This document shows, one piece after another, positions 1 to 64,000 of a stretch of 64,000 bases of DNA. Below the pieces are notes generated by a model. The model was not told where the DNA came from and did not search any database. It was given only the letters and a program-made list of their open reading frames with translations. This DNA is from Chitinophagaceae bacterium (GTDB lineage: Bacteria > Bacteroidota > Bacteroidia > Chitinophagales > Chitinophagaceae), in the NCBI GenBank assembly GCA_023957575.1, contig JAMLGU010000002.1, positions 372,001-436,000 on the forward strand. Direction: 5' to 3'. Each line of letters starts with the position of its first letter. Position 1 is the first letter of the stretch. The position numbers and the translations under genes are program-made.

Positions 1-705
1 GGTGATAATAGTTTTGCGTATTTACCATCTATGGGTAATATTGATGGGGTGCTATTAGGAACAATTCCCGTAGGCCAAAGCGGGTTTGTGGTTTCGGGAG
101 CGATGAATAACCCAATGAATCAGTTTGTAAAAACAATAGTAAATTTCCTGAAGGATTCTATTAAAATAGAAAAGGAAGATTATCAGGTTGTTCAAAAATC
201 TGCTCAGAATGTGGAGTGGATTTATGCAACTCAATCTCCCGGACTGTCCGCCCTGATTTATTGGTTTTTGCAAAAAAGCATTAACCTCTATGGCGAAGCG
301 CTTGTAAAAACACTGGCGTTGCAAAGAAATAATTTAGCCTCTACTGATGACGGATTAGATATATTAATAGATTTTTGGAAGGCTAGAGGAATTGATCCCG
401 AAGCGCTACATCTCTATGACGGTTCAGGTTTGTCGCCACAAAACAGAACGACAACAAAGGCTCAGGTAACAGTTTTGCAGTATGCAAAAAAACAACCCTG
501 GTTTAAAGAATATTACGAAGCCTTTCCGGTTTATAACAATACGAAAATGAAAAGCGGAACTATCAACAGAGTGAAGGGCTTTTGCGGTTATCAAAAGTCA
601 AAAGAGGGGAAAGAGTATGTTTTTTCTTTTTTGGTAAATAATTATAATGGCAGTCAGCTTGGGCTGACAAAGAAGATGTTTAAAGTGCTGGACAATCTGA
701 AATAA
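1..705 (+). CDS. dacB: D-alanyl-D-alanine carboxypeptidase/endopeptidase, PBP4 (DacB) family, 5' end outside window
   Basis: This is the C-terminal part of a periplasmic penicillin-binding protein 4, which trims or cuts peptidoglycan cross-links. The frame is open to base 1, so the true start lies upstream and the ATG at 31 is only internal. Visible motifs are DGSGLSPQNR, the conserved block of the peptidase S13 family, and MKSGTI, the KTG-type active-site triad with Ser in place of Thr. The catalytic SxxK and SxN motifs should lie mostly before the window. The protein ends normally about 50 residues after KSG, as the family does. The family assignment is strong. The exact activity (carboxypeptidase or endopeptidase) cannot be told from this fragment. 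Confidence 0.88.
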   Translation, partial: GDNSFAYLPSMGNIDGVLLGTIPVGQSGFVVSGAMNNPMNQFVKTIVNFLKDSIKIEKEDYQVVQKSAQNVEWIYATQSPGLSALIYWFLQKSINLYGEALVKTLALQRNNLASTDDGLDILIDFWKARGIDPEALHLYDGSGLSPQNRTTTKAQVTVLQYAKKQPWFKEYYEAFPVYNNTKMKSGTINRVKGFCGYQKSKEGKEYVFSFLVNNYNGSQLGLTKKMFKVLDNLK

Positions 706-835
706 AAGAATGAAATTTGTAAGGTACTAACCAATTTCAAGTAGTCTTACAAAAAGGGTTAGGAGGATTTTTAAAACTGAAAAAATTATTACTTGAACAT
801 TCCCCCTGATTTTTTAAAATATAAAAAGCAAGCAA

Positions 836-1570
836 ATGAAAACTTTTTTAACGATTGTATTTCTGAGTTTTATTGTTCTATCAAATTCATCAGCTTCAAA
901 GCCTGAAAATGAGTTTCCAAAAAATAATTTTCCTGAGGGTGCCTGGCATATCATCAATGAATCAGTAGAGCATACAATGGTGGCGGCCGATGGGTTTTGC
1001 ATGATAACTCAGTATGATAGAGTAAACAAATTATTCGCCCATACCTGGGGCGGAAACTGTCATTTTGATAACAGTAAATTGGTCATTGATATTAAATTTG
1101 ACTCCTACGATAAATCAAATGTAGGTAAAACCAAGACCTTCGTTTTTCATAGAAAAAAAGACGGGAAATTTATTACGGATTTGAATGGAAAAGAAATGGT
1201 TTGGACACAGGTTGATGAAGGGAATAAAAACCTGGCAGGTAATTGGCGGATTACTCAAAGAAGACAAGATGGAAAAATGGTGGATATTCCTTTGCGTGCA
1301 AGAAGAACACTGAAATTATTGAGTGCGACACGATTTCAATGGGCTGCCATCAATATTGAAACCGGTGAGTTTTCGGGAACCGGTGGCGGCACTTACACTT
1401 TTAAAGACGGAAAATATACAGAGAATATCGAATTTTTTTCAAGAGATAATTCCAGGGTAGGTGCATCGCTGAGCTTTGATGCCAGGCTTGAAAACGGCAA
1501 CTGGATTCACTCCGGACTCAGTTCCAAAGGAGACCCTATATATGAAGTGTGGTCAAGAATGAAAGAATAA
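836..1570 (+). CDS. secreted lipocalin-like protein, function unknown
   Basis: A 244-residue protein with an N-terminal signal peptide (MKTF, a hydrophobic stretch, then small residues near 18-21). The mature part appears to hold two similar beta-rich halves. Each begins with a G-x-W signature (GAWHII near residue 35, GNWRIT near 135), as in lipocalin-type or DUF4488-like barrels. The second half has the run GTGGGTYTFKDGKYTE, typical of secreted Bacteroidota proteins of this kind. It stands alone, 6 bp from the convergent gene behind it. A ligand cannot be predicted. The DUF4488 link is a resemblance I recognise and did not test. Confidence 0.7.
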   Translation: MKTFLTIVFLSFIVLSNSSASKPENEFPKNNFPEGAWHIINESVEHTMVAADGFCMITQYDRVNKLFAHTWGGNCHFDNSKLVIDIKFDSYDKSNVGKTKTFVFHRKKDGKFITDLNGKEMVWTQVDEGNKNLAGNWRITQRRQDGKMVDIPLRARRTLKLLSATRFQWAAINIETGEFSGTGGGTYTFKDGKYTENIEFFSRDNSRVGASLSFDARLENGNWIHSGLSSKGDPIYEVWSRMKE

Positions 1571-1575
1571 TTTAT

Positions 1576-2253
1576 TTAGAAAGAGGTTTTGGCTAATTCC
1601 ATCATCTCTTTGTAGGTATATCGAAAGATGCCTTCGGCGGTTTTCTTTGATGCCATAATCATGGCTTGTGCAAGATGTGCTCCTTCAATAGCCCGGTACT
1701 TTTCCATACTGCCTGTCATGATTTTTGAAATGGGTCGAATGGTTTTTTGAGCAAAAGATTCGAGTGGTCTGCTCTCATTCCGTTTGCCCAATAGCATCGA
1801 AGGTTGCATAATATGGATTTGCTCCATCCCAGTTGCAATTATATCTTCTTCGGTTTTTCCTTTCAGGTTCAGGTAAAAATTTTTACTATTGCTATTAGCG
1901 CCAACCGAAGATATCATAACAAATTTTCTGCAACCTGTTTCTTTAGCAATTTTGCATACTTTCACGGGGATGTTATGGTCGATTTTCCAATACAACTCTT
2001 TATCTCCTTTCACGTTTTTTTGAGTAGTTCCGATACAGCTAAATACCGCATTACTTCCTTCCAATGATAGTCTGAGCCATTCGTAGTCATCAAAATTTAC
2101 TAGTTTTACGTCTAATTTTTTATGTGTGATAGTTATAGGTTTTCTCACTAAAATCCTCACGGTATCATAGTAATCATCCTCCAATAATAATTTTAATAAT
2201 AAAGAGCCGATCATCCCCGTAGCGCCAATTATAGTTGCTGTTTTTTCTGTCAT
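1576..2253 (-). CDS. NAD(P)-binding atypical short-chain dehydrogenase, HTATIP2-like
   Basis: A 225-residue Rossmann-fold protein. The nucleotide-binding loop GATGMIG lies at residues 9-15, followed by VFSCIGTT (cofactor-side strand) and a YLNLK sequence in the YxxxK position of SDR enzymes. The length and the LxPSMLLG block resemble the HTATIP2/CC3 group of NAD(P)H-binding proteins. The substrate is unknown. I chose the ATG at 2253 because the Rossmann strand starts right after it. An upstream in-frame ATG at 2295 would overlap the divergent murB start and add 14 residues of no obvious value. It is divergent from murB with only about 36 bp between starts, so the two probably share a control region. 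Confidence 0.82.
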   Translation of the reverse strand: MTEKTATIIGATGMIGSLLLKLLLEDDYYDTVRILVRKPITITHKKLDVKLVNFDDYEWLRLSLEGSNAVFSCIGTTQKNVKGDKELYWKIDHNIPVKVCKIAKETGCRKFVMISSVGANSNSKNFYLNLKGKTEEDIIATGMEQIHIMQPSMLLGKRNESRPLESFAQKTIRPISKIMTGSMEKYRAIEGAHLAQAMIMASKKTAEGIFRYTYKEMMELAKTSF

Positions 2254-2289
2254 TCTTTTTTTTATTTTACTTTGCACATTATTAAAGCT

Positions 2290-3306
2290 ATGCAAATTTT
2301 AGAAAATATTTCATTAAAATCATTGAATACCTTCAGTATTGATGTATCTGCAAGGTATTTTTCGCGGTTTAAAACGATTGATGAATTACAGGAAATTTTA
2401 AACTGGTCAAAGTTGAAAGGACTTAATCCCATGATTTTGGGCGGAGGAAGTAATGTGCTGTTTACCAAAAATTACGATGGATTAATTTTAAAAAATGAAT
2501 TGATAGGAATTGAGAAAGTCAAAGAAGATGATTCCTTCGTTTACCTGAAAGCCGGTGGGGGAGTGGTTTGGCACGATTTTGTGATGTATTGCATAAAGAA
2601 TAATCTGTCGGGAATTGAAAATCTGGCATTGATTCCCGGATGTGCGGGCGCATCGCCCATGCAGAATATTGGCGCTTACGGGGTGGAGGTAAAGGATAGC
2701 TTTTATGAATTGACTGCTATGGATAAGCAAACTTCACAGGCTTATAAATTTTCTAACTCGGAATGTGAATTTGGCTATCGCGAAAGTGTTTTTAAGCATA
2801 AGTATAAAGACAGATTTGTTATCACAGATGTTACTTACAGGTTGAGTAAGACGCCTCATTTCAAAATAGAATATGGCGCTATCCGACAACAATTAGAAGA
2901 TGATAATGTGCAGGAATTATCAATTGCGGCTATTGCCAATGCCGTGATCGCTATTCGTACTTCCAAACTGCCTGATCCGGCTGTAATTGGTAATGCCGGA
3001 AGCTTTTTCAAGAATCCTTCTGTTCCTGAAGAGCAATTTGATTTATTAAAAGAAAAATATCCCGGAATAGTGGGATACAAAAATACAGAGGGTTTAGTGA
3101 AAGTAGCTGCAGGCTGGATGATTGACCGGTGTGGACTGAAAGGGTTTAGGAGAGGCGACGCAGGCGTTCATGATAAGCAGGCGTTGGTTCTGGTAAATCA
3201 TGGAAAAGCTACCGGTAATGAAATTCTGGAAATCAGTAAAATTGTCAGAACTGCGGTGTTTGAAAAGTTTGGTATAGAGATTGTACCTGAGGTAAATATC
3301 ATTTAA
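2290..3306 (+). CDS. murB: UDP-N-acetylmuramate dehydrogenase (MurB, type I)
   Basis: A cytoplasmic FAD enzyme that reduces UDP-GlcNAc-enolpyruvate to UDP-MurNAc with NADPH, the second committed step of peptidoglycan synthesis. The FAD-binding region shows ILGGGSNVLF near residue 50, IPGCAGASPMQNIGAYGVEV near 115-135 and YRESVFK. The catalytic Ser lies in GNAGSFFKNP, and the C-terminal Glu in IVPEVNII. The 338 residues fit type I MurB, the E. coli-like form. The ATG at 2290 is preferred over one six codons upstream, because the protein then starts MQILENISLKSLNTF as in relatives. It is divergent from the SDR gene. A near-match to the Bacteroidota -7 element (TTACTTTG at 2267-2274) sits 15 nt before the start. 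Confidence 0.96.
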   Translation: MQILENISLKSLNTFSIDVSARYFSRFKTIDELQEILNWSKLKGLNPMILGGGSNVLFTKNYDGLILKNELIGIEKVKEDDSFVYLKAGGGVVWHDFVMYCIKNNLSGIENLALIPGCAGASPMQNIGAYGVEVKDSFYELTAMDKQTSQAYKFSNSECEFGYRESVFKHKYKDRFVITDVTYRLSKTPHFKIEYGAIRQQLEDDNVQELSIAAIANAVIAIRTSKLPDPAVIGNAGSFFKNPSVPEEQFDLLKEKYPGIVGYKNTEGLVKVAAGWMIDRCGLKGFRRGDAGVHDKQALVLVNHGKATGNEILEISKIVRTAVFEKFGIEIVPEVNII

Positions 3307-3317
3307 TTGCAAATCTT

Positions 3318-3325
3318 TATTTTTG
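3318..3325 (+). promoter_or_regulatory. putative -7 promoter element TAnnTTTG
   Basis: TATTTTTG matches the Bacteroidota sigma-A -7 consensus TAnnTTTG exactly. It lies 58 bp before the ATG of the outer-membrane protein at 3384, so a 5' leader of about 50 nt is expected. No well-placed -33 TTG was seen. Confidence 0.45.
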
Positions 3326-3383
3326 CGCATTAATAGTTAATTGAACCTATTAATTTTTTAAAATTAAAAAAAATCTAAATTTT

Positions 3384-4082
3384 ATGAAAAGATATGTATT
3401 GTTATCAACTATTTTAATGGTTGCCATTGCAGCGCAGGCGCAGTATGGTTATTTTCCCCGCCCAGTAAGACTTGGGTTTAAAGTGGATCCGGTTTTTATA
3501 AACAGCCTTAAAACTTTGGAAAATGGTGTGTCAAAGACAGATAGCAAATTTGGGGTAAATTATGGTCTGATGGCTGATGTTATGTTCATAGATGGCAGAG
3601 GCGCTTTTGCCACCGGATTGGAAGTTTCGCATGCATCTGCAGGCCTATCTTATAGCGACAATACAAAAGGGCTCAGGCGTGGAGAAGCTACCGGCCAGCA
3701 GAATTATCTGTTGAAACTTCAATATCTGAATATTCCCCTCACGGTGAAGTTGAAAACTAATATGAATGAAGGATTTCGCTGGTGGGGACAGTTTGGTGGC
3801 GGATTGGGTGCATTAATTCGTTCCAGAGCAGACTATTCATATACTAAAACAGGTGGTGGAAACGTTTCCGAAACTAATGTAAATGTAATGAATCAAACCA
3901 ATAAGGTTAACCTGAGCCTGATAATGGGCGCCGGTGGTGAATACAGACTTGCTGAGAGAACTGACTTATTTTTTGGTCTCGGATTTGAGAATGGTTTTAC
4001 CGACATTACTTCCAACAAACAATGGAATGATGGTAAAGTTGCGTTAAATCGATGGGCTATCAGATTAGGAGTTTTCTTTTAA
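3384..4082 (+). CDS. outer-membrane beta-barrel protein (PorT-like / OMP_b-brl_2 type)
   Basis: A 232-residue protein with a signal peptide ending AIAAQAQ near residue 19. Alternating hydrophobic beta strands follow, with many Gly and aromatic residues and a C-terminal strand ending in Phe (WAIRLGVFF), the usual barrel-assembly signal. The pattern (LGFKVDPVF..., YLNIPLTVKLKTN, GGGLGALI) is that of the Bacteroidota porin/PorT-like 8-strand barrels. The cargo or role is unknown. The gene stands alone between a -7 element and a strong terminator, so it is probably a single-gene unit. Confidence 0.85.
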   Translation: MKRYVLLSTILMVAIAAQAQYGYFPRPVRLGFKVDPVFINSLKTLENGVSKTDSKFGVNYGLMADVMFIDGRGAFATGLEVSHASAGLSYSDNTKGLRRGEATGQQNYLLKLQYLNIPLTVKLKTNMNEGFRWWGQFGGGLGALIRSRADYSYTKTGGGNVSETNVNVMNQTNKVNLSLIMGAGGEYRLAERTDLFFGLGFENGFTDITSNKQWNDGKVALNRWAIRLGVFF

Positions 4083-4105
4083 GTAATTCAATTTTATATA
4101 GACTT

Positions 4106-4144
4106 CCCTGTTACAATTGTTAAGGATGTAACAGGGATTTTTTT
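4106..4144 (+). terminator. rho-independent terminator after the OMP gene
   Basis: A perfect 10-bp stem (CCCTGTTACA at 4106-4115 with TGTAACAGGG at 4127-4136) is followed by an A and seven T. It starts 24 bp after the stop at 4082. Confidence 0.85.
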
Positions 4145-4227
4145 ATCTAAGATTCAATATTATACCTGGCAGCAGTTGAGGCCGTTCTTCTTCCCTCTTG
4201 TCAATTTGTATGTTAAAGTCACCCAAG

Positions 4228-5154
4228 TTAATTATTTTTCATTTTTAATTTGTCTGTGTCGTAAATTGTATCATATTCCTTTTTGTGAATTTTCTTACTG
4301 GTGATGTCAATTTTAACCGTTGAAATAAACTCTTTAAAGTCAGTGTTCATTGTAAGTTTGTTTATCGTTTCCCAATCAAGATTTTCTCGATTTTTTGCAG
4401 AAAAAATAATTTCAGATGAGTCTGGGTCTTCCAAGTTTAGTTGAATTACTCCAATGCCGAATGAAGTTGAAAGTCTTGAAAGTTCATCTCTGAATTCTTG
4501 TTCTTTTGAAATATCAGCAGCGACCAAATAACTTTCGTTAGCCCACGAAGAATTTGAAACTGTCTGAAAGAAACTTTCACGTAAATTGTTAAAATTAAGT
4601 TCACGTTTAAGTTCAAATGAAAATAGTTTAATAGTTGTGTTGCTTATTGATGAGCTTAGATCATAAACCTCGCTTTTCCACTCGTCAAATGGGAAATAGC
4701 AGCCAACAATGTCAGGATGAATCCACTCGCCAAATTCTTTTTTCGATGAATGTAAATGATTAATTGTCTTTGTATAGCAAAGTAGATGATAATAAGCGAA
4801 GTAAGTTAAAAAAGGATGTAAATCTCTCTCTAAATACTCAAACTTCTTTTTCTTGTTTGTTGTAGGTAATACAATTTCAACTGTTTCATCTTCTATGGCT
4901 GCCAAGTCAAATTGTGTAGCTTGTGATTTCAGATAAAATTTTTTGGGCCGGCTATTTGTCTGAGCGAAAAGTGATTTTGGATTGTCTTTTGCGTTAACAT
5001 AGATTTGAGCATATAAAGTTTGCCAAGGCGTTTTGCCTTCACTGTTCAGTAGTTTGTCGTAGCCCTTTTCTGTTGCTAACGTCCAGATTTCGTTTGCAGT
5101 CAATGGACGATTTTCATCCTTTAAAACTTGTTCAGCTAATTCTAAAAATGTCAT
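4228..5154 (-). CDS. HARE-HTH domain protein with PD-(D/E)XK nuclease-like C-terminal half
   Basis: A 308-residue protein. Residues 1-75 (MTFLELAEQVLKDENRPLTANEIW...LYAQIY) match the HARE-HTH winged-helix fold found in restriction endonucleases, bacterial RNA polymerase delta and eukaryotic ASXL proteins. After a charged linker, the C-terminal half has HPDIVGCYFP, then FSFELKREL, then FFQTVSNSSWANESYLVAA. The spaced D and ExK resemble a PD-(D/E)XK nuclease core of the COG2958-like group. It stands alone among housekeeping genes with no methyltransferase next to it. A modification-sensing nuclease or DNA-binding regulator is possible. The HARE call is firm and the nuclease call is inference. 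Confidence 0.78.
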   Translation of the reverse strand: MTFLELAEQVLKDENRPLTANEIWTLATEKGYDKLLNSEGKTPWQTLYAQIYVNAKDNPKSLFAQTNSRPKKFYLKSQATQFDLAAIEDETVEIVLPTTNKKKKFEYLERDLHPFLTYFAYYHLLCYTKTINHLHSSKKEFGEWIHPDIVGCYFPFDEWKSEVYDLSSSISNTTIKLFSFELKRELNFNNLRESFFQTVSNSSWANESYLVAADISKEQEFRDELSRLSTSFGIGVIQLNLEDPDSSEIIFSAKNRENLDWETINKLTMNTDFKEFISTVKIDITSKKIHKKEYDTIYDTDKLKMKNN

Positions 5155-5312
5155 ACTATTTCAATATTTCGTTTGTAACTGTCTGTTTCGTGGTTCGCCT
5201 GTAACCTCCAAATATACCGGTTAATTTTAATTTCAATAAGAAGTTTTTTGCTTATAATTCTGAATGGTTTTTATAATAGTATTTGAAATGTGAATATATA
5301 GTAATAATTCAC

Positions 5313-6302
5313 TCACCTCCAATCCTTCCTCACCTTTCGTTTTACATAAGCCAATAATAAAAGCGGCAATAGTAAAAATGCAGTGAGGCTCCAGATGCTG
5401 CCGGTGAGGAGCCATAGTAAAAAGAAAATGACCAGCAGGTAGAGCGGGTATCCAAATATCAGAAATGCTACCTTCATCGAGTCGTTGTGGACCTTGTCGG
5501 TTTTCAGATATTTGATGATGAAGTTAGTCAAATAATATCCGGGCAGGTGCAATAGTTTACCTAATAAAGATGGCAGAAACAAAACTGCTTCTTTTACCGG
5601 ATTGGCTTTGATATTAAATTTTTGATCAAAAGTTTCATTGTCTTCGGGAGCAATTTCATAAACCAATTTTTTGAACTTTTCTTCTAATCTTTTATTGAAT
5701 GTCCGGTTCAGGATTCCATCTGAATCTTGCAGATTAAATAAATCTACAGTAAAAGCATTACCCACATTTACATCTATCTGTTTGCCAAATCTTTCGAATG
5801 AACTGTAATTAATCCCCACCGGCAATATTTTTAACGGGATACCTTCTTCCCAGGCTTTAAAGGCCAGCCTGGCTGTACCTTTGAGCAGTGGTCGCAGGTG
5901 CCACTCCTTTACGCAAAGCCCTTCACTAAATATGGTAACCACTCCGTTCTGTTTAAATATTTCGATGCAGGCATCAAAGGTTTTATAATTTTCAGACAAA
6001 TTTTCGGCACCCTCCCGATTGCGGTAAACCGGAAAAATACGCAGGCTGTGCAGGATAGGACGTGCCCATTTTTTCCGGAAAACATCACCACGTGCCAATG
6101 ACCAGATGGGTTCGCCAAAAAGAATATCCAGAAAAACGGCATCCAGAAAGGAATTAGGATGGTTGCTGGCAATGAGTAATGGCCCTTTTTGTTTTAATAG
6201 TTTGGGCCGGTTTATTCGGATGGAATAACAGTAAAACCGAATGATGAAACGAACATATATTTTAAGGATGGCGTAAAGCAAAACAAGGATTTTAATAATC
6301 AA
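5313..6302 (-). CDS. 1-acyl-sn-glycerol-3-phosphate acyltransferase-like membrane protein (PlsC family)
   Basis: A 329-residue membrane-associated acyltransferase for glycerophospholipid synthesis or a related lipid. Acyltransferase block I is NHPNSFLD (H-x4-D) near residue 46. Block II is FPVYRNREG, block III is FSEG (the usual form is FPEG), and block IV is ILPVGINYSSF. There is a hydrophobic N-terminal segment. The C-terminal third holds two or three membrane segments (VAFLIFGYPLYLLVIFFLLWLL... and SLTAFLLLPLLLLAYV), then a basic tail. This is longer than minimal PlsC and typical of Bacteroidota paralogues. Which lysolipid it uses is not visible. Confidence 0.88.
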   Translation of the reverse strand: MIIKILVLLYAILKIYVRFIIRFYCYSIRINRPKLLKQKGPLLIASNHPNSFLDAVFLDILFGEPIWSLARGDVFRKKWARPILHSLRIFPVYRNREGAENLSENYKTFDACIEIFKQNGVVTIFSEGLCVKEWHLRPLLKGTARLAFKAWEEGIPLKILPVGINYSSFERFGKQIDVNVGNAFTVDLFNLQDSDGILNRTFNKRLEEKFKKLVYEIAPEDNETFDQKFNIKANPVKEAVLFLPSLLGKLLHLPGYYLTNFIIKYLKTDKVHNDSMKVAFLIFGYPLYLLVIFFLLWLLTGSIWSLTAFLLLPLLLLAYVKRKVRKDWR

Positions 6303-6528
6303 ATGCTGACTTAAAAATAGGAAAAATAACGAAATTGTAACCTATTACGTTGAAATACTTATGCCTACGAAAATATTAGGTAGCCACAAATGCCCGAATG
6401 GTGTTGCAGGGTGTCTTTACCACAATAAAAGAATTGCTCCAGCTTAAAGAAAAATGAAGGAGGATTTGGTTTTTATTTTTTCAATTTGCTTTTTGGAATT
6501 CGGAGGATGAAAAAATAAAAATTATCCG

Positions 6529-7659
6529 TTATTCTGATTTACCCTTTACAGTCAGCGTATTCTTTATTTTATTAGCCTGATACAATAAATCTGCTCTTTC
6601 ATTGCTGATGATGGTGGCATGTCCCATCTTTCTTCCGGGCTTGGTTTGCTTTTTCCCATAAATATGAAAGAAAGCATTTTCTATTTTTAATACTTCCTCC
6701 AATCCTTCATATACGGCATTTCCCTGATGGCCCTCGGCGCCAATAATATTGACCATTACAGAAGAAGAAATAGCCTCGGTATTGCCCAAAGGATAGTTCA
6801 AAATTATTCGCCACAGCATGTCAAACTGAGAACTGTAGTGTGCTTCAATGGTATGATGCCCGCTATTGTGTACTCTGGGAGCTGTTTCGTTTACCAATAC
6901 ATTGCCTTCGGGCGTAGCAAACATTTCCACTGCAAAAATACCCGGTGAGTTGAAATTTTTTACGGTTGTCAGCGCTATGGCTTCTGCCTTCCATTTCACA
7001 TTTTCAGGCAGATCGGCCGGGCAAAGTTGAAAATCAAGCTGGTTTAGTTTCTCATCAAAAATCATTTGCACCGGCGGATAAATGGCTATTTCGCCCGAAT
7101 TGCCCACTGCAATCATCACTGCAATCTCCTTTTGCACCTCCACCATTTTTTCCAGCACGGCAGTTTGGTCATATCCTTTTGCAATATCATCGGTTTTACG
7201 TATCACCTGCACACCACGTCCGTCATATCCGCCCTCTGCCAATTTGTGTACTGCCGGCAGAAAAGCTTTGTGGGCTTCCAATTCTGTGATGTTATGAGTG
7301 ATGATGTATTCCGACGTAGGTATCTGATTGTCAATATAGTATTTTTTCTGAATGGCCTTGTTGCAAATGGTTCTTAATACCGAAGGTCGTGGATAAATTC
7401 TTTTTCCTTCTTTTTCCAGCGCCTCCAATGCATCAATATTCACATTTTCAATTTCGATTGTAAGTGCGTCTAAATGCTTACCAAAATGATATACATCGTT
7501 AAAATCTCTTATATTTCCTTCGGTAAAATGATTACAAAGATGGGCAGCAGGGCAGTCCTTGTCATTTTCCATCACAAAAGTTTCAACAGGATAATTTGCT
7601 GCAGCTTGTAGCAACATGCGGCCCAGTTGTCCGCCACCTAATATTCCGATTTTTTGCAT
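6529..7659 (-). CDS. purK: 5-(carboxyamino)imidazole ribonucleotide synthase (PurK)
   Basis: An ATP-grasp enzyme of purine synthesis that carboxylates aminoimidazole ribonucleotide with ATP and bicarbonate. Residues 1-15 read MQKIGILGGGQLGRM, the family signature. GGYDGRGVQVI is the ATP-grasp loop, and NETAPRVHNSGHHTIE is the conserved metal/ATP site. The 376 residues are normal. I chose the ATG at 7659: an in-frame ATG at 7740 would add 27 residues (rich in Lys, Cys and Tyr) before the signature. purE is not adjacent. A -7 promoter element ends four bases before this ATG, so the mRNA may have almost no leader. Confidence 0.95.
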   Translation of the reverse strand: MQKIGILGGGQLGRMLLQAAANYPVETFVMENDKDCPAAHLCNHFTEGNIRDFNDVYHFGKHLDALTIEIENVNIDALEALEKEGKRIYPRPSVLRTICNKAIQKKYYIDNQIPTSEYIITHNITELEAHKAFLPAVHKLAEGGYDGRGVQVIRKTDDIAKGYDQTAVLEKMVEVQKEIAVMIAVGNSGEIAIYPPVQMIFDEKLNQLDFQLCPADLPENVKWKAEAIALTTVKNFNSPGIFAVEMFATPEGNVLVNETAPRVHNSGHHTIEAHYSSQFDMLWRIILNYPLGNTEAISSSVMVNIIGAEGHQGNAVYEGLEEVLKIENAFFHIYGKKQTKPGRKMGHATIISNERADLLYQANKIKNTLTVKGKSE

Positions 7660-7663
7660 GGCG

Positions 7664-7671
7664 CAAAGATA
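7664..7671 (-). promoter_or_regulatory. putative -7 element, 4 nt before the purK start
   Basis: On the minus strand the order is TATCTTTG, CGCC, ATG. The consensus match is exact. Transcription usually starts 5-7 nt after such an element, which would be at or inside the start codon. Confidence 0.5.
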
Positions 7672-7879
7672 GGGTAGCCGATTGCAACATTTTTTGTAAG
7701 TGTATAAGTTTTTAGCGCTTCTCTTTGTGTAATTCGGCATGGTGTCTTTTATTTCATTTATTCTGTCCTTATGCAGAAAACCTTCTCTATTATTTTCTAC
7801 ACTATAAATGATAGTATTTTACAGCCAAACGTTTTTTTTCAAATACCCGAATTTATATAAAACAAAGGGATTTTAAGTT

Positions 7880-7887
7880 TATCTTTG
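7880..7887 (+). promoter_or_regulatory. putative -7 element for the L,D-transpeptidase gene
   Basis: TATCTTTG matches TAnnTTTG exactly and lies 40 bp before the ATG at 7927. It overlaps an in-frame TTG at 7885, which argues against that TTG as the translation start. Confidence 0.5.
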
Positions 7888-7926
7888 CCGTTAGGTTTTG
7901 TTTCAACAGAAAAGAAAAATTGTCAG

Positions 7927-9102
7927 ATGAGCAGATTATTACTTATTATAATTTTTGTTTTTATTTATTCCGGTGCTTATTCCCAGTCTCAGGAAAACGG
8001 TCCTTCGTACGGAAAGTCATTTGTTGACTATCAAAAGGGATTTAAAAGGGCAAATAGCGCCTTTGCAGCAAACGAGGCTAATTTGAAAGCGTTGTTTGAG
8101 CTCAAGGGTTTGGTGTGGCCTGCCCGTTATATGTATTTGAGGTCATTTAAGTACGATAGTCAATTAGAGGTATGGGTAAAAAATACGATTCAGGAGGAGT
8201 ATAAACTTTTAAAGGTGTATAAGGTTTGCGCTTTATCGGGTGCGCTGGGTCCTAAGCGTTTTGAAGGCGATTATCAGGTTCCGGAAGGTTTTTATTTTAT
8301 AGACAGATTTAATCCCAACAGTAGCTATTATTTATCTCTCGGACTGAATTATCCCAATGCCTCTGACAAAATATTGAGCGATCAGGAGCGCCCGGGAAGC
8401 GGTATTTACATTCATGGTGGGTGCGCCACTGTGGGTTGTATTCCTATTTTGGATGATAAAATCAGTGAACTGTATGTTTTAACTGCGGTAGCCAAAAGTG
8501 CGGGTCTTGATTATATTCCGGTTCATATTTTTCCGGTAAAATATAATGAACAAAAAAGCTATGAGTACCTTGCCCGTATCACAAAGGAAAATGAACAGTT
8601 AAAAGCATTTACCGACCGATTGGAAGAGGCTTACGACTATTTTGAAAAATACCATCAGATACCGGTTGTGATGATTAAGGATAACGGAGAATATGTGATC
8701 AATAATTCATTGCCTAAAGTGCCCAAATTTGTACCGGTGGTTAAAGTAAGGCCCAAAAGTGATTTTGTACCTGTGATAAGAGATGTAACGGTAGCAAACG
8801 TGGTTACCAAATGGCCGGAGTTCCCCGGTGGTATTCAGGCATTTGAAACCTATTTGAAGAATCTGGGTCAGGAAATGGTGCCGATGCTGCCCGAAGAAAC
8901 CCGCCGTCTTTATGCCCAGGTTGAGTTTATCATTGATGCGGATGGTACACCTGTCAATTTCAAAATGATTCAGGGTGGAGATGAATACTTCAATAAAGAG
9001 TTGATGAAGCGAATGCAGAAAATGGACAAATGGCAGCCTGCCATGTCTGACAAGACTCCGGTTCCGAAGAAAATGGTTCAAACGGTTGTGGTAGGCGAGT
9101 AA
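7927..9102 (+). CDS. L,D-transpeptidase (YkuD, YafK-like) with C-terminal TonB-like domain
   Basis: A 391-residue exported protein. The signal peptide covers residues 1-20 (MSRLLLIIIFVFIYSGAYSQ). A YkuD domain follows, with the catalytic block HGGCATVGC at about residues 163-171; Cys171 is the expected nucleophile for 3-3 cross-linking or lipoprotein anchoring on peptidoglycan. Near residue 290 comes WPEFPGGIQAFETYLK, and then AQVEFIIDADGTPVNFKMIQGGDEYFN, the pattern of the TonB C-terminal domain seen in many Bacteroidota envelope proteins. The ATG at 7927 is chosen because it starts the signal peptide. The gene is convergent with the aspartate kinase gene and the two stop codons abut (TAATTA at 9100-9105). 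Confidence 0.88.
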   Translation: MSRLLLIIIFVFIYSGAYSQSQENGPSYGKSFVDYQKGFKRANSAFAANEANLKALFELKGLVWPARYMYLRSFKYDSQLEVWVKNTIQEEYKLLKVYKVCALSGALGPKRFEGDYQVPEGFYFIDRFNPNSSYYLSLGLNYPNASDKILSDQERPGSGIYIHGGCATVGCIPILDDKISELYVLTAVAKSAGLDYIPVHIFPVKYNEQKSYEYLARITKENEQLKAFTDRLEEAYDYFEKYHQIPVVMIKDNGEYVINNSLPKVPKFVPVVKVRPKSDFVPVIRDVTVANVVTKWPEFPGGIQAFETYLKNLGQEMVPMLPEETRRLYAQVEFIIDADGTPVNFKMIQGGDEYFNKELMKRMQKMDKWQPAMSDKTPVPKKMVQTVVVGE

Positions 9103-10365
9103 TTACACCTCAAAAAGCCAGGTGGCATTTTGTTTTGTTTGCTGTGTTACTAATGCATTCTTCCCTTCTGTAAATCTTTTTATGCTTTCTTCAGTATAAT
9201 GTCTGATGGTGAGCAGCGAGAGTCCGGCAGTAATTTGTACGTCAAAAATTTCGGATGCTTTGGCTGCTAATTGTTTTATTTTGTCCTCTCTGTTGTCAAA
9301 AACACAAATCATATTGATAGCTCCGTTTTGTGTAAGATTGGGTCTGATGGACAATTGCTCAAACAAACGGTAAAGCACCCCCGTGTTTTGTTCGCCAATA
9401 AAAGAAAAATCCTTTGATTTCAGTTCCATCATCACCTGATTTTTCTTCAGTACAATGATAGGGGGTAGATTTTTTACAGATTGATTGTGAATAACAGTTC
9501 CCGGCAAAGAAGCATCCAGAAAACATTTTACATACAGTGGAATACTTTTGTTTTGAAGCGGTTTGATGGTTTTGGGGTGAATGACCTGTGCGCCATAATA
9601 AGCCATTTCAATCACCTCGGTATAGTTCAGTACGGGTATCGCTATGGCATCGCGTACTTCGCGTGGGTCGGCATTCATCACATTTTCCACATCTTTCCAG
9701 ATGGTCTGACTTTCAGCATCCAGCATGTTGGCAAATACGGCAGCCGTATAGTCGCTTCCTTCACGCCCTAATGTGGTAGTATCTCCATCTATTGTGCCGC
9801 CAATGAAACCTTGTGTTACTACTGTTTTATTCTCCAAAATGGGTTTGATAATTGAGGTAACATTTTCCTGGGTCTGCTCCCAATTGATATTGGCATCTCT
9901 GAAATTATTATCGGTTTTAATTATTTTTCTTACATCTACCCATTCGTTTTCAACGCCCATTTCGTTTAGAAAATAACTCATGATGGTAGTGGAAATCAGT
10001 TCTCCCACACTCACTATCTGATCATAATAAAAATCGTAGCTTTTTTCGGGAGCGCTTTGCAATAAAGTTTCTGTGCTATTAAAAATTTCATCCAACTTAG
10101 TTTCACAGGGCAGATAGTGGGTTACAAGCAGGTACTTTGAAGTCATTACATGCTGCTTTTTCAGTTGGTCAAAAAGCTGCAAGGCATCTTCTTTTCTGTT
10201 ATTTACGAAAGCTTCGGTTACTTTTTCCAATGCATTCGTGGATTTACCCATTGCAGAAATGACAATCAATAGTTTCTCGTTTTTATATTGCTTCAATATG
10301 TTTTTAACATTGGTAATTCTTTCGATGTTGTTAACGGCAGCGCCGCCAAATTTGAAAACCTTCAT
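9103..10365 (-). CDS. aspartate kinase (monofunctional)
   Basis: A 420-residue enzyme that phosphorylates aspartate, the first step towards lysine, threonine and methionine. The amino-acid kinase domain starts MKVFKFGGAAV; the usual form is KFGGxSV, so the Ser is Ala here. It includes TTLGREGSDYTAAVFA and WKDVENVMNADPR, the aspartate-binding and family signatures. The last 120 residues (ELKSKDFSFIGEQNTGVLYRLFEQLSI... and INMICVFDN) have ACT-domain character, so feedback control by an end product is likely. No dehydrogenase domain is fused. The gene is isolated from other amino-acid genes. The symbol lysC would fit but the paralogue is not determined. Confidence 0.93.
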   Translation of the reverse strand: MKVFKFGGAAVNNIERITNVKNILKQYKNEKLLIVISAMGKSTNALEKVTEAFVNNRKEDALQLFDQLKKQHVMTSKYLLVTHYLPCETKLDEIFNSTETLLQSAPEKSYDFYYDQIVSVGELISTTIMSYFLNEMGVENEWVDVRKIIKTDNNFRDANINWEQTQENVTSIIKPILENKTVVTQGFIGGTIDGDTTTLGREGSDYTAAVFANMLDAESQTIWKDVENVMNADPREVRDAIAIPVLNYTEVIEMAYYGAQVIHPKTIKPLQNKSIPLYVKCFLDASLPGTVIHNQSVKNLPPIIVLKKNQVMMELKSKDFSFIGEQNTGVLYRLFEQLSIRPNLTQNGAINMICVFDNREDKIKQLAAKASEIFDVQITAGLSLLTIRHYTEESIKRFTEGKNALVTQQTKQNATWLFEV

Positions 10366-10502
10366 TTTATGAATTTTTATCGCACAAATGTCGCTAATTT
10401 TGAATAATATTTTTTATGGGCAAAAATAATTATTGTAGTTTTCTTTTGATACCGGTTTTACAATAATAACCCAATTAAAAATTTAACGATAAAATTTGTA
10501 AT

Positions 10503-11513
10503 ATGAGTAATGTAAACCGAAAGGTATTTACCCTCGATGAATTTACCATTCAACAATTGCGCAATATTCCGAATGCCACAGGTGAGTTAAGCGCCCTGCT
10601 GCGTGATATCGGTCTTGCCGCCAAACGCGTAAATGTAGAAGTGAATAAAGCCGGTCTGGTTGACATACTGGGCGATCTGGGTACTACCAATGTGCAGGGA
10701 GAAGAAGTGAAAAAATTGGATGTTTTTGCCAATGAACAATTTATGGGCGTGTTGCAGCATGGCGTAAGCTGCGCAGGCATCGCCAGCGAAGAAATGGATA
10801 CTTTTATTCCGTTTGACGATGTGATAAGCCGGGAGTCAAAATACGTGTGCTCATTTGATCCATTGGATGGCAGCTCGAATATTGATGTGAATGTTTCCAT
10901 CGGAACCATTTTTGGGGTGTATTGGCGAAGGACAAAGTCGGGACAGCTGGCCGAAGAGCAGGATTTTCTGCAGCCGGGCACTAATTTGGTGGCGGCCGGT
11001 TATATTATTTATGGCAGCAGCACCATGCTGGTTTATGCCACCCGCCGGGGCGTACAAGGCTTCACACTCGATCCTTCAATCGGCGAGTTTACACTTAGTC
11101 ATCCAGATATGAAATTCCCTGAAACCGGAAAAATCTATTCTGTCAATCATGGTAATTATTATGAGTATGACGAAAAAGTGCAGGCATATATCGAAAATTG
11201 CCAGCGGAAGAACAAAAGTAATGGCGGGCCCTACACCCAGCGCTATATTGGCAGCATGGTGGCCGACCTGCATCGCAACCTGATTAAAGGCGGAATTTTT
11301 ATGTATCCGGGAACCAGGGAAAAACCAGAAGGTAAACTGAGATTAATGTATGAGTGTAATCCTTTTGCTTTTATAGTAACGGTAGCAGGTGGAAAGGCTA
11401 TCAGCAAAAAAGGGCAGCGAATTCTGGATATAGAACCCAAAAGTCTTCATGAACGTACTCCGTTTTTTGCCGGTAGCAAAGCAATGATCGAAGAATTGGA
11501 AACTTATTTGTAG
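10503..11513 (+). CDS. fbp: class I fructose-1,6-bisphosphatase
   Basis: A 336-residue cytoplasmic enzyme that removes the 1-phosphate from fructose-1,6-bisphosphate in gluconeogenesis. FDPLDGSSNIDVNVSIGTIF near residue 117 carries the metal ligands of class I FBPase. The C-terminal block GKLRLMYECNPFAFIVTVAGGKA is also diagnostic. Length is normal. It is followed after 9 bp by an ABC ATPase gene, so the two are probably cotranscribed, although no functional tie is known. A TAAAATTTG near-match to the -7 element (one extra base) ends a few bases before the ATG. Confidence 0.97.
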   Translation: MSNVNRKVFTLDEFTIQQLRNIPNATGELSALLRDIGLAAKRVNVEVNKAGLVDILGDLGTTNVQGEEVKKLDVFANEQFMGVLQHGVSCAGIASEEMDTFIPFDDVISRESKYVCSFDPLDGSSNIDVNVSIGTIFGVYWRRTKSGQLAEEQDFLQPGTNLVAAGYIIYGSSTMLVYATRRGVQGFTLDPSIGEFTLSHPDMKFPETGKIYSVNHGNYYEYDEKVQAYIENCQRKNKSNGGPYTQRYIGSMVADLHRNLIKGGIFMYPGTREKPEGKLRLMYECNPFAFIVTVAGGKAISKKGQRILDIEPKSLHERTPFFAGSKAMIEELETYL

Positions 11514-11522
11514 TTTTATCGC

Positions 11523-12284
11523 ATGGCTGATAAAATTATTTCGGTAAGGAATCTGGTAAAAAATTATGGAAATTTTGAAGCGGTAAAAGGGATATCCTTT
11601 GATGTGTATGAAAATGAGATTTTTGGTTTACTGGGGCCCAATGGCGCTGGTAAATCAACTACCCTTGAAATTATAGAAACCCTGCGGTCAAAAACTTCTG
11701 GTGAAATTTTGGTGGCAGGCTATGACCTCGATAAAGACCCGATAGTCATTAAAGGATTGATAGGTGTGCAGTTGCAAACCAGCGGGTATTATCCCGGACT
11801 TAATTTATTGCAACTGATTGACCTTTTTGCAGGGCTGTATAATGAAGAAGTGGATGGCATGGCATTGCTCCGAAGTGTCAATCTGGAAGAAAAAGCCAAA
11901 TCTCAATACAAAGAATTGAGCGGCGGGCAGAAACAGAGATTTTCGGTAGCGACTACACTTATAAATAAACCTAAGGTCATTTTCCTGGACGAACCAACTA
12001 CCGGTCTTGACCCACAGGCGCGAAGGAATCTTTGGGAGTTGATAAAAAATATTAATGATCAGGGGGCGACCATCATTATTACTACGCACTATATGGATGA
12101 GGCAGAATATCTCTGCGATCGGATTGCCATTATTGACAGTGGAAAAATTGTGGCAATGGATACACCCGATAATCTGATTGATGAATTAGTGGCATCCGGC
12201 TTTGAACGACCTCGTGAAGTGAAGCAGGCTAATTTGGAAGATGTCTTTATTCATCTTACGGGGAAGAGTTTGAGAGAAGATTAG
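11523..12284 (+). CDS. ABC transporter ATP-binding protein (CcmA/DrrA-like)
   Basis: A 253-residue ATPase with Walker A GPNGAGKST near residue 37, signature ELSGGQKQRFSVATTL near 133, Walker B VIFLDEPTTGLDP and the switch His in IITTHYMDEAEYL. This is the layout of ABC-2-type exporters of the DrrA/CcmA class. A membrane permease normally sits next to such a gene, but here the next genes encode a PPIase, a DinB protein and a Nudix hydrolase. The ATPase is therefore an orphan in this window. The C-terminal stretch VASGFERPREVKQANLEDVFIHLTGK is the usual ending of the class. Confidence 0.93.
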   Translation: MADKIISVRNLVKNYGNFEAVKGISFDVYENEIFGLLGPNGAGKSTTLEIIETLRSKTSGEILVAGYDLDKDPIVIKGLIGVQLQTSGYYPGLNLLQLIDLFAGLYNEEVDGMALLRSVNLEEKAKSQYKELSGGQKQRFSVATTLINKPKVIFLDEPTTGLDPQARRNLWELIKNINDQGATIIITTHYMDEAEYLCDRIAIIDSGKIVAMDTPDNLIDELVASGFERPREVKQANLEDVFIHLTGKSLRED

Positions 12285-12538
12285 AGTTTTTTTTATATGC
12301 AAGAAAATGAGGCTAAACCTGGATCATTGGAGCCGCACTGCATAAACGATAGTTTCAAAAGCGATTATTTTTTAGTACAGTTTCATTAGTTCGTCGTGAA
12401 AATAAAATTTTAAAACAAGCTTTGACTGATTTTTCAAATTTGGCTTAAAAATGCTTTATCTTAGTAGATTTGAAATTAAGGAAGAAGAGAAAATAATCTT
12501 TTTATGTATAATGAACAACATTAAATATTTTTATAACT

Positions 12539-12973
12539 ATGTCAATACAAGATAAATTGAAAACTTTTATGAATGGAAAAATTGATGTCCATAAACAGGC
12601 AGGCCAGAAATTTATGGAAGAAAACAGGAATAAAGAAAGTGTCATTTCTTTGCCGGAAGGCTTGCAGTATGAAGTGATAATGGAAGGTAGCGGAAAGCAG
12701 CCAACCATTAATGATTCGGTTACGGCGCATTACAAGGGCGCACTGCTGGATGGAAAAGAGTTTGACAGTTCCTTTAAAAGAAATCAACCTTTTACTGCGC
12801 CTTTAAAACATTTGATAAAAGGCTGGCAGATAGCGATTCCTCTAATGAAAGAAGGAAGCCACTGGAGGCTTTGGATACCTTCTGACCTGGCCTATGGCGA
12901 TCGCGGCGCAGGAAGCGATATACCGGGCGGCGCTACATTGATGTTTGAAGTAGAATTATTAAAAGTAAATTAA
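12539..12973 (+). CDS. FKBP-type peptidyl-prolyl isomerase, cytoplasmic
   Basis: A 144-residue protein without a signal peptide. A helical N-terminal arm (residues 1-40) is followed by a single FKBP domain: GLQYEVIMEGSGKQP, VTAHYKGALLDGKEFDSS, LKHLIKGWQIAIPLMKEGSHWRLWIPSDLAYGDRGAG and FEVELL. This is the FklB-like arrangement. It accelerates proline isomerisation during folding. It is 5 bp from the DinB-like gene, and with the Nudix gene behind that it forms a tight three-gene operon. The 254-bp gap before it holds no gene I can support. Confidence 0.93.
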   Translation: MSIQDKLKTFMNGKIDVHKQAGQKFMEENRNKESVISLPEGLQYEVIMEGSGKQPTINDSVTAHYKGALLDGKEFDSSFKRNQPFTAPLKHLIKGWQIAIPLMKEGSHWRLWIPSDLAYGDRGAGSDIPGGATLMFEVELLKVN

Positions 12974-12978
12974 GCATT

Positions 12979-13506
12979 ATGGAGATTGAAAATCAATACC
13001 CGATAGGCAAATTGCAGGTTCAGGATTATTCGCCTGAAGCCAAAGAGAAAGCCTTAAATGATATAAAATTATTGCCCGATATGCTGGAAGCTGCATTGAG
13101 TAATCTGGATGAATATCAATTGCACACGCCATATCGGGAAGGCGGTTGGACAGTTCATCAGGTGGTGCATCATATTGCCGATGCCCATTTGAATGCTTAT
13201 ATCAGATTGAAACTGGGGCTTACCGAAAATAATCCCACCATTAATCCTTTTGATGAAAATCTCTGGGCGGAGTTGGATGATGTAAAAACAGTTCCTATAA
13301 ATGTTTCGGCTACGTTGCTGCATGCCCTGCACCAAAGGATGTATGAAGCGCTGAAAAATCTTACTGAGGCAGATTGGATGCGTACTGTGTTCCATCCCGG
13401 GCAGCAAAAAGAAATGACACTTTGGGATATTCTGAATTTGTATTCCTGGCATGGCAAACATCATGTGGCTCAGATCAATTATTTAAGAGAAAAAATGAAA
13501 TGGTAG
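12979..13506 (+). CDS. DinB/YfiT-family putative metal-dependent hydrolase or thiol transferase
   Basis: A 175-residue four-helix protein of the DinB superfamily, closest in pattern to Bacillus YfiT/BstA. YREGGWTVHQVVHHIADAHLNAYIR near residue 52 gives the first metal His ligand(s), and YSWHGKHHVAQINYLRE near the end gives the C-terminal His pair. In other bacteria such proteins transfer low-molecular-weight thiols or hydrolyse small molecules. The substrate here is unknown. It sits between the FKBP gene (5 bp gap) and the Nudix gene (3 bp gap). Confidence 0.88.
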   Translation: MEIENQYPIGKLQVQDYSPEAKEKALNDIKLLPDMLEAALSNLDEYQLHTPYREGGWTVHQVVHHIADAHLNAYIRLKLGLTENNPTINPFDENLWAELDDVKTVPINVSATLLHALHQRMYEALKNLTEADWMRTVFHPGQQKEMTLWDILNLYSWHGKHHVAQINYLREKMKW

Positions 13507-13509
13507 TTT

Positions 13510-14058
13510 ATGAACTGGAAAACTTTATCTTCGGAGTACCTTTTTAATGACCTTTGGTTCAAAGTGCGTAAAGATGTGTGCGAAACGCCTGAAGGGAAAA
13601 TTGTAAATCCGTATTATGTTTATGAATTTCCTGAATGGGTAACTTGTTTTGCGCTTACCGAAGACAACAAAGTGTTGATGGAGATGCAGTACCGACATGC
13701 TATTGGCGAAACCTGTTGGGAAATACCCGGCGGATGTGTGGATGATGATGATCCTAATCTGGAGGCGGCCATTCAACGCGAATTACTTGAGGAAACAGGC
13801 TATACGTTCAAGCATTTTGAATATCTGGGTCGCACCTGTGCCAATCCCTCTACCAACAGTAATTGGATGCACATGTTTCTGGCAACCGGAGGTAGAAAAA
13901 CTTCCGATCAGCAACTTGATCCTAATGAAGAAATTTATATTGAACTGATGGATCTGGAAGAGTTTAAAAAGAAATTCAGAAACAATGAATTCATTCAGAG
14001 TATGCACGTAACTACCATGCTGTATGCGTTGATGAAGTTGGGGGAATTAAAGGTTTAA
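13510..14058 (+). CDS. Nudix hydrolase (ADP-ribose pyrophosphatase-like)
   Basis: A 182-residue Nudix protein. The box reads EIPGGCVDDDD, then LEAAIQRELLEETGY. The REUxEExGU core is intact, but the spacing before it carries one extra residue and the usual upstream Glu is not in place. Flanking sequence (VLMEMQYRHAIGETCWEIPGG, and YLGRTCANPSTNSNWMHMFLA) fits ADP-ribose or NDP-sugar pyrophosphatases. The last two codons and the stop are built from the first units of a heptad tandem repeat, so the C-terminus may have been set by the repeat. Confidence 0.9.
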   Translation: MNWKTLSSEYLFNDLWFKVRKDVCETPEGKIVNPYYVYEFPEWVTCFALTEDNKVLMEMQYRHAIGETCWEIPGGCVDDDDPNLEAAIQRELLEETGYTFKHFEYLGRTCANPSTNSNWMHMFLATGGRKTSDQQLDPNEEIYIELMDLEEFKKKFRNNEFIQSMHVTTMLYALMKLGELKV

Positions 14059-14119
14059 GGTTTAAGGTTCAAGGTTTAAAGTTCAATGTTCAAGGTTTAA
14101 GGTTCAATGTTCAAGGTTA
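14050..14119 (+). repeat. heptanucleotide tandem tract, AAGGTTY type (10 units)
   Basis: Ten 7-bp units such as AAGGTTT, AAGGTTC and AATGTTC run head to tail. The TAA stop of the Nudix gene (14056-14058) spans units one and two. Every unit joint makes a TAA, TCA or similar, and because 7 is not a multiple of 3 the stops fall in all frames. Confidence 0.9.
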
Positions 14120-14130
14120 GATGTCTTTTA

Positions 14131-14261
14131 TCTAATATCTAATATCTAATATCTAATATCTAACGTCTAACATCTAATGTCTAACGTCTATCTACTAATT
14201 TTCAATCTATAATCTAAAATCTATAATCTAAAATCTAAAATCTAAAATCTAAAATCTCTAA
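14131..14261 (+). repeat. heptanucleotide tandem tract, TCTAAYR/TCTAAAA type
   Basis: TCTAATA x4 is followed by TCTAACG, TCTAACA and TCTAATG variants, a short break near 14166-14190, then TCTATAA and TCTAAAA units up to TCTCTAA. The tract ends one base before the TTG start of the glycosylase gene. The same unit type recurs at 58518. Confidence 0.9.
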
Positions 14262-14262
14262 C

Positions 14263-14859
14263 TTGCCTTATCGTCAACATCTTTCAAAGGATAAAGTGAT
14301 GAAAGAACTCATCAGAAAGCATGGTATTTTGAAAATAGGGAAACAAAAAAATATCTATCTGATTTTGTGTTCTTCCATTATTAGTCAGCAATTAAGCGCC
14401 AGGGTGGCAGATGTTATTTATCAGAGGTTCCTTAATCTTTTTAATACAAAAACACCTAAACCAAAGGAAATTCTTGATATGGAAGATGATAGGTTGAGGA
14501 GTATTGGTTTGTCTTTTTCAAAAGCAAGGTATATTAAAAATGTTTGTAATTTTTTTATAGAGCAGAAAGTTACTGATGCCAGGCTACATAAAATGACCAA
14601 TGAAGAAGTTTTCGATCTGCTGACACAGATAAAAGGAGTGGGCAGGTGGACTACTGAAATGATTTTGATGTTTGCCTTGGAGCGGGCAGATATTTTTTCA
14701 ATCGGAGACCTTGGTTTGCAAAAAGCAATTGTTAAATTGTATAATCTGAAATATGATAATAAAAAAGAACTGTTAATGAAGGTAGAATATCTGTCCAAAA
14801 CCTGGCAGCCCTTCAGAACGTATGCCTGCCTGCATTTATGGAAATATGTGGATGATTAA
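14263..14859 (+). CDS. DNA-3-methyladenine glycosylase (AlkA-like, HhH-GPD)
   Basis: A 198-residue base-excision repair enzyme. The HhH-GPD fold is visible: IISQQLSARVADVIYQRF near residue 38, then the helix-hairpin-helix LTQIKGVGRWTTEMILMFAL near 120-140, then FSIGDLGLQKA, whose Asp is the expected catalytic residue. There is no iron-sulfur Cys cluster, as in AlkA/Mag. I chose the TTG at 14263 because MPYRQHLSKDKVMKELI matches the HLSKD start usual in the family. The ATG at 14299 would remove it. The start lies one base after the heptad tract, so upstream control sequence must be inside the repeat. Confidence 0.88.
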   Translation: MPYRQHLSKDKVMKELIRKHGILKIGKQKNIYLILCSSIISQQLSARVADVIYQRFLNLFNTKTPKPKEILDMEDDRLRSIGLSFSKARYIKNVCNFFIEQKVTDARLHKMTNEEVFDLLTQIKGVGRWTTEMILMFALERADIFSIGDLGLQKAIVKLYNLKYDNKKELLMKVEYLSKTWQPFRTYACLHLWKYVDD

Positions 14860-14945
14860 GAAGTATAAATTATTTGTGTCATTTTTGTTTAAAATTCATT
14901 TTGAACTAAAATAATCTTTGAAGCGCTTTTCTTGTCTTCTTTCTG

Positions 14946-14953
14946 TATTTTTG
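14946..14953 (+). promoter_or_regulatory. putative -7 element for the GH2 gene
   Basis: TATTTTTG is an exact TAnnTTTG match, 50 bp before the ATG at 15003 and 8 bp before the upstream ATG at 14961. Confidence 0.45.
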
Positions 14954-15002
14954 AGAGGAAATGTTTATTGTAAATTTGATTGCCACCAAAATTCAATTTA
15001 TT

Positions 15003-17495
15003 ATGGTTAAAAAAATTTTATTGTTTGCTGTATTTTGTACATCAGCCATTTTTGTAACAGCGCAGTTAAGAACTGAAATTCTCTTGGAAAAAAACTGGAA
15101 GTTTTCAAGAACTGATGATGCCAAAGCTGTGGAACCATCTTTTGATGACAGCAAGTGGCAAAATGTAACCGTGCCGCATGACTGGGCTATTTATGGGCCA
15201 TTTGATGCCAATAATGACCTTCAAAATATGGCAATCGTGCAGGATGGGCAAACAAAAGCAGAAGCTCATGCTGGTCGCACGGGAGGCTTGCCCTTTGTGG
15301 GTGTGGGCTGGTATCGGACTAAAATCAGATTTCCCCAATTTACAGCCGGAAAGCACGCTACCATTCAGTTTGATGGCGCTATGAGCCATTCAGAAGTATA
15401 TATCAATGGTCAAAAAGCAGGATACTGGCCCTATGGATATAATACTTTTCATCTTGATATTACAAAATTCCTGAAGCCTGATGTAGAAAATACTATCGCC
15501 GTCAGGTTGAATAATCCGACTGAATTTTCACGTTGGTATCCGGGCGCCGGTCTTTATCGAAATGTACATCTGATAATAACAGAAGCGGCACATATTCCGG
15601 TTTGGGGTACACAGATTACCACGCCGGTAATCAATAAAGATTTTGCCAAAGTGTTAATAAATACAAAGGTGGAAATTCCAGATGGAGATAATGTTACCAA
15701 TTATCAGCTACAAACCGATATTCTGAATATGTCAGGTAAAGTTGTAGCTTCCTTGAAGTCAGGAATTACAAAATATGATGCTAATGTTTTCACCCAGGAA
15801 ATGGTAGTGTTACAACCGGCGCTATGGGATACCGAAAACCCTAATTTATACAAGGCTGTTTCAAAACTGTATAAAGGCAATAATCAATTGGATGAATACA
15901 CTACAGTTTTTGGTATTCGATCTATTGAAGTGATGCCCGGAAAAGGATTTTTCCTCAACGGAAAATTAATCAAGTTCAAAGGTGTGTGCAATCACCATGA
16001 CTTAGGTCCTCTGGGCGCTGCGGTTAATGATGCTGCCATTCGCCGTCAGGTAAGAATTATGAAGGATATGGGTGTAAATGCCATTCGAACATCTCACAAT
16101 ATGCCTGCGCCGGAGTTGGTAAGGGCTTGTGATGAAATGGGTATGATGCTGATGCCCGAGAGTTTTGATGAATGGAAAATACCCAAAATGAAAAACGGAT
16201 ATAATACGCTTTTTGATGAATGGGCTGAAAAAGACCTTACAAATTTGATACATCATTACAGAAATAACCCATCGGTGGTAATGTGGTGTATTGGCAATGA
16301 AGTGGAAGAACAAAGCAATGTTTCGGGTTCACGTGTTGCCAGATATTTACAGGATATTTGTCATCGCGAAGACCCTACAAGGCCTGTAACCAACGGCATG
16401 GACCGACCAGATGACGTGTATAAAAATAATATGGCAGCAATGATGCAGATTGCCGGCTTTAATTATCGCCCCCACCGCTATCCGGATGCGTATAATATAT
16501 TGCCTCAGGAATTAGTTTTGGGAACAGAAACAGCCTCCACTGTAAGTTCGAGGGGGATATATAAATTTCCGGTGGAAAAGCAGTCAATGAAAAAATATGA
16601 AGACCATCAGTCATCCTCTTATGATGTGGAGCATTGTGGTTGGAGCGATTTGCCCGAAGATAATTTCATTATGCATGATGACCTTTTTTATGCAATGGGC
16701 GAATTTGTATGGACAGGCTTCGACTATCTTGGAGAGCCCACACCTTATTATACCGATTGGCCAAGTCATAGTTCTTTGTTCGGAATTGTTGATCTGGCAG
16801 GTATTCCAAAAGATCGCTTTTATTTGTACAGGAGCCACTGGAATCCTTCTCAAAAAACACTGCATATTCTCCCCCACTGGAACTGGAAGGGCAAGGAAGG
16901 TGAAGTAACTCCGGTATTTGTATATACTAATTATCCTTCTGCTGAACTCTTTATTAATGGAAAGAGCCAGGGAATAAGGAAAAAAAATATGGCGGCTACT
17001 GCTACAAACAGTAAATACAACGCCCGCACATTTGAAAGGCAGGAACGCTATAGGTTAATGTGGATGGATACAAAATATGAACCGGGTACTTTAAAAGTAG
17101 TTGCCTATGATGAAAACGGCAAACCCGTAGCCGAAGAAACAGTAAAGACGGCAGGTAAACCAGACAGAATCGTTCTTACCGCAGACAGAACCGAGCTAAA
17201 AGCTGATGGCAAAGACATTGCCTTTGTTAATGTGAAAATAGTGGATAAGGATGGTAATTTCTGTCCGGAGGAAACAAGACAAATTAATTTTAAGGTAAAA
17301 GGAGCAGGCAGTTACAAAGCAGCCGCAAATGGCAATAGCAGTAGCCTTGAATCATTTCAGGCGCCTTATATGAAATTATTTAGTGGTCAGCTAACGGCGT
17401 TGGCGCAATCATCAGAAACACCCGGAACATTAACATTTGAAGCAACTGCCACAGGAGTAAAAGGTGCAAAGATTTTGATTAAAACGACAAACTGA
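15003..17495 (+). CDS. glycoside hydrolase family 2, beta-galactosidase-like, secreted
   Basis: An 830-residue secreted glycosidase. A signal peptide (MVKKILLFAVFCTSAIFVTAQ) is followed by the sugar-binding N domain (WKFSRTDDA...VPHDWAIYGPF), an Ig-like domain, and the TIM barrel. The acid/base Glu is in WCIGNEVEEQ near residue 433 and the nucleophile Glu is in LVLGTETAS near 509. The C-terminal part has DUF4982 (TPVFVYTNYPSAELFING) and a final invasin-like GH2 domain (VLTADRTELKADGKDIAFV). This set is typical of Bacteroidota beta-galactosidases and beta-galacturonidases. The ATG at 15003 is chosen over 14961 since it opens the signal peptide. No SusC/SusD or other glycan genes are adjacent, so it is not in a classical utilisation locus. 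Confidence 0.93.
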   Translation: MVKKILLFAVFCTSAIFVTAQLRTEILLEKNWKFSRTDDAKAVEPSFDDSKWQNVTVPHDWAIYGPFDANNDLQNMAIVQDGQTKAEAHAGRTGGLPFVGVGWYRTKIRFPQFTAGKHATIQFDGAMSHSEVYINGQKAGYWPYGYNTFHLDITKFLKPDVENTIAVRLNNPTEFSRWYPGAGLYRNVHLIITEAAHIPVWGTQITTPVINKDFAKVLINTKVEIPDGDNVTNYQLQTDILNMSGKVVASLKSGITKYDANVFTQEMVVLQPALWDTENPNLYKAVSKLYKGNNQLDEYTTVFGIRSIEVMPGKGFFLNGKLIKFKGVCNHHDLGPLGAAVNDAAIRRQVRIMKDMGVNAIRTSHNMPAPELVRACDEMGMMLMPESFDEWKIPKMKNGYNTLFDEWAEKDLTNLIHHYRNNPSVVMWCIGNEVEEQSNVSGSRVARYLQDICHREDPTRPVTNGMDRPDDVYKNNMAAMMQIAGFNYRPHRYPDAYNILPQELVLGTETASTVSSRGIYKFPVEKQSMKKYEDHQSSSYDVEHCGWSDLPEDNFIMHDDLFYAMGEFVWTGFDYLGEPTPYYTDWPSHSSLFGIVDLAGIPKDRFYLYRSHWNPSQKTLHILPHWNWKGKEGEVTPVFVYTNYPSAELFINGKSQGIRKKNMAATATNSKYNARTFERQERYRLMWMDTKYEPGTLKVVAYDENGKPVAEETVKTAGKPDRIVLTADRTELKADGKDIAFVNVKIVDKDGNFCPEETRQINFKVKGAGSYKAAANGNSSSLESFQAPYMKLFSGQLTALAQSSETPGTLTFEATATGVKGAKILIKTTN

Positions 17496-17507
17496 GAATT
17501 TTCAATA

Positions 17508-17535
17508 AAAAAGCCTCCAGGAAAGGAGGCTTTTT
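17508..17535. terminator. bidirectional rho-independent terminator
   Basis: AAAAAGCCTCC (17508-17518) pairs with GGAGGCTTTTT (17525-17535) around a 6-nt loop. It lies between the convergent GH2 and OmpA genes and has A and T tracts on both sides, so it can serve both. Confidence 0.9.
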
Positions 17536-17550
17536 ATATATTCACAATGG

Positions 17551-18222
17551 TTAATTGTTAGCCTGTTTTTCAGCATCCGACTTCATCTTATCATTGGCTG
17601 TGATGATAAATTCCACTCTTCTGTTTCCTGCCCTGCCATCTGCCGTATTATTATCATATTTTGGCATAGAAAAACCATAGCCTTTGGTTGAAATTCTTTC
17701 TATGGCAATTCCATTGGAGGTAAGATACCCTGCCACGTTTCCTGCTCTTCTTTCAGATAATTTTTGATTATAATCTGCCTTTCCGGTATTGTCTGTATGC
17801 CCGTCAATTTCCAGATCAGTATCAGGATACTTGTTTAAAATCAATATCAGGTCGTTTAATGTGTTTTGAGCCTGAGGAGTGATTGTGGCCTGATCGAAAC
17901 CAAAAAGAACGGCGCTGGTAAATTCAACAATGATTTTTTCTTCCACTCTTTCTACCTTGGCGCTTGGAACGGTTTTTTTGATTTCTTCAGCTTGCTTATC
18001 CATTTGCTTGCCAATAATAGCGCCCACCACACCACCTACGGTAGCCCCGATTACTGCACCAACTGCAGTATTCCCAGCTATTTTTCCTACACCGGCACCT
18101 ACGGCAGCGCCACCTCCGGCGCCAATCGCCGCACCTTGCTGACTTCTGGTCATGGTACTACACCCAGATAAGAACAAAGCCGCTACTGCCACACTTAAAG
18201 ATAAATTTCTCAGAATTTTCAT
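17551..18222 (-). CDS. OmpA-family lipoprotein with glycine-zipper segment
   Basis: A 223-residue lipoprotein. The lipobox is LFLSGC with Cys21 as the lipidated residue. Residues 29-75 are a glycine zipper (GAAIGAGGGAAVGAGVGK..., VGAIIGKQMDKQ), probably a membrane-inserting hairpin. From about 100 the OmpA domain follows, with DGHTDNTGKADYN, LSERRAGNVAGYL and GNRRVEFII, the peptidoglycan-binding signature. It tethers the outer membrane to the cell wall. It is a single gene facing the GH2 gene across a shared terminator. Confidence 0.94.
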   Translation of the reverse strand: MKILRNLSLSVAVAALFLSGCSTMTRSQQGAAIGAGGGAAVGAGVGKIAGNTAVGAVIGATVGGVVGAIIGKQMDKQAEEIKKTVPSAKVERVEEKIIVEFTSAVLFGFDQATITPQAQNTLNDLILILNKYPDTDLEIDGHTDNTGKADYNQKLSERRAGNVAGYLTSNGIAIERISTKGYGFSMPKYDNNTADGRAGNRRVEFIITANDKMKSDAEKQANN

Positions 18223-18350
18223 GTTTATTTAGTTTAAGAATTAAAAATAATTTGCAAAATTACCAAAATATATGCCATTTTTAAATTTTTCTTTTAAATA
18301 AAGAAGCTCATATACAGATATTTTGTTACGGAGATTAGACTTTCAAAGTC

Positions 18351-18381
18351 GAAAAAGGGTTGCTTAATACAACCCCTTTTC
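18351..18381 (-). terminator. rho-independent terminator for the 18,411-19,052 gene
   Basis: A stem of GGGTTG with CAACCC, extended by A-T pairs either side of one mismatch, has a 7-nt loop. On the minus strand it ends in a T run. It lies just after the stop of the minus-strand gene. Confidence 0.7.
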
Positions 18382-18410
18382 TTTATGATTCATACAATGG
18401 TTAACGGTTT

Positions 18411-19052
18411 CTATGGTTTTTGATTCAGGTTATTGTCCAATATTTTACTACCGGTATAATTCACACTTTTAGTTTCTGCTTTTTTACCTTTTTTGTTTTT
18501 GTTTGTTTTTGAGTTGCGAATTTCCTCGCCTGCAACTTCCTCAGTAGTATCATTTTTTAATTTGTTAAAAACTAAAGAAGGATCCTTTTCATTATATTTA
18601 TTCCCAATATTTAAATATATTTTATTCAACTCTTTATCAAAAATAATGGTGCCTTCCTCAATAGATTTTCCGCTCGATTTTTTTGATGCTGTCATAGAAT
18701 CAAGGCTTTCATCAGAAGATAATTTCTGAGGGAAGATTTTGTAAGTGGCGGGCGATTCTTTTAAATAGGCATAAAATTTACCTTCAACCAGCCCCCTGAT
18801 CCAAATAACCCCTTTATTTTCAACATCATTACTGATGGATATATTGCTCGATTCGCCTTTTTCGTTAATAACTTCGTAATTCCCTAATATAGGAAATACG
18901 TCATTTTCGGTCAATTCTACAGGCATGGGCAATAAGGCTTTAGGGGCTGGTTTATAGTTTTTGGGAATCTCTGGTGCTGCAGAGGTTTGGGCAACGGCAA
19001 CGGAAAAGCCAAAAAGGGCGATTGTGAAAATAAATATATAAATTTTATTCAT
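18411..19052 (-). CDS. secreted protein of unknown function
   Basis: I do not recognise this 213-residue protein. It has a clear signal peptide (MNKIYIFIFTIALFGFSVAVAQ). A central beta-rich part (FPILGNYEVINEKGESSNISIS...VIWIRGLVEGKFYAYLKESP) is followed by a Lys-, Asn- and Glu-rich low-complexity tail with KTNKNKKGKKAETK. It lies alone between the OmpA lipoprotein and uvrA and has its own terminator. The basic tail could be a wall- or nucleic-acid-binding region, but nothing in the sequence fixes a role. Confidence 0.6.
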   Translation of the reverse strand: MNKIYIFIFTIALFGFSVAVAQTSAAPEIPKNYKPAPKALLPMPVELTENDVFPILGNYEVINEKGESSNISISNDVENKGVIWIRGLVEGKFYAYLKESPATYKIFPQKLSSDESLDSMTASKKSSGKSIEEGTIIFDKELNKIYLNIGNKYNEKDPSLVFNKLKNDTTEEVAGEEIRNSKTNKNKKGKKAETKSVNYTGSKILDNNLNQKP

Positions 19053-19225
19053 TATTCGTTATTTTCTTTAATTAATAATAAAACGATCAACAATACTGTT
19101 TAAGAAATTATCGTGCCAAAAATTTATTTAGATCGGTTCTGCTTTAAAAAATCTTTTTAATTTCATTATTGTCGAATAATTATTTTTCAAAATCACCATA
19201 GCTTTTGCCTTCGAAAGTTTTTACT

Positions 19226-19245
19226 CCCTCTCCGCGAGGAGAGGG
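19226..19245. repeat. REP-like hairpin in the 19,053-19,460 intergenic gap
   Basis: CCCTCTCC and GGAGAGGG form a perfect 8-bp stem, flanked by GCCGGGGTGAGGCG. A second copy in inverted orientation is at 34,278-34,297 with its flank CCTCACCCCCGG. The rest of this 408-bp gap is AT-rich. Apart from a -7 element before uvrA I see nothing else in it. Confidence 0.75.
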
Positions 19246-19415
19246 CCGGGGTGAGGCGAACCGTTGATTTTCAGTAATATAGAAATATTTATCAGACAAT
19301 AATATTTCTGTTTTGGAATACCGCCTCCGAAAACGCTTCAAACTTTGTAGCTGCCTTGTCTGTTGTTTATAAGATTATCTTGACTTACCCTAAATTAGGG
19401 TTGAAAAAATTATTG

Positions 19416-19423
19416 TAGGTTTG
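19416..19423 (+). promoter_or_regulatory. putative -7 element for uvrA
   Basis: TAGGTTTG matches TAnnTTTG, 37 bp before the TTG start of uvrA. Confidence 0.4.
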
Positions 19424-19460
19424 TAGGTTCTCCATCTTTAAAATAAACATAGCAAAAAAA

Positions 19461-22295
19461 TTGAATAACAACGAAGAAATACAGGTTTTTGGCGCCAGAG
19501 TGCACAATCTTCAAAATATAGATATTGCTATTCCTAAGAATAAATTAGTTGTTTTTACCGGCATCAGTGGCAGTGGAAAATCTTCCTTAGCGTTTGATAC
19601 GATTTATTCTGAAGGTCAGCGCCGGTATATGGAAACCTTTGGAGCCTATGCCCGCCAGTTCATTGGAGATATGGAACGACCGGATGTAGATAAAATTACA
19701 GGCCTCTCGCCGGTGATTTCCATTGAGCAGAAAACAACCAATAAAAACCCGCGTTCCACTGTAGGCACCGTTACCGAGGTGTATGATTTTTTCAGATTAT
19801 TATTTGCCCGGGTAGGAGAGGCTTATTCCTACAACACTGGAAAGAAAATGGTGAAGTGGAGCGAAGAAGAGATTGTGGAAAATATATTCAGTCGTTTTAA
19901 GGGTAAGAAAATAAATATTCTGGCACCGCTGGTACGGGGCAGAAAAGGTCATTACAGGGAATTGTTTGAAGATGTAAGAAAAAAAGGTTTCCTGAAGGTG
20001 CGGGTGGACGGCGAAATCAAGGATATTACTGCCAAAATGCAGGTGGATCGGTACAAGATTCATGATATTGAATTAGTGGTGGACAGGCTGCAGGTTACGG
20101 ATGATCTGAAAGTAAGGCTGAGCCAAAGTGTGCAGCAGGCTTTAAAGCTGGGGAAGGATCTGATTTTTATTGTTACGGAAGATAGTTCAGAGCAGTTGGC
20201 TGCCTACAGCAAAATGCTGATGTGCGAGGATACGGGTATCAGTTATGAAGAACCTTCACCCAATGCCTTTTCATTTAATTCGCCCTATGGTGCATGTCCT
20301 ACCTGCAAAGGTCTGGGAAGTGTTTACACTATTGACCTTGATCTGGTTTTGCCCGATAAATCAAAATCCATCATGAAAGGTGGCATCGCACCTTTGGGCG
20401 AAGAAAGAGAAGCCAGTGTGTTTCATCAGGTGGTGAGTTTTGCCAGAAAACATAAAATAAAATTAGATGCAGCGATTGAAACTTTGCCGGAAGAACATCT
20501 GAATCTTCTTTTGTATGGCGATAAAAATATTAATGGTTCGTTGCAGATAGATACCGATGATGAAACGGTCCCTGATGTTTACACGGGTAGTTATGAAGGA
20601 ATTGTGCCCATGCTGAAAAGATGGTTTTCTTCATCAGTAAGCAGTGAATGGCTTCGGGAATGGGTGCAAAATTATATGACCATGAAGACCTGCCCTTCCT
20701 GTGAGGGTCAGCGGTTGCGGAGGGAAAGTCTTTGGTTCAGGGTGGATAACAGAAATATTGCAGAACTCAGCAATATGAATCTTGATAATCTGGCAGCATG
20801 GTTAGATGGAATTGAATTGCGACTATCCAAAAAGCAAAATGCCATTGCAAAAGATATTTTAAAAGAAATCAGAGAGCGGCTGCAATTTTTATTGGATGTG
20901 GGATTGACCTATCTGACATTGAACCGGCCTACAAAATCACTAAGCGGTGGCGAATCACAACGAATCAGATTAGCCACCCAAATAGGTTCGCAACTGCAAG
21001 GCATAACCTATATTCTGGACGAGCCTTCCATCGGATTGCACCAACGCGACAACCACAGGTTGATAACGTCTCTGCAAAACCTAAGAGATATTGGCAACAG
21101 CGTTCTGGTGGTGGAGCATGACAAAGATATTATGATGGCTGCCGACCATCTGATTGATATCGGACCCAAGGCGGGCGACCATGGCGGCAAAATTGTGGCA
21201 CAGGGAAAACCGTCAGAATTTTTGAAACTAAAAACGATTACGGCACAATATCTCAACAGAAAATTAAAAATCGAAACTCCGAAAGAACGCCGGGCAGGAA
21301 ACGGAAAATACATTGAACTGATAGGGGCTAATGGCAATAACCTTCAGAATCTCTCTGTGAAATTTCCTTTGGGTAAATTGATTGTGATAACCGGGGTTAG
21401 TGGTAGCGGTAAGTCAACGCTCATCAATGAAACCCTGTATCCGATTCTGTCGCAAAACATTTATCATTCCAAAACTGCGCCGATGGATTATAAGTCGGTG
21501 AAGGGATTGGAAAATATTGATAAAGTGGTTGAAATTGACCAGTCACCCATTGGCAGAACGCCACGTAGCAATCCCGCCACGTACTGCGGTTTTTTTACCG
21601 ATATCAGAACTTTGTTTGCTTCAGTGCCTGAAGCAAAAATCAGGGGTTACAATGCAGGAAGGTTTTCCTTTAATGTAAAAACCGGCAGATGCGATGTATG
21701 CGGCGGCGGCGGTATGCGTACTATTGAAATGAATTTCCTACCGGATGTATATGTGCCCTGCGAAAAGTGTAACGGCAAAAGATATAATCGCGAAACACTT
21801 GAAATCAGATATAAGGGAAAATCAATTTCGGATGTGTTGGATATGACGGTGGAAGAAGCAGTAGCATTTTTTCAGGCGGTGCCATCCGTTTACAGAAAAA
21901 TAAAAACACTTGAAGATGTAGGCTTAGGTTATATCACGCTTGGGCAAAGTGCGGTGACCCTGAGCGGGGGGGAAGCACAGCGGGTGAAACTCAGCACCGA
22001 ACTCTCCAAAAAAGAAACAGGCAAAACTTTTTACATTTTGGATGAACCCACCACCGGCCTTCATTTTGAAGACATCAGGCATCTGATGGACGTGTTGAAT
22101 AAATTAGTGGACAGGGGCAATACTGTTTTGGTGATAGAACACAATATGGACGTTATAAAAATGGCAGACCATATTATTGATCTGGGTCCCGAAGGAGGCG
22201 ATGGCGGCGGCAGAATCATTTTTGAAGGCACTCCCGAGGAAATGATAAACTGTAAAGAAAGTTACACTGCTGATTATTTGAAACATGAATTATAA
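19461..22295 (+). CDS. uvrA: excinuclease ABC subunit UvrA
   Basis: A 944-residue damage-recognition ATPase of nucleotide excision repair that loads UvrB on DNA. First half: Walker A GISGSGKSSLAFD near residue 31, a zinc finger built from CPTCKGLG and CPSCEGQRL, signature LSGGESQRIRLATQ and Walker B YILDEPSIGLHQRD. Second half: GVSGSGKSTLINE, zinc finger CDVCGGGGM with CEKCNGKRYN, LSGGEAQRVKLSTEL and YILDEPTTGLHFEDI. Translation starts at TTG 19461; no ATG gives the conserved N-terminus (IQVFGARVHNLQNI). It is followed after 12 bp by a VanX-like gene, so cotranscription is likely. Bacteroidota often carry two uvrA paralogues, and which one this is was not determined. Confidence 0.97.
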   Translation: MNNNEEIQVFGARVHNLQNIDIAIPKNKLVVFTGISGSGKSSLAFDTIYSEGQRRYMETFGAYARQFIGDMERPDVDKITGLSPVISIEQKTTNKNPRSTVGTVTEVYDFFRLLFARVGEAYSYNTGKKMVKWSEEEIVENIFSRFKGKKINILAPLVRGRKGHYRELFEDVRKKGFLKVRVDGEIKDITAKMQVDRYKIHDIELVVDRLQVTDDLKVRLSQSVQQALKLGKDLIFIVTEDSSEQLAAYSKMLMCEDTGISYEEPSPNAFSFNSPYGACPTCKGLGSVYTIDLDLVLPDKSKSIMKGGIAPLGEEREASVFHQVVSFARKHKIKLDAAIETLPEEHLNLLLYGDKNINGSLQIDTDDETVPDVYTGSYEGIVPMLKRWFSSSVSSEWLREWVQNYMTMKTCPSCEGQRLRRESLWFRVDNRNIAELSNMNLDNLAAWLDGIELRLSKKQNAIAKDILKEIRERLQFLLDVGLTYLTLNRPTKSLSGGESQRIRLATQIGSQLQGITYILDEPSIGLHQRDNHRLITSLQNLRDIGNSVLVVEHDKDIMMAADHLIDIGPKAGDHGGKIVAQGKPSEFLKLKTITAQYLNRKLKIETPKERRAGNGKYIELIGANGNNLQNLSVKFPLGKLIVITGVSGSGKSTLINETLYPILSQNIYHSKTAPMDYKSVKGLENIDKVVEIDQSPIGRTPRSNPATYCGFFTDIRTLFASVPEAKIRGYNAGRFSFNVKTGRCDVCGGGGMRTIEMNFLPDVYVPCEKCNGKRYNRETLEIRYKGKSISDVLDMTVEEAVAFFQAVPSVYRKIKTLEDVGLGYITLGQSAVTLSGGEAQRVKLSTELSKKETGKTFYILDEPTTGLHFEDIRHLMDVLNKLVDRGNTVLVIEHNMDVIKMADHIIDLGPEGGDGGGRIIFEGTPEEMINCKESYTADYLKHEL

Positions 22296-22307
22296 CTTAC
22301 AAAGAGC

Positions 22308-22982
22308 ATGAAGAAAAACCTAGTCTTATTACTTTTCATTTCACTATCTGCCTCTGTTTTTGCACAAAGCGAACTGAAGGTAATTGAACGTGTGAAGGAT
22401 TATAAAAAGTCGGTAAAGGCTAATCCCGAAAATAAGCTGTCGGGTATTAAAAGCCATTTGGCAGGAGTGGCGCTGGATTTGCGATATGCGGATACCAATA
22501 ATTTTGTGGGCAGAAAAATGTATCGTGGTGAAATTAGAGAAACTTATCTGAGAAAACCTGCGCTATTGGCTTTGCAGAAGGTGCAGGAGGAGTTGGTCTC
22601 GCAAAATTTGGGTTTGAAAATCTGGGATGCTTATCGCCCATACTCGGTAACCAAGGATTTTTGGGAACTGATAAAGGATGACCGTTATGTGGCAAATCCT
22701 GCAAGAGGCAGTTATCACAATCGGGGTAGCGCAGTTGACCTTACGATTATTGATTTAAGGACGGGGAAAGAGCTGAACATGGGTACCGGATTTGATAACT
22801 TCACCGATTCGGCACACCATAGTTTTAAAAATCTTCCTGAAGAAATTTTGAAAAACAGAATCCTGCTGAAATCCGTAATGGAAAAGCACGGGTTCAAAGC
22901 ATTGGAAACCGAGTGGTGGCATTACACTTTTCAGAGTGATATAAAATTTGATGTGATGGATATTCCGTTTTATAAATTATAG
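22308..22982 (+). CDS. D-alanyl-D-alanine dipeptidase (VanX/DdpX-like, peptidase M15D)
   Basis: A 224-residue zinc dipeptidase with a signal peptide (MKKNLVLLLFISLSASVFAQ), so it acts in the periplasm. The zinc site is SYHNRGSAVDLTI (SxHxxGxAxD) near residues 135-147, and the C-terminal EWWHY near 200 gives the general base Glu and the third ligand His. WDAYRPYSV carries the conserved Arg of the family. It probably scavenges D-Ala-D-Ala released in wall turnover. There is no vanH/vanA neighbour, so a vancomycin resistance role is not indicated. It follows uvrA by 12 bp. Confidence 0.93.
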   Translation: MKKNLVLLLFISLSASVFAQSELKVIERVKDYKKSVKANPENKLSGIKSHLAGVALDLRYADTNNFVGRKMYRGEIRETYLRKPALLALQKVQEELVSQNLGLKIWDAYRPYSVTKDFWELIKDDRYVANPARGSYHNRGSAVDLTIIDLRTGKELNMGTGFDNFTDSAHHSFKNLPEEILKNRILLKSVMEKHGFKALETEWWHYTFQSDIKFDVMDIPFYKL

Positions 22983-23028
22983 AGATCTTTGAAGGATAGT
23001 GGCATTTCAAAATAATTACTTTTTTCGT

Positions 23029-23106
23029 GTCATTCTGAACGTAGCGAAGCGGAGAATCACCTCGTTTCCAGGCCAATGAGATTTTTCCACTGCGCTGAGA
23101 AATGAC
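23029..23106. repeat. REP-like long palindrome, GTCATT...AATGAC
   Basis: A ~78-bp imperfect inverted repeat begins GTCATTCTGAAC and ends GAAATGAC, with inner GCGAAGCGGAGAATC and a degenerate partner. It belongs to a set of at least five related copies in the window. It lies in the 490-bp gap after the dipeptidase gene. Confidence 0.75.
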
Positions 23107-23140
23107 GTTGGGGAAGGTCTAAATGATACCTCAATAGCAT

Positions 23141-23223
23141 CGTCATTTCGTAGCGTAGCGAAGAAATCTCATCGTTCTGAAAGCAAAAGATTTCTCACTT
23201 CGCTTCGCTCCGTTCGAATGACG
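23141..23223. repeat. REP-like long palindrome, second copy
   Basis: An ~83-bp element starts CGTCATTTCG and ends CGAATGACG, with GAAATCTC and GATTTCTC inner arms and GAAGCGAAG-type spacers. It is close kin to 60,178-60,262 and 60,693-60,776. The remaining gap to 23,472 is AT-rich without a supported feature. Confidence 0.8.
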
Positions 23224-23472
23224 GCTAAAAAATGAGACTTTCGAAAATGACGTAGAAAAATAACACTCATCGAGTGACAGAAAGAAAAACTATTTTCTTA
23301 ACGTAATTATTTCATGGCTGTCATCAACGAAATTACCAAAAGGCGGTAAATGTTTATTATTTTGAAAAATATCACTGCGATCCGAACTTTTTCAAAAAAG
23401 GATGATTTGACCCAACGAAAGTATTGATTTTACTGTATTTGTAAACTGATTTCTCGGAATAAAAGTCCGTTA

Positions 23473-24731
23473 TTAAAAATTAAATGATTTCTGACAATTT
23501 GGCTTATTTGGTTTTCCTCTTGCTTTTACTGCGCCTTCTTTTATTTGGTTGCATACATAATCAAGGCTGTGGTAATAGGTTAAGCAAAAACGGATTTTTT
23601 CACACAGATTACTAAATGCCTGTGCGCCTTTTGCGATACAGCGCTTTATCAATTCTAATAAAAGATAGGTAATGAGCGCTATATAAATCTGAGATTTTAC
23701 AGCGTTTTCGCTTGTGCCTGTAAATGTTTTTACCAGTAAATTTTGCTTTAGTTGCTTAAAAAATATTTCAACATCCCATCACAAACTTTGTATAAGGCTG
23801 CAATGGTAGATGCTGCCCATCTCAATTCCTGGGTAATAATTTCCTAACTGAACATCTTTTTCACTATCATACACTACTATCCGGCGTAACGTTACCTGGT
23901 CAATGCCTACTTCGATGGCCTTTTTGCCGGTAAGCCGGATTAATTCATCCTTAAGTATATGCTGGTCTTTATCAACCGGTAATTCTTTTTCACAAATGCT
24001 TTCATATACTGTATTGTCTTTTATTCTGGTTACAAATACGTTATCAGCATTAATGCGTTGCATCATTAAACTGAAATCAAAATAGCCTTTATCTTCTACA
24101 ATAATAGTTCCCGAGTGCATAAATACTGTTTGCGGATGACCGCGTTTATCATGCACAGCCGCTTCGCCTATATTTTTATTTTCTGGATCAAGCATAAGAT
24201 GATCCAAACAGGTATGTATTTTTAATACCTCGCTTTAGCTGTCCGGAACTTCGCCCATTCAAATAAGGCTCAAACATAAGCTGATAGTGGTGCTGTCTAT
24301 TATCTTAATCACTTTACCTTTTATCTCTTCTATATCCATTGCTTTACCATGTCTCAGTAACAGATTGCTATAATGAGAGAGCAATTTGTAATACATCGTT
24401 TCAAATACCTTCCAGCTTCGTTTGCATTGCCGTCACTCATCGTACTTCTGGCGGGGCTTTGTTGTAATCCTAAGTCTCCAATAAAGGTGGTGTTTACAGC
24501 AATGGCGGTACTTATATCGCTTAAAGTCAGGCATTTATTCAGCTGTCCGAACATTTGAGAGACCAGTTGATCGTAAGTCTTATATTTACTACAGAATTTA
24601 TCACTTTTATGTTTAGCTATACTGCTTTGCAAAATAGAATTAGGAATAAGCTCTAAAATTTGTTTTATAATTGGCTTCTTGTTACTTTTATTACGAGTAA
24701 ATAGTCCCATATATTTATGAAATTTTGTCAC
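23473..24731 (-). pseudogene. decayed IS4-like DDE transposase (DUF4372 N-terminus)
   Basis: Read on the minus strand from 24,731, the first 125 residues (FTRNKSNKKPIIKQILELIP..., TYDQLVSQMFGQLNKC, TLSDISTAI) match the DUF4372 N-terminal domain of IS4-type transposases. The frame then breaks near 24,360 and again at two points near 24,230-24,260 inside the DSTTISLCLSLFEWAKFRTAKGGIK region. It resumes at HTCLDHLMLDPENKNIGEAAVHDKRG, and reaches an in-frame TGA at 23,779-23,781 where a Trp codon is expected (QSL-stop-WDVEIFFKQLKQN). The reading then runs on cleanly to a TAA at 23,473. Several independent lesions mean the element cannot move by itself. Terminal inverted repeats were not found by eye. 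Confidence 0.85.
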
Positions 24732-24833
24732 CTCAAAGATAATATGGGCTATTTTCTTTTTTTAACTGGTCACAAAACGTTAGTTTAAGCTATGGACTTT
24801 AGTCCAAGGCTTTAGCTTCTACAAATATCGTTG

Positions 24834-24841
24834 TATTTTTG
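24834..24841 (+). promoter_or_regulatory. putative -7 element, 4 nt before tnpA start
   Basis: The order TATTTTTG, TCAA, ATG has the same spacing as at purK. The same site is at 60,981-60,988 in copy 2. Confidence 0.45.
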
Positions 24842-24845
24842 TCAA

Positions 24846-25283
24846 ATGGAAAATGTTGCCAATCGTAAAAGTAGCCATAGTGTTCATCAATTGCATGTTC
24901 ATATAGTATGGAGTACAAAGTATCGGTATGGTGTAATGCGAGGCGAAGTGCAGATTCGATGCAGGGATTTAATACGTCAGATGTGCGATACGATGGATAT
25001 ACGGATACTAAAAGGTGTAGTGAGTAAAGACCATATTCATCTGCATATAAGTTATCCGCCGAAGTTGTCGATAAGCGAGATTGTGAAGCGTTTGAAGGGT
25101 AGAAGTGCGAGATTGCTGATGGATGAGTTTGTAGAATTGAAGAAACGTTATTGGGGTCAACACTTGTGGGGCATAGGCTACGGAGCTTGGAGTAGTGGAA
25201 ATATTACTGATGAGATGATTCAGAATTATTTGGAACATCACAGGGATAATCCAAATAGCGATGAGAATTTCATTCTTGAGTGA
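24846..25283 (+). CDS. tnpA: IS200/IS605 family Y1 (HUH) transposase TnpA, copy 1
   Basis: A 145-residue transposase that cuts and joins single-stranded DNA at the element ends. The HUH metal motif is HLHI, in KDHIHLHISYPP near residue 66. The catalytic Tyr is in MIQNYLEHH near the C-terminus. The N-terminal VHIVWSTKYRYGV and the GYGAWSSGNIT block are typical. I chose the ATG at 24,846; an upstream TTG at 24,831 overlaps the -7 element. No tnpB or fanzor-like gene accompanies it. It is identical to the copy at 60,993, which suggests recent movement. Confidence 0.95.
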   Translation: MENVANRKSSHSVHQLHVHIVWSTKYRYGVMRGEVQIRCRDLIRQMCDTMDIRILKGVVSKDHIHLHISYPPKLSISEIVKRLKGRSARLLMDEFVELKKRYWGQHLWGIGYGAWSSGNITDEMIQNYLEHHRDNPNSDENFILE

Positions 25284-25450
25284 TTTTAATGAACTTTCAG
25301 TTTACAGTTTTCAATGCTGTTTACAGCAAGTTCAAATGACTTTCAGTCAATGTACTCAACCTATGGATTTGCAATCCATAGTTGTTTAGTTCCGGATGGT
25401 AGTGACTTTGCATATATTAATCGTTAAAGATTATCAACACTATTTCCCTC

Positions 25451-25841
25451 CTCTTTTTACCCTGCGCCAGTCCAAAGGGGCGATGGGTGGTTGGGGGTCG
25501 GACCAAAGGCCGATTTTATTTTTTAGGGTTTTCTGCTATAGTTTCTTCCAGACAGGGATTTTATCAAAATAGGAATAATGTCAGGCTAAACCGGCTTAAG
25601 GCGCAGAAAAAAAAGAAATACAGTAAAAAGTGCCGGGTTTATTGCTTAGAGAAATTGAATTGATTGGTAAAAGGGAGGGGAAATTTGGGGGAAAAGGGTT
25701 GTGAAGGTGTGTGTAAAATATATTTTTCCTAAAATGTAAAAGATGGTATTTTTAGGGCAACTAATAAGTAAAAGAAAATAATTAAGGATAACTCGTTAAT
25801 GGGCAAGGGATTAATATTTGATTATGATATATGTTGTTTTG
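25451..25841 (+). repeat. left copy (R1) of a diverged direct repeat flanking the R-M cassette
   Basis: The first 45 bp (TCTTTTTACCCTGCGCCAGT through GGTTGGGG) are identical to 34,064-34,108. Further matching blocks in the same order are GATTTTATTTTTT, AAAAAAGAAATRCAGTAAA, ATAACTCGTTAAT and TTAATATTYGATTRTGATATRTGTT. The end lies 57 bp before the helicase gene. No protein is encoded. The block between the IS200 end (25,391) and R1 is AT-rich with nothing else visible. Confidence 0.8.
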
Positions 25842-25897
25842 TTTATTTACAAGATACAACATGCCAAAAAACGCTGAAATAAACAAGTGTGTAAATT

Positions 25898-26914
25898 ATG
25901 AGCCAAAAAACACAATCCATCAAATCCTATCAAATCGTATATCCGCAAATCTATTCCTATATCCTTCCTTCTCTGAGTGAAAATGAAGGTTCGCAAAAAA
26001 TCGGTTATACGGAAAGAAAAAATGTGGATGACCGAATAATAGAACAAACACAAACGGCTGCTTTTAGATTAAAATACAACAAACTCTGGAATGCTCCTGC
26101 TTTTTTTGAAGGTAATGAAGAGAGTTTTAACGATAAGGCTTTTCACAAATTCTTAGAAAAAAGCGGTATTGAAAAAAGAGATGATTTAGGAACGGAATGG
26201 TTCTATTTCAACGGTTATCCTGAAAAATCAAAAGTACTATTTGATAAATTCCGAAAGGAACGATTTGCTGCTTTGCAAAACGAAAAAGGAAAAATAGACT
26301 ATACTTTACGTTTTGAACAGGAAGAAGCGGTAACTAAAGCTATCGATTATTTCCAAAAAAATGAAAATGGCGAATTTCTTTGGAATGCAAAACCGCGTTT
26401 CGGTAAAACGTTGGCAAGCTATGATTTGGCAAAACGTTTAGGTGCGCAAAAAGTACTTATTGTAACCAACAGACCTGCTATTGCCAACTCGTGGTTCGAT
26501 GATTTTGAACTATTTGTCGATGGCTATCATTTTATTTCGGAAACTTCTTCTTTAAGTAACAGAGCAACGCTAACAAGGCAAGACTATTTAGAGAAAATCA
26601 AATTAACAGACCAAAAAGCGTTTATCACTTTCCTTTCGTTGCAAGATTTAAAAGGTTCTAAATTCTTTGGAGGAAATTTCGATAAATTGCGTTGGGTGGC
26701 TGATTTAGAGTGGGATTTATTGGTTATTGACGAAGCGCACGAAGGTATTGATACCACCAGAACAGATGCCGCTTTTGATGCGGTAAAACGCAAAAACACC
26801 CTACACCTTTCCGGAACTCCTTTTAAAGCCTTGGCAAACGAAAAATTTCCGAAAGAAGCGATTTACAACTGGACGTATCTGGACGAACAACGGATGAAAC
26901 AAATTGAACTGTAA
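25898..26914 (+). CDS. restriction-modification fusion protein, N-terminal part: GIY-YIG-like nuclease plus SF2 helicase (cut by in-frame TAA)
   Basis: Residues 1-110 (YPQIYSYILPSLSENEGSQK, then IGYTERKNVDDRIIEQ, and a later GTEWFYF) resemble the GIY-YIG/T5orf172 nuclease fold: paired Tyr-rich strands, an Arg and a late Glu. Helicase RecA domain 1 follows, with Walker A AKPRFGKT near residue 168, LLVIDEAHEG near 277 and motif III HLSGTPFKAL near 303. The stop TAA at 26,912-26,914 is in the same frame as the second part (26,942-30,109), and the codons after it (EGENGSHTDLPDLKLF) continue the helicase. One CAA to TAA change would explain it. As read, this piece alone lacks RecA domain 2 and the methyltransferase. 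The nuclease call is inference; the helicase is firm. Confidence 0.82.
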   Translation: MSQKTQSIKSYQIVYPQIYSYILPSLSENEGSQKIGYTERKNVDDRIIEQTQTAAFRLKYNKLWNAPAFFEGNEESFNDKAFHKFLEKSGIEKRDDLGTEWFYFNGYPEKSKVLFDKFRKERFAALQNEKGKIDYTLRFEQEEAVTKAIDYFQKNENGEFLWNAKPRFGKTLASYDLAKRLGAQKVLIVTNRPAIANSWFDDFELFVDGYHFISETSSLSNRATLTRQDYLEKIKLTDQKAFITFLSLQDLKGSKFFGGNFDKLRWVADLEWDLLVIDEAHEGIDTTRTDAAFDAVKRKNTLHLSGTPFKALANEKFPKEAIYNWTYLDEQRMKQIEL

Positions 26915-26941
26915 GAAGGCGAAAATGGTTCGCATACGGAT

Positions 26942-29900
26942 TTGCCCGATCTCAAATTGTTTACCTACCGTATTTCTCAAATGACCACCAACCAAGTCAA
27001 TGAGGGAATTGAAATTGATAATGAAACACGGGATTATGCCTTTGATTTGAATGAGTTTTTTAGAACCCACAATCAAAAATTCGTCCATGAAAACGATGTT
27101 CGGGAATTTTTGCATAATCTGACCACCAATAAAAAATATCCGTTCTCTACGCCTGAACTTCGGGCTGAACTCAAACACACGTTTTGGTATGTTGGCAACC
27201 GAGTGGATTCCGTAAAAGCATTGGCGAAATTATTGAAAGAAGTAGAAGCTTTTGAAGGTTACGAAATTGTAATTGCTGCCGGTGATGGCAAAAGTTTTGA
27301 GGAAGAAGAACACGATTTTAAAGGCAACGAATCTTCTTTTCAAAAAGTAAAAAAAGCAATCAAGGAACACGATAAAACCATTACCCTTTCTTGCGGACAG
27401 CTAACAACCGGTGTTACCGTGAAAGAATGGACAGCGGTTTTGATGCTCACCGATATTAAATCGCCTGCTTTGTATATGCAAGCGGCTTTCAGAGCACAAA
27501 ACCCATTTAATGAACTCAGAAACGGAGAATTGTACTACAAAAAATCGGCCTATCTGTTCGACTTTGCACCTACCAGAGTACTGGAAATTTACGATGATTT
27601 TGCTAATGGACTCAATCCCAAAGCAGTACAAGGTGAAATTACCGAAAAGGAAAGAGAAGAAAACATCCGTGAACTGTTGAACTTCTTCCCGGTGATTTCC
27701 GAAGATGTGAACGGTGAAATGATTGAACTCGATGCCGAAAAAGTGCTGACTTTCCCAAATGCATTGGCTGCTACCGAAATTGTGAATGCTCGTTTTATGA
27801 CCAATTTGCTCTTTAACGACACGTTGAAAGGCGTATTCAATTTTCCGAAAGAGGTGGAAGATATTTTGGACAAGTTGCCCGAAGAGAAAAACAAGCGGGT
27901 GCAACAAGCCAAACACACCCTCAACTTAGACGATGCAAAGGAAATTAACGACAACAAAACCAAAGAAATAACTCAAAATACCGGAATTATTCTCGGCGAA
28001 AAGATTTTTAAAACCAATGTAGAACGAGAAGTTGAAAATCTGTTGGCACAAAACAAAGAAGAAATTGTTACCAACGATTTGGTGGAAAAAGTTACCACAG
28101 TTGCCGAACCTTTGATTGCCAAATTAAAAGAAGTTTATAAAGCTACCCAAGCCGAAACCAAGGAAGCAACCCAACAAATTCAGGAAAAAGTAAAAGCCAT
28201 TGCCGAGGAATATAACGCTGCCGAAATAAAAGACAGCAAAGAACTCATACAAAAAATTAACGATGCCATAGAGTTTGATTTAGTGACCAACCTCGTTACC
28301 GAAAAAGAAGAAGAAAAGGTAGAAAAAGTACAAAAAACCAAGGAAGAAGAAATCCGTGACCGTTTGCGCTCGTTTACCCGCACCATTCCGATGTTTATCA
28401 TGGCGAATGATTCTAAAGATGAAATTACCATTGATAATTTTGATTTGGAAATTGATGACCACGATTTTGAGGAAATTACCAGCATTACCAAAGCCGAATT
28501 TCACAAATTGCGTGATGGTTTTGACTACGAAGAAGACGGAAAAAGAAAAACATTCCATGGTGTGTTCAATAAATACCGTTTCAATGCTTCCATTGCCGAG
28601 TTTAAAGCAAAAAAAGACCAATTAGCCAATTATTTTGAGGTAGAAGAAGACATTTTTGAATACATTCCCAACCAAAAAACCAACCAGATTTTCACACCCA
28701 AAAAAGTGGTACTTATGATGGTTGACAATTTAGAGGAGCACGACCCGAGTTTGTTTACCCGAACCGACAGCACCTTTATTGACTTGTATATGAAATCGGG
28801 GATGTATATTACCGAAGTAGTGAAAAAACTCTTCCACCACACCCGGAAATTCTACGATAGCGATGAAGCTTGCTTAAAACACATTTTAGAAAACCAGGTA
28901 TTTGGCTTGGCACCAACGCCTATTTTGCAAGGCATTACCCAAACTTACATTTTTGGCTTTGATACGGAGCATAAAATCTCCCGAAAGAACTTTGTGCAAC
29001 ACGACCTTACACCCGAGGCACAGGAAGACAAAGCAAAAGAAAAAATTTACGAACTTTTTAATTTAAATAAAGATATGAAATTTGATGCAGTGGTAGGAAA
29101 TCCGCCTTATCAGGAAACTACCGAAAATACAAGTGATGCTGCAATTTATCCGTTCTTTTATGATTTAGCCGAGCAAGTAGCACCTCAATATTGTTTAATA
29201 TCACCAGCTCGTTTCTTGTTTAATGCTGGTAAAACACCTGCAGAATGGAATAAAAAGATGCTTGAGAATGAGCATTTAAAGGTTTTGCATTATGAGCAGA
29301 AGTCAGAAAAATTATTTCCAAATACTGATATTATGGGTGGGATAGTTATTCTATACCATAATAGATACACTGAATTTGGAAAAATTGGGACATTTACGGC
29401 TTTTGAAGAATTAAACAGTATTGCTAAGAAAGTTGAGGAAAATGACACTTTCACTAGTATTGTACCTATAATACATCTTCAACAAAAGTTTGATCTTAAT
29501 AAACTCTACAAAGAGCATCCAAAAATTAAAGAAAAAATTGGTAGCGATGGGAGAGAAAGAAGATTAACTACCTCAATTTTTAGCAATGACGAGATTTTCA
29601 CTGATAAAAAAGAGTTCGACAATAGTGTAAAGATTTTAGGGCTAATTAAAAATCAAAGAGTTTATAAATATATTGAAAGGAGATTTTTAGAAAAACATGA
29701 AAATTTTGAAAAATTTAAAGTTTTAATCCCAAAATCAAATGGCTCAGGTGCCATAGGTGAGGTATTAAGCACACCTCTTATGGGAGAACCTCTTGTGGGA
29801 GAACCTCTTATAGGTCACACACAAAGTTTCATCTCGTTTGGAGCTTTTGACAAAGAGCAAGAAGCACAAAACTGTATGAAATACTTGAAATCAAAATTTG

Positions 29901-30109
29901 CCAGAACAATGTTGGGTATTTTAAAAGTTACGCAAGACAACAATCCTGAAACATGGTCAAAAGTTCCCCTCCAAGACTTCACCTCCGCTTCCGACATTGA
30001 TTGGAGTCAATCCATTGCGGAAATAGACCAACAGTTGTATAAAAAATACGGGTTGAGCGAGGAGGAAATTGCGTTTATAGAGGAGAAAATAAAGCCGATG
30101 GGGGATTAA
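26942..30109 (+). CDS. restriction-modification fusion protein, C-terminal part: helicase RecA2 plus N6-adenine DNA methyltransferase
   Basis: In frame with the preceding gene; together 25,898-30,109 would encode about 1,403 residues. This part has the second helicase domain (FWYVGNRVDSVKAL, then LSCGQLTTGVTVKEW and MQAAFRAQNPF, motif VI), a long acidic coiled-coil stretch (about residues 290-520), and then an Eco57I-like gamma-class methyltransferase. NQIFTPKKVVLMMVDNLEE opens it, TFIDLYMKSGMYI stands where motif I (usually DPACGSG) should be and is degenerate, and FDAVVGNPPYQ is catalytic motif IV. A target-recognition region and the GEPLVGEP repeats near 29,780 follow. The start at TTG 26,942 is nominal; ATG 26,981 is an alternative. 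The stop overlaps the first unit of a TTAATTG tract. Confidence 0.85.
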   Translation: MPDLKLFTYRISQMTTNQVNEGIEIDNETRDYAFDLNEFFRTHNQKFVHENDVREFLHNLTTNKKYPFSTPELRAELKHTFWYVGNRVDSVKALAKLLKEVEAFEGYEIVIAAGDGKSFEEEEHDFKGNESSFQKVKKAIKEHDKTITLSCGQLTTGVTVKEWTAVLMLTDIKSPALYMQAAFRAQNPFNELRNGELYYKKSAYLFDFAPTRVLEIYDDFANGLNPKAVQGEITEKEREENIRELLNFFPVISEDVNGEMIELDAEKVLTFPNALAATEIVNARFMTNLLFNDTLKGVFNFPKEVEDILDKLPEEKNKRVQQAKHTLNLDDAKEINDNKTKEITQNTGIILGEKIFKTNVEREVENLLAQNKEEIVTNDLVEKVTTVAEPLIAKLKEVYKATQAETKEATQQIQEKVKAIAEEYNAAEIKDSKELIQKINDAIEFDLVTNLVTEKEEEKVEKVQKTKEEEIRDRLRSFTRTIPMFIMANDSKDEITIDNFDLEIDDHDFEEITSITKAEFHKLRDGFDYEEDGKRKTFHGVFNKYRFNASIAEFKAKKDQLANYFEVEEDIFEYIPNQKTNQIFTPKKVVLMMVDNLEEHDPSLFTRTDSTFIDLYMKSGMYITEVVKKLFHHTRKFYDSDEACLKHILENQVFGLAPTPILQGITQTYIFGFDTEHKISRKNFVQHDLTPEAQEDKAKEKIYELFNLNKDMKFDAVVGNPPYQETTENTSDAAIYPFFYDLAEQVAPQYCLISPARFLFNAGKTPAEWNKKMLENEHLKVLHYEQKSEKLFPNTDIMGGIVILYHNRYTEFGKIGTFTAFEELNSIAKKVEENDTFTSIVPIIHLQQKFDLNKLYKEHPKIKEKIGSDGRERRLTTSIFSNDEIFTDKKEFDNSVKILGLIKNQRVYKYIERRFLEKHENFEKFKVLIPKSNGSGAIGEVLSTPLMGEPLVGEPLIGHTQSFISFGAFDKEQEAQNCMKYLKSKFARTMLGILKVTQDNNPETWSKVPLQDFTSASDIDWSQSIAEIDQQLYKKYGLSEEEIAFIEEKIKPMGD

Positions 30110-30147
30110 TTGTTAATTGTTAATTGTTAATTGTTAATTGTTAATTA
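30106..30147 (+). repeat. heptanucleotide tandem tract, TTAATTG type (6 units)
   Basis: Six units run from 30,106. The TAA stop of the methyltransferase gene (30,107-30,109) is inside unit one. Unit six, TTAATTA, supplies the A of the ATG of the next gene at 30,147. The whole intergenic spacer is therefore repeat. Confidence 0.95.
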
Positions 30148-30506
30148 TGAGGGAGAATGTGATTAAGATTAAAAGTTTTGAGTTTGCTGTTCGGATAGTG
30201 AAGTTTTACCAATTTTTATGTAATGAAAAGAAGGAATTCGTATTAAGTAAACAAGTTTTACGCAGTGGTACGAGTATTGGAGCAATGGTGAGAGAAGCAG
30301 AGCACAGTGAAAGTAAAGCTGATTTCATACATAAACTATCAATCGCTCAAAAAGAAATAAATGAAACCATTTATTGGTTGGATTTATTGAGAGCAACTGA
30401 TTATATAAGCCCTCAACAATTTGAAAGTATTCATGCTGATGCAGTAGAAATAATTAAATTAATTACAAGTATTATTAAATCGACGAAAAAGAATATTAAG
30501 AGTTAA
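30147..30506 (+). CDS. four-helix-bundle protein (23S rRNA intervening-sequence protein family)
   Basis: A 119-residue all-helical protein. FEFAVRIVKFYQFLCNEKKEF, QVLRSGTSIGAMVREAEHS and FIHKLSIAQKEINETIYWLDLL are the conserved blocks of the S23/four-helix-bundle family. The family includes proteins encoded in rRNA intervening sequences and the fold of the Avd accessory protein of diversity-generating retroelements. Members bind nucleic acid as pentamers in known cases, but the cellular role is unclear. No reverse transcriptase is nearby. The ATG at 30,147 begins in the last TTAATTA unit. It ends in TAA that opens another heptad tract, so repeats bound it on both sides. Confidence 0.9.
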   Translation: MRENVIKIKSFEFAVRIVKFYQFLCNEKKEFVLSKQVLRSGTSIGAMVREAEHSESKADFIHKLSIAQKEINETIYWLDLLRATDYISPQQFESIHADAVEIIKLITSIIKSTKKNIKS

Positions 30507-30558
30507 TGGTTAATTATTAATTGTTAATGGTTAATTGTTAATTGTTAATTGTTAATTG
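30503..30558 (+). repeat. heptanucleotide tandem tract, TTAATKG type (8 units)
   Basis: Eight units (TTAATGG, TTAATTA, TTAATTG and so on) are followed by GGGAGAGAATGTAATTAA. The stop of the four-helix gene (30,504-30,506) is in unit one. The 3' flank resembles the first codons of that gene (ATGAGGGAGAATGTGATTAA). Confidence 0.95.
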
Positions 30559-30595
30559 GGGAGAGAATGTAATTAATGAATAAAGTTAGGGGAAG

Positions 30596-31753
30596 ATGAA
30601 TTTGGAAAATACATTTAAACAAGATTTTGAGTCTGTTCTTCAGCTCATTACCGAAGCCCGAAATCGGGTTTACAGTATGGTAAACAGCGAATTAGTGCTC
30701 TTGTATTTTAATGTAGGAAAAGAAGTTTCTAATAAAGTAAATGCAGGTGTTTGGGGCGAAAGTACGGTTCAGCAATTAGCGGATTTTATTCAATCAAAAG
30801 CACCGGGTCTTTCCGGATTTAATCGTAGAGGTTTATACCGTATGAAACAATTTTTTGAGGTTTATTCTGACGCTCAATTTAATTCAACTGTAATAAATTT
30901 TCTACAAACAAATGAAAATCAGCTCAATGGAATTGTGTCGGCACTGCCGACACAATTGGAGAAAGACAATTCAAAAATGTCGGCACTGCCGTCACTTTTA
31001 AGCAATCCAGCCGAATTTCAACAAATATTCTTAGGAAATATACTTGCAAAAATTACCTGGTCTAATCATTTGGAAATATTGTCGGGAACTAAAACAGTAG
31101 AAGAGAAACTCTTCTATTTGTTGGCTTGCATAACAGAGAAATGGAGTATGCGAGAATTACGCAGACTAATCCAATCCGCTACTTATGAGCGCACCCTACT
31201 TTCCAAACAAACGGTATCTCCAACGGCAAAACATATTTCAAAAGACGTTTTTAAAGACCCGTATATCTTTGAGTTTTTAGATTTACCCGAATTACATTCA
31301 GAGAAGGATTTGGAAAAAGCAATTACCCTCAATTTACAAAAATTCATTTTAGAAGTGGGTAAAAGTTTTACCTATATGGGCGAACAATACCGCATACAGG
31401 TTGGTAATAAAGATTATTATACCGATTTGCTTTTTTATCATAGAGACTTGCAATGTTTAGTGATGTTTGAACTGAAAATTGAAGAGTTTAAACCGGAATT
31501 CATCGGCAAACTTAATTTTTATTTGGAAGCCTTAGACAGAGATGTCAAACGCCCTCACGAAAATCCAAGTATTGGAATTTTACTTTGTAAAGAAAAGAAT
31601 AATGAAGTGGTAGAATATGCTATGGCACGAAATATAAGTCCCACTGTAGTAGCTGAGTACGAGATAAAATTGATTGACAAGAAAATATTGACTCAAAAAT
31701 TACATCAGTTAGGAGCAATTTTAAGTAAAACGGACGATGAAAAAGAATATTAA
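30596..31753 (+). CDS. DUF1016 / YhcG-type PD-(D/E)XK nuclease, copy A
   Basis: A 385-residue protein. The helical DUF1016 N-terminal domain covers residues 1-200 (ARNRVYSMVNSELVLLYFNV, then SGFNRRGLYRMKQFFEVY and WSMRELRRLIQSATYERTLL). The nuclease domain follows, with YIFEFLDLPE, then YTDLLFYHRDLQCLVMFELK, giving the Asp and ExK of the active site near residues 275-295, and GKLNFYLEALDRD. The YhcG family is common in accessory and defence islands; its target is not established. Residues 105-140 hold a divergent insertion with a repeated SALP motif. It ends inside a heptad tract. Confidence 0.9.
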   Translation: MNLENTFKQDFESVLQLITEARNRVYSMVNSELVLLYFNVGKEVSNKVNAGVWGESTVQQLADFIQSKAPGLSGFNRRGLYRMKQFFEVYSDAQFNSTVINFLQTNENQLNGIVSALPTQLEKDNSKMSALPSLLSNPAEFQQIFLGNILAKITWSNHLEILSGTKTVEEKLFYLLACITEKWSMRELRRLIQSATYERTLLSKQTVSPTAKHISKDVFKDPYIFEFLDLPELHSEKDLEKAITLNLQKFILEVGKSFTYMGEQYRIQVGNKDYYTDLLFYHRDLQCLVMFELKIEEFKPEFIGKLNFYLEALDRDVKRPHENPSIGILLCKEKNNEVVEYAMARNISPTVVAEYEIKLIDKKILTQKLHQLGAILSKTDDEKEY

Positions 31754-31826
31754 TGGTTAATTGTTAATGGTTAATTGTTAATGGTTAATGGTTAATGGTT
31801 AATTGTTAATTGTTAATTGTTAATTG
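31750..31826 (+). repeat. heptanucleotide tandem tract, TTAATKG type (11 units, 77 bp exactly)
   Basis: Eleven full units alternate TTAATGG and TTAATTG. The stop of DUF1016 copy A (31,751-31,753) lies in unit one. It is followed by GGGAGAGAGTGTAATTAA, the same flank as after the tract at 30,503. Confidence 0.95.
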
Positions 31827-31947
31827 GGGAGAGAGTGTAATTAATAATAATTTTAAACTGACGACAATTTGTCGACAGTTGAGAATAGAAAAAAATACGA
31901 TGGGCAACAGATTTTTAGACATCATTCAAATTGTTGTTTTTTAAAAT

Positions 31948-32901
31948 ATGGGAAAGACTTTGAATACTATTGATAGTCATTTGTTAGAGAGTATTAAGCA
32001 AATTATTCTTAATGCACGGAAAAGTTTTTACCAAAAAGTAAATCAGGAACTTATCCTTACCTATTGGCAAATTGGAAAAGAAATTGTAGAAACAGAACAG
32101 AAAAACAATATTGACAACCAAACATCAAGACAAATTATTCTTCAACTTTCCAAACAACTGACCAACGAAATTGGGAAAGGATTTTCTCGTTCCAATCTGT
32201 TCAATATGAGGAAGTTTTACACAGAATACCCAAGTGTCCAGTCAGTGTCTGGACACCTCACTTGGACACATATTTGTGAACTTTTGATTATTGAAGATAA
32301 ATCCAAACGTAGTTTTTACGAAAAAGAATGTGTAAATGCTTCTTGGTCTGTCCGAGAACTTAAACGCCAAATAGACAGCTCACTTTATGAGCGTTTACTG
32401 CTTTCACAAGGAAAATCCAACAAAGAGAAAGTTTTGGAATTGGCACAAAAAGAGCAAGAATTGAACAAGGCAGAAGATATATTGAAAAATCCCTACGTTT
32501 TTGAATTTCTGGGTATTCCAGAAAGCAAACCGATATTGGAAAAAGATTTGGAAGCCAAACTTATCCGCCACCTTGAAGATTTTTTATTGGAATTGGGAAA
32601 AGGTTTTATGTTTGTAGGCTCGCAACAACGAATAACCATAAACAATACACATTATTATGTGGATATGGTTTTCTACAACAAAATTTTACGCTGTTATATT
32701 CTTATTGAACTCAAAACAACAAAACTTAATATTGCAGACGGTGGGCAACTCAATACTTATCTGAATTATTACAAAACGGAAGTAAATGATGAGACGGACA
32801 ATCCCCCAATCGGAATCATTTTGTGTGCAGAGAGAGATGAAATTACAGCAGAATATATTCTAGGGGATTTGAGAACAAATTGTTTGCCTCTAAATATGTA
32901 A
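31948..32901 (+). CDS. DUF1016 / YhcG-type PD-(D/E)XK nuclease, copy B, C-terminus frameshifted
   Basis: A 317-residue relative of copy A but clearly diverged. The N-terminal helical domain (ARKSFYQKVNQELILTYWQI, SRSNLFNMRKFYTEYP, WSVRELKRQIDSSLYERLLL) leads to the nuclease core (YVFEFLGIPE, then YYVDMVFYNKILRCYILIELK, and GQLNTYLNYYK). After AEYILG the frame fails: the normal family ending (FENKLFASKYVTILPDKEKL) is present one frame away and runs to TAA at 32,958-32,960. Adding one G to the GGGG run at 32,863-32,866 restores it. The catalytic Asp and ExK are upstream of the break, so activity may survive. Real frameshift, slippage switch or sequencing error cannot be told apart here. Confidence 0.85.
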   Translation: MGKTLNTIDSHLLESIKQIILNARKSFYQKVNQELILTYWQIGKEIVETEQKNNIDNQTSRQIILQLSKQLTNEIGKGFSRSNLFNMRKFYTEYPSVQSVSGHLTWTHICELLIIEDKSKRSFYEKECVNASWSVRELKRQIDSSLYERLLLSQGKSNKEKVLELAQKEQELNKAEDILKNPYVFEFLGIPESKPILEKDLEAKLIRHLEDFLLELGKGFMFVGSQQRITINNTHYYVDMVFYNKILRCYILIELKTTKLNIADGGQLNTYLNYYKTEVNDETDNPPIGIILCAERDEITAEYILGDLRTNCLPLNM

Positions 32902-33008
32902 CCATACTTCCCGACAAAGAAAAATTAATCCAAGAAGTAGAAAATGTAATTAATAAATAAACACTAATAATGAATCTTGTTACATAATAGTAAAGCATTC
33001 AAAAGAAA

Positions 33009-33938
33009 ATGAGTAACATAGAACAACATATCAAAAACATAGACATCCGTGAAGATTATCTTTTGAAAGAAGATCATCTTTTAGAAATCTTATTGCAAGA
33101 CAAAACCACCCAAAAGAATATCCTTTGGGCAACGGATTCCTATGAACAAAAAGGAGAAAAATATATCGCTTCAGCACACATTACATCGGATTTGATAACC
33201 GGAGATAATGGTGATTTGATTCAACCAAGATCGGTCAAAAGTAAGGAAGAACAATTGTCGAGGACACGAGATAAAGCCGAAGTGTTTACACCGCTTTCTA
33301 TCGTCAAACAAATGAATGATGCTTGTGATTCCCAGGGAACTACAGAAAAAAACTGGCAAGAATACGTTTCTCTATTAAAATTGGAAATCACTTGTGGTGA
33401 AGCGCCTTTTATCGTTTCGCGTTACGACCCTGTTTCGGATAAGCAGGAATTATTGCCATTAAATAAACGTGTTGGTTTTTTAGATAAGAAATTACGTATT
33501 GTTTCTAAATATTGTGATACGCAAGAAGAATGGTTGCAATGGGCAAAAATTGCTTTTCAAAGCGCTTACGGTTTTGAATGGCAAGGCGATAATTTACTAA
33601 TAGCCCGGGAAAATTTGCTTTATACTTTTGTAGATTATTATGAAGATAAATTTAAGCATAAACCGGGTATTGAACTTCAAAAAGAGATTGCGGAAATCAT
33701 AGCATGGAACATCTTCCAAATGGACGGTTTGAAATATGTAATTCCGATGAGTTGTAAAACAGAGAAAGTGGTCATCAAAGGTCAGGTAACCTTATTTGAA
33801 GTAGAGGAAGACCGAATAGAAGAAAAACCTTGTGATGGTTGCAAAACCAACAATGCAAAAAAGCATAATGGCATTTATGTAACAATTTTGGATTGGAAGG
33901 AGGGGAAAGTAATACGATTTGTGGATATGGCAGAATAA
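33009..33938 (+). CDS. methyltransferase-like R-M partner protein (restriction endonuclease subunit M-like), no NPPY motif
   Basis: A 309-residue cytoplasmic protein. KAEVFTPLSIVKQMNDACDS recalls the entry to adenine methyltransferases, and LEITCGEAPFIVSRYDPVSD looks like a changed motif I (usual form DPxCGxGxF). Further conserved blocks are RVGFLDKKLRIVSKY, YGFEWQGDNLLIARENLLYTF and IIAWNIFQMDGLKYVIP. No NPPY or DPPY motif IV exists, so it is unlikely to methylate by itself. A late Cys pair (CDGCK) may bind metal. I recognise the family as one found beside helicase-methyltransferase genes. Its role (specificity, SAM binding or nuclease control) is unknown. A promoter of its own is possible in the 48-bp gap before it. 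Confidence 0.75.
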   Translation: MSNIEQHIKNIDIREDYLLKEDHLLEILLQDKTTQKNILWATDSYEQKGEKYIASAHITSDLITGDNGDLIQPRSVKSKEEQLSRTRDKAEVFTPLSIVKQMNDACDSQGTTEKNWQEYVSLLKLEITCGEAPFIVSRYDPVSDKQELLPLNKRVGFLDKKLRIVSKYCDTQEEWLQWAKIAFQSAYGFEWQGDNLLIARENLLYTFVDYYEDKFKHKPGIELQKEIAEIIAWNIFQMDGLKYVIPMSCKTEKVVIKGQVTLFEVEEDRIEEKPCDGCKTNNAKKHNGIYVTILDWKEGKVIRFVDMAE

Positions 33939-34063
33939 AAAAAAATGATGGCAGGAAAAGACACGGCTGCATTACATCCAGTTTACCTTCGGCGTTAGTT
34001 TCCTTCGTGGCTGCCTGTGGAAAGCTGGTCAGACGTTAATGATAATCAAAATTGTTTTTGTTA

Positions 34064-34551
34064 TCTTTTTACCCTGCGCCAGTCCAAAGGGGCGATGGGT
34101 GGTTGGGGAGAGTAACAGAGGTTGATTTTATTTTTTCAGGCTTGATGTGCCAGCCGGTGCAAGGCAGAGGCTTTATCAAGGTAGGTACAATTCTGGACTT
34201 AGTCTGGTTTGGGGAACAGAAAAAAGAAATGCAGTAAATAGGATACGGTTCATGGAGTAAAGCGCCTCACCCCCGGTCCCTCTCCGGGTGGAGAGGGGAA
34301 TGAGAATATTTTTTTGGGAGAAATTTAAAAGGCAGTAATTTTAAAGGGAATTGATTTGTAAGAGAAAGTGAATATTGGCTGGAGAAAATAGGCTATGAGG
34401 TTTTTGATTTTAACCTGGAATCAGTTTGTTTTTTTTGACTGCGGAGAATAAATTGTTTTAATATTTAAGTAAATAAAGTAAAATTAATTAAAGAATGATA
34501 ACTCGTTAATAGACAAGTAGTTAATATTCGATTGTGATATGTGTTATTTTG
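34064..34551 (+). repeat. right copy (R2) of the diverged direct repeat flanking the R-M cassette
   Basis: It starts with the same 45 bp as R1 and keeps the same order of matching blocks. It is about 97 bp longer, partly because a REP-like hairpin and its flanks sit inside. It fills most of the 712-bp gap between the methyltransferase-like gene and the CPBP gene. Before it, 33,939-34,063 shows no feature I can name. Confidence 0.8.
34278..34297. repeat. REP-like hairpin inside R2
   Basis: CCCTCTCC-GGGT-GGAGAGGG is a perfect 8-bp stem. The flank CCTCACCCCCGGT is the inverted form of the copy at 19,226-19,245. Confidence 0.75.
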
Positions 34552-34650
34552 GCTTTTTTTGAGTTGGCAGCAATCTTTAAAGACAGACTGCTCATGAAAA
34601 TATTTTTAACAAATGAGTAATGTTTAATTAGATATAAATTATAGAAATTT

Positions 34651-35571
34651 ATGAAATCAGTAGTTCGAAAATATCCCGTTATTACATTCTTCACTTTATC
34701 TGTTCTAATCTCTTGGGCAGGTTGGATTCCTTATGCTGCTTCAAAAGCAGGATTGTTGAATCTAAATATTCCTTCGGAAATTATTTGGCTTGCAGAATTT
34801 GGGCCATCGCTTTCTGCAATAATTATTACTGCATTAATTTATGGAAAGACTGAGGTTAAAAGTTTGCTTAAACGCCTTTTGATATGGAAGACACATATTA
34901 AATGGTATTTCTTTGCTATACTGGTTACTCCAATTCTAATTTTAGCATCAATTGGAATTGATATTTTATTTTTCAAAACAACCTACGATTTTTCGCTATT
35001 GAGTCAATGGGACGCCAACTTTATTAATCGAACAGAAGCTTTTACTCCTTCAATGGGGCTTATTACTCAATTAGTTTCCTTTATGCACACAGGGACTTTT
35101 GCTACAGGACTTGTCTTTTTAATTTTAGCTCTAACCAATGGCGGACTTTCGGAAGAGATAGGCTGGCGTGGATTTGCCTTAAGTAAATTTCAGGACAAAC
35201 CATACAATTTTTTAGTTTCAAGTTTGTTCGTTGCTTTATTATGGGCATTCTGGCACACAGGGACACTATTTTGGCAAACAGTGTTTACAGCTAATTTTTC
35301 AGAAGGAATTTCATTTGCATCAACTTATCTTTTTCAATATCTGTTGCTCGTAATTCCTTTATCAGTGCTATATACGTTTTTATACAATGGAACAAATGGA
35401 AGTATTCTTCTTTCAATAATATTACACGCCTTTTATAATATTTCAATTTCAATATTTGCAACGGCTCTACCGAATTTCCCAATGATAATATTAGTTGTTT
35501 TGCTTTGGATATTTGCAATTTTACTGACAATTATTCTTTGGAAAAAAAGTAAATACAACAAGGCAGCTTAA
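34651..35571 (+). CDS. CPBP-family intramembrane glutamic protease (CAAX protease-like)
   Basis: A 306-residue membrane protein with about eight hydrophobic segments. Motif 1 is EEIGWRGFAL near residue 167 and motif 2 is FWHTG near 200; a His near 268 (LHAFYNI) completes the site expected for ABI/CPBP proteases. Such proteins process or protect against small peptides, or are involved in self-immunity. The substrate is unknown. The VOC lipoprotein gene follows after 26 bp, so the two are likely one unit. It lies just outside the right cassette repeat. Confidence 0.9.
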   Translation: MKSVVRKYPVITFFTLSVLISWAGWIPYAASKAGLLNLNIPSEIIWLAEFGPSLSAIIITALIYGKTEVKSLLKRLLIWKTHIKWYFFAILVTPILILASIGIDILFFKTTYDFSLLSQWDANFINRTEAFTPSMGLITQLVSFMHTGTFATGLVFLILALTNGGLSEEIGWRGFALSKFQDKPYNFLVSSLFVALLWAFWHTGTLFWQTVFTANFSEGISFASTYLFQYLLLVIPLSVLYTFLYNGTNGSILLSIILHAFYNISISIFATALPNFPMIILVVLLWIFAILLTIILWKKSKYNKAA

Positions 35572-35597
35572 AAAACAACCCAACAAAAATACACGAG

Positions 35598-36140
35598 ATG
35601 AAAAACCTAATATTTACAATTTTTATTTTAGCAACCTTGACAAGTTGCGACTCGACAACTAAAAAATCAAAAAATATGGCAGAACAAAAAAATCATTCTG
35701 ACGAACTTCTTGCACAACAAGACACGACTCCTAAGGTGACAGGCATTGGCGGAATTTTCTTTTTTTCCGAAAACCCTGATAAAACAAAAGAATGGTATTC
35801 CGAAAATTTGGGACTTGAAGTTAACCAATGGGGTTCAAGTTTTGAATTTAGAAATGCAAACAGACCAAACGAAATAAATTACCTGCAATGGAGTCCGTTT
35901 AAGCAGGGAAGTGAATATTTCTCTCCTTCAAAAAAGGAATTTATGATAAACTATCGAGTTCAAAACATTGAAGGGCTTGTGAACAAACTTAAAAACAATG
36001 GTGTGACAATTCTTGACAGCATTGAAGCGTATGACTATGGAAAGTTTGTTCACATTATGGATACGGAAGGCAATAAGATAGAACTTTGGGAGCCTGTTGA
36101 CAGCATTCTCACTAAAATGGGTGGCAAGACAACTAAATAA
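35598..36140 (+). CDS. VOC-family (glyoxalase-like) lipoprotein
   Basis: A 180-residue protein with a lipobox LATLTSC (Cys17), unusual for a glyoxalase/bleomycin-resistance fold, which is normally cytoplasmic. The VOC core is GIGGIFFFSENPDKTKEWYS, then a FEFRNA strand and FVHIMDTEGNKIELWEP near the end. The last Glu is the usual metal ligand position. It could bind a small molecule at the membrane; the substrate is unknown. It follows the CPBP gene by 26 bp. The 272 bp after it hold only a 21-codon reading (36,278) that I do not call a gene. Confidence 0.85.
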   Translation: MKNLIFTIFILATLTSCDSTTKKSKNMAEQKNHSDELLAQQDTTPKVTGIGGIFFFSENPDKTKEWYSENLGLEVNQWGSSFEFRNANRPNEINYLQWSPFKQGSEYFSPSKKEFMINYRVQNIEGLVNKLKNNGVTILDSIEAYDYGKFVHIMDTEGNKIELWEPVDSILTKMGGKTTK

Positions 36141-36412
36141 ATAAAATTGAATCAAAGGAATAAGAAATCATTTACAAATATTTGGAATCGTGATAAGGCG
36201 AATCGCACACGGTTTGGCGAAAGTAAATTCTTATTCAAAATTCGCTTTTTCTATAGAATTCTTAAAATAACTCAAAAATGAAAATCTTAATAACGATATT
36301 AGGATTACCCAATGGTGTATTTGGTCGGGTAAATACTTTGTAACGGACTGCCCAAAAATCGGGGCTTACAACATCACTACACAATATTTCACATCTAAAG
36401 CATTTATTTCCA

Positions 36413-37060
36413 TTACCCCATCAATCCGGCAATAATATTAATGGTGAGCGCCAGTACAAAAGTATTGAGGGCGAAAGCCAGAATACCATGAAACAAGGCT
36501 ATCCTTCGGATGGCGCGTGAACTGATTTCTACATCCGATACCTGAAAGGTGCATCCCAGTACGAACGAAAAATAAGCAAAATCAATATAGTCAGGCGCTT
36601 CATCACCCGGAAAATTGAGGCCCTTGCCTCCGATATTATTCCGATAATAAAGGTGTGCGTAATGAAAAATAAAGACTGTGTGTACCAATATCCAGGATAA
36701 TATCATTCCTGAGATTACTATCGGGATAAACAATATTCCTTCGGGATTTTGGTGTTTTTGTGTGGCAAGAATGAGTACTGCCAGTAAGCTGGCAAATGAG
36801 GCCATCAACACCATCGTAAATACAAACGATTTGCTCCCGTCCTCAATGCCCGCATTTTTCTTTATTCGAGAAACGGGGAGAAGTATAATGACAATCCAGC
36901 ATAAAATAATATATGTCATAGAGAAACTAATCCAGGCAATCAGTAATTTGAAAAGATGGTTATAAGTAGGCGGGAGAAAGTAATAGGCAATGGCTGCCAC
37001 AATAAACGAAATGATAAACCGGTGAATCGGCCTTAAGTTGTTTAAAAACCCTGATTGCAT
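36413..37060 (-). CDS. DUF1345 membrane protein
   Basis: A 215-residue integral membrane protein with six predicted segments. The C-terminal half has the DUF1345 pattern: DYIDFAYFSFVLGCTFQVSDVEISSR, RRIALFHGILAFALNTFVLALTIN. The function is not known. It is the only gene between the VOC gene and ndk, and starts about 50 bp from the ndk terminator. Confidence 0.88.
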   Translation of the reverse strand: MQSGFLNNLRPIHRFIISFIVAAIAYYFLPPTYNHLFKLLIAWISFSMTYIILCWIVIILLPVSRIKKNAGIEDGSKSFVFTMVLMASFASLLAVLILATQKHQNPEGILFIPIVISGMILSWILVHTVFIFHYAHLYYRNNIGGKGLNFPGDEAPDYIDFAYFSFVLGCTFQVSDVEISSRAIRRIALFHGILAFALNTFVLALTINIIAGLMG

Positions 37061-37115
37061 ATATTTAATTTCTTTTTTTATTAAAACCTCAGGTTAAAGA
37101 ATTCATAAAAATAAT

Positions 37116-37144
37116 AAAACCGGCTCTAAATTGAAGCCGGTTTT
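37116..37144 (-). terminator. rho-independent terminator after ndk
   Basis: AAAACCGGCT (37,116-37,125) pairs perfectly with AGCCGGTTTT (37,135-37,144) around a 9-nt loop, 26 bp past the ndk stop on the minus strand. Confidence 0.88.
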
Positions 37145-37169
37145 AAAAACAATTAAAATATCTTGAAAA

Positions 37170-37586
37170 TTATACTCTTTCTATTCCGCTGAAAAAGAAG
37201 TCGCCTTCAATTTTTGCATTTTCATCGCTGTCGCTGCCATGTACAGCGTTTTCCTCGATGGATACTGCAAACAGTTTTCTGATAGTACCTTCGGCAGCAT
37301 TTACAGGGTTGGTTGCGCCTATCAACTCGCGGAAAGCATTGACAGCATTGTCTTTTTCCAGAATTGCAGCGATGATTGGCCCACGGCTCATATAAGCGAT
37401 TAGTTCGCCATAGAAAGGTTTTTCTTTGTGAATGGCATAAAATTCACCTGCTTTTTCAGGTGTCAGATGGGTCAGTTTCATGGCTACCAGCCTGAATCCT
37501 TCCTTCAAAATTCGGTCAATAATAGCGCCGGCATATCCTTTTTCCATTGCATCGGGCTTTATCATCGTAAAAGTACGGTTACTCAT
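37170..37586 (-). CDS. ndk: nucleoside diphosphate kinase
   Basis: A 138-residue enzyme that transfers the gamma phosphate from ATP to nucleoside diphosphates through a phospho-His. The N-terminus [18 protein letters not shown] and the active-site NAVHGSDS (His near residue 115) are diagnostic. RGPIIAAIL and [17 protein letters not shown] are also conserved. Length is normal. It is divergent from nrnA with -7 elements on each strand in the 85-bp gap. Confidence 0.98.
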
Positions 37587-37612
37587 AATTCACTGTTTTT
37601 ATAATTGGTGTG

Positions 37613-37620
37613 CAAAGTTA
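37613..37620 (-). promoter_or_regulatory. putative -7 element for ndk
   Basis: TAACTTTG on the minus strand, 26 nt before the ndk ATG at 37,586. Confidence 0.5.
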
Positions 37621-37654
37621 GGATAATCGGTTTACTTATTTGAGTTTATTTACC

Positions 37655-37662
37655 TATTTTTG
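37655..37662 (+). promoter_or_regulatory. putative -7 element, 9 nt before nrnA start
   Basis: TATTTTTG, then CGCCTCTTT, then ATG. The expected transcription start is only a few bases before the start codon. The core overlaps an in-frame TTG at 37,660 that would otherwise look like a start. Confidence 0.5.
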
Positions 37663-37671
37663 CGCCTCTTT

Positions 37672-38679
37672 ATGAAATCCATACAGGAAATATACCAAAA
37701 AATGGAGCAGGCGGGCAGGGTGGTGATAACCATGCACCAGAAACCGGATGCCGATGCTATGGGTTCTGCTTTGGGTTTGTACCATTTTTTACAAAAACTT
37801 GGTCATGAGGTTGTCGTTATTTCACCCACTAACTGGGCCGGATGGCTCAACTGGATGCCGGGTTGTAAAGAAGTGGTTGATTTTGAAAAGCAAAGAGAGA
37901 AAGCTGTAGATATTTTGAATAGCGCCGAATGGGTTTTCTGTCTCGATTTTAACATTTTTCATCGCACCAAGAATTTTGAAAAGCCTCTGTATGATTTTAA
38001 AGGCATTAAGGTTTTAATAGACCATCACAGAGAGCCTGATACCGAATCCTTCGATTATGGCATCAGTAATCCGGAAAAAAGCTCGACCTGTGAAATGGTG
38101 TATGATTTTATAATTGCATCCGGCAATGAAAATCTGATTGATGAAAATATGGCTGCCTGCCTGTATGCCGGCCTTGTTTCTGACACAGGATCATTTAAGT
38201 TCAACTGTACAACGCCTGCAGTACACAGGATGGCTGCCCGATTGATGGAAACCGGTATAGATCATTCGGAAATACACAGCAATCTGTTTGACAATTTTTT
38301 GGAAAACAGAATCAGGTTTATCGGGCATGTTTTAACCAGAAGGCTTGAGTTTTTTTATGAATATAATACGGCGCTGATAGCTATCCCCAAGCACGACATT
38401 TTGAAATATGAAATAAAAACGGGCGACACCGAAGGGTTAGTTAATTATCCGCAGGCCGTACAGGGCATAAAATTAGTGGGGCTGGTGATTGACCGCGATG
38501 AAGAAAGAAAATTGAGTTTCAGAAGTAAAGGAGATTTTGACTGTAATGAATTTGCCCGCAAGTACTTCAATGGAGGCGGTCATTTTAACGCAGCCGGCGG
38601 AAACAGTAAAGATTCATTGGAGCAAACAGTTTCAGCCTTTAAACAGGCGTTAAAAGAAAATGAACAAATTTTACAATAA
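37672..38679 (+). CDS. nrnA: DHH-DHHA1 phosphoesterase, NrnA-like (oligoribonuclease / pAp phosphatase)
   Basis: A 335-residue manganese-type phosphoesterase that degrades short RNA oligomers and pAp. DHH motifs: HQKPDADAMGSALGL near residue 20, DHHREP near 120, SDTGSFKF near 178. The DHHA1 domain carries GGGHFNAAGG near 300. I chose the ATG at 37,672 rather than a TTG four codons upstream. It is followed after 26 bp by an FKBP lipoprotein gene, so the two are probably cotranscribed. Confidence 0.93.
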   Translation: MKSIQEIYQKMEQAGRVVITMHQKPDADAMGSALGLYHFLQKLGHEVVVISPTNWAGWLNWMPGCKEVVDFEKQREKAVDILNSAEWVFCLDFNIFHRTKNFEKPLYDFKGIKVLIDHHREPDTESFDYGISNPEKSSTCEMVYDFIIASGNENLIDENMAACLYAGLVSDTGSFKFNCTTPAVHRMAARLMETGIDHSEIHSNLFDNFLENRIRFIGHVLTRRLEFFYEYNTALIAIPKHDILKYEIKTGDTEGLVNYPQAVQGIKLVGLVIDRDEERKLSFRSKGDFDCNEFARKYFNGGGHFNAAGGNSKDSLEQTVSAFKQALKENEQILQ

Positions 38680-38705
38680 AAAAATAAACAAATAAAAAAT
38701 CAAAA

Positions 38706-39761
38706 ATGAAACAACTACGAATTTTGGGTTTTATAGCCATTGTGGCTCTTGCATTTACCGCGTGCACGGACACGAGTTATAAAAAAACAGCCAGCGGATT
38801 AAAGTATAAAATTATTGAAGGCAACAGTAAGGGTGAAATCGTTGATGGGCAGATTCTTAAAATGGAAATGATTCAAAAAATCAGCGGTCACAAAGATACA
38901 GTGGTTCAAAACACTTATGGCAGGGTTCCTATTTTCTACAAGAAACAACCTTTGCCACAGGGGCAACCGGTGTATGGTCCTGAAGAAGTATTGAATGATT
39001 TGAAAAAAGGAGATAGCTTAATAGCAATCGTTTATATTGATTCGGCTATTAAAAAAGGTCTGGCTCAAGAAGCTATGTTGCCTCCTTACATGAAAAAAGG
39101 AGATAAAATTACTTATACCTTCAAAGTGGTAGATGTGATTGCAAATGACAGCCTTGCTAATATAGAATACCAAAAGGCAATGGAAAAAGATGCTCCTCGT
39201 CAAAAGAAAGAGCAGGAGGAAATGATGGAAAAAGCCAAAGCCGAGCATGAAAAACAAATGAAGGAAGAAGAGGCCGCACTTGAAAAATCAGGCGAAAAAG
39301 CCAAATTAGTGAAAGAGATTGAAAATTATCTGGCCGCAAAAAAAATTGCAGCCATCAAAACACCTGCCGGCGCTTATATGAAGATTGATGAGCCGGGCAC
39401 AGGCGCTGCTGCTACAACCGGTAAATATGTAACCGTTACTTACACCGGAAAATATTTGAAAACCGACAGTACTTTTGAAACGAATACCTTTACCTATCAG
39501 GTAGAAAAACAAGGTATGATAAAAGGTTTTGAAGAAGGTGTAAAACAACTGAAACAAGGCGGAAAAGGAACAGTGTATATTCCCGGTTATCTGGCCTATG
39601 GTAAAAACCCTCCGGCAGGGTCGCCATTCAAAGCGTATGAGCCATTGTATTTTGAGTTAAATATCAAGGCAGTAAGCGATACAATGCCTGCTCAACAACC
39701 GATTCCTCAGCCACAACCTCAGGAGCAAAAGAAAAATGAACCGGCTAAAAAGAAAAAATAA
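38706..39761 (+). CDS. FKBP-type peptidyl-prolyl isomerase lipoprotein, two FKBP domains
   Basis: A 351-residue lipoprotein with lipobox FTAC (Cys20). A first degenerate FKBP domain covers residues 27-140 (ASGLKYKIIEGNSKGEIVDG..., ITYTFKVVDV). A charged coiled-coil linker of Glu, Lys and Met (about 150-200) follows, and then a second, better preserved domain (YVTVTYTGKYLKTDSTFETN, KGFEEGVKQLKQGGKGTVYIPGYLAYG, YFELNIKAV). The tail is rich in Pro, Gln and Lys. It is a periplasmic folding factor in the outer-membrane protein pathway by analogy. It follows nrnA and is closed by a strong terminator. Confidence 0.92.
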   Translation: MKQLRILGFIAIVALAFTACTDTSYKKTASGLKYKIIEGNSKGEIVDGQILKMEMIQKISGHKDTVVQNTYGRVPIFYKKQPLPQGQPVYGPEEVLNDLKKGDSLIAIVYIDSAIKKGLAQEAMLPPYMKKGDKITYTFKVVDVIANDSLANIEYQKAMEKDAPRQKKEQEEMMEKAKAEHEKQMKEEEAALEKSGEKAKLVKEIENYLAAKKIAAIKTPAGAYMKIDEPGTGAAATTGKYVTVTYTGKYLKTDSTFETNTFTYQVEKQGMIKGFEEGVKQLKQGGKGTVYIPGYLAYGKNPPAGSPFKAYEPLYFELNIKAVSDTMPAQQPIPQPQPQEQKKNEPAKKKK

Positions 39762-39785
39762 ACTTTTAGTATAATTTGTCAAAAG

Positions 39786-39815
39786 ACCATCCAAAAAAAC
39801 GGATGGTTTTTTTTT
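39786..39815 (+). terminator. rho-independent terminator after the FKBP lipoprotein gene
   Basis: ACCATCC (39,786-39,792) pairs with GGATGGT (39,801-39,807), followed by a run of nine T counting the last stem base. Confidence 0.9.
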
Positions 39816-39878
39816 GTGACTATCATCACTTAGTGCATCTTTAAAAATGTTTAACTTTAACCTTAAATTTTAAAAATT

Positions 39879-40082
39879 ATGAAAAAGAATTTAGGTAAGG
39901 CCGATAAGTTTATCAGAGTACTTCTTGCATTAGTTATTGGGTTTTTGTACTATAAGGGCATTATCTCGGGTGTTTTAGGTATCGTATTAATTGCTTTGGC
40001 ATTAATTTTTGTGCTTACAAGTTTGGTAAGCTTCTGCCCAATTTATGCATTGTTTGGAATAAATACCTGTAAAAAGAAGTAA
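39879..40082 (+). CDS. small DUF2892 (YgaP-like) membrane protein
   Basis: A 67-residue protein with two membrane helices (FIRVLLALVIGFLYYKGII and GVLGIVLIALALIFVLTSLV). Cys residues follow near the C-terminus (SFCPIYALFGINTCKK), the DUF2892 pattern found at the end of YgaP, where it joins a rhodanese domain. Here it stands free, followed by DsrE and thioredoxin genes, which suggests a sulfur or redox role. The start is supported by an AT-rich leader after the terminator. Confidence 0.88.
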   Translation: MKKNLGKADKFIRVLLALVIGFLYYKGIISGVLGIVLIALALIFVLTSLVSFCPIYALFGINTCKKK

Positions 40083-40153
40083 CAAATCTTATTTGCCAGC
40101 GAACACAAGTTTGATTCAATTTGTTTTAATCAGATGGTTAGGAAAGTCGGGAA

Positions 40154-40474
40154 ATGAAAATCGGAATTATTATAGAAACACAAGAATTCGAAAAAGCCTG
40201 GAATGCTTTTCGTTTTGCGGTAACTGCAAAAAAGATGGAGCATGAGGTGAAGGTGTTTTTGATGGGAGAGGCAGTAGCCTGTGAGGGATTGACCCATGAA
40301 AAATATAATGTGGATGAACAATTAAAATTATTTGTAAACATTGGCGGACAAATTCTTGCCTGTGGCACTTGTTTGAAATCCAGACAATTGGAAGGCACAG
40401 AATCCTGTCCGATCTCTACAATGGTGGATTGTGTAAACATGGTTGTCTGGGCCGATAAAACCGTTACTTTTTAA
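40154..40474 (+). CDS. DsrE-family protein
   Basis: A 106-residue protein of the DsrE/DsrF fold. IGIIIETQEFEKAWNAFRFAV opens the alpha/beta domain, VKVFLMGEAVACEG is the core, and GGQILACGTCLKSR carries two Cys in CGTC, the position of the persulfide-carrying Cys in active members. It may carry sulfane sulfur between partners. It sits 16 bp before a thioredoxin gene and 71 bp after the DUF2892 gene. Confidence 0.87.
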   Translation: MKIGIIIETQEFEKAWNAFRFAVTAKKMEHEVKVFLMGEAVACEGLTHEKYNVDEQLKLFVNIGGQILACGTCLKSRQLEGTESCPISTMVDCVNMVVWADKTVTF

Positions 40475-40489
40475 CTTAATGAAAATAAT

Positions 40490-40789
40490 ATGTCAACATC
40501 TTTCAATTCTTTAATAAATGGCGCACAACCAGTTTTGGTTGATTTTTCGGCAGAATGGTGTGGCCCCTGCAAAATGATGAAGCCCATACTGGAAGAGGTG
40601 AAATCCAAAGTGGGGGAAAAAATAAAAATCATCAAGGTGGATGTGGACAGAAGTCCGCAGGCAGCAGGAGCCTATCAAATTCAGGGAGTACCCACGCTCA
40701 TCTTGTTCAAAAATGGTAAGGTTCTCTGGAGGCAAAGCGGGGTAGTGCCAGCTCATCAATTGGAGCAGATTATCAATGCGCATACCTAA
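40490..40789 (+). CDS. trxA: thioredoxin
   Basis: A 99-residue cytoplasmic thioredoxin with the active site AEWCGPCKMMKP near residues 21-32, KVDVDRSPQAAGAYQIQGVPTL with the cis-Pro, and the usual length. It closes the DUF2892-DsrE-thioredoxin group. The stop overlaps that of the convergent folP gene by 4 bp (CTAA at 40,786-40,789). Confidence 0.95.
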   Translation: MSTSFNSLINGAQPVLVDFSAEWCGPCKMMKPILEEVKSKVGEKIKIIKVDVDRSPQAAGAYQIQGVPTLILFKNGKVLWRQSGVVPAHQLEQIINAHT

Positions 40790-41613
40790 GACTGATATGC
40801 CTGAAAAAGTTTTACAGTCTCCACGGCTTCCTTCACGTCATGCACTCTCAAAATATGGGCGCCATTTAGCAAACCGATAGTGTTTAGTACAGTGGTGCCA
40901 TTCAGTGCGTTATCAGCATTGGTTTCCAAGGTTTTGTAAATTGTTGATTTTCGGCTAACGCCCAATAAAATTGGCAGTTCAAGCATTTTGAAAACAGAAA
41001 GGTTCTTTAATAAGGTAAAGTTGTGGGTAATGGTTTTTCCAAATCCAAACCCGGGGTCAATAATAATATCTTTGATGCCTTTTTCTTTCAGCATCGAAAC
41101 TTTTTGTATTAAAAAGTCAAGCACTTCTTGCGTTACATCAATATAATGCGGCTTTATTTGCATATCGGCAGGCTGTCCCTGCATGTGCATTAAAATGTAA
41201 GGAACCTGCAGAGTGGCTACTGTATCCGCCATAGAACCGTCCATACATCCGGCGCTGATGTCGTTCACCATAGAAGCGCCTGCATTTACAGCTTCCTTTG
41301 CCACTCGCCCGTAGTAGGTGTCAATAGAGATAAAAATTTCGGGAAAGTTTTTGCGAATCATTTCAATAGCCGGAATTACTTTGACCAACTCCTCATCTGC
41401 ACTTATCTGAATGCTTCCCGGCCGGGTACTTTGTCCGCCAATATCTATGATAGCAGCCCCATCTCCAATCATTTTTTCGGCTGTATCCAATATTTGCTTC
41501 AACCCTGTATGCCTGCTTCCCTGATAAAATGAATCCTGATTGATATTTATTACACCCATAACGATGGGCGAATAGATAACCAGTAATCTTCCTTTGCAAT
41601 TTAACGTAAACAT
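40786..41613 (-). CDS. folP: dihydropteroate synthase
   Basis: A 275-residue folate enzyme that joins p-aminobenzoate to 6-hydroxymethyl-dihydropterin diphosphate. Signatures: PIVMGVININQDSFYQGS (usual form MGIINVTPDSF), IIDIGGQSTRPGS, ISIDTYYG, VNDISAGCMD, IIIDPGFGFGKT and LLGVSRKSTIYK. I chose the ATG at 41,613 since relatives start MFTLNCKGRLLVI. The ATG at 41,685 would add 24 residues and leave only 15 bp to the divergent DUF1599 gene. Asn in place of Thr in the NVTP motif is a small change worth noting. Confidence 0.95.
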   Translation of the reverse strand: MFTLNCKGRLLVIYSPIVMGVININQDSFYQGSRHTGLKQILDTAEKMIGDGAAIIDIGGQSTRPGSIQISADEELVKVIPAIEMIRKNFPEIFISIDTYYGRVAKEAVNAGASMVNDISAGCMDGSMADTVATLQVPYILMHMQGQPADMQIKPHYIDVTQEVLDFLIQKVSMLKEKGIKDIIIDPGFGFGKTITHNFTLLKNLSVFKMLELPILLGVSRKSTIYKTLETNADNALNGTTVLNTIGLLNGAHILRVHDVKEAVETVKLFQAYQS

Positions 41614-41618
41614 CCAAT

Positions 41619-41635
41619 TATCTTTGTTACCTTTG
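41619..41635 (+). promoter_or_regulatory. two tandem -7 elements before the DUF1599 gene
   Basis: TATCTTTG (41,619-41,626) and TACCTTTG (41,628-41,635) both match TAnnTTTG, nine bases apart, 66-75 bp before the ATG at 41,701. Confidence 0.4.
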
Positions 41636-41700
41636 AAGGTCAAACCTACAGATTTTTTTTTACTAAATGTCAAAGATTTAAACAACTATTTAAATGAATT

Positions 41701-42252
41701 ATGAGCAGAACCAATGAGCAATATGATGAAGTTATTGAGGGTTGTAAATCCATTTTTTTTAAGAAAAACAAGGATTATGGTACTGCCTGGCGGGTGATGC
41801 GCACTATTTCGGTGGTAGATCAGATTTATATTAAAGCACAACGCATCCGTACTATTCAGGATAAAAGGCAACAAAGGGTTGTTGATGACATCAGTGGAGA
41901 ATTCAGGGGAATCATTAATTATGCAATCATAGGTTTAATACAACTTGAGATGCCGGAAAATGCTTCATGGGATATACCTGCCGACGAAGTGGCCGGTTTG
42001 TACTCTAAGCATGTTCATACAGCCAAATCGCTGATGCAGGATAAAAACCATGATTATGGCGAGGCCTGGCGCAGCATGAGTCAGGAAAGTTTTGTGGATT
42101 TGATTTTGGTGAAGCTGCAACGCATCAGGCAAATATTGAGCAATGCAGGTAAAACCATCATTAGCGAAGGAATTGATGCCAATTACAATGATATTATAAA
42201 TTATGCGGTTTTCGCATTGATATTAATGAGCGAAACGGAAGCTGTAAAATAA
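41701..42252 (+). CDS. DUF1599 protein (two tandem domains)
   Basis: A 183-residue protein made of two similar halves. Each half has a D-YG-AWR block (FFKKNKDYGTAWRVM near residue 22, MQDKNHDYGEAWRSM near 113), followed by a QR-rich helix (KAQRIRTI and KLQRIRQIL) and an INYA helix. DUF1599 is linked to nucleotide metabolism by its MazG-like helices, but no activity is proven. Pairing with folP is usual in Bacteroidota. The next gene starts 8 bp later. Confidence 0.9.
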   Translation: MSRTNEQYDEVIEGCKSIFFKKNKDYGTAWRVMRTISVVDQIYIKAQRIRTIQDKRQQRVVDDISGEFRGIINYAIIGLIQLEMPENASWDIPADEVAGLYSKHVHTAKSLMQDKNHDYGEAWRSMSQESFVDLILVKLQRIRQILSNAGKTIISEGIDANYNDIINYAVFALILMSETEAVK

Positions 42253-42259
42253 ATTGAAA

Positions 42260-43465
42260 ATGAAATTATTAGTAAATATTTTGAGGATTATTGTAGGTGT
42301 ATTTTTTATTTTTTCGGGATTGCTGAAGGCAAATGACCCGCTGGGCCTTAGTTACAAAATGGAGGAGTTCTTCACCGTTTGGGGAATGAGTGGGCTCAAC
42401 AGTCTGGCGCTATCTCTATCGGTATTGATGATCGCCTTTGAAATTATTGCCGGTGCAGCCTTGCTGATTGGCTGGAAGCCAAAATTAGTGAGTTGGTTGT
42501 TATTGTTATTAATTGTGTTTTTTACTTTCCTCACAGGATATGCAGCCTTGTCGGGCAAGTTCAAAACCTGTGGCTGCATGGGCGACTGTATCCCCATTCC
42601 GTCGGCGGTGTCGTTTTACAAGGATATTTTATTGTTGGCATTGATTCTGATCATATTTTTTAATTTTAAATATATCAAACCATTGTTTTCCACTAAGGTA
42701 AACATTGCACTTCTGGTTCTTTCGGTAATCTTCAGCTTTGCATCTCAATGGTACACACTCAATTATTTACCGGTTGCAGACTGTCTGCCATTTAAGAAGG
42801 GAAATAGTATTCCGCAAATGATGGAGATGCCCAAAAATGCAGTATCTGACAGCACTGCCATTACTTTTGTGTATGAAAAAAATGGAAAAGAGATAGAGTT
42901 TAGCGCCGATGATTTCCCCGAAGATTTTAATGAAGATGCTTATAAGTTTATTAAAAGATATGATAAAGTAGTTAGACCCGGTACGAATAACATTCCGCCA
43001 ATTACCGGATTTGTTTTAACGGATGGGCAGGGCATAGATTTTACCAATTCAGTATTGGACGCTAAAAAAGCGCTGGTTTTATTCTTGGAAGATATCAAGT
43101 CTGCCGGTACGAGTTGGATTGCTGATTTTGAAAAAATTTACGAAAAAGGTAGAGAAAAGGGTTTTGATGTTTACGTTATAACGAGCACAAGGCCCAATGC
43201 TGAAAAAGCATTTGCCAATACTAAGCTGAAGGAAATAACAGTATTAAACGGCGACAGAACCATGATTCGTACAGCCGCAAGAACAAATCCTGCATTGCTG
43301 CTATTAAACAATGGAGTAGTGGCAGAAAAATGGAGTTATAGAGAGTTCGGCGGTGCCATTGATAATATATTAAAATGGGATGCAGCTCATTTTCAGGGAA
43401 CTCCCGGCGAATCACCTAACTCACACAAGTCGGTAACAGGCGACTCGGTTTATATTTCACTTTAG
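42260..43465 (+). CDS. DoxX/MauE-like membrane protein with thioredoxin-like domain (BT_3928 type)
   Basis: A 401-residue protein. The N-terminal 145 residues form a four-helix DoxX domain (IIVGVFFIFSGLLKANDPLG..., MIAFEIIAGAALLIGW, LLLLLIVFFTFLTGYAAL) that ends with CGCMGDC. One further helix follows, then a periplasmic thioredoxin-like region (KALVLFLEDIKSAGTSWI..., DVYVITSTRPNAEKAF) without a CxxC. I place the ATG at 42,260, two codons after a TTG. The gene is 8 bp after DUF1599 and probably in its operon. It may take part in electron transfer to envelope proteins, which is inference from the DoxX/MauE fold. Confidence 0.87.
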   Translation: MKLLVNILRIIVGVFFIFSGLLKANDPLGLSYKMEEFFTVWGMSGLNSLALSLSVLMIAFEIIAGAALLIGWKPKLVSWLLLLLIVFFTFLTGYAALSGKFKTCGCMGDCIPIPSAVSFYKDILLLALILIIFFNFKYIKPLFSTKVNIALLVLSVIFSFASQWYTLNYLPVADCLPFKKGNSIPQMMEMPKNAVSDSTAITFVYEKNGKEIEFSADDFPEDFNEDAYKFIKRYDKVVRPGTNNIPPITGFVLTDGQGIDFTNSVLDAKKALVLFLEDIKSAGTSWIADFEKIYEKGREKGFDVYVITSTRPNAEKAFANTKLKEITVLNGDRTMIRTAARTNPALLLLNNGVVAEKWSYREFGGAIDNILKWDAAHFQGTPGESPNSHKSVTGDSVYISL

Positions 43466-43476
43466 ATTATGGAATA

Positions 43477-43890
43477 TTATGACCAGGCACCCCAGTCAAT
43501 AGTTACCAGAATATCAGGGTGAAGGCTTTTTGCCACCGGGCAGGTGAGACCTGTATTTTTCAGAATGGCTATTGTTTTGGCATCAAGATTTTGAAGGCTT
43601 TCAGGTATGTGAAAAGCCAGATCAATACCGCTAACCCTGCGCGGATCAGCAGCCATTTTCTTCAAAACTTCAATTCGGATATCGTTCAAATCAAAATCCA
43701 TCGTTCTGGCTTTGATGCCCATTACGGTAATCATACATGCGCCCAGGCTCGTGGCTAACAGGTCGGTGGGTGAAAATCTTTCTCCTTTGCCGTTGTTGTC
43801 AATCGGTGCATCTGTTTCAAAATTAGAACTGCTTTTAAGATGGGTACAAGTAGTACGTAAATCGCCTTTATAAAGTATTTCTGATGTCAT
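43477..43890 (-). CDS. OsmC/Ohr-family peroxiredoxin-like protein
   Basis: A 137-residue OsmC-fold protein that reduces organic hydroperoxides in studied members. The first catalytic Cys is in LLATSLGACMITVMGI near residue 50, and the second in LKNTGLTCPVAKSL near 115. FSPTDLL is also conserved. The ATG at 43,890 (MTSEILYKG) is chosen; the ATG at 43,941 adds 17 residues unlike the family. It is convergent with the DoxX gene, 12 bp away. Confidence 0.92.
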   Translation of the reverse strand: MTSEILYKGDLRTTCTHLKSSSNFETDAPIDNNGKGERFSPTDLLATSLGACMITVMGIKARTMDFDLNDIRIEVLKKMAADPRRVSGIDLAFHIPESLQNLDAKTIAILKNTGLTCPVAKSLHPDILVTIDWGAWS

Positions 43891-44055
43891 GGCCTTGTAA
43901 TTAGTCTTTAAGTGGTTGTTTGTTAATGATTTAATGGTCAAATATTTTTTTATTTCATTTTTAATTCAATCAATAAAGATAATTAAACATAATGACAGAA
44001 AGGAGGATGCAAGATAGAATTCAAAAAATTTCTTCAATTTCTTTATTTTCGCACT

Positions 44056-44964
44056 ATGTCTGAAAATCTTAAGGTTGTTAAAATAAAAAAGCCTGATTGG
44101 CTGAGGGTGAAGCTTCCTATAGGCGAAAGCTACAGGAATGTAAGAGGGTTGGTGGATCAGCATAAGTTGCATACTATTTGCGAAAGTGGTAATTGCCCTA
44201 ATATGGGTGAGTGCTGGGGTGCAGGTACGGCTACTTTTATGATATTGGGTAATGTATGCACGCGCAGTTGCGGGTTTTGTGCAGTGGCAACAGGGAAGCC
44301 TATGGCTCCCGATTTTGATGAGCCGCAACGAGTGGCTGAGGCCATTTATCTGATGAAAGTGAAACACGCTGTTATTACATCTGTGGATCGCGATGAGCTT
44401 TGGGATGGCGGCTCCACCATCTGGCATAATACAATTAAAGCGGTAAAGTCGCTTTGCCCGCAGACTACTTTGGAAACACTTATTCCTGATTTCAAAGGGA
44501 AGAAAGAAGATATTCAGAGAGTAATTGATGCCGCTCCGGAAGTGATTTCGCATAATATTGAAACTGTTGAACGCATTACCAAGCAAGTGCGTATTCAGGC
44601 CAAGTACTGGCGAAGCATGGAAGTGTTGAGGTATTTGAAAGATAACGGCGTGCGTACCAAAAGTGGCATTATGCTTGGGCTGGGCGAAAGAAAAGAAGAA
44701 GTTTTGCAGACCTTGCAGGATTTGAAAGATAACGGTTGCGATGTGGTAACGATTGGTCAATACCTTCAACCAACGCCCAAGCATTTAGAAGTGCAGCGAT
44801 TTGTACATCCTGATGAATTTGCATTTTACAAAGATGCAGGTTATGAAATGGGTCTTGATTATGTAGAAAGCGGTCCGTTGATTCGTTCTTCGTACCATAG
44901 TGAGCGGCATTTGCAGCCGGGGGTGGGCAGAAAGGAGTGGGAGGCCGCCAAAATGAAGGCATAA
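44056..44964 (+). CDS. lipA: lipoyl synthase
   Basis: A 302-residue radical SAM enzyme that inserts two sulfur atoms into protein-bound octanoate to make lipoate. The auxiliary cluster is [12 protein letters not shown] (C-x4-C-x5-C) near residue 42, the radical SAM cluster CTRSCGFC near 73, and the C-terminal Ser ligand is in [17 protein letters not shown] at the start is typical. The octanoyl transferase gene lipB is not adjacent. A long antisense reading in 43,966-44,784 is a shadow of this gene. Confidence 0.97.
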
Positions 44965-45057
44965 ATCAAAGAAACAATTATTCACAATAAGAGGAGTTCT
45001 TAATAAATAATTTTGTGGAAAGCCTCTTAGTAACGGTTCTGAGTTTTATTTTGGATT

Positions 45058-46824
45058 TTACTTTTTCCTGATTAATAAAAAGCCGGCATAGTCGAGTTTG
45101 TCTTTTTGGTAATTATGTTTGGGGTAATGCGTAAATTCGGTAATCTGCAATTTTATTTCCATTTTTTCGTTGCTTTTTGTTTCGGATAAAACTGAGTCGG
45201 GAACGATTATTTCATTTTTTAATTCATTACTGTATTTGCCTGCAATGCCTTTTGAAAATGCTGCCAAATCAAATCTGATTGTATCTTTTTCGGAAATAAT
45301 GTTTATTTCGTTATTATCATAAGAAATGAATAGGGCTTGATTACCAATTTTGATTGTATCGGGTTTATTGTTAGAAAATTCTATTTTATATAAAATATCG
45401 AATCCTTCAATACCAACCACTTTTTCATTATCTTTTTTGAAGATTTTATAGGCAGGCGCAGCAAACTCAATCTTCAAATCATTTAGTTTTAAAATAGAAT
45501 ATGCAGTATCAGATAATTGCTGACGGATTTGATAAGACGGTTCTCCTCTCATCTTTTTTAAAATGGAGGATTGGGTTTTGCCAAGGTCTTCATCAGTAAA
45601 GGATTGAAGCGATGTGAGACCATGATTTTTTATCAGATAGGCAATGACGGAAGTAATTTGACTTTTATTTTCTGAATTAATATTCTTCACTAATTTTTTT
45701 AAACGATTGATCTGAGAATTTTTTGAAACCGCACTAAGCCCCAAGGGGCCAAAGGCAGTTAGAAGAAAAATAATAGAAAGAGATATGGGTATGATTTTAA
45801 TATTTTGTTTTTTGCTCCACAAAAAATAAAGCGTTATCCCCGAAAGCCAGATGGCCGAAATGATGAGGATATATCTTTTTTCGGTGATGCCATAGTCTGA
45901 CAGCCGTTTATAAATTGCCAGTATAAATAATACTAAAAGCGGTATCATCATCACATAAAAAAACTTTGAAAACCATTTGATCCATTTATTTTCTTCTAAT
46001 TCCCGAATGGGGTAAACAAGTAATAAAGACAGAATCCCGAAAATGGCATAACCCAGAATCAGATAAGATACATAACCCTTAGGTAATTCCCATTGCACAA
46101 TTATTTTCATCTCGTATAAAAACAAAATGACAAGGTAAATACTCATTAAGGGGATAAGTACATATTGAGTAAAAATTTTTAACCCTTTGGGATAGCCTGC
46201 CACAGATTTGAAATTGTTGAGTTCAGGTACGCCTGCAAGAAAAAAAACAGTATTAAAACCAAAAGCAATTACATAAAAAGTTCTGAGGTAGGTTTTGGAG
46301 TGGATGTTGGCATCAAAAAGATTATCAATGGCGGCCAGTGCGGCAAAAAGTCCCAGAATAATGACTGCCGAATAGAGAGCAGCTATGAGAAATCTTAGGA
46401 ACAAGATAATATTGAAGTCCCAGAATGATTGTATCGAGTCATTTTTCAAAAAACCTGCAAATGATACTGCGAGATGAAAACTGAAAATAAAGATGAGCAG
46501 AATATAAATATCTTTTTCCCACAGATCGGGCTTCAACCAAAACATAATGCCGGCGCTTATTACAATCGCAGCTAACTGAAAAAGAATATTAGTTGTCGTC
46601 TTAATTTTAAACGAAGAATCAAAAAAGGTAACAGCAAGGCTGGATGCAAATGCCAGCAGGCAAAAACAGAGTAAGCGGATCAGTAAGTTTTCATTTACCG
46701 GCGAAGCATCAGGCAATAAAAGTGCAATGTAAACAGCGGCCAGTGTAATGATAAACTGTATCGGGAAACGTGCGATTACAGTTTTAGTTTGATTGATTAA
46801 TGCTGAAAAAGATGGGAATCTCAT
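45058..46824 (-). CDS. DUF4153 integral membrane protein
   Basis: A 588-residue membrane protein. About eleven to twelve hydrophobic segments fill residues 20-370, with the DUF4153 core (LGLFAALAAIDNLFDANI, TFYVIAFGFNTVFFLAGVP, GYVSYLILGYAIFGILSLLL). A soluble C-terminal domain of about 200 residues follows, which includes many beta-type repeats (NDNEKVVGIEGFDILYKIEF). The function is not known. It stands alone between lipA (convergent) and the sulfatase gene (divergent). Confidence 0.87.
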   Translation of the reverse strand: MRFPSFSALINQTKTVIARFPIQFIITLAAVYIALLLPDASPVNENLLIRLLCFCLLAFASSLAVTFFDSSFKIKTTTNILFQLAAIVISAGIMFWLKPDLWEKDIYILLIFIFSFHLAVSFAGFLKNDSIQSFWDFNIILFLRFLIAALYSAVIILGLFAALAAIDNLFDANIHSKTYLRTFYVIAFGFNTVFFLAGVPELNNFKSVAGYPKGLKIFTQYVLIPLMSIYLVILFLYEMKIIVQWELPKGYVSYLILGYAIFGILSLLLVYPIRELEENKWIKWFSKFFYVMMIPLLVLFILAIYKRLSDYGITEKRYILIISAIWLSGITLYFLWSKKQNIKIIPISLSIIFLLTAFGPLGLSAVSKNSQINRLKKLVKNINSENKSQITSVIAYLIKNHGLTSLQSFTDEDLGKTQSSILKKMRGEPSYQIRQQLSDTAYSILKLNDLKIEFAAPAYKIFKKDNEKVVGIEGFDILYKIEFSNNKPDTIKIGNQALFISYDNNEINIISEKDTIRFDLAAFSKGIAGKYSNELKNEIIVPDSVLSETKSNEKMEIKLQITEFTHYPKHNYQKDKLDYAGFLLIRKK

Positions 46825-46953
46825 ATAAACTGACAGATGATTATTTTGATAATAGATTAAAGTTAAGAAGATTTTTAAGTATGCAAATTATAATTTTCGA
46901 CTTTTAGAATTTTAATGATATTTTTGAATAAACGTTAACGAAAAATCTTTTAT

Positions 46954-48552
46954 ATGAAGCCGCTTCTGATTATTCTTTTTGCTTCGATGCTTTTTATTGC
47001 CGGCAATGCTCAGTATAATAATGCAAACCAGCCTTCCCGCCCGAATATCGTATATATAATGAGCGATGATCATGGATATCAGGCTGTAAGCGCTTATGGT
47101 TATGGATTGAACAAAACACCTAATATCGACAGGCTTGCCAAAGAGGGCGCTTTGTTTACTACTGCTACTGTTACTAATTCTCTTTGTGCACCAAGCCGTG
47201 CCGTGATGTTAACGGGTAAGCATAGTTTTGTAAATGGTAAAGTGGATAATGAAGCCCGGTTCGACTGGAGTCAGGACAATTTTCCTAAACTGCTCCGAAA
47301 TGCCGGATATCAAACGGCGTTGATAGGAAAGATTCACATGGATGGATTGCCACAAGGCTTTGATTATTCGGCAGTAATGCCCGATCAGGGCGAATATTAT
47401 AATCCTGATTTTATCATCAATGGAGTAGAAGAGCAGATAAAGGGGTACATTACTGATGTAACTACCGATCTTGCATTAAATTGGTTGGATGGTAGGGATA
47501 AGAATAAACCTTTCTGTCTGCTATACCATCAAAAAGCGCCACACAGGGAATGGCTGGCTGCTACCCGGCATTTCCCCGAATATACAAAGAATACATACCC
47601 CGAACCTGCAACGCTTTTTGATAATTATGATGGAAGAGGCACTGCTGCCCAAACTGCCGAAATGAACATTTTGAAAGATATGAATTGGGCCGGTGATTCA
47701 AAAATTAAACCCGAGTTGATGGATGAATTGGGGATTCCTGAAACCCTTAAATGGGACAAAGCTGCCTATATTAAAAACTTAGGCAGGATGGACCCTGAGC
47801 AAAGAAAAGCATGGGATGCCGTGTATGACCCGATAAATGAAGATTTTAAAAAAAGGTATGCTTCCATGTCAAAAGAAGATTTGATGCGTTGGCGCTATCA
47901 GCGGTATATGCAGGACTATTTGGGTACGGTAGCAGCTGTAGATGATGGCGTGGGCAGGATGTTGGATTATCTGGAAAAAAACGGATTAACCGAAAATACG
48001 ATTGTGGTTTATACCTCCGATCAGGGCTTTTATTTGGGTGAGCACGGTTGGTTTGATAAACGGTTTATGTATGAAGAGTCGCTGCGTACGCCGCTGCTAA
48101 TCCGTTATCCCAAAGAAATTAAACCGGGCACAAAAATCAATTCATTAGTGCAAAACCTTGATTTTGCACCCACCTTTTTGGATTATGCAGGCGTAGCCAT
48201 TCCAAAAGAAATGCAGGGAGAATCATTTAGAAATGTAGTGGCAGAAAAAACAAAAAAATTCAGAGATGCTATTTATTATACCTATTATGAATATCCTTCC
48301 ATCCACATGGTGAAACGTCATTATGGTATCCGAACTGATCGTTATAAACTCATTCATTTTTATTATGATGTAGATGAATGGGAATTGTATGATTTGCAAA
48401 AAGATCCGCATGAAATGAAAAATGTTTACAATGACCCGGCTTATCTGAAAGTAAGAAAAACAATGCACAAAAAATTATCCGCATTGAGAAAAAAGTATAA
48501 GGACAGTGATAATAATGATCAGAAATTTATAAAACAGTTTTTGAAAAAATAA
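46954..48552 (+). CDS. secreted sulfatase (type I, Cys-type)
   Basis: A 532-residue exported sulfatase with a signal peptide (MKPLLIILFASMLFIAGNAQ). NIVYIMSDDHG gives the calcium-binding Asp pair near residue 38. The formylglycine motif is LCAPSRAVMLTG (C-x-P-S-R) near 83, so the Cys must be oxidised by a maturase that is not in this window. Further signatures are VVYTSDQGFYLGEHGWFDKR near 352 and YELYD-like ELYDLQKDPHEMKN near 480. The fit is to N-acetylglucosamine-6-sulfatase or iduronate-2-sulfatase types, but the sulfated substrate is not certain. No glycan-uptake genes are adjacent. Confidence 0.92.
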   Translation: MKPLLIILFASMLFIAGNAQYNNANQPSRPNIVYIMSDDHGYQAVSAYGYGLNKTPNIDRLAKEGALFTTATVTNSLCAPSRAVMLTGKHSFVNGKVDNEARFDWSQDNFPKLLRNAGYQTALIGKIHMDGLPQGFDYSAVMPDQGEYYNPDFIINGVEEQIKGYITDVTTDLALNWLDGRDKNKPFCLLYHQKAPHREWLAATRHFPEYTKNTYPEPATLFDNYDGRGTAAQTAEMNILKDMNWAGDSKIKPELMDELGIPETLKWDKAAYIKNLGRMDPEQRKAWDAVYDPINEDFKKRYASMSKEDLMRWRYQRYMQDYLGTVAAVDDGVGRMLDYLEKNGLTENTIVVYTSDQGFYLGEHGWFDKRFMYEESLRTPLLIRYPKEIKPGTKINSLVQNLDFAPTFLDYAGVAIPKEMQGESFRNVVAEKTKKFRDAIYYTYYEYPSIHMVKRHYGIRTDRYKLIHFYYDVDEWELYDLQKDPHEMKNVYNDPAYLKVRKTMHKKLSALRKKYKDSDNNDQKFIKQFLKK

Positions 48553-48580
48553 TTTATATTTATGTTCTAAAAACGCAACA

Positions 48581-49072
48581 ATGAAAACAATGAAACTCTT
48601 TTTGGGGTTGATGGGAGTTTTTCTGTTCATCAATCTTCATGCTCAAAACTCGGACAAAAGCTTATCCGAAGCTTATTTTTTTACATCGGCAAATACTCAA
48701 AATGCAGGAATCAGTAAGTATGATTTTAAAATACATTAGGCTGATGAGATTGATCCTAAGTATGAAAAATATAAAAAGCTAAAAAGGACTGGTGTAGTAT
48801 TGACTTTTTTAGGAGCAGGATTCATTGTAGGCGGCAGATTATTATGGATAAGTGGATTAAAGGATAAAAAAGTATTTGCTGATGAAAATGATACTCATCC
48901 AAGAGCTTTTGGGAAGGTAGTTCTGGGTTTAGCCGGTATGGCTCTGGGAGTTGTATCTGTTGGTGGCGGTATCACCATGTGGGCGATTGGAGGATCGAAA
49001 GTGAAAAAATACAATAAAAATGTTTCCATAAACACCACTGAAAACGGGGTAGGGTTGGTGTATAAATTCTGA
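48581..49072 (+). pseudogene. small secreted/membrane protein gene interrupted by in-frame TAG
   Basis: The ATG at 48,581 opens a signal peptide (MKTMKLFLGLMGVFLFINLHAQ) and runs to KYDFKIH, then TAG at 48,737-48,739. The same frame continues without a break (ADEIDPKYEKYKKLKRTGVV) through two Gly-rich hydrophobic segments (LTFLGAGFIVGG and VVLGLAGMALGVVSVGGGI) to TAA at 49,072. A CAG to TAG change explains the stop, and the intact product would have 163 residues. The family is not recognised, though the arrangement resembles many small Bacteroidota envelope proteins. A start at TTG 48,800 for the second part is possible but would lack the signal peptide. Confidence 0.7.
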
Positions 49073-49098
49073 TGTAGGGAAAAATTTCTTGTTGATTA

Positions 49099-49971
49099 TT
49101 ATTTCTTCTTAATCAACTCAATTGTTTTTTTACCTGCAATTACTAACGGGAAAATAGCCAATCCGGCAATGATTCCAAAAATGGCTTCTCGGAGTATGAA
49201 TGGAACATCAGGTAATAAATGGTGGATGTAGTCAATATTGTGAATGAAGATACCACCGGCAACCAATATCAGGGCAATAGTGCCCACCACGGCAAGCATT
49301 TTTATTACTACAGGCAATGCTTTTACAAGCGTGCGCCCGATGGCGGCCACAATGCCTTTTCTTTTTGATATCACAATTAGCCTGTAGCCCGCATCATCCA
49401 TTCGAACAATAAGCGCTACTATGCCATACACGCCGACTGTTGCCAAAATGGCTATTGCTGAAACAGTAATGATTTGTAAGGTCAAAGGCTTGTTAAGTAC
49501 TGTACTCAGCGCAATAATAACAATTTCGATAGACAGTATAAAATCTGTAATGATGGCTGATTTCACTTTATTCTTTTCAGACTCCAAAGCTTTGGTATCA
49601 TTAATTTCTTTTTCAGTCTCATGCTTGCTTTTAGTAAAATGAAAAAAATAGTGGATAATTTTCTCTACGCCTTCATAGGCCAGATAAAAGGCGCCTGCAA
49701 TCAAAACGTATTTAATGGCTGTGGGGAAAAAGGCGTTTAATAAAAGGGCTATGGGTACAATGATCAGCTTGTTGACCAATGAACCTTTTGTAATTGCTAA
49801 TAATACAGGGATTTCGCGGGAAGCTATAAAACCGGTAGCTTTTTCTGCATTCACAGCCAGATCATCGCCCAAAATACCTGCCGTCTTTTGTGCTGCCACT
49901 TTACTGGCAACAGCCACATCATCCATTAAAGCTGCAATGTCATCTAATACTGCAAAAATCCCTGAAGCCAT
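49099..49971 (-). CDS. DUF808 membrane protein (YedI-like)
   Basis: A 290-residue integral membrane protein. The N-terminus MASGIFAVLDDIAALMDDVA and the block KTAGILGDDLAVNAEKATGF are the DUF808 signature. It is followed by about seven hydrophobic segments. The function is unknown. It is convergent with the interrupted gene before it, and 161 bp from the helicase start behind it. Confidence 0.92.
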   Translation of the reverse strand: MASGIFAVLDDIAALMDDVAVASKVAAQKTAGILGDDLAVNAEKATGFIASREIPVLLAITKGSLVNKLIIVPIALLLNAFFPTAIKYVLIAGAFYLAYEGVEKIIHYFFHFTKSKHETEKEINDTKALESEKNKVKSAIITDFILSIEIVIIALSTVLNKPLTLQIITVSAIAILATVGVYGIVALIVRMDDAGYRLIVISKRKGIVAAIGRTLVKALPVVIKMLAVVGTIALILVAGGIFIHNIDYIHHLLPDVPFILREAIFGIIAGLAIFPLVIAGKKTIELIKKK

Positions 49972-50097
49972 TTTTTGGTGTAAAAATAAGTGTTAGCGTA
50001 ATATCTGGAGCTTTCTTTCAAAAATTTTGTGTGTTTTTGCAAATTTTGTTTAAACAGAAATAAGCGGTGCAATGAATATAAGTTGCATATTTTCACT

Positions 50098-50105
50098 TAC
50101 CTTTG
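50098..50105 (+). promoter_or_regulatory. putative -7 element for the DEAD-box helicase gene
   Basis: TACCTTTG, an exact TAnnTTTG match, 27 bp before the TTG start at 50,133. Confidence 0.4.
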
Positions 50106-50132
50106 CAATCTTTTTAAATAAATAGCATTAAT

Positions 50133-51755
50133 TTGACAACATTCGAATCGCTGGGAATTGAAGAAGCCCTTCTTCAATCGCTTGAGCAAATAGGATTTAA
50201 AACACCAACCCCCATTCAGGAACAGGCTATTCCGGTATTATTAAAAGGCACAAAGGATTTTATTGGTCTGGCGCAGACAGGAACCGGTAAGACAGCCGCT
50301 TTTGGGCTGCCACTTTTGCAACTGATTGATAAAACCACCCGCCATCCGCAGGCATTGGTTATTTGCCCCACACGCGAGTTGTGTTTGCAAATTACCAATG
50401 ATATTGAAAAGTTCAAACAAAAAAAATCTGAGGTACGTGTTACTGCCGTTTACGGAGGCACCTCCATCAGCCAACAGATTAAAGACCTTAAAAAAGGGTC
50501 ACATATTGTGGTAGCTACACCCGGCCGACTGATTGATTTGATTGAAAAGCGTGCTATTCATTTGGAAGATATTCATTATGTGGTGCTGGATGAAGCAGAC
50601 GAAATGCTGAATATGGGTTTTAAAGAAGATATTGAATTTATTCTTAAAGAAACCATCAACCGCAATAGCATTTGGTTGTTTAGCGCTACAATGCCTACCG
50701 AAATCAGACAGGTGAGCAAGCGATATATGAGTAAGCCTTTTGAAATTACCATCGGGAAGGTTAATTCGGCCAATACCAATATTGACCATCAGTTTTATCT
50801 GGTTCAGCACATCAATCGTTATGAGGCTTTGAAACGGATTATTGATTTCCACCCTGGTATTTATGGATTGATATTTACACGCACCAAGGCAGATGCGCAA
50901 CATATTGCAGAACAACTTATCAGGGAAGGGTATGACATTGATGCACTGCATGGCGACCTTACACAGCCGCAGCGTGATAAAGTAATGGCAAGGTTCAGAG
51001 ATAAATCTTTGCAACTTCTGATTGCCACAGATGTAGCCGCGCGCGGAATAGATGTGCAGGGAATTACCCATGTTATTAATTATGAACTGCCCGACGACAC
51101 TGAAGTATATACACATCGTAGCGGCCGTACAGGAAGAGCAGGCAGAAGCGGCATTTCTCTTTCAATTGTTACGCCTAAAGAATCATACCGTTTGAAACAA
51201 ATCGAAAAATTGGTAAATACCAAGTTTCATCGGTTGGATATCCCCAGCGGCAGCGATGTTTGCCGCAAACAGTTTTTTTATTTTATAGATAAAATGCTGG
51301 ACACCGATATCACAAGCGGAGAATATGAAACTTATCTGCCAATGCTTAAGGATAAATTTGCAGATGTGAGCAAAGAAGAAATTCTGCAAAGAGTAGCCGC
51401 CCTTGAATTTGACAGGTTTCTGAAATATTATGAAAATGCAGCCGACCTGAATGTCAGGGACGATAAATCGCCATCGGGCAAAAAAGAGAGGAACGAAAAA
51501 AAGAAGGCCAATCAATTTTCGGGAAACTATCAACGATTGTTTATCAACCTGGGTACCAAAGACGGTTTTTACAAAGCCAGTTTTCTCCAGTTTATGTTGG
51601 ATATGAGTAATCTGAGTAAACCGGTTATGGGAAAAATAGACATGAAGGATAAAAACAGTTGGGTAGAAGTGGAACCTGCAGCTGCAAAAAAACTAATAAA
51701 ATCTTTAGACGGTAAAAATTATCGGGGAAGAAAAATCAGAATGAACGAAGCCTAA
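50133..51755 (+). CDS. DEAD-box RNA helicase with DbpA-type RNA-binding domain
   Basis: A 540-residue RNA helicase. The Q motif region is ESLGIEEALLQSLEQIGFKTPTPIQ, motif I is AQTGTGKTAAF, Ia PTRELCLQ, II VLDEADEMLNMGF, III SAT, and VI HRSGRTGRAGR. The C-terminal 75 residues (YQRLFINLGTKDGFYKASFLQFM) form the DbpA RNA-binding fold, which in E. coli DbpA recognises 23S rRNA hairpin 92, so a ribosome assembly role is likely. Translation starts at TTG 50,133: there is no ATG that keeps the conserved Q motif. The stop overlaps that of the convergent desaturase gene (CTAA at 51,752-51,755). Confidence 0.94.
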   Translation: MTTFESLGIEEALLQSLEQIGFKTPTPIQEQAIPVLLKGTKDFIGLAQTGTGKTAAFGLPLLQLIDKTTRHPQALVICPTRELCLQITNDIEKFKQKKSEVRVTAVYGGTSISQQIKDLKKGSHIVVATPGRLIDLIEKRAIHLEDIHYVVLDEADEMLNMGFKEDIEFILKETINRNSIWLFSATMPTEIRQVSKRYMSKPFEITIGKVNSANTNIDHQFYLVQHINRYEALKRIIDFHPGIYGLIFTRTKADAQHIAEQLIREGYDIDALHGDLTQPQRDKVMARFRDKSLQLLIATDVAARGIDVQGITHVINYELPDDTEVYTHRSGRTGRAGRSGISLSIVTPKESYRLKQIEKLVNTKFHRLDIPSGSDVCRKQFFYFIDKMLDTDITSGEYETYLPMLKDKFADVSKEEILQRVAALEFDRFLKYYENAADLNVRDDKSPSGKKERNEKKKANQFSGNYQRLFINLGTKDGFYKASFLQFMLDMSNLSKPVMGKIDMKDKNSWVEVEPAAAKKLIKSLDGKNYRGRKIRMNEA

Positions 51756-53005
51756 GATTGCGGACTTAGATTGATACTGAATTTTCTGCTGAAATAATAG
51801 GTAACTATAAAAGAGATGACGAGGTAGAAGATGATGATATAGTTAAAAACCAAGTCACTTCCAAACCAGTTTCCCCAAAAACCAATAATAAAAACGCCGG
51901 TAATCAGTTTCAGGGTTTCCCATGCCCATGCGTAGCTGTTATTATCCATGAGTTCGGCCAAGGCATATACATAAGCAAAAACAAAGAAACCATAATAAAA
52001 CATTGATGGCGCGCCTATTTCGGCAATGTTGCCAAACAAATAGCTGATAAATAATAATAGTACGATAAGCTGAATCCAAATCCATACTCTTAACGAAAAA
52101 GGTAAAACTGTATCGTATTTTTTAAAACAATAAATATCCTTTATCTTCTGAATAGGATATTTGGCAGCCACATCCGGAGGTCGCCATCCTGTTGGCATCA
52201 GCCACAGTCTGAACTTGTCCTTCCAGTTTTTAGTGCGCCAGGCATCTTTCATCAACAGCCACAAATGCTGAAAGTTTATTTTGATCGGGTTCCATGTTTG
52301 GGCAGGGCGCGTGATGCCATAAACAGGCGGTTTTTCAGGAAGCTCCGCCTGAAAAGTGCCAAACATTTTATCCCAAAAAATAAAAATCTGAGAAAAATTT
52401 TTGTCAATGTACTCCGGATTAATGGCATGATGTACTCTGTGATGAGAGGGGGTTACAATTATTTTTTCCAGAAAACCCATTTTATTGATATGTATGGTAT
52501 GATACCAAAACTGCGCAAATAAATGCAAAGGGGCTACAATGGCAATTACCGTATCGGGTACGCCCAGCAGCGCAGCAGGCAGCAGAAAAACGAAAAATAC
52601 ATTTGCTATGGATGAAATACTCTGGCGCAAAGCACAGGCTAAATTAAACTCTTCGCTGCTGTGATGAATGATATGTCCGTTCCAGAAAAAATTAAACTCA
52701 TGCTGAATACGGTGTACACAATAACCCGCAAAATCTAATACCATAAAGGCAATGATATACGTAAGCCAGGTTTCCTTGATGTGCATCAATGCCCAGTGAT
52801 TCACCATCCACCCGTAGCTGATAATCACAATGCTCAAACCCAATACATCTTTGGTAACATTGGTAACACCGCTCAGCAGGCTGCTGATCATATCGTTGGT
52901 ACGCACATTGTCGTAGCCTTTGTGCCAGGCATACCATTTCTCTGCAAGCACCAATATCAGAAATGCCGGCATGGCAATCAATAATATTTTACCGTAGGTG
53001 GCCAT
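51752..53005 (-). CDS. sterol desaturase / fatty acid hydroxylase family membrane di-iron protein
   Basis: A 417-residue membrane protein. The His clusters for two irons are HRIQH, GHIIHHSSEEFN and HRVHHAIN, over residues about 97-215. Membrane segments flank these and four more lie in the C-terminal third. The family hydroxylates or desaturates lipids; the Bacteroidota members of this length also resemble the alkylglycerol monooxygenase type. The start ATG lies 18 bp after the end of the next gene upstream, and its -7 element overlaps that stop. Confidence 0.9.
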   Translation of the reverse strand: MATYGKILLIAMPAFLILVLAEKWYAWHKGYDNVRTNDMISSLLSGVTNVTKDVLGLSIVIISYGWMVNHWALMHIKETWLTYIIAFMVLDFAGYCVHRIQHEFNFFWNGHIIHHSSEEFNLACALRQSISSIANVFFVFLLPAALLGVPDTVIAIVAPLHLFAQFWYHTIHINKMGFLEKIIVTPSHHRVHHAINPEYIDKNFSQIFIFWDKMFGTFQAELPEKPPVYGITRPAQTWNPIKINFQHLWLLMKDAWRTKNWKDKFRLWLMPTGWRPPDVAAKYPIQKIKDIYCFKKYDTVLPFSLRVWIWIQLIVLLLFISYLFGNIAEIGAPSMFYYGFFVFAYVYALAELMDNNSYAWAWETLKLITGVFIIGFWGNWFGSDLVFNYIIIFYLVISFIVTYYFSRKFSINLSPQS

Positions 53006-53018
53006 AAAAATAATCAGC

Positions 53019-53026
53019 CAAATTTA
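53019..53026 (-). promoter_or_regulatory. putative -7 element overlapping the upstream gene's stop
   Basis: TAAATTTG on the minus strand, 13 nt before the desaturase ATG. It shares three bases with the stop codon of the FAD/Fe-S gene (53,024-53,026). Confidence 0.4.
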
Positions 53027-55960
53027 TTGATTTTTTATAAATGCATCCCAAAGTATTTCCACAGGGTGTAGCGCTTCCTTTTGGGCGCCATCTTTTATCT
53101 GATGACGGCAACTGGTTCCTGATGTCGCAATGATTGTATCTGCCGGTTGATTTCTTACCATCGGCAACAGTACTAATTCGCCAACTTTCATCGAAGTTTC
53201 ATAATGCTCTTTTTCGAAGCCGAAAGCGCCGGCCATACCACAGCAACCCGAAGGTATAGTTTCAACTTTATAGTTTTTGGGAATACTCAACACCTCCTTC
53301 ACCTTTCCTACTAAGTGATAGGTTTTCTGATAACAATGGCCATGCAGTTTTATTTTTCTATTCTCATCAGTAAACTGTGATGAGCTGATTTTTCCGTTCT
53401 TAAATTCATTCAATAAAAACTCTTCTATTGTAAAACTGTTTTTGGCCAATCTCTTTGTTTCATTTTTCAAGTGCTCAGGACAAAGGTCGGGCGCTTCATC
53501 TCTGAAAGTGAGAATGGCAGAGGGTTCAATGCCCACTAAAGGAACTGCCTCAGAAACGATTTTACTTAAATGCTCAATGTTTTTAATAATAATTTTCTGT
53601 GCTTTACGAACTAATCCTTTTGACAAATAAGTTCTGCCGCTTTCTTCGTGTTGGGGAATCATTACTTCATAACCCAACGCTTCCAAAAGCAGAATACCTT
53701 TTTTGCCGATTTCCACATCATTGTAATTAGTAAATTCATCACAGAACAGATGTACTTTTTTATCTGATTTTAATGATTGTTTTCTGCCAACTCTTTTCTC
53801 ATGCCATCTTCTTAAAGAAATATTGCCGACTGTTGGTAGAGACCTGTCCACTGCAAAGCCGATTGTCTTTTTGATAAGGGAAGCCGTGAGTTTATTTTTT
53901 ACGATAGCATTATAAAGCGGCGGTGCCATAATGCCCAATTGTTGCGATTTTGTAAAATTAGCTATCAGCCACGACCTGAAGGGCACGCCATACGCATCGT
54001 AATAATGTTGTAAAAATTCGGCTTTCAGTTTGGTGATATCAACATTGGTAGGACATTCCGACTTACAGGCTTTGCAACTCAGGCATAGGTCCATAACCTC
54101 TTTTATTTCAGGATGGTCAAAAGGATTTTCTTTTGTTGAGTCGGTAAGAAACTGACGAAGCGTGTTTGCTCTCGCGCGCGTGGTATCTTTTTCCTGACGC
54201 GTGGCCATATAGGACGGACACATAGTGCCGCCTGAAAGGTGTGTGCGACGGCAATCTCCCGAACCCGAACATTTTTCTGCCAGATGCAGAATATTTTCCT
54301 CTCTGTCGAAATTGAAAACCGTTTTTATTTTTCTTATTGGTTTATCGGCTTCATACCTGTGCTGCTGGTTCATGGGTGGCGTATTCACTATTTTCCCTGC
54401 ATTGAAAACGCCCTTAGGGTCAAATATATTTTTTATCTGTTCAAGCAGCTTATATACATCCTCACCTAAAACTGATGAAATAAATTCTCCGCGCAGTCTG
54501 CCATCGCCATGCTCGCCGCTTAGTGAGCCATTGTATTTTTTTACTAATTCGGTTGTTTCTTTCAGTACATTTCTGAAAACCTCTTTCCCTTTTTTTGTTT
54601 TCAGATTAATCATCGGCTCCACGTGTAATTCTCCTGCTCCTGCATGAGCATAATAAGATGCGGTCAGTTCGTATTTTCTTAATACTTTTTGTAAGTCCTC
54701 AATGTAGAAGGGAAGATCTTCAGGAGATACTGCACAATCTTCTATAAGATTTACGGGTTGTGTGTCGCCGGGCATATTCCTGATCAATCCGAGCCCTGCC
54801 TTTCTGATATCCCATGCAAGCTTTGTTTGCTCACCTTTCACAACCGGAAAAGCATACCCCAAATTTTTTTTCTTCAGATCTTCTATTAACGCAGAAGTTT
54901 TTTTATCGAGCGTATCATCGTCATCCTCCAGAAATTCCACCATCAACATAGCCTCCGGTTCTCCTTCAATAAAAAAGCGGTTGTACTGATAGGTAGGATG
55001 GCCTTTGGTGAAGTCCATAATAAACTTATCCACCAATTCGGACGCCATCGGTTTATGTTTCAGAATGATATTGTTAGCATGTAGCGCTTCTGAAAGCGAA
55101 CTGAAATGAACGCATACCAACGCATCTTTTGGTGGGGGAATAGGTATAAGATTTAACTTGGCTTCGGTAATATAAGCCAGTGTGCCCTCGCTGCCTGCAA
55201 GCAAACTGCAGAGGTTAAACGTCTGCTCAGCACTTATTTTCTGGTCTAAAAGAAAATCGAGTGCATAGCCGGTATTCCTTCGCGTTAAAGATTTTTTGGG
55301 ATAACCTTTCAGGATGCTTTGCTGATTTTTTTCATCAGATAATAAATCGTTTAATTTTTTATAAATACTTCCTTCCAGCGTATTTTGTTTGGCTTTTTCA
55401 ACAAATTCCGTAGCTGAAATATTTTTAAATACAGCCTCTGTTCCATCACTAAGAATAACATTTGCTTCCAATAGGTGCTTTCGGGCATCGCCCCATACAA
55501 TCGAGTGAAGCCCGCATGAATTATTGCCAATCATGCCGCCTATCATTGCCCTGTTGGCTGTAGAGGTTTCGGGTGCATACATCAGGCCAAAAGGTTTCAG
55601 ATAGATGTTCAGGTCATCTCTGATAACGCCCGGCTGTACCCGCACCCATTTTTTTTCTACATTTAATTCTATAATATTGGTAAAGTATTTTGAAATATCA
55701 ACCACCATTCCTTTGCCTACCACCTGCCCGGCCAGAGAGGTTCCTGCGGCTCTGGGTATGAGCGTAATATTGTTTTTACCGGCAAATAAAATACATTGCA
55801 AGATGTCTTCCTTGGTTTTGGGTATAGCTACCGCAATGGGGCGCTCCTGAAAAACGGATGCATCTGTGGAATAAATAATTTTTTGTGCCTCGTGTTTTGT
55901 GCTGTTGTTGTAATATAACTCTCCTGAAAAAATACTATTTAATTCTTCAAAATTCAACAT
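53024..55960 (-). CDS. FAD-linked oxidoreductase fused to 4Fe-4S and cysteine-rich (CCG) domains, YdiJ/GlcD-GlpC-like
   Basis: A 978-residue single polypeptide. The FAD/PCMH domain includes IPRAAGTSLAGQVVG, VRVQPGVIRDDLN and IGGMIGNNSCGLHS (about residues 55-170), followed by the vanillyl-alcohol-oxidase-type C domain with YAHAGAGELHVEPM near 445 and GEHGDGRLRGEF. Fe-S Cys sets are CSGSGDCRRTHL...CPSY near 570 and CLSCKACKSECP near 632. The C-terminal CCG domains contain HGHCYQKTYH and GCCGMAGAFGFE. It matches E. coli YdiJ and D-lactate/glycolate dehydrogenase fusions; the donor is probably a 2-hydroxy acid. The ATG at 55,960 is chosen over 56,026. Confidence 0.92.
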   Translation of the reverse strand: MLNFEELNSIFSGELYYNNSTKHEAQKIIYSTDASVFQERPIAVAIPKTKEDILQCILFAGKNNITLIPRAAGTSLAGQVVGKGMVVDISKYFTNIIELNVEKKWVRVQPGVIRDDLNIYLKPFGLMYAPETSTANRAMIGGMIGNNSCGLHSIVWGDARKHLLEANVILSDGTEAVFKNISATEFVEKAKQNTLEGSIYKKLNDLLSDEKNQQSILKGYPKKSLTRRNTGYALDFLLDQKISAEQTFNLCSLLAGSEGTLAYITEAKLNLIPIPPPKDALVCVHFSSLSEALHANNIILKHKPMASELVDKFIMDFTKGHPTYQYNRFFIEGEPEAMLMVEFLEDDDDTLDKKTSALIEDLKKKNLGYAFPVVKGEQTKLAWDIRKAGLGLIRNMPGDTQPVNLIEDCAVSPEDLPFYIEDLQKVLRKYELTASYYAHAGAGELHVEPMINLKTKKGKEVFRNVLKETTELVKKYNGSLSGEHGDGRLRGEFISSVLGEDVYKLLEQIKNIFDPKGVFNAGKIVNTPPMNQQHRYEADKPIRKIKTVFNFDREENILHLAEKCSGSGDCRRTHLSGGTMCPSYMATRQEKDTTRARANTLRQFLTDSTKENPFDHPEIKEVMDLCLSCKACKSECPTNVDITKLKAEFLQHYYDAYGVPFRSWLIANFTKSQQLGIMAPPLYNAIVKNKLTASLIKKTIGFAVDRSLPTVGNISLRRWHEKRVGRKQSLKSDKKVHLFCDEFTNYNDVEIGKKGILLLEALGYEVMIPQHEESGRTYLSKGLVRKAQKIIIKNIEHLSKIVSEAVPLVGIEPSAILTFRDEAPDLCPEHLKNETKRLAKNSFTIEEFLLNEFKNGKISSSQFTDENRKIKLHGHCYQKTYHLVGKVKEVLSIPKNYKVETIPSGCCGMAGAFGFEKEHYETSMKVGELVLLPMVRNQPADTIIATSGTSCRHQIKDGAQKEALHPVEILWDAFIKNQ

Positions 55961-56069
55961 GGCTTTAGCGACTGATTGTGAATGTATAAAGGTAAGAACT
56001 AAAAATTTTATATGGATGAGATTCATGCAGATTATAATAAATTCTTAACTTTCACCATTAATTTTATTT

Positions 56070-58523
56070 ATGCGCGTCATTCCTTTTATTGTAACAGTAG
56101 CGATTACAGGAGTTTTGATATGGTTTTTAAACAAACCTATCGGAGAAAAGATTCCTATGCCATTGGGCAGTTTTTTGAGTCCGCAAACAGGTTTTTGGCA
56201 AAATGCTGAGGATACATCATATAATTTCAGCAGCGACCTTCACTTTCCCGAACTCAAGGGGAAAGTAAGTGTTTATTTAGATGAAAGATTGGTGCCACAC
56301 GTGTTTGCCGAAAATGATGAGGATTTGTATTTTGTGCAAGGTTATATGCACGCCCGATTCCGGCTCTTTCAGATGGACTTACAAACTAAGGCTGCCGAAG
56401 GAAGGGCAAGCGAGATTGCAGGCGCTAAAGCGATAGCTTATGACAAAGAACAAAGAAGGCTGGGGATGAAATTTGCTGCCGAGAACTCATTAGTAGTAAT
56501 GGAAAAGGACCCTAATGCCAAAAAGGTGTATGATGGTTATACAGCAGGGATCAATGCATACATTCATTCGCTGAAGCAAAAGGATTTACCGATTGAGTAT
56601 AAATTGCTTAATTTTCAGCCCGAGGAATGGACCAATCTGCGTACCGCTTTATTATTGAAAATGATGGCAAAAATGCTTTCCTCGGGTACTGAGAGAGATT
56701 TGGCTTATACCAACTTAAAATCTGTTTTAACGAATGCACAGATAAATGCTATTTATCCTCAGGTGCCCGATTCGCTTGTGCCGATTGTTCCCAAAGGTAC
56801 AGCATTTCCGAAACCTGTAGCACAGCTTAAAGTGCCTGCCAATGCCGATTCTGCTTATTTTGATAATAAAACAACTGCCACTGCCTTTGAGGAATTGTAT
56901 AAGCCAAATAGGGATAACGGCAGCAATAACTGGGTTGTAGCAGGGAGTAAAACAGAGAGCGGCGCACCAATATTGTGCAATGACCCGCACCTTGAGCTAT
57001 CACTCCCTTCTATTTGGTATGAAATTCAATTGACCACTCCCGAGTCTAATGTATATGGCGCCTCCTTGCCCGGCAGCCCTTTTGTGATTATTGGTTTTAA
57101 CGACAGCATCTCCTGGGGTGTAACCAATGCGCAGCGCGATGTAAAGGATTATTATGCCATAAAGTTCAGAGATGATACTAAAAAGGAATACTGGTTTAAT
57201 AATGAATGGAAACCTGTGGCTCAGAGAATTGAAGAAATAAAGGTTAAAAACGGAGCTACCATTTATGACACTGTGGCCTATACAGTATTTGGCCCTGTGA
57301 TGCATGACAACAATTTTGTGGATTCAATAGCACATTACAATGCACTGGCAGTAAGGTGGGTGGCGCACCATACAGGCGATGACGGATCTACATTCTATAA
57401 ACTCAATCGGTCAAAGAATTATTCAGACTATGTAGAGGCCATTAAAACATTCGAATGTCCCGGACAGAACTTTGTCTTTGCTTCCAAGTCGGGTGATATT
57501 GCCATCTGGCAGCAGGGTAAATTTCCTGAAAGATGGGCAGGGCAGGGCAGGTATGTAATGCCGGGAACAGACAGCAGTTATTTCTGGCCCGGATTTATTC
57601 CTCAGCCTGAAAACCCTCATGCATTTAATCCTGCCAGGGGTTTTTTGGAAAGCGCCAATCAAAGGCCTGTTGATGCTACTTACCCGTATTATATCCCCGG
57701 GTCCTATATCACCCCCAGAGGAATTGCCATTGAACATTTCTTGTCTCAAATGAACGGAATCACTACCCGTGATATGATGAAACTACAGGATAATTATTTC
57801 AATGTAATGGCGGAGGATATGAAGCCGATGCTGTTGAAATATGTAAATGAATCAGCGTTAAATGCGGCTGCAAAAAAATATTTAGATGAATTTAGAAACT
57901 GGGATTTGAATGCAGCCCCTGAGTCAGTAGGTCAGACGGTTTATCAGACATGGATGGATAGCCTGCAAAGAGGTATCTGGTACGATGAACTGAGCAAAGC
58001 AGGCCCTGTGGTGCCGATACCTGAAGAGCAGACAACCATGGAGCTGATGAAAAAAGATTCTACATTGCTGGGCTTTGTGGATGATGTAAATACGTCGGCA
58101 GTGGAAACAATACATGATCAGGTAACACTTGCATTGAACAAAGCTTCTGAAACGCTTGAAAAAGCCGAGAAAGAAGGCAGGTTACAATGGACAAAATTCA
58201 AGGATGTAACCATTTATCATTTATTGGGTAAAACGCTTATGGCGTTTGCAAGGCCCGGATTGAATGTGGGTGGCTGGAATAATGTCATCAATGCGGTTAC
58301 CAAAAGCCACGGCCCGAGCTGGAGGATGATTGTGCAGATGACTAAAGAGACGGAGGCTTATGGAGTTTATCCCGGCGGACAAAGCGAAAACCCCGGCAGT
58401 AAATTTTATGATAATGCTGTGGATACCTGGGTATCCGGTAAATATTATCAGCTGTGGCTGATGAAGAAAGAAGAAGAAAAAGATAGCCGTGTAAAGTGGG
58501 TCATGCAGTTCAATAACATCTAA
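56070..58523 (+). CDS. penicillin acylase family protein (Ntn hydrolase)
   Basis: An 817-residue exported amidase precursor. The N-terminal helix (VIPFIVTVAITGVLIWFL) leads to the alpha-chain region (GYMHARFRLFQMDLQTKAAEGRASEIAG). The autocleavage site is NRDNGSNNWVVAGSKT, with the beta-chain nucleophile Ser near residue 285, and downstream PILCNDPHLELSLPSIWYEIQ and NDSISWGVTNAQRDVKDYY are typical. Substrates include acyl-homoserine lactones or beta-lactams in known relatives; here this is unknown. The stop codon TAA (58,521-58,523) is supplied by the first ATCTAAC unit of a heptad tract. Confidence 0.93.
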   Translation: MRVIPFIVTVAITGVLIWFLNKPIGEKIPMPLGSFLSPQTGFWQNAEDTSYNFSSDLHFPELKGKVSVYLDERLVPHVFAENDEDLYFVQGYMHARFRLFQMDLQTKAAEGRASEIAGAKAIAYDKEQRRLGMKFAAENSLVVMEKDPNAKKVYDGYTAGINAYIHSLKQKDLPIEYKLLNFQPEEWTNLRTALLLKMMAKMLSSGTERDLAYTNLKSVLTNAQINAIYPQVPDSLVPIVPKGTAFPKPVAQLKVPANADSAYFDNKTTATAFEELYKPNRDNGSNNWVVAGSKTESGAPILCNDPHLELSLPSIWYEIQLTTPESNVYGASLPGSPFVIIGFNDSISWGVTNAQRDVKDYYAIKFRDDTKKEYWFNNEWKPVAQRIEEIKVKNGATIYDTVAYTVFGPVMHDNNFVDSIAHYNALAVRWVAHHTGDDGSTFYKLNRSKNYSDYVEAIKTFECPGQNFVFASKSGDIAIWQQGKFPERWAGQGRYVMPGTDSSYFWPGFIPQPENPHAFNPARGFLESANQRPVDATYPYYIPGSYITPRGIAIEHFLSQMNGITTRDMMKLQDNYFNVMAEDMKPMLLKYVNESALNAAAKKYLDEFRNWDLNAAPESVGQTVYQTWMDSLQRGIWYDELSKAGPVVPIPEEQTTMELMKKDSTLLGFVDDVNTSAVETIHDQVTLALNKASETLEKAEKEGRLQWTKFKDVTIYHLLGKTLMAFARPGLNVGGWNNVINAVTKSHGPSWRMIVQMTKETEAYGVYPGGQSENPGSKFYDNAVDTWVSGKYYQLWLMKKEEEKDSRVKWVMQFNNI

Positions 58524-58573
58524 CATCTAATATCTAACATCTAACATCTAATATCTAATATCTAATATCTAAA
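58518..58573 (+). repeat. heptanucleotide tandem tract, ATCTAAY type (8 units)
   Basis: Eight units (ATCTAAC, ATCTAAT, ATCTAAA) fill nearly all of the 61-bp gap up to the next gene. The TAA in unit one is the stop of the acylase gene. The units equal those at 14,131-14,261 in another phase. Confidence 0.95.
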
Positions 58574-58584
58574 TTCCCATCCCA

Positions 58585-58932
58585 ATGCGTTTTCTGATTT
58601 CCATAATATCCATTGCCATATTTTCATTTTTAGCCGGTCTTTACCTGCCTTGGTGGTCAATTGCCATTATTGCTTTTTTAATATCATTATTGTTGCCACA
58701 GCATCCGGCAAAGGGCTTTCTGGTAGGTTTTCTGGGTATTTTTATTTTATGGATTTTGTTGTCGGCCCTAATCAATTCTTCCAATGCCGGAATATTGGCC
58801 GGTAGGATAGGAGCGATGTTGAGTGTTGGCAACAGTCCTGCTATTATGATTTTGGTTACCGGCTTTGTAGGAGGATTGGTAGCAGGTTTTGCGGCTTTGA
58901 GCGCTTCTTTTTTACGAAAACATGATAATTAA
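58585..58932 (+). CDS. small membrane protein of unknown function
   Basis: A 115-residue hydrophobic protein with about four membrane segments (FLISIISIAIFSFLAGLYL, IAIIAFLISLLLP, FLVGFLGIFILWILLSALI and IMILVTGFVGGLVAGFAAL). No family is recognised. The start ATG lies 11 bp after the heptad tract that closes the penicillin acylase gene, so cotranscription with that gene is possible. Nothing in the sequence shows a specific role. Confidence 0.7.
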   Translation: MRFLISIISIAIFSFLAGLYLPWWSIAIIAFLISLLLPQHPAKGFLVGFLGIFILWILLSALINSSNAGILAGRIGAMLSVGNSPAIMILVTGFVGGLVAGFAALSASFLRKHDN

Positions 58933-58948
58933 ACCCATCGGAATGTCA

Positions 58949-58956
58949 TAACTTTG
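58949..58956 (+). promoter_or_regulatory. putative -7 element for trhO
   Basis: TAACTTTG matches TAnnTTTG and lies 83 bp before the ATG at 59,039, leaving room for a leader of about 75 nt. Confidence 0.4.
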
Positions 58957-59038
58957 TTGTCGAAATTTGGTGCAGCATGCAACTGTCCAATTAAATTTTT
59001 TAATTCCCGTCTTCGGGCGTGGTCAAATTTTAAGTATT

Positions 59039-60076
59039 ATGGCATTACACAACCGTATCTCCCGCAGGGAGCTGAAAGAACGTATTCTGAAAGACAATAC
59101 TCCACGTACTACCATTTCTTTTTATTGTTATTTTAAAATTGACGAACCTGAAGTTTTCAGGAATCAGTTGTACCGCGACCTGTTCCGATTGGGCGTTTTA
59201 GGCAGGATTTATGTGGCGCACGAAGGCATCAATGCACAGATAAGTGTGCCTTCGGATAATTTTGAATCATTCAAGACCTATTTATATGGCATAAAACCAT
59301 TGGAAGGACTGCGTATGAATATTGCAGTGGATGATGATGGGAAATCGTTTTATGTGCTGGACATCAAAGTGAGGCATAAAATTGTAGCAGATGGTATTGA
59401 AGACCCGTCCTTTGATATGGCGAATAAAGGAAAATATGTAAATGCCAAAAAATTTAATGAACTTACCGATGACCCTGATACGGTTGTGATTGACATGCGG
59501 AACCATTATGAATACGAAGTAGGTCATTTTGAAAATGCTATTGAAATACCCAGTGATACTTTTCGTGAGCAACTGCCCATGGCTGTGGAAATGATGCAGG
59601 AGCATAAGGATAAAAACATTATCATGTATTGTACCGGTGGTATTCGGTGCGAGAAAGCATCCGCTTACATGTTGCACGAAGGGTTTAAAAATGTTTTTCA
59701 CTTAGAGGGAGGCGTTATCAATTACGTGAATCAGGCTCGATCTGAGGGATTGCCGATAAAATTTCATGGTAAAAATTTTGTGTTTGACCAAAGGTTAGGT
59801 GAGCGAATTTCTGAAGAAATTATAGCCCATTGCCATCAGTGCGGCAAGCCGGCAGATACGCATGTCAACTGCGCCAATGATGCCTGCCACCTGCTTTTTA
59901 TTCAGTGTGATGAATGTAGGGAAAAGTATGAAAATTGCTGTAGCGAAGAATGTCGGGAGTTCATTCATCTGCCCGGGGAAGAACAGAAAAACCACCGGAA
60001 AGGGATTGATCTGGGGAGAAATATTTTTAATAAATCAAGATCCAGATTGATGAGGTTGAAGGAAAGTGGGAAATGA
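59039..60076 (+). CDS. trhO: tRNA uridine(34) hydroxylase, rhodanese-type (TrhO, UPF0176)
   Basis: A 345-residue protein for prephenate-independent tRNA 5-hydroxyuridine formation. The N-terminal domain has [24 protein letters not shown]-like sequence ([12 protein letters not shown], then [11 protein letters not shown]). The rhodanese domain carries the active-site Cys in [17 protein letters not shown]. The Cys-rich C-terminus ([34 protein letters not shown]) is the family pattern. I chose the ATG at 59,039 ([12 protein letters not shown]) over an alternative start codon 24 codons upstream. A -7 element sits at 58,949. Confidence 0.92.
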
Positions 60077-60177
60077 CATAATAAAGAAAGGTTATTTCAA
60101 ACACAACTTCTTTTTTGACGCCATTTCGAACGGACATTCTTTTTTCCCGTCATTCTCGAACGACGCTTTTTTTTCAC

Positions 60178-60262
60178 CGTCATTTCGCAACGGAGCGAAG
60201 CGAAGTGAGAAATCTTTTTCTTTCAGAACGATAAGATTTCTCCGCGGCGCTGCGAAATGACG
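60178..60262. repeat. REP-like long palindrome, third copy
   Basis: Begins CGTCATTTCGCAACGGAGCG and ends GCTGCGAAATGACG. Inner arms GAGAAATCTT and AAGATTTCTC pair. About 85 bp. Confidence 0.85.
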
Positions 60263-60525
60263 ACCAAGAAAGGATGCGGAATGACCACGGTTTTATGGCT
60301 CAAGGGCGGACTGCGTGGGTTTGGCACTGCTGCGCGTTGCGACAATGGCCTTGAAAAAAATGCGTTAAAAAAATGGTTGAAGGTAGTCGTTAAAAAGCCG
60401 TCGTTGTTTGAGCACCGCATGGCCTTCGAAACAAGAGCAACTACTGCGCGAGGGTTTAGACTACCGAAATCATTTTTAGCAATTTTTTTCACAGCCTTGA
60501 TTTTTTTTGTTACTTTTTTGTATCA

Positions 60526-60556
60526 AGGTTGAGGTTAAGGTTAAGGTTGAGGTTGA
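60526..60556 (+). repeat. short tandem AGGTTR tract (period 6)
   Basis: AGGTTG, AGGTTA, AGGTTA, AGGTTG, AGGTTG form a hexamer run preceded by AA. Unlike the heptad tracts, it does not follow a recognised gene. Confidence 0.8.
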
Positions 60557-60585
60557 GAGGAATGAAAAGATATGAAGATTAGAGT

Positions 60586-60657
60586 GAGGCGAAGTGCAAT
60601 TAGAAATCTCCTCGTTTCCAAAAGGGTAAGATTTCTCCGCTGCGCTGCGAAATGACG
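60586..60657. repeat. REP-like long palindrome, fourth copy (left arm eroded)
   Basis: GAGGCGAAGTGCAATTAG, GAAATCTCC and later GATTTCTCCGCTGCGCTGCG, ending in AATGACG. The left half has lost its GTCATT end. Confidence 0.7.
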
Positions 60658-60692
60658 GTTGAGGAGGCTGCGAAATGACATCTCTATAGCAT

Positions 60693-60776
60693 CGTCATTC
60701 TCGAACGGAGCGAAGCGAAGTGAGAAATCTTTTGCTTCCAGAACGGTAAAATTTCTCCGCTGCGCTGCGAAATGAC
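60693..60776. repeat. REP-like long palindrome, fifth copy
   Basis: Begins CGTCATTCTCGAACGGAGCG and ends GCTGCGAAATGAC, about 84 bp, close to the copy at 60,178. It lies 131 bp before the IS200 copy. Confidence 0.85.
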
Positions 60777-60906
60777 AGTGAGAAAGTTAAGAAATGACCG
60801 TGGCATGGATGAAATAACATTTTAAAGCCTCGCCATTTTTTGCCTTATTTGAAGCAAATAATAATGACAATGGACAAACTGTTTGAATTATTTTCTATTT
60901 TCACGG

Positions 60907-61538
60907 TTTTAACTGGTCACAAAACGTTAGTTTAAGCTATGGACTTTAGTCCAAGGCTTTAGCTTCTACAAATATCGTTGTATTTTTGTCAAATGGAAAA
61001 TGTTGCCAATCGTAAAAGTAGCCATAGTGTTCATCAATTGCATGTTCATATAGTATGGAGTACAAAGTATCGGTATGGTGTAATGCGAGGCGAAGTGCAG
61101 ATTCGATGCAGGGATTTAATACGTCAGATGTGCGATACGATGGATATACGGATACTAAAAGGTGTAGTGAGTAAAGACCATATTCATCTGCATATAAGTT
61201 ATCCGCCGAAGTTGTCGATAAGCGAGATTGTGAAGCGTTTGAAGGGTAGAAGTGCGAGATTGCTGATGGATGAGTTTGTAGAATTGAAGAAACGTTATTG
61301 GGGTCAACACTTGTGGGGCATAGGCTACGGAGCTTGGAGTAGTGGAAATATTACTGATGAGATGATTCAGAATTATTTGGAACATCACAGGGATAATCCA
61401 AATAGCGATGAGAATTTCATTCTTGAGTGATTTTAATGAACTTTCAGTTTACAGTTTTCAATGCTGTTTACAGCAAGTTCAAATGACTTTCAGTCAATGT
61501 ACTCAACCTATGGATTTGCAATCCATAGTTGTTTAGTT
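60907..61538 (+). mobile_element. IS200/IS605-type insertion sequence, copy 2 (632 bp)
   Basis: Identical to copy 1 with the same left (60,934-60,959) and right (61,504-61,531) hairpins. It lies in the same orientation, between the REP cluster and the acyltransferase gene. Confidence 0.9.
60993..61430 (+). CDS. tnpA: IS200/IS605 family Y1 (HUH) transposase TnpA, copy 2
   Basis: The protein is identical to copy 1 (145 residues; HLHI metal motif, Tyr in IQNYLEHH). The ATG at 60,993 follows TATTTTTG and TCAA. Both copies appear intact, so each could be active. Confidence 0.95.
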   Translation: MENVANRKSSHSVHQLHVHIVWSTKYRYGVMRGEVQIRCRDLIRQMCDTMDIRILKGVVSKDHIHLHISYPPKLSISEIVKRLKGRSARLLMDEFVELKKRYWGQHLWGIGYGAWSSGNITDEMIQNYLEHHRDNPNSDENFILE

Positions 61539-61561
61539 AAAACGGGCGTATTTAGGCGCTG

Positions 61562-62704
61562 ATGAATTTTATGCTGAATACTCAGATTTCAAAAGCTGCT
61601 TTTGCAGATACCAAGCCTCATTACGAAGTGCTGAACGGATTGCGTGGCGTAGCCGCCATCGTTGTGGTAATATTTCACATTTTTGAAGCTTTTGCCACCA
61701 GCCATCTCGATCAAAAAGTGAATCATGGCTATCTGGCAGTTGATTTCTTCTTCATCCTTTCGGGGTTTGTGGTGGCCTATGCCTATGACGACCGATGGGG
61801 CAGAATGAGTATAAAAGATTTTTTGAAAAGGAGGTTTATCCGTTTGCATCCGATGGTGGTGATGGGTGCTCTGATTGGCGCCGTGATGTTTTACTTTCAG
61901 GTAAGTAATGTGTGGGACGTAACCAAAGTATCCGTTACTGATTTGCTGATTGCCACACTACTCAGCGCTTTGTTGATACCCGCAACGGTGGGCGGCGAAA
62001 TCAGGGGACTGGGAGAAATGTTTCCGCTCAACGGGCCCAGCTGGTCATTGTTTTTTGAGTATATTGGCAATATCCTTTATGCTTTCTTTATCCGCAGGCT
62101 GCATACCTGGGTGCTCACAATAGTAGTGCTGGTGTCGGCGGTCAGCCTTGCCCGGTTTTCTATATGGGGCCCAACAGGCGATATCTGTGTGGGGTACTCG
62201 CTCACCGGCTCCGAGTTTACAGGAGGTATTTCCAGGCTGCTTTTTTCCTTTACGGCAGGTTTATTGCTTTTTCGGATTTTCAAACCGTTGAGCAATGTGA
62301 AAGGCTTTTTTTGGATAGGAGCCATCGTTCTCACGGTGTTGCTATCATTACCACGAATTGGTGGGGCAGAGGATATGTGGAAGAATGGTTTGTACGATGC
62401 TGCCTGTAGTATTATAGCTTTTCCTTTGTTGGTATATCTGGGCGCTTCGGAACAAAAAATGAGCAAGGCAATGACAGGCTTATGCAAATTTCTGGGCGAT
62501 ATTTCGTATCCGCTTTATATGGTGCACTATCCGTTTATATACCTCTATTATGCCTGGGTAAAAAACAGTAATCTCAGTTTTGAGCAGTCACTACCCGGAG
62601 CGGCAGGGGTGGTGATAGGGAGTTTCCTATTGGCTTACCTAAGTTTGCGTTTTTATGATATCCCTGTCAGAAGGTATCTTACAAAGCTACTTTTTAGGAA
62701 GTAG
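61562..62704 (+). CDS. acyltransferase 3 family membrane protein (OafA/YrhL-like)
   Basis: A 380-residue membrane acyltransferase. HYEVLNGLRGVAAIVVVIFH near residue 20 holds the conserved RGVAA-x6-H motif. LAVDFFFILSGFVVAYAY and FLKRRFIRLHPMVV are also typical. About ten membrane helices end with DISYPLYMVHYPFIYLYYA. It O-acylates surface polysaccharide, sugar or peptidoglycan in relatives; the substrate here is unknown. It begins 24 bp after the IS200 end, so the insertion may have replaced its native promoter. Confidence 0.93.
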   Translation: MNFMLNTQISKAAFADTKPHYEVLNGLRGVAAIVVVIFHIFEAFATSHLDQKVNHGYLAVDFFFILSGFVVAYAYDDRWGRMSIKDFLKRRFIRLHPMVVMGALIGAVMFYFQVSNVWDVTKVSVTDLLIATLLSALLIPATVGGEIRGLGEMFPLNGPSWSLFFEYIGNILYAFFIRRLHTWVLTIVVLVSAVSLARFSIWGPTGDICVGYSLTGSEFTGGISRLLFSFTAGLLLFRIFKPLSNVKGFFWIGAIVLTVLLSLPRIGGAEDMWKNGLYDAACSIIAFPLLVYLGASEQKMSKAMTGLCKFLGDISYPLYMVHYPFIYLYYAWVKNSNLSFEQSLPGAAGVVIGSFLLAYLSLRFYDIPVRRYLTKLLFRK

Positions 62705-62887
62705 GGAAACAGGAAATTGCAGTCGTTAATTAAGGAATATGGTTGTTTTGTAGGAATGTTTTGTCTGCTACCAAACAGAAGCCAAGAAGCAGAGTGGTAG
62801 CAACAAAAAAGAGCCCTCAAAGTTCTATATCCTGAACCACAGCGAATGATTGAAACCCCACAGAAAGAAAATAATGACTCTGCTACT

Positions 62888-62943
62888 GAAGCAGGTGGGC
62901 TGAGCCTGCCGAAGCTTCAGTTCAATTCCGATAACTATCGGAA
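62888..62943. repeat. REP-like palindromes in the 62,705-63,140 gap
   Basis: GAAGCAGG and GAGCCTGCCGAAGCTTC, then the palindrome TTCCGATAACTATCGGAA (62,926-62,943). These short palindromes are of the kind dispersed in Bacteroidota intergenic DNA. The rest of this 436-bp gap has no feature I can support. Confidence 0.6.
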
Positions 62944-63140
62944 CTTATAAAACGCTGCTCCGCTTTTCTATACGTGTTTAAGCCCTATATATTGGCGGTA
63001 GTTTTTATTTAGGATAAACATCGCTTTCAAGTTCCCTTCAATAACATTTGAATAAGAATCATCAATATTCATAATCAATTATATGGTATTATTACTACTA
63101 ATTCAAAAGGGTTTGGTATCTAAATGAATTTTGTTCTTAA

Positions 63141-64000
63141 TTAAAACCCACTGTCAGAGCCAAACAAATTCCTTATTACCAAAATGTCCAATTTTAGACC
63201 AAAAGCAGAGGAGCGCTTCCAAGCATTATTTTGATAAAATTCAAATTGCTTTTCTGTAACTGGAGTTTCGCTAGCTATATAATTGGTCATAGTAAATGTA
63301 TGCACCTTACCCCAATGCCATCCATAAAATACACACAACCCGCGAGCAATTTCCCAGTTTATGCCAGCAAATAAATTTTCAAACGAACGATCGCTAATGC
63401 CCACACCTACAGCAGGGTACATTCTTTCCCACCATTCATGGTCATCTAAAAAACTTCTACCCCACAATTTGTATTTTGGAACGTTTTTCCCAAATAAATA
63501 TTTTTTTGATAGCACCCAAGGAGATACATAAAATGAAGCCATTATAGTAACCACCCCTTTAGGACTGTTATCAGTTTCCTTCACAACCTTATAAGTGGCA
63601 TCGGGCATATCTACCAAATTATAAGTAGGGTTGCTTAAATTCGTTTTCAGTAATCCTACATCCATTGACACATGATACACCTTGCTCATTTTAATGGTAT
63701 ATGTTCCCAAAACTTTCTTTATAATTTCTCCATTTTCATCTTCCGACGTTCGTATTAATTCAAATGTTAAATCAGTTGTGCTGGTTGCAAGTTCAAATGT
63801 TCTGTGCTGAATAGCATTATAATCCTTTTCAAAAGATGCGTGAGTTTCCCCGTTGGAATTTTTTATTCCAGAATTATAAATCACTAAGCCATCTGTAAAT
63901 TCTCCTGTAGTTTTATTTATACTATAGCTTATATATTCCTTTCCTTTCGTGTTGATAGGATATAAAACATGTACCATATATTGCGCATCGGCTATTCCTT
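63141..64000 (-). CDS. protein of unknown function, 5' end outside window
   Basis: The minus-strand frame stays open to the right edge (GIADAQY precedes the ATG at 63,977), so the gene continues beyond the window. The visible 286 residues are rich in beta-type alternation, with SKVYHVSMDVGLLKTNLSNPTY and then ASFYVSPWVLSKKYLFGKNV. The C-terminal part (YPAVGVGISDRSFENLFAGI, WEIARGLCVFYGWHWGKVHT) looks like strands of an outer-membrane barrel. I do not recognise the family. It may be an envelope protein linked to secretion or stress, but no motif shows this. Confidence 0.6.
   Translation of the reverse strand, partial: GIADAQYMVHVLYPINTKGKEYISYSINKTTGEFTDGLVIYNSGIKNSNGETHASFEKDYNAIQHRTFELATSTTDLTFELIRTSEDENGEIIKKVLGTYTIKMSKVYHVSMDVGLLKTNLSNPTYNLVDMPDATYKVVKETDNSPKGVVTIMASFYVSPWVLSKKYLFGKNVPKYKLWGRSFLDDHEWWERMYPAVGVGISDRSFENLFAGINWEIARGLCVFYGWHWGKVHTFTMTNYIASETPVTEKQFEFYQNNAWKRSSAFGLKLDILVIRNLFGSDSGF

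What the first reader, a model, noticed from the sequence alone, without database searches (positions are those of the whole stretch)
33009..33938. Methyltransferase-like protein that lost the catalytic motif
Seen: LEITCGEAPF in place of motif I and no NPPY-like motif anywhere, yet long well-kept blocks such as YGFEWQGDNLLIARENLLYTF and a late CDGCK. Inference: a scaffold or specificity partner of the fused helicase-methylase.
Basis: partly seen in the sequence, partly recalled or inferred. Interest (0 to 1): 0.55.

Follow-up and report, generated by a model that had tools for sequence, protein, structure and literature searches.

The report
SAM-binding half of split DNA methyltransferase
This protein looks like a methyltransferase that lost its active site, but it is more probably the cofactor-binding half of a DNA methyltransferase whose catalytic and DNA-reading half is encoded in the neighbouring restriction-enzyme gene, an arrangement in which one swappable half could set the target of both cutting and protection.

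Summary
In detail: window 33009-33938 encodes 309 aa with no NPPY-like motif. But LEITCGEAPF is motif I, not a replacement for it. It aligns with FLEPACGSGNFL of M1.DrdVI (profile probability 99.5), CGE[AG] is kept in 117 of 117 relatives, and motif IV is absent from 117 of 117. Nothing seems lost: the protein is the motif X-I-II-III half of a gamma-class m6A methyltransferase. The NPPY and target-recognition half (C-half) ends the neighbouring nuclease-helicase protein. In 7 of 117 loci the two halves are one ORF, joined just before NPPY; in the 6 of those with a helicase gene, that protein ends where NPPY would begin. A natural fusion folds as one CamA/TaqI-like enzyme. The helicase's own motif I-III region has K[ST]G for the motif I glycine in 65 of 65 copies. 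The C-half behaves as a cassette: window and sister are 79 of 80 identical before NPPY and diverge right after it. The kind is known: DrdVI and MaeIV are published as split methylases. The shared-half logic I did not find in print. In this genome the partner gene has an in-frame stop.

The parts
33009..33938 (+). M1-type subunit (N-half): motifs X, I, II, III of a gamma-class m6A methyltransferase, no motif IV
   Evidence: (PADLOC PDLC03390 E 4e-102)
33279..33293 (+). motif X-like EVFTP
   Evidence: invariant in A1; [EDA]VFTP found in 108 of 117, all as EVFTP
33381..33410 (+). motif I LEITCGEAPF (SAM binding, inferred)
   Evidence: 117 of 117 keep CGE[AG]; aligned with FLEPACGSGNFL of M1.DrdVI
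33567..33590 (+). motif II YGFEWQGD
33705..33728 (+). motif III-like WNIFQMDG
   Evidence: aligned with LNLIHGDA of M1.DrdVI
25898..30109 (+). M2/restriction gene: GIY-YIG-like N-terminus, SF2 helicase, degenerate N-half (Dh), catalytic and TRD half (Ch); interrupted by one in-frame stop at 26912-26914
25898..26240 (+). T5orf172/GIY-YIG-like nuclease domain (weak, below Pfam cut-off; approximate borders)
   Evidence: E 0.0064, 17.4 bits against a cut-off of 20
26300..27680 (+). SF2 helicase (ResIII) region, approximate borders
   Evidence: (E 1.8e-15)
28652..29074 (+). degenerate N-half (Dh); motif I equivalent FIDLYMKSGMY at 28775-28807 with K for the glycine
29075..30106 (+). C-half: motif IV NPPY at 29099-29110, then TRD; exchangeable cassette
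   Evidence: (Eco57I E 8e-21)
30138..32901 (+). passenger genes between M2 and M1: S23 four-helix bundle protein and two YhcG/DUF1016 nucleases; not part of the mechanism
   Evidence: 55 of 63 loci of the same architecture have no insert here

Best explanation
The protein is the SAM-binding half (motifs X, I, II, III) of a split gamma-class N6-adenine DNA methyltransferase of the DrdVI-like kind. The other half, with NPPY and the target-recognition domain (C-half), is at the C-terminus of the neighbouring nuclease-helicase protein. Inferred mechanism: this subunit docks in trans on the C-half to make the methylating enzyme. The same C-half is also fused to a second N-half (Dh) that looks unable to bind SAM; with Dh it would read the site for the nuclease-helicase that cuts unmodified DNA. 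One C-half thus serves both arms, so replacing the C-half cassette changes the specificity of restriction and modification together. Shown by sequence: motif content, gene fusions, module boundary, cassette exchange. Predicted: the fold of a natural fusion and of Dh plus C-half. Inferred only: SAM binding, docking in trans, displacement of Dh, the two-arm switch.
For: Motif I in 117 of 117 and motif IV in 0 of 117 N-halves. N-half and C-half in one ORF in 7 of 117 loci; in the 6 of these with a helicase gene that protein ends with Dh; the quick tree needs 6 changes for these 7 rows, at least 5 forced by starred branches. Phages FNU4 (L024, fused) and PTm1 (L025/L111, two genes) have both halves with no helicase in reach. 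Natural fusion L085: pLDDT 93.8, pTM 0.91; CamA Z 18.3, rmsd 5.6, 414 residues; TaqI Z 13.1, 321 residues. Window Dh plus C-half: pLDDT 87.6; CamA Z 20.5, rmsd 4.2, 396 residues. K[ST]G in 65 of 65 Dh; no acidic residue at the motif II place in the 42 of 65 where it was recognised. M1.DrdVI is homologous (probability 99.5, E 6e-23) and also lacks NPPY; M2.DrdVI has KSG and NPPY; cloned M1-2.DrdVI gives GCAGCC m6A (PMC6430315).
Against: Dh plus C-half alone is predicted as a complete methyltransferase fold, so the fused partner might work by itself despite the lysine. By sequence alone Dh is not recognisably related to the N-half (hhalign probability 16). No complex was predicted and the window protein was not folded alone. 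21 of 117 loci show the N-half with no C-half and no helicase in reach (5 of 80 genome loci, 4 of them near contig ends; 16 of 30 viral loci). DrdVI and MaeIV, in the texts I read, were expressed as pairs, not singly.
Confidence: 0.83

Rival explanations
1. One reading: a catalytically dead methyltransferase relative that serves as scaffold or specificity subunit of the helicase-methylase.
For: No motif IV; adjacent to the helicase-methylase in most loci.
Against: Motif I is invariant and motif II nearly so, unlike a decayed SAM site; the TRD lies in the C-half; the protein is fused straight to NPPY in 7 of 117 loci and found with the C-half without helicase in phages.
Confidence: 0.06
2. The helicase protein's own Dh plus C-half is the active methyltransferase (it binds SAM despite the lysine), and M1 is an allosteric activator or forms a second complex.
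For: Dh plus C-half folds as a full methyltransferase in the model.
Against: K[ST]G for the motif I glycine in 65 of 65 and no acidic motif II residue in the 42 recognised; in fused loci the C-half leaves the helicase protein and joins M1.
Confidence: 0.08
3. In this genome the pair is a relic: the partner gene carries a nonsense codon, so restriction, and perhaps methylation, is off. (Compatible with the best explanation of the family.)
For: In-frame stop at codon 339 (26912-26914), absent from the 6 relatives aligned; one copy of either gene in the own genome.
Against: No other stop in the 1403-codon frame, helicase distance to L070 only 0.09 and the M1 frame is open, so decay would be recent; an assembly error is not excluded.
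Confidence: 0.4

Closest known systems
DrdVI (M1-2.DrdVI, Deinococcus wulumuqiensis plasmid pDrdVI; PMC6430315)
   Same: Small subunit with X-I-II-III and no NPPY; M2 with KSG in the motif I place, NPPY and TRD; a helicase gene, GIY-YIG-like at its start by eye, beside them.
   Different: In DrdVI M2 (Dh plus C-half) and helicase are separate genes; in the window they are one frame, the gene order is reversed and passengers lie between. M1 is 309 aa against 212 aa.
M1-M2.MaeIV (Methanococcus aeolicus; PMC10113651)
   Same: Named by its authors a split methylase/RM similar to DrdVI, m6A at GCACY, two subunits cloned together (passages).
   Different: Sequences not compared here.
PADLOC PDLC03390 / PDLC03375 / PDLC03626 (Type II methyltransferase; IIG)
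   Same: PDLC03390 covers the N-half (E 4e-102), PDLC03375 a stand-alone C-half starting near NPPY, PDLC03626 the fused helicase protein.
   Different: The models give no mechanism and file each half as a methyltransferase.
Type ISP enzymes LlaGI and LlaBIII
   Same: Nuclease, SF2 helicase, methyltransferase and TRD in one chain (abstract of PMC4666363 in the listing); fold match of the methyltransferase part.
   Different: Mrr nuclease and one complete methyltransferase in a single chain; here GIY-YIG-like, SAM site degenerate, a second subunit beside it.
DnmA-YeeB-YeeC (Bacillus subtilis; PMC9973331)
   Same: m6A methyltransferase with helicase and T5orf172/GIY-YIG genes in a cluster (passages).
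   Different: Described as three genes with an unsplit methyltransferase; not compared by sequence here.

Membership tests
DrdVI-like split m6A methyltransferase/R-M | small subunit with motifs X, I, II, III and no motif IV | tested here: met
DrdVI-like split m6A methyltransferase/R-M | partner with NPPY and TRD, motif I glycine replaced by lysine | tested here: met
   window 28775-28807 and 29099-29110
DrdVI-like split m6A methyltransferase/R-M | GIY-YIG-like and SF2 helicase polypeptide in the same cluster | tested here: met
   the nuclease domain is below the Pfam cut-off and the gene has a stop
DrdVI-like split m6A methyltransferase/R-M | both subunits together give m6A at an asymmetric site | not testable with these tools
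   needs expression and methylome sequencing
gamma-class N6-adenine methyltransferase (M.TaqI/CamA fold) | module order X-I-II-III-IV-VIII-TRD and fold, counted over both halves | tested here: met
   natural fusion L085; the window protein itself was not folded alone
gamma-class N6-adenine methyltransferase (M.TaqI/CamA fold) | NPPY catalytic motif in the same polypeptide | tested here: not met
   0 of 117; supplied by the neighbour
Type ISP restriction enzyme | complete active methyltransferase in the helicase chain | tested here: not met
   K[ST]G in motif I of the fused protein, 65 of 65; activity itself untested
Type I R-M | separate HsdS specificity subunit | tested here: not met
   no HsdS-like family hit among the 9 proteins of the block scanned; TRD is part of the C-half
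DnmA-YeeB-YeeC | sequence homology of helicase and nuclease proteins | not tested
   paper passages only

The most novel reading that the evidence does not exclude
Partner exchange on one catalytic half: the C-half alternates between a SAM-dead N-half tied to the nuclease-helicase (restriction) and the SAM-binding M1 (modification), and is replaced as a cassette whose crossover point is the NPPY codons, so the specificity of both arms switches in one step. Phages that carry only the M1 half (16 of 30 viral loci here) may use it to turn a host's restriction protein into a methylase that protects the phage.
Probability: 0.25. Interest if true: 0.8.

Novelty: new member of a known kind. Interest (0 to 1): 0.5.

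Why it matters
It gives a Type I-like reason for splitting a methyltransferase: one recognition half shared by the cutting and the protecting arm, so that one recombination event changes both. It also allows a direct test of whether phage-borne half-enzymes work as anti-restriction.

Tried and rejected
Pfam, NCBIfam and PHROGs gave no family for the 309-aa protein, nor did solved structures by sequence; only PADLOC did. A profile of the fusion alignment found one weak solved relative, a Type I M subunit, over the NPPY part.

A hidden or permuted motif IV: none in 117 N-halves. Paralogy of N-half and Dh by sequence: not shown (hhalign probability 16). The first distant-family alignment held wrong frames and was rebuilt on the right strand.

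C-half elsewhere in the viral records with a solo N-half: 15 of 16 had no match to P0009 at E 0.01 (which searched 18 records, two of them not of this class). Eco57I family matches at E 0.1 in 5 of 16, over the cut-off in 4 (L120, L122, L131, L137); in L137 it is a complete-looking methyltransferase about 1 kb from the N-half. Records may be fragments.

Tree: the careful search did not finish; the quick tree was used. Literature searches that showed no account of the shared-half mechanism: (open-licence PMC papers only). REBASE itself could not be consulted.

Full report
What is there. The ORF 33009-33938 (+) encodes 309 aa. Pfam, NCBIfam and PHROGs give no family; PADLOC gives PDLC03390, a Type II methyltransferase model, at E 4e-102. 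The own genome holds one copy. In a sample of 296 genomes of the phylum, 15 had a match at E 0.001 (the window's own genome among them), most of them only to the distant short form. The viral scan gave 30 loci (L109-L138). Six more came from plasmid and phage records (L022-L025, L027, L028); L026 fell below the score limit and is left out of the counts.

Motifs. Profiles of the N-half (Nh), the C-half with NPPY and TRD (Ch), the degenerate N-half behind the helicase (Dh), the helicase and the GIY-YIG-like domain were built from the window and a few relatives and run over all frames of L022-L138 and the window. Of 117 Nh copies, 117 have motif I with CGE[AG], 108 have EVFTP, and none has an NPPY-like motif. 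Of 65 Dh copies, 65 have K[ST]G where motif I has its glycine; at the place of the motif II acid the residue was C, A, S or T in the 42 recognised, and 23 were not recognised by the pattern. Of 94 Ch hits, 86 show NPPY near the start; the other 8 are fragments, interrupted or masked copies and one NPLY.

Gene architecture (n = 117). 63 loci: Nh gene beside a helicase-Dh-Ch gene, as in the window. 7 loci: Nh and Ch in one ORF; in the 6 of these with a helicase gene, that protein ends at the end of Dh, and the seventh is phage FNU4 without a helicase in reach. 12 loci: Nh, C-half and helicase on three frames, with Dh on the helicase or on the C-half protein. 4 loci: Nh and Ch without helicase in reach, among them phage PTm1, where the C-half gene comes first. 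10 loci: a helicase but no C-half above the score limit, mostly cut by contig ends. 21 loci: Nh alone in reach, namely 5 genome loci (4 near contig ends, and L061, which is followed by another gene with a GIY-YIG-like start, by eye) and 16 viral loci. In the fusions the junction reads straight into the stretch around GNPPY, with 0 to 31 residues between the profile ends. The fused form is not one clade: 6 changes for 7 rows, at least 5 forced by starred branches, on the quick tree. In the 63 loci of the window's type both genes lie on one strand, and in 55 of 63 the stop-to-stop frames overlap or lie within 12 bases.

Structure. The natural fusion L085 (655 aa, 134-row alignment that includes the window protein) is predicted with pLDDT 93.8 and pTM 0.91. 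It matches whole m6A methyltransferases across the junction: CamA 7rfk_B Z 18.3, rmsd 5.6, 414 residues; MmeI 5hr4_J Z 17.6, rmsd 6.5, 442 residues; M.TaqI 1g38_A Z 13.1, rmsd 4.4, 321 residues (Foldseek). The window's Dh plus C-half (28652-30106, 44 rows) gives pLDDT 87.6, pTM 0.82; CamA Z 20.5, rmsd 4.2, 396 residues; TaqI 2ih5_A Z 18.8, rmsd 3.7, 321 residues. Both N-halves are thus predicted in the same place on the same C-half, which implies that they exclude each other unless the complex is larger; that step is inference. Coordinates were not at hand, so pocket geometry was not measured, and the window protein was not folded alone.

The C-half is a cassette. Window and L070 are 79 of 80 identical in the 80 residues before NPPY and 14 of 37 in the next 40 columns, NPPY included; seven further pairs were looked at, most with the drop at NPPY, L071/L076 with an earlier one. 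In 44 loci of the window's type, distances of Nh, Dh and helicase go together (Spearman: Nh-Dh 0.53, Nh-helicase 0.52, Dh-helicase 0.91), while those of the first 120 residues of the C-half do not follow them (0.05, 0.08, 0.11); the two parts of the C-half go together (0.56). Distances near 0.65 are close to saturation, but close pairs show the same: the window's nearest C-half is on a Pediococcus plasmid (L028; distance 0.35/0.42, helicase 0.42), not in its sister L070 (0.66/0.59, helicase 0.09). A few pairs keep helicase and C-half together (L088/L089, L040/L041, L029/L043). L110 has a silent and an inverted C-half copy with a 33-nt inverted repeat over the NPPYQ codons and a tyrosine-recombinase-like ORF (by eye) beside it.

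Known kin. [quoted passage not shown] The DrdVI announcement lists M1-2.DrdVI, GCAGCC, 6mA, IIG, cloned and expressed (PMC6430315, whole text). I read the pDrdVI genes: M1 212 aa without NPPY, M2 539 aa with KSG and NPPY, and a helicase protein. The window family and an alignment headed by M1.DrdVI match at 99.5 % probability, E 6e-23, motif on motif. [quoted passage not shown] The kind is therefore known; the degenerate second N-half and the shared, swappable C-half I did not find described.

State in this genome. The partner's frame 25898-30109 has one stop inside, at codon 339, in the helicase; six relatives are open there. Passenger genes (S23 protein, two YhcG nucleases) lie between partner and M1. 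The system may be off in this strain, or the stop may be an error; either way the M1 frame is intact.

Verdict. A member of the DrdVI-like split methyltransferases, read by the first stage as a dead enzyme. Interest 0.5: the member is ordinary, but one catalytic half shared by two N-halves is a testable idea that would surprise if true.

Noticed in passing
window 26912-26914: In-frame stop in the helicase-methylase gene, not in the six relatives aligned.
   Followed up: partly
L110 11166-15213: Silent and inverted C-half copies, 33-nt inverted repeat spanning the NPPYQ codons, tyrosine-recombinase-like ORF: looks like a specificity shufflon.
   Followed up: partly
L119-L125, L129-L131, L133-L138: Viral records with an N-half (motif I intact) and no C-half in reach; 15 of 16 without a P0009 match in the whole record.
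   Followed up: partly
window 25422-25848 and 34034-34558: Diverged direct repeats (74 and 78 % for the two longest pairs) bracket the R-M block; the own genome has other copies of the element.
   Followed up: partly
window 30106-30187, 30496-30577, 31736-31859: Arrays of a 7-base unit (TTAATTG/TTAATGG) at the borders of the passenger genes.
   Followed up: no
window 31948-32960: The second YhcG nuclease stops short of the profile end and its likely C-terminus reads on in another frame: probable frameshift (by eye).
   Followed up: no
L029 8440-8586, L033 5380-5568, L101 7729-7872: Stray C-terminal fragments of C-halves near the M1 or M2 gene, perhaps scars of cassette exchange.
   Followed up: no
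L123 7414-8085: Another short methyltransferase-like ORF with FTP and a motif I-like stretch but no NPPY, near the solo N-half.
   Followed up: no
window 23779-24731 (-): IS4-type transposase broken into two frames, next to an IS200-type gene at 24831-25283.
   Followed up: no
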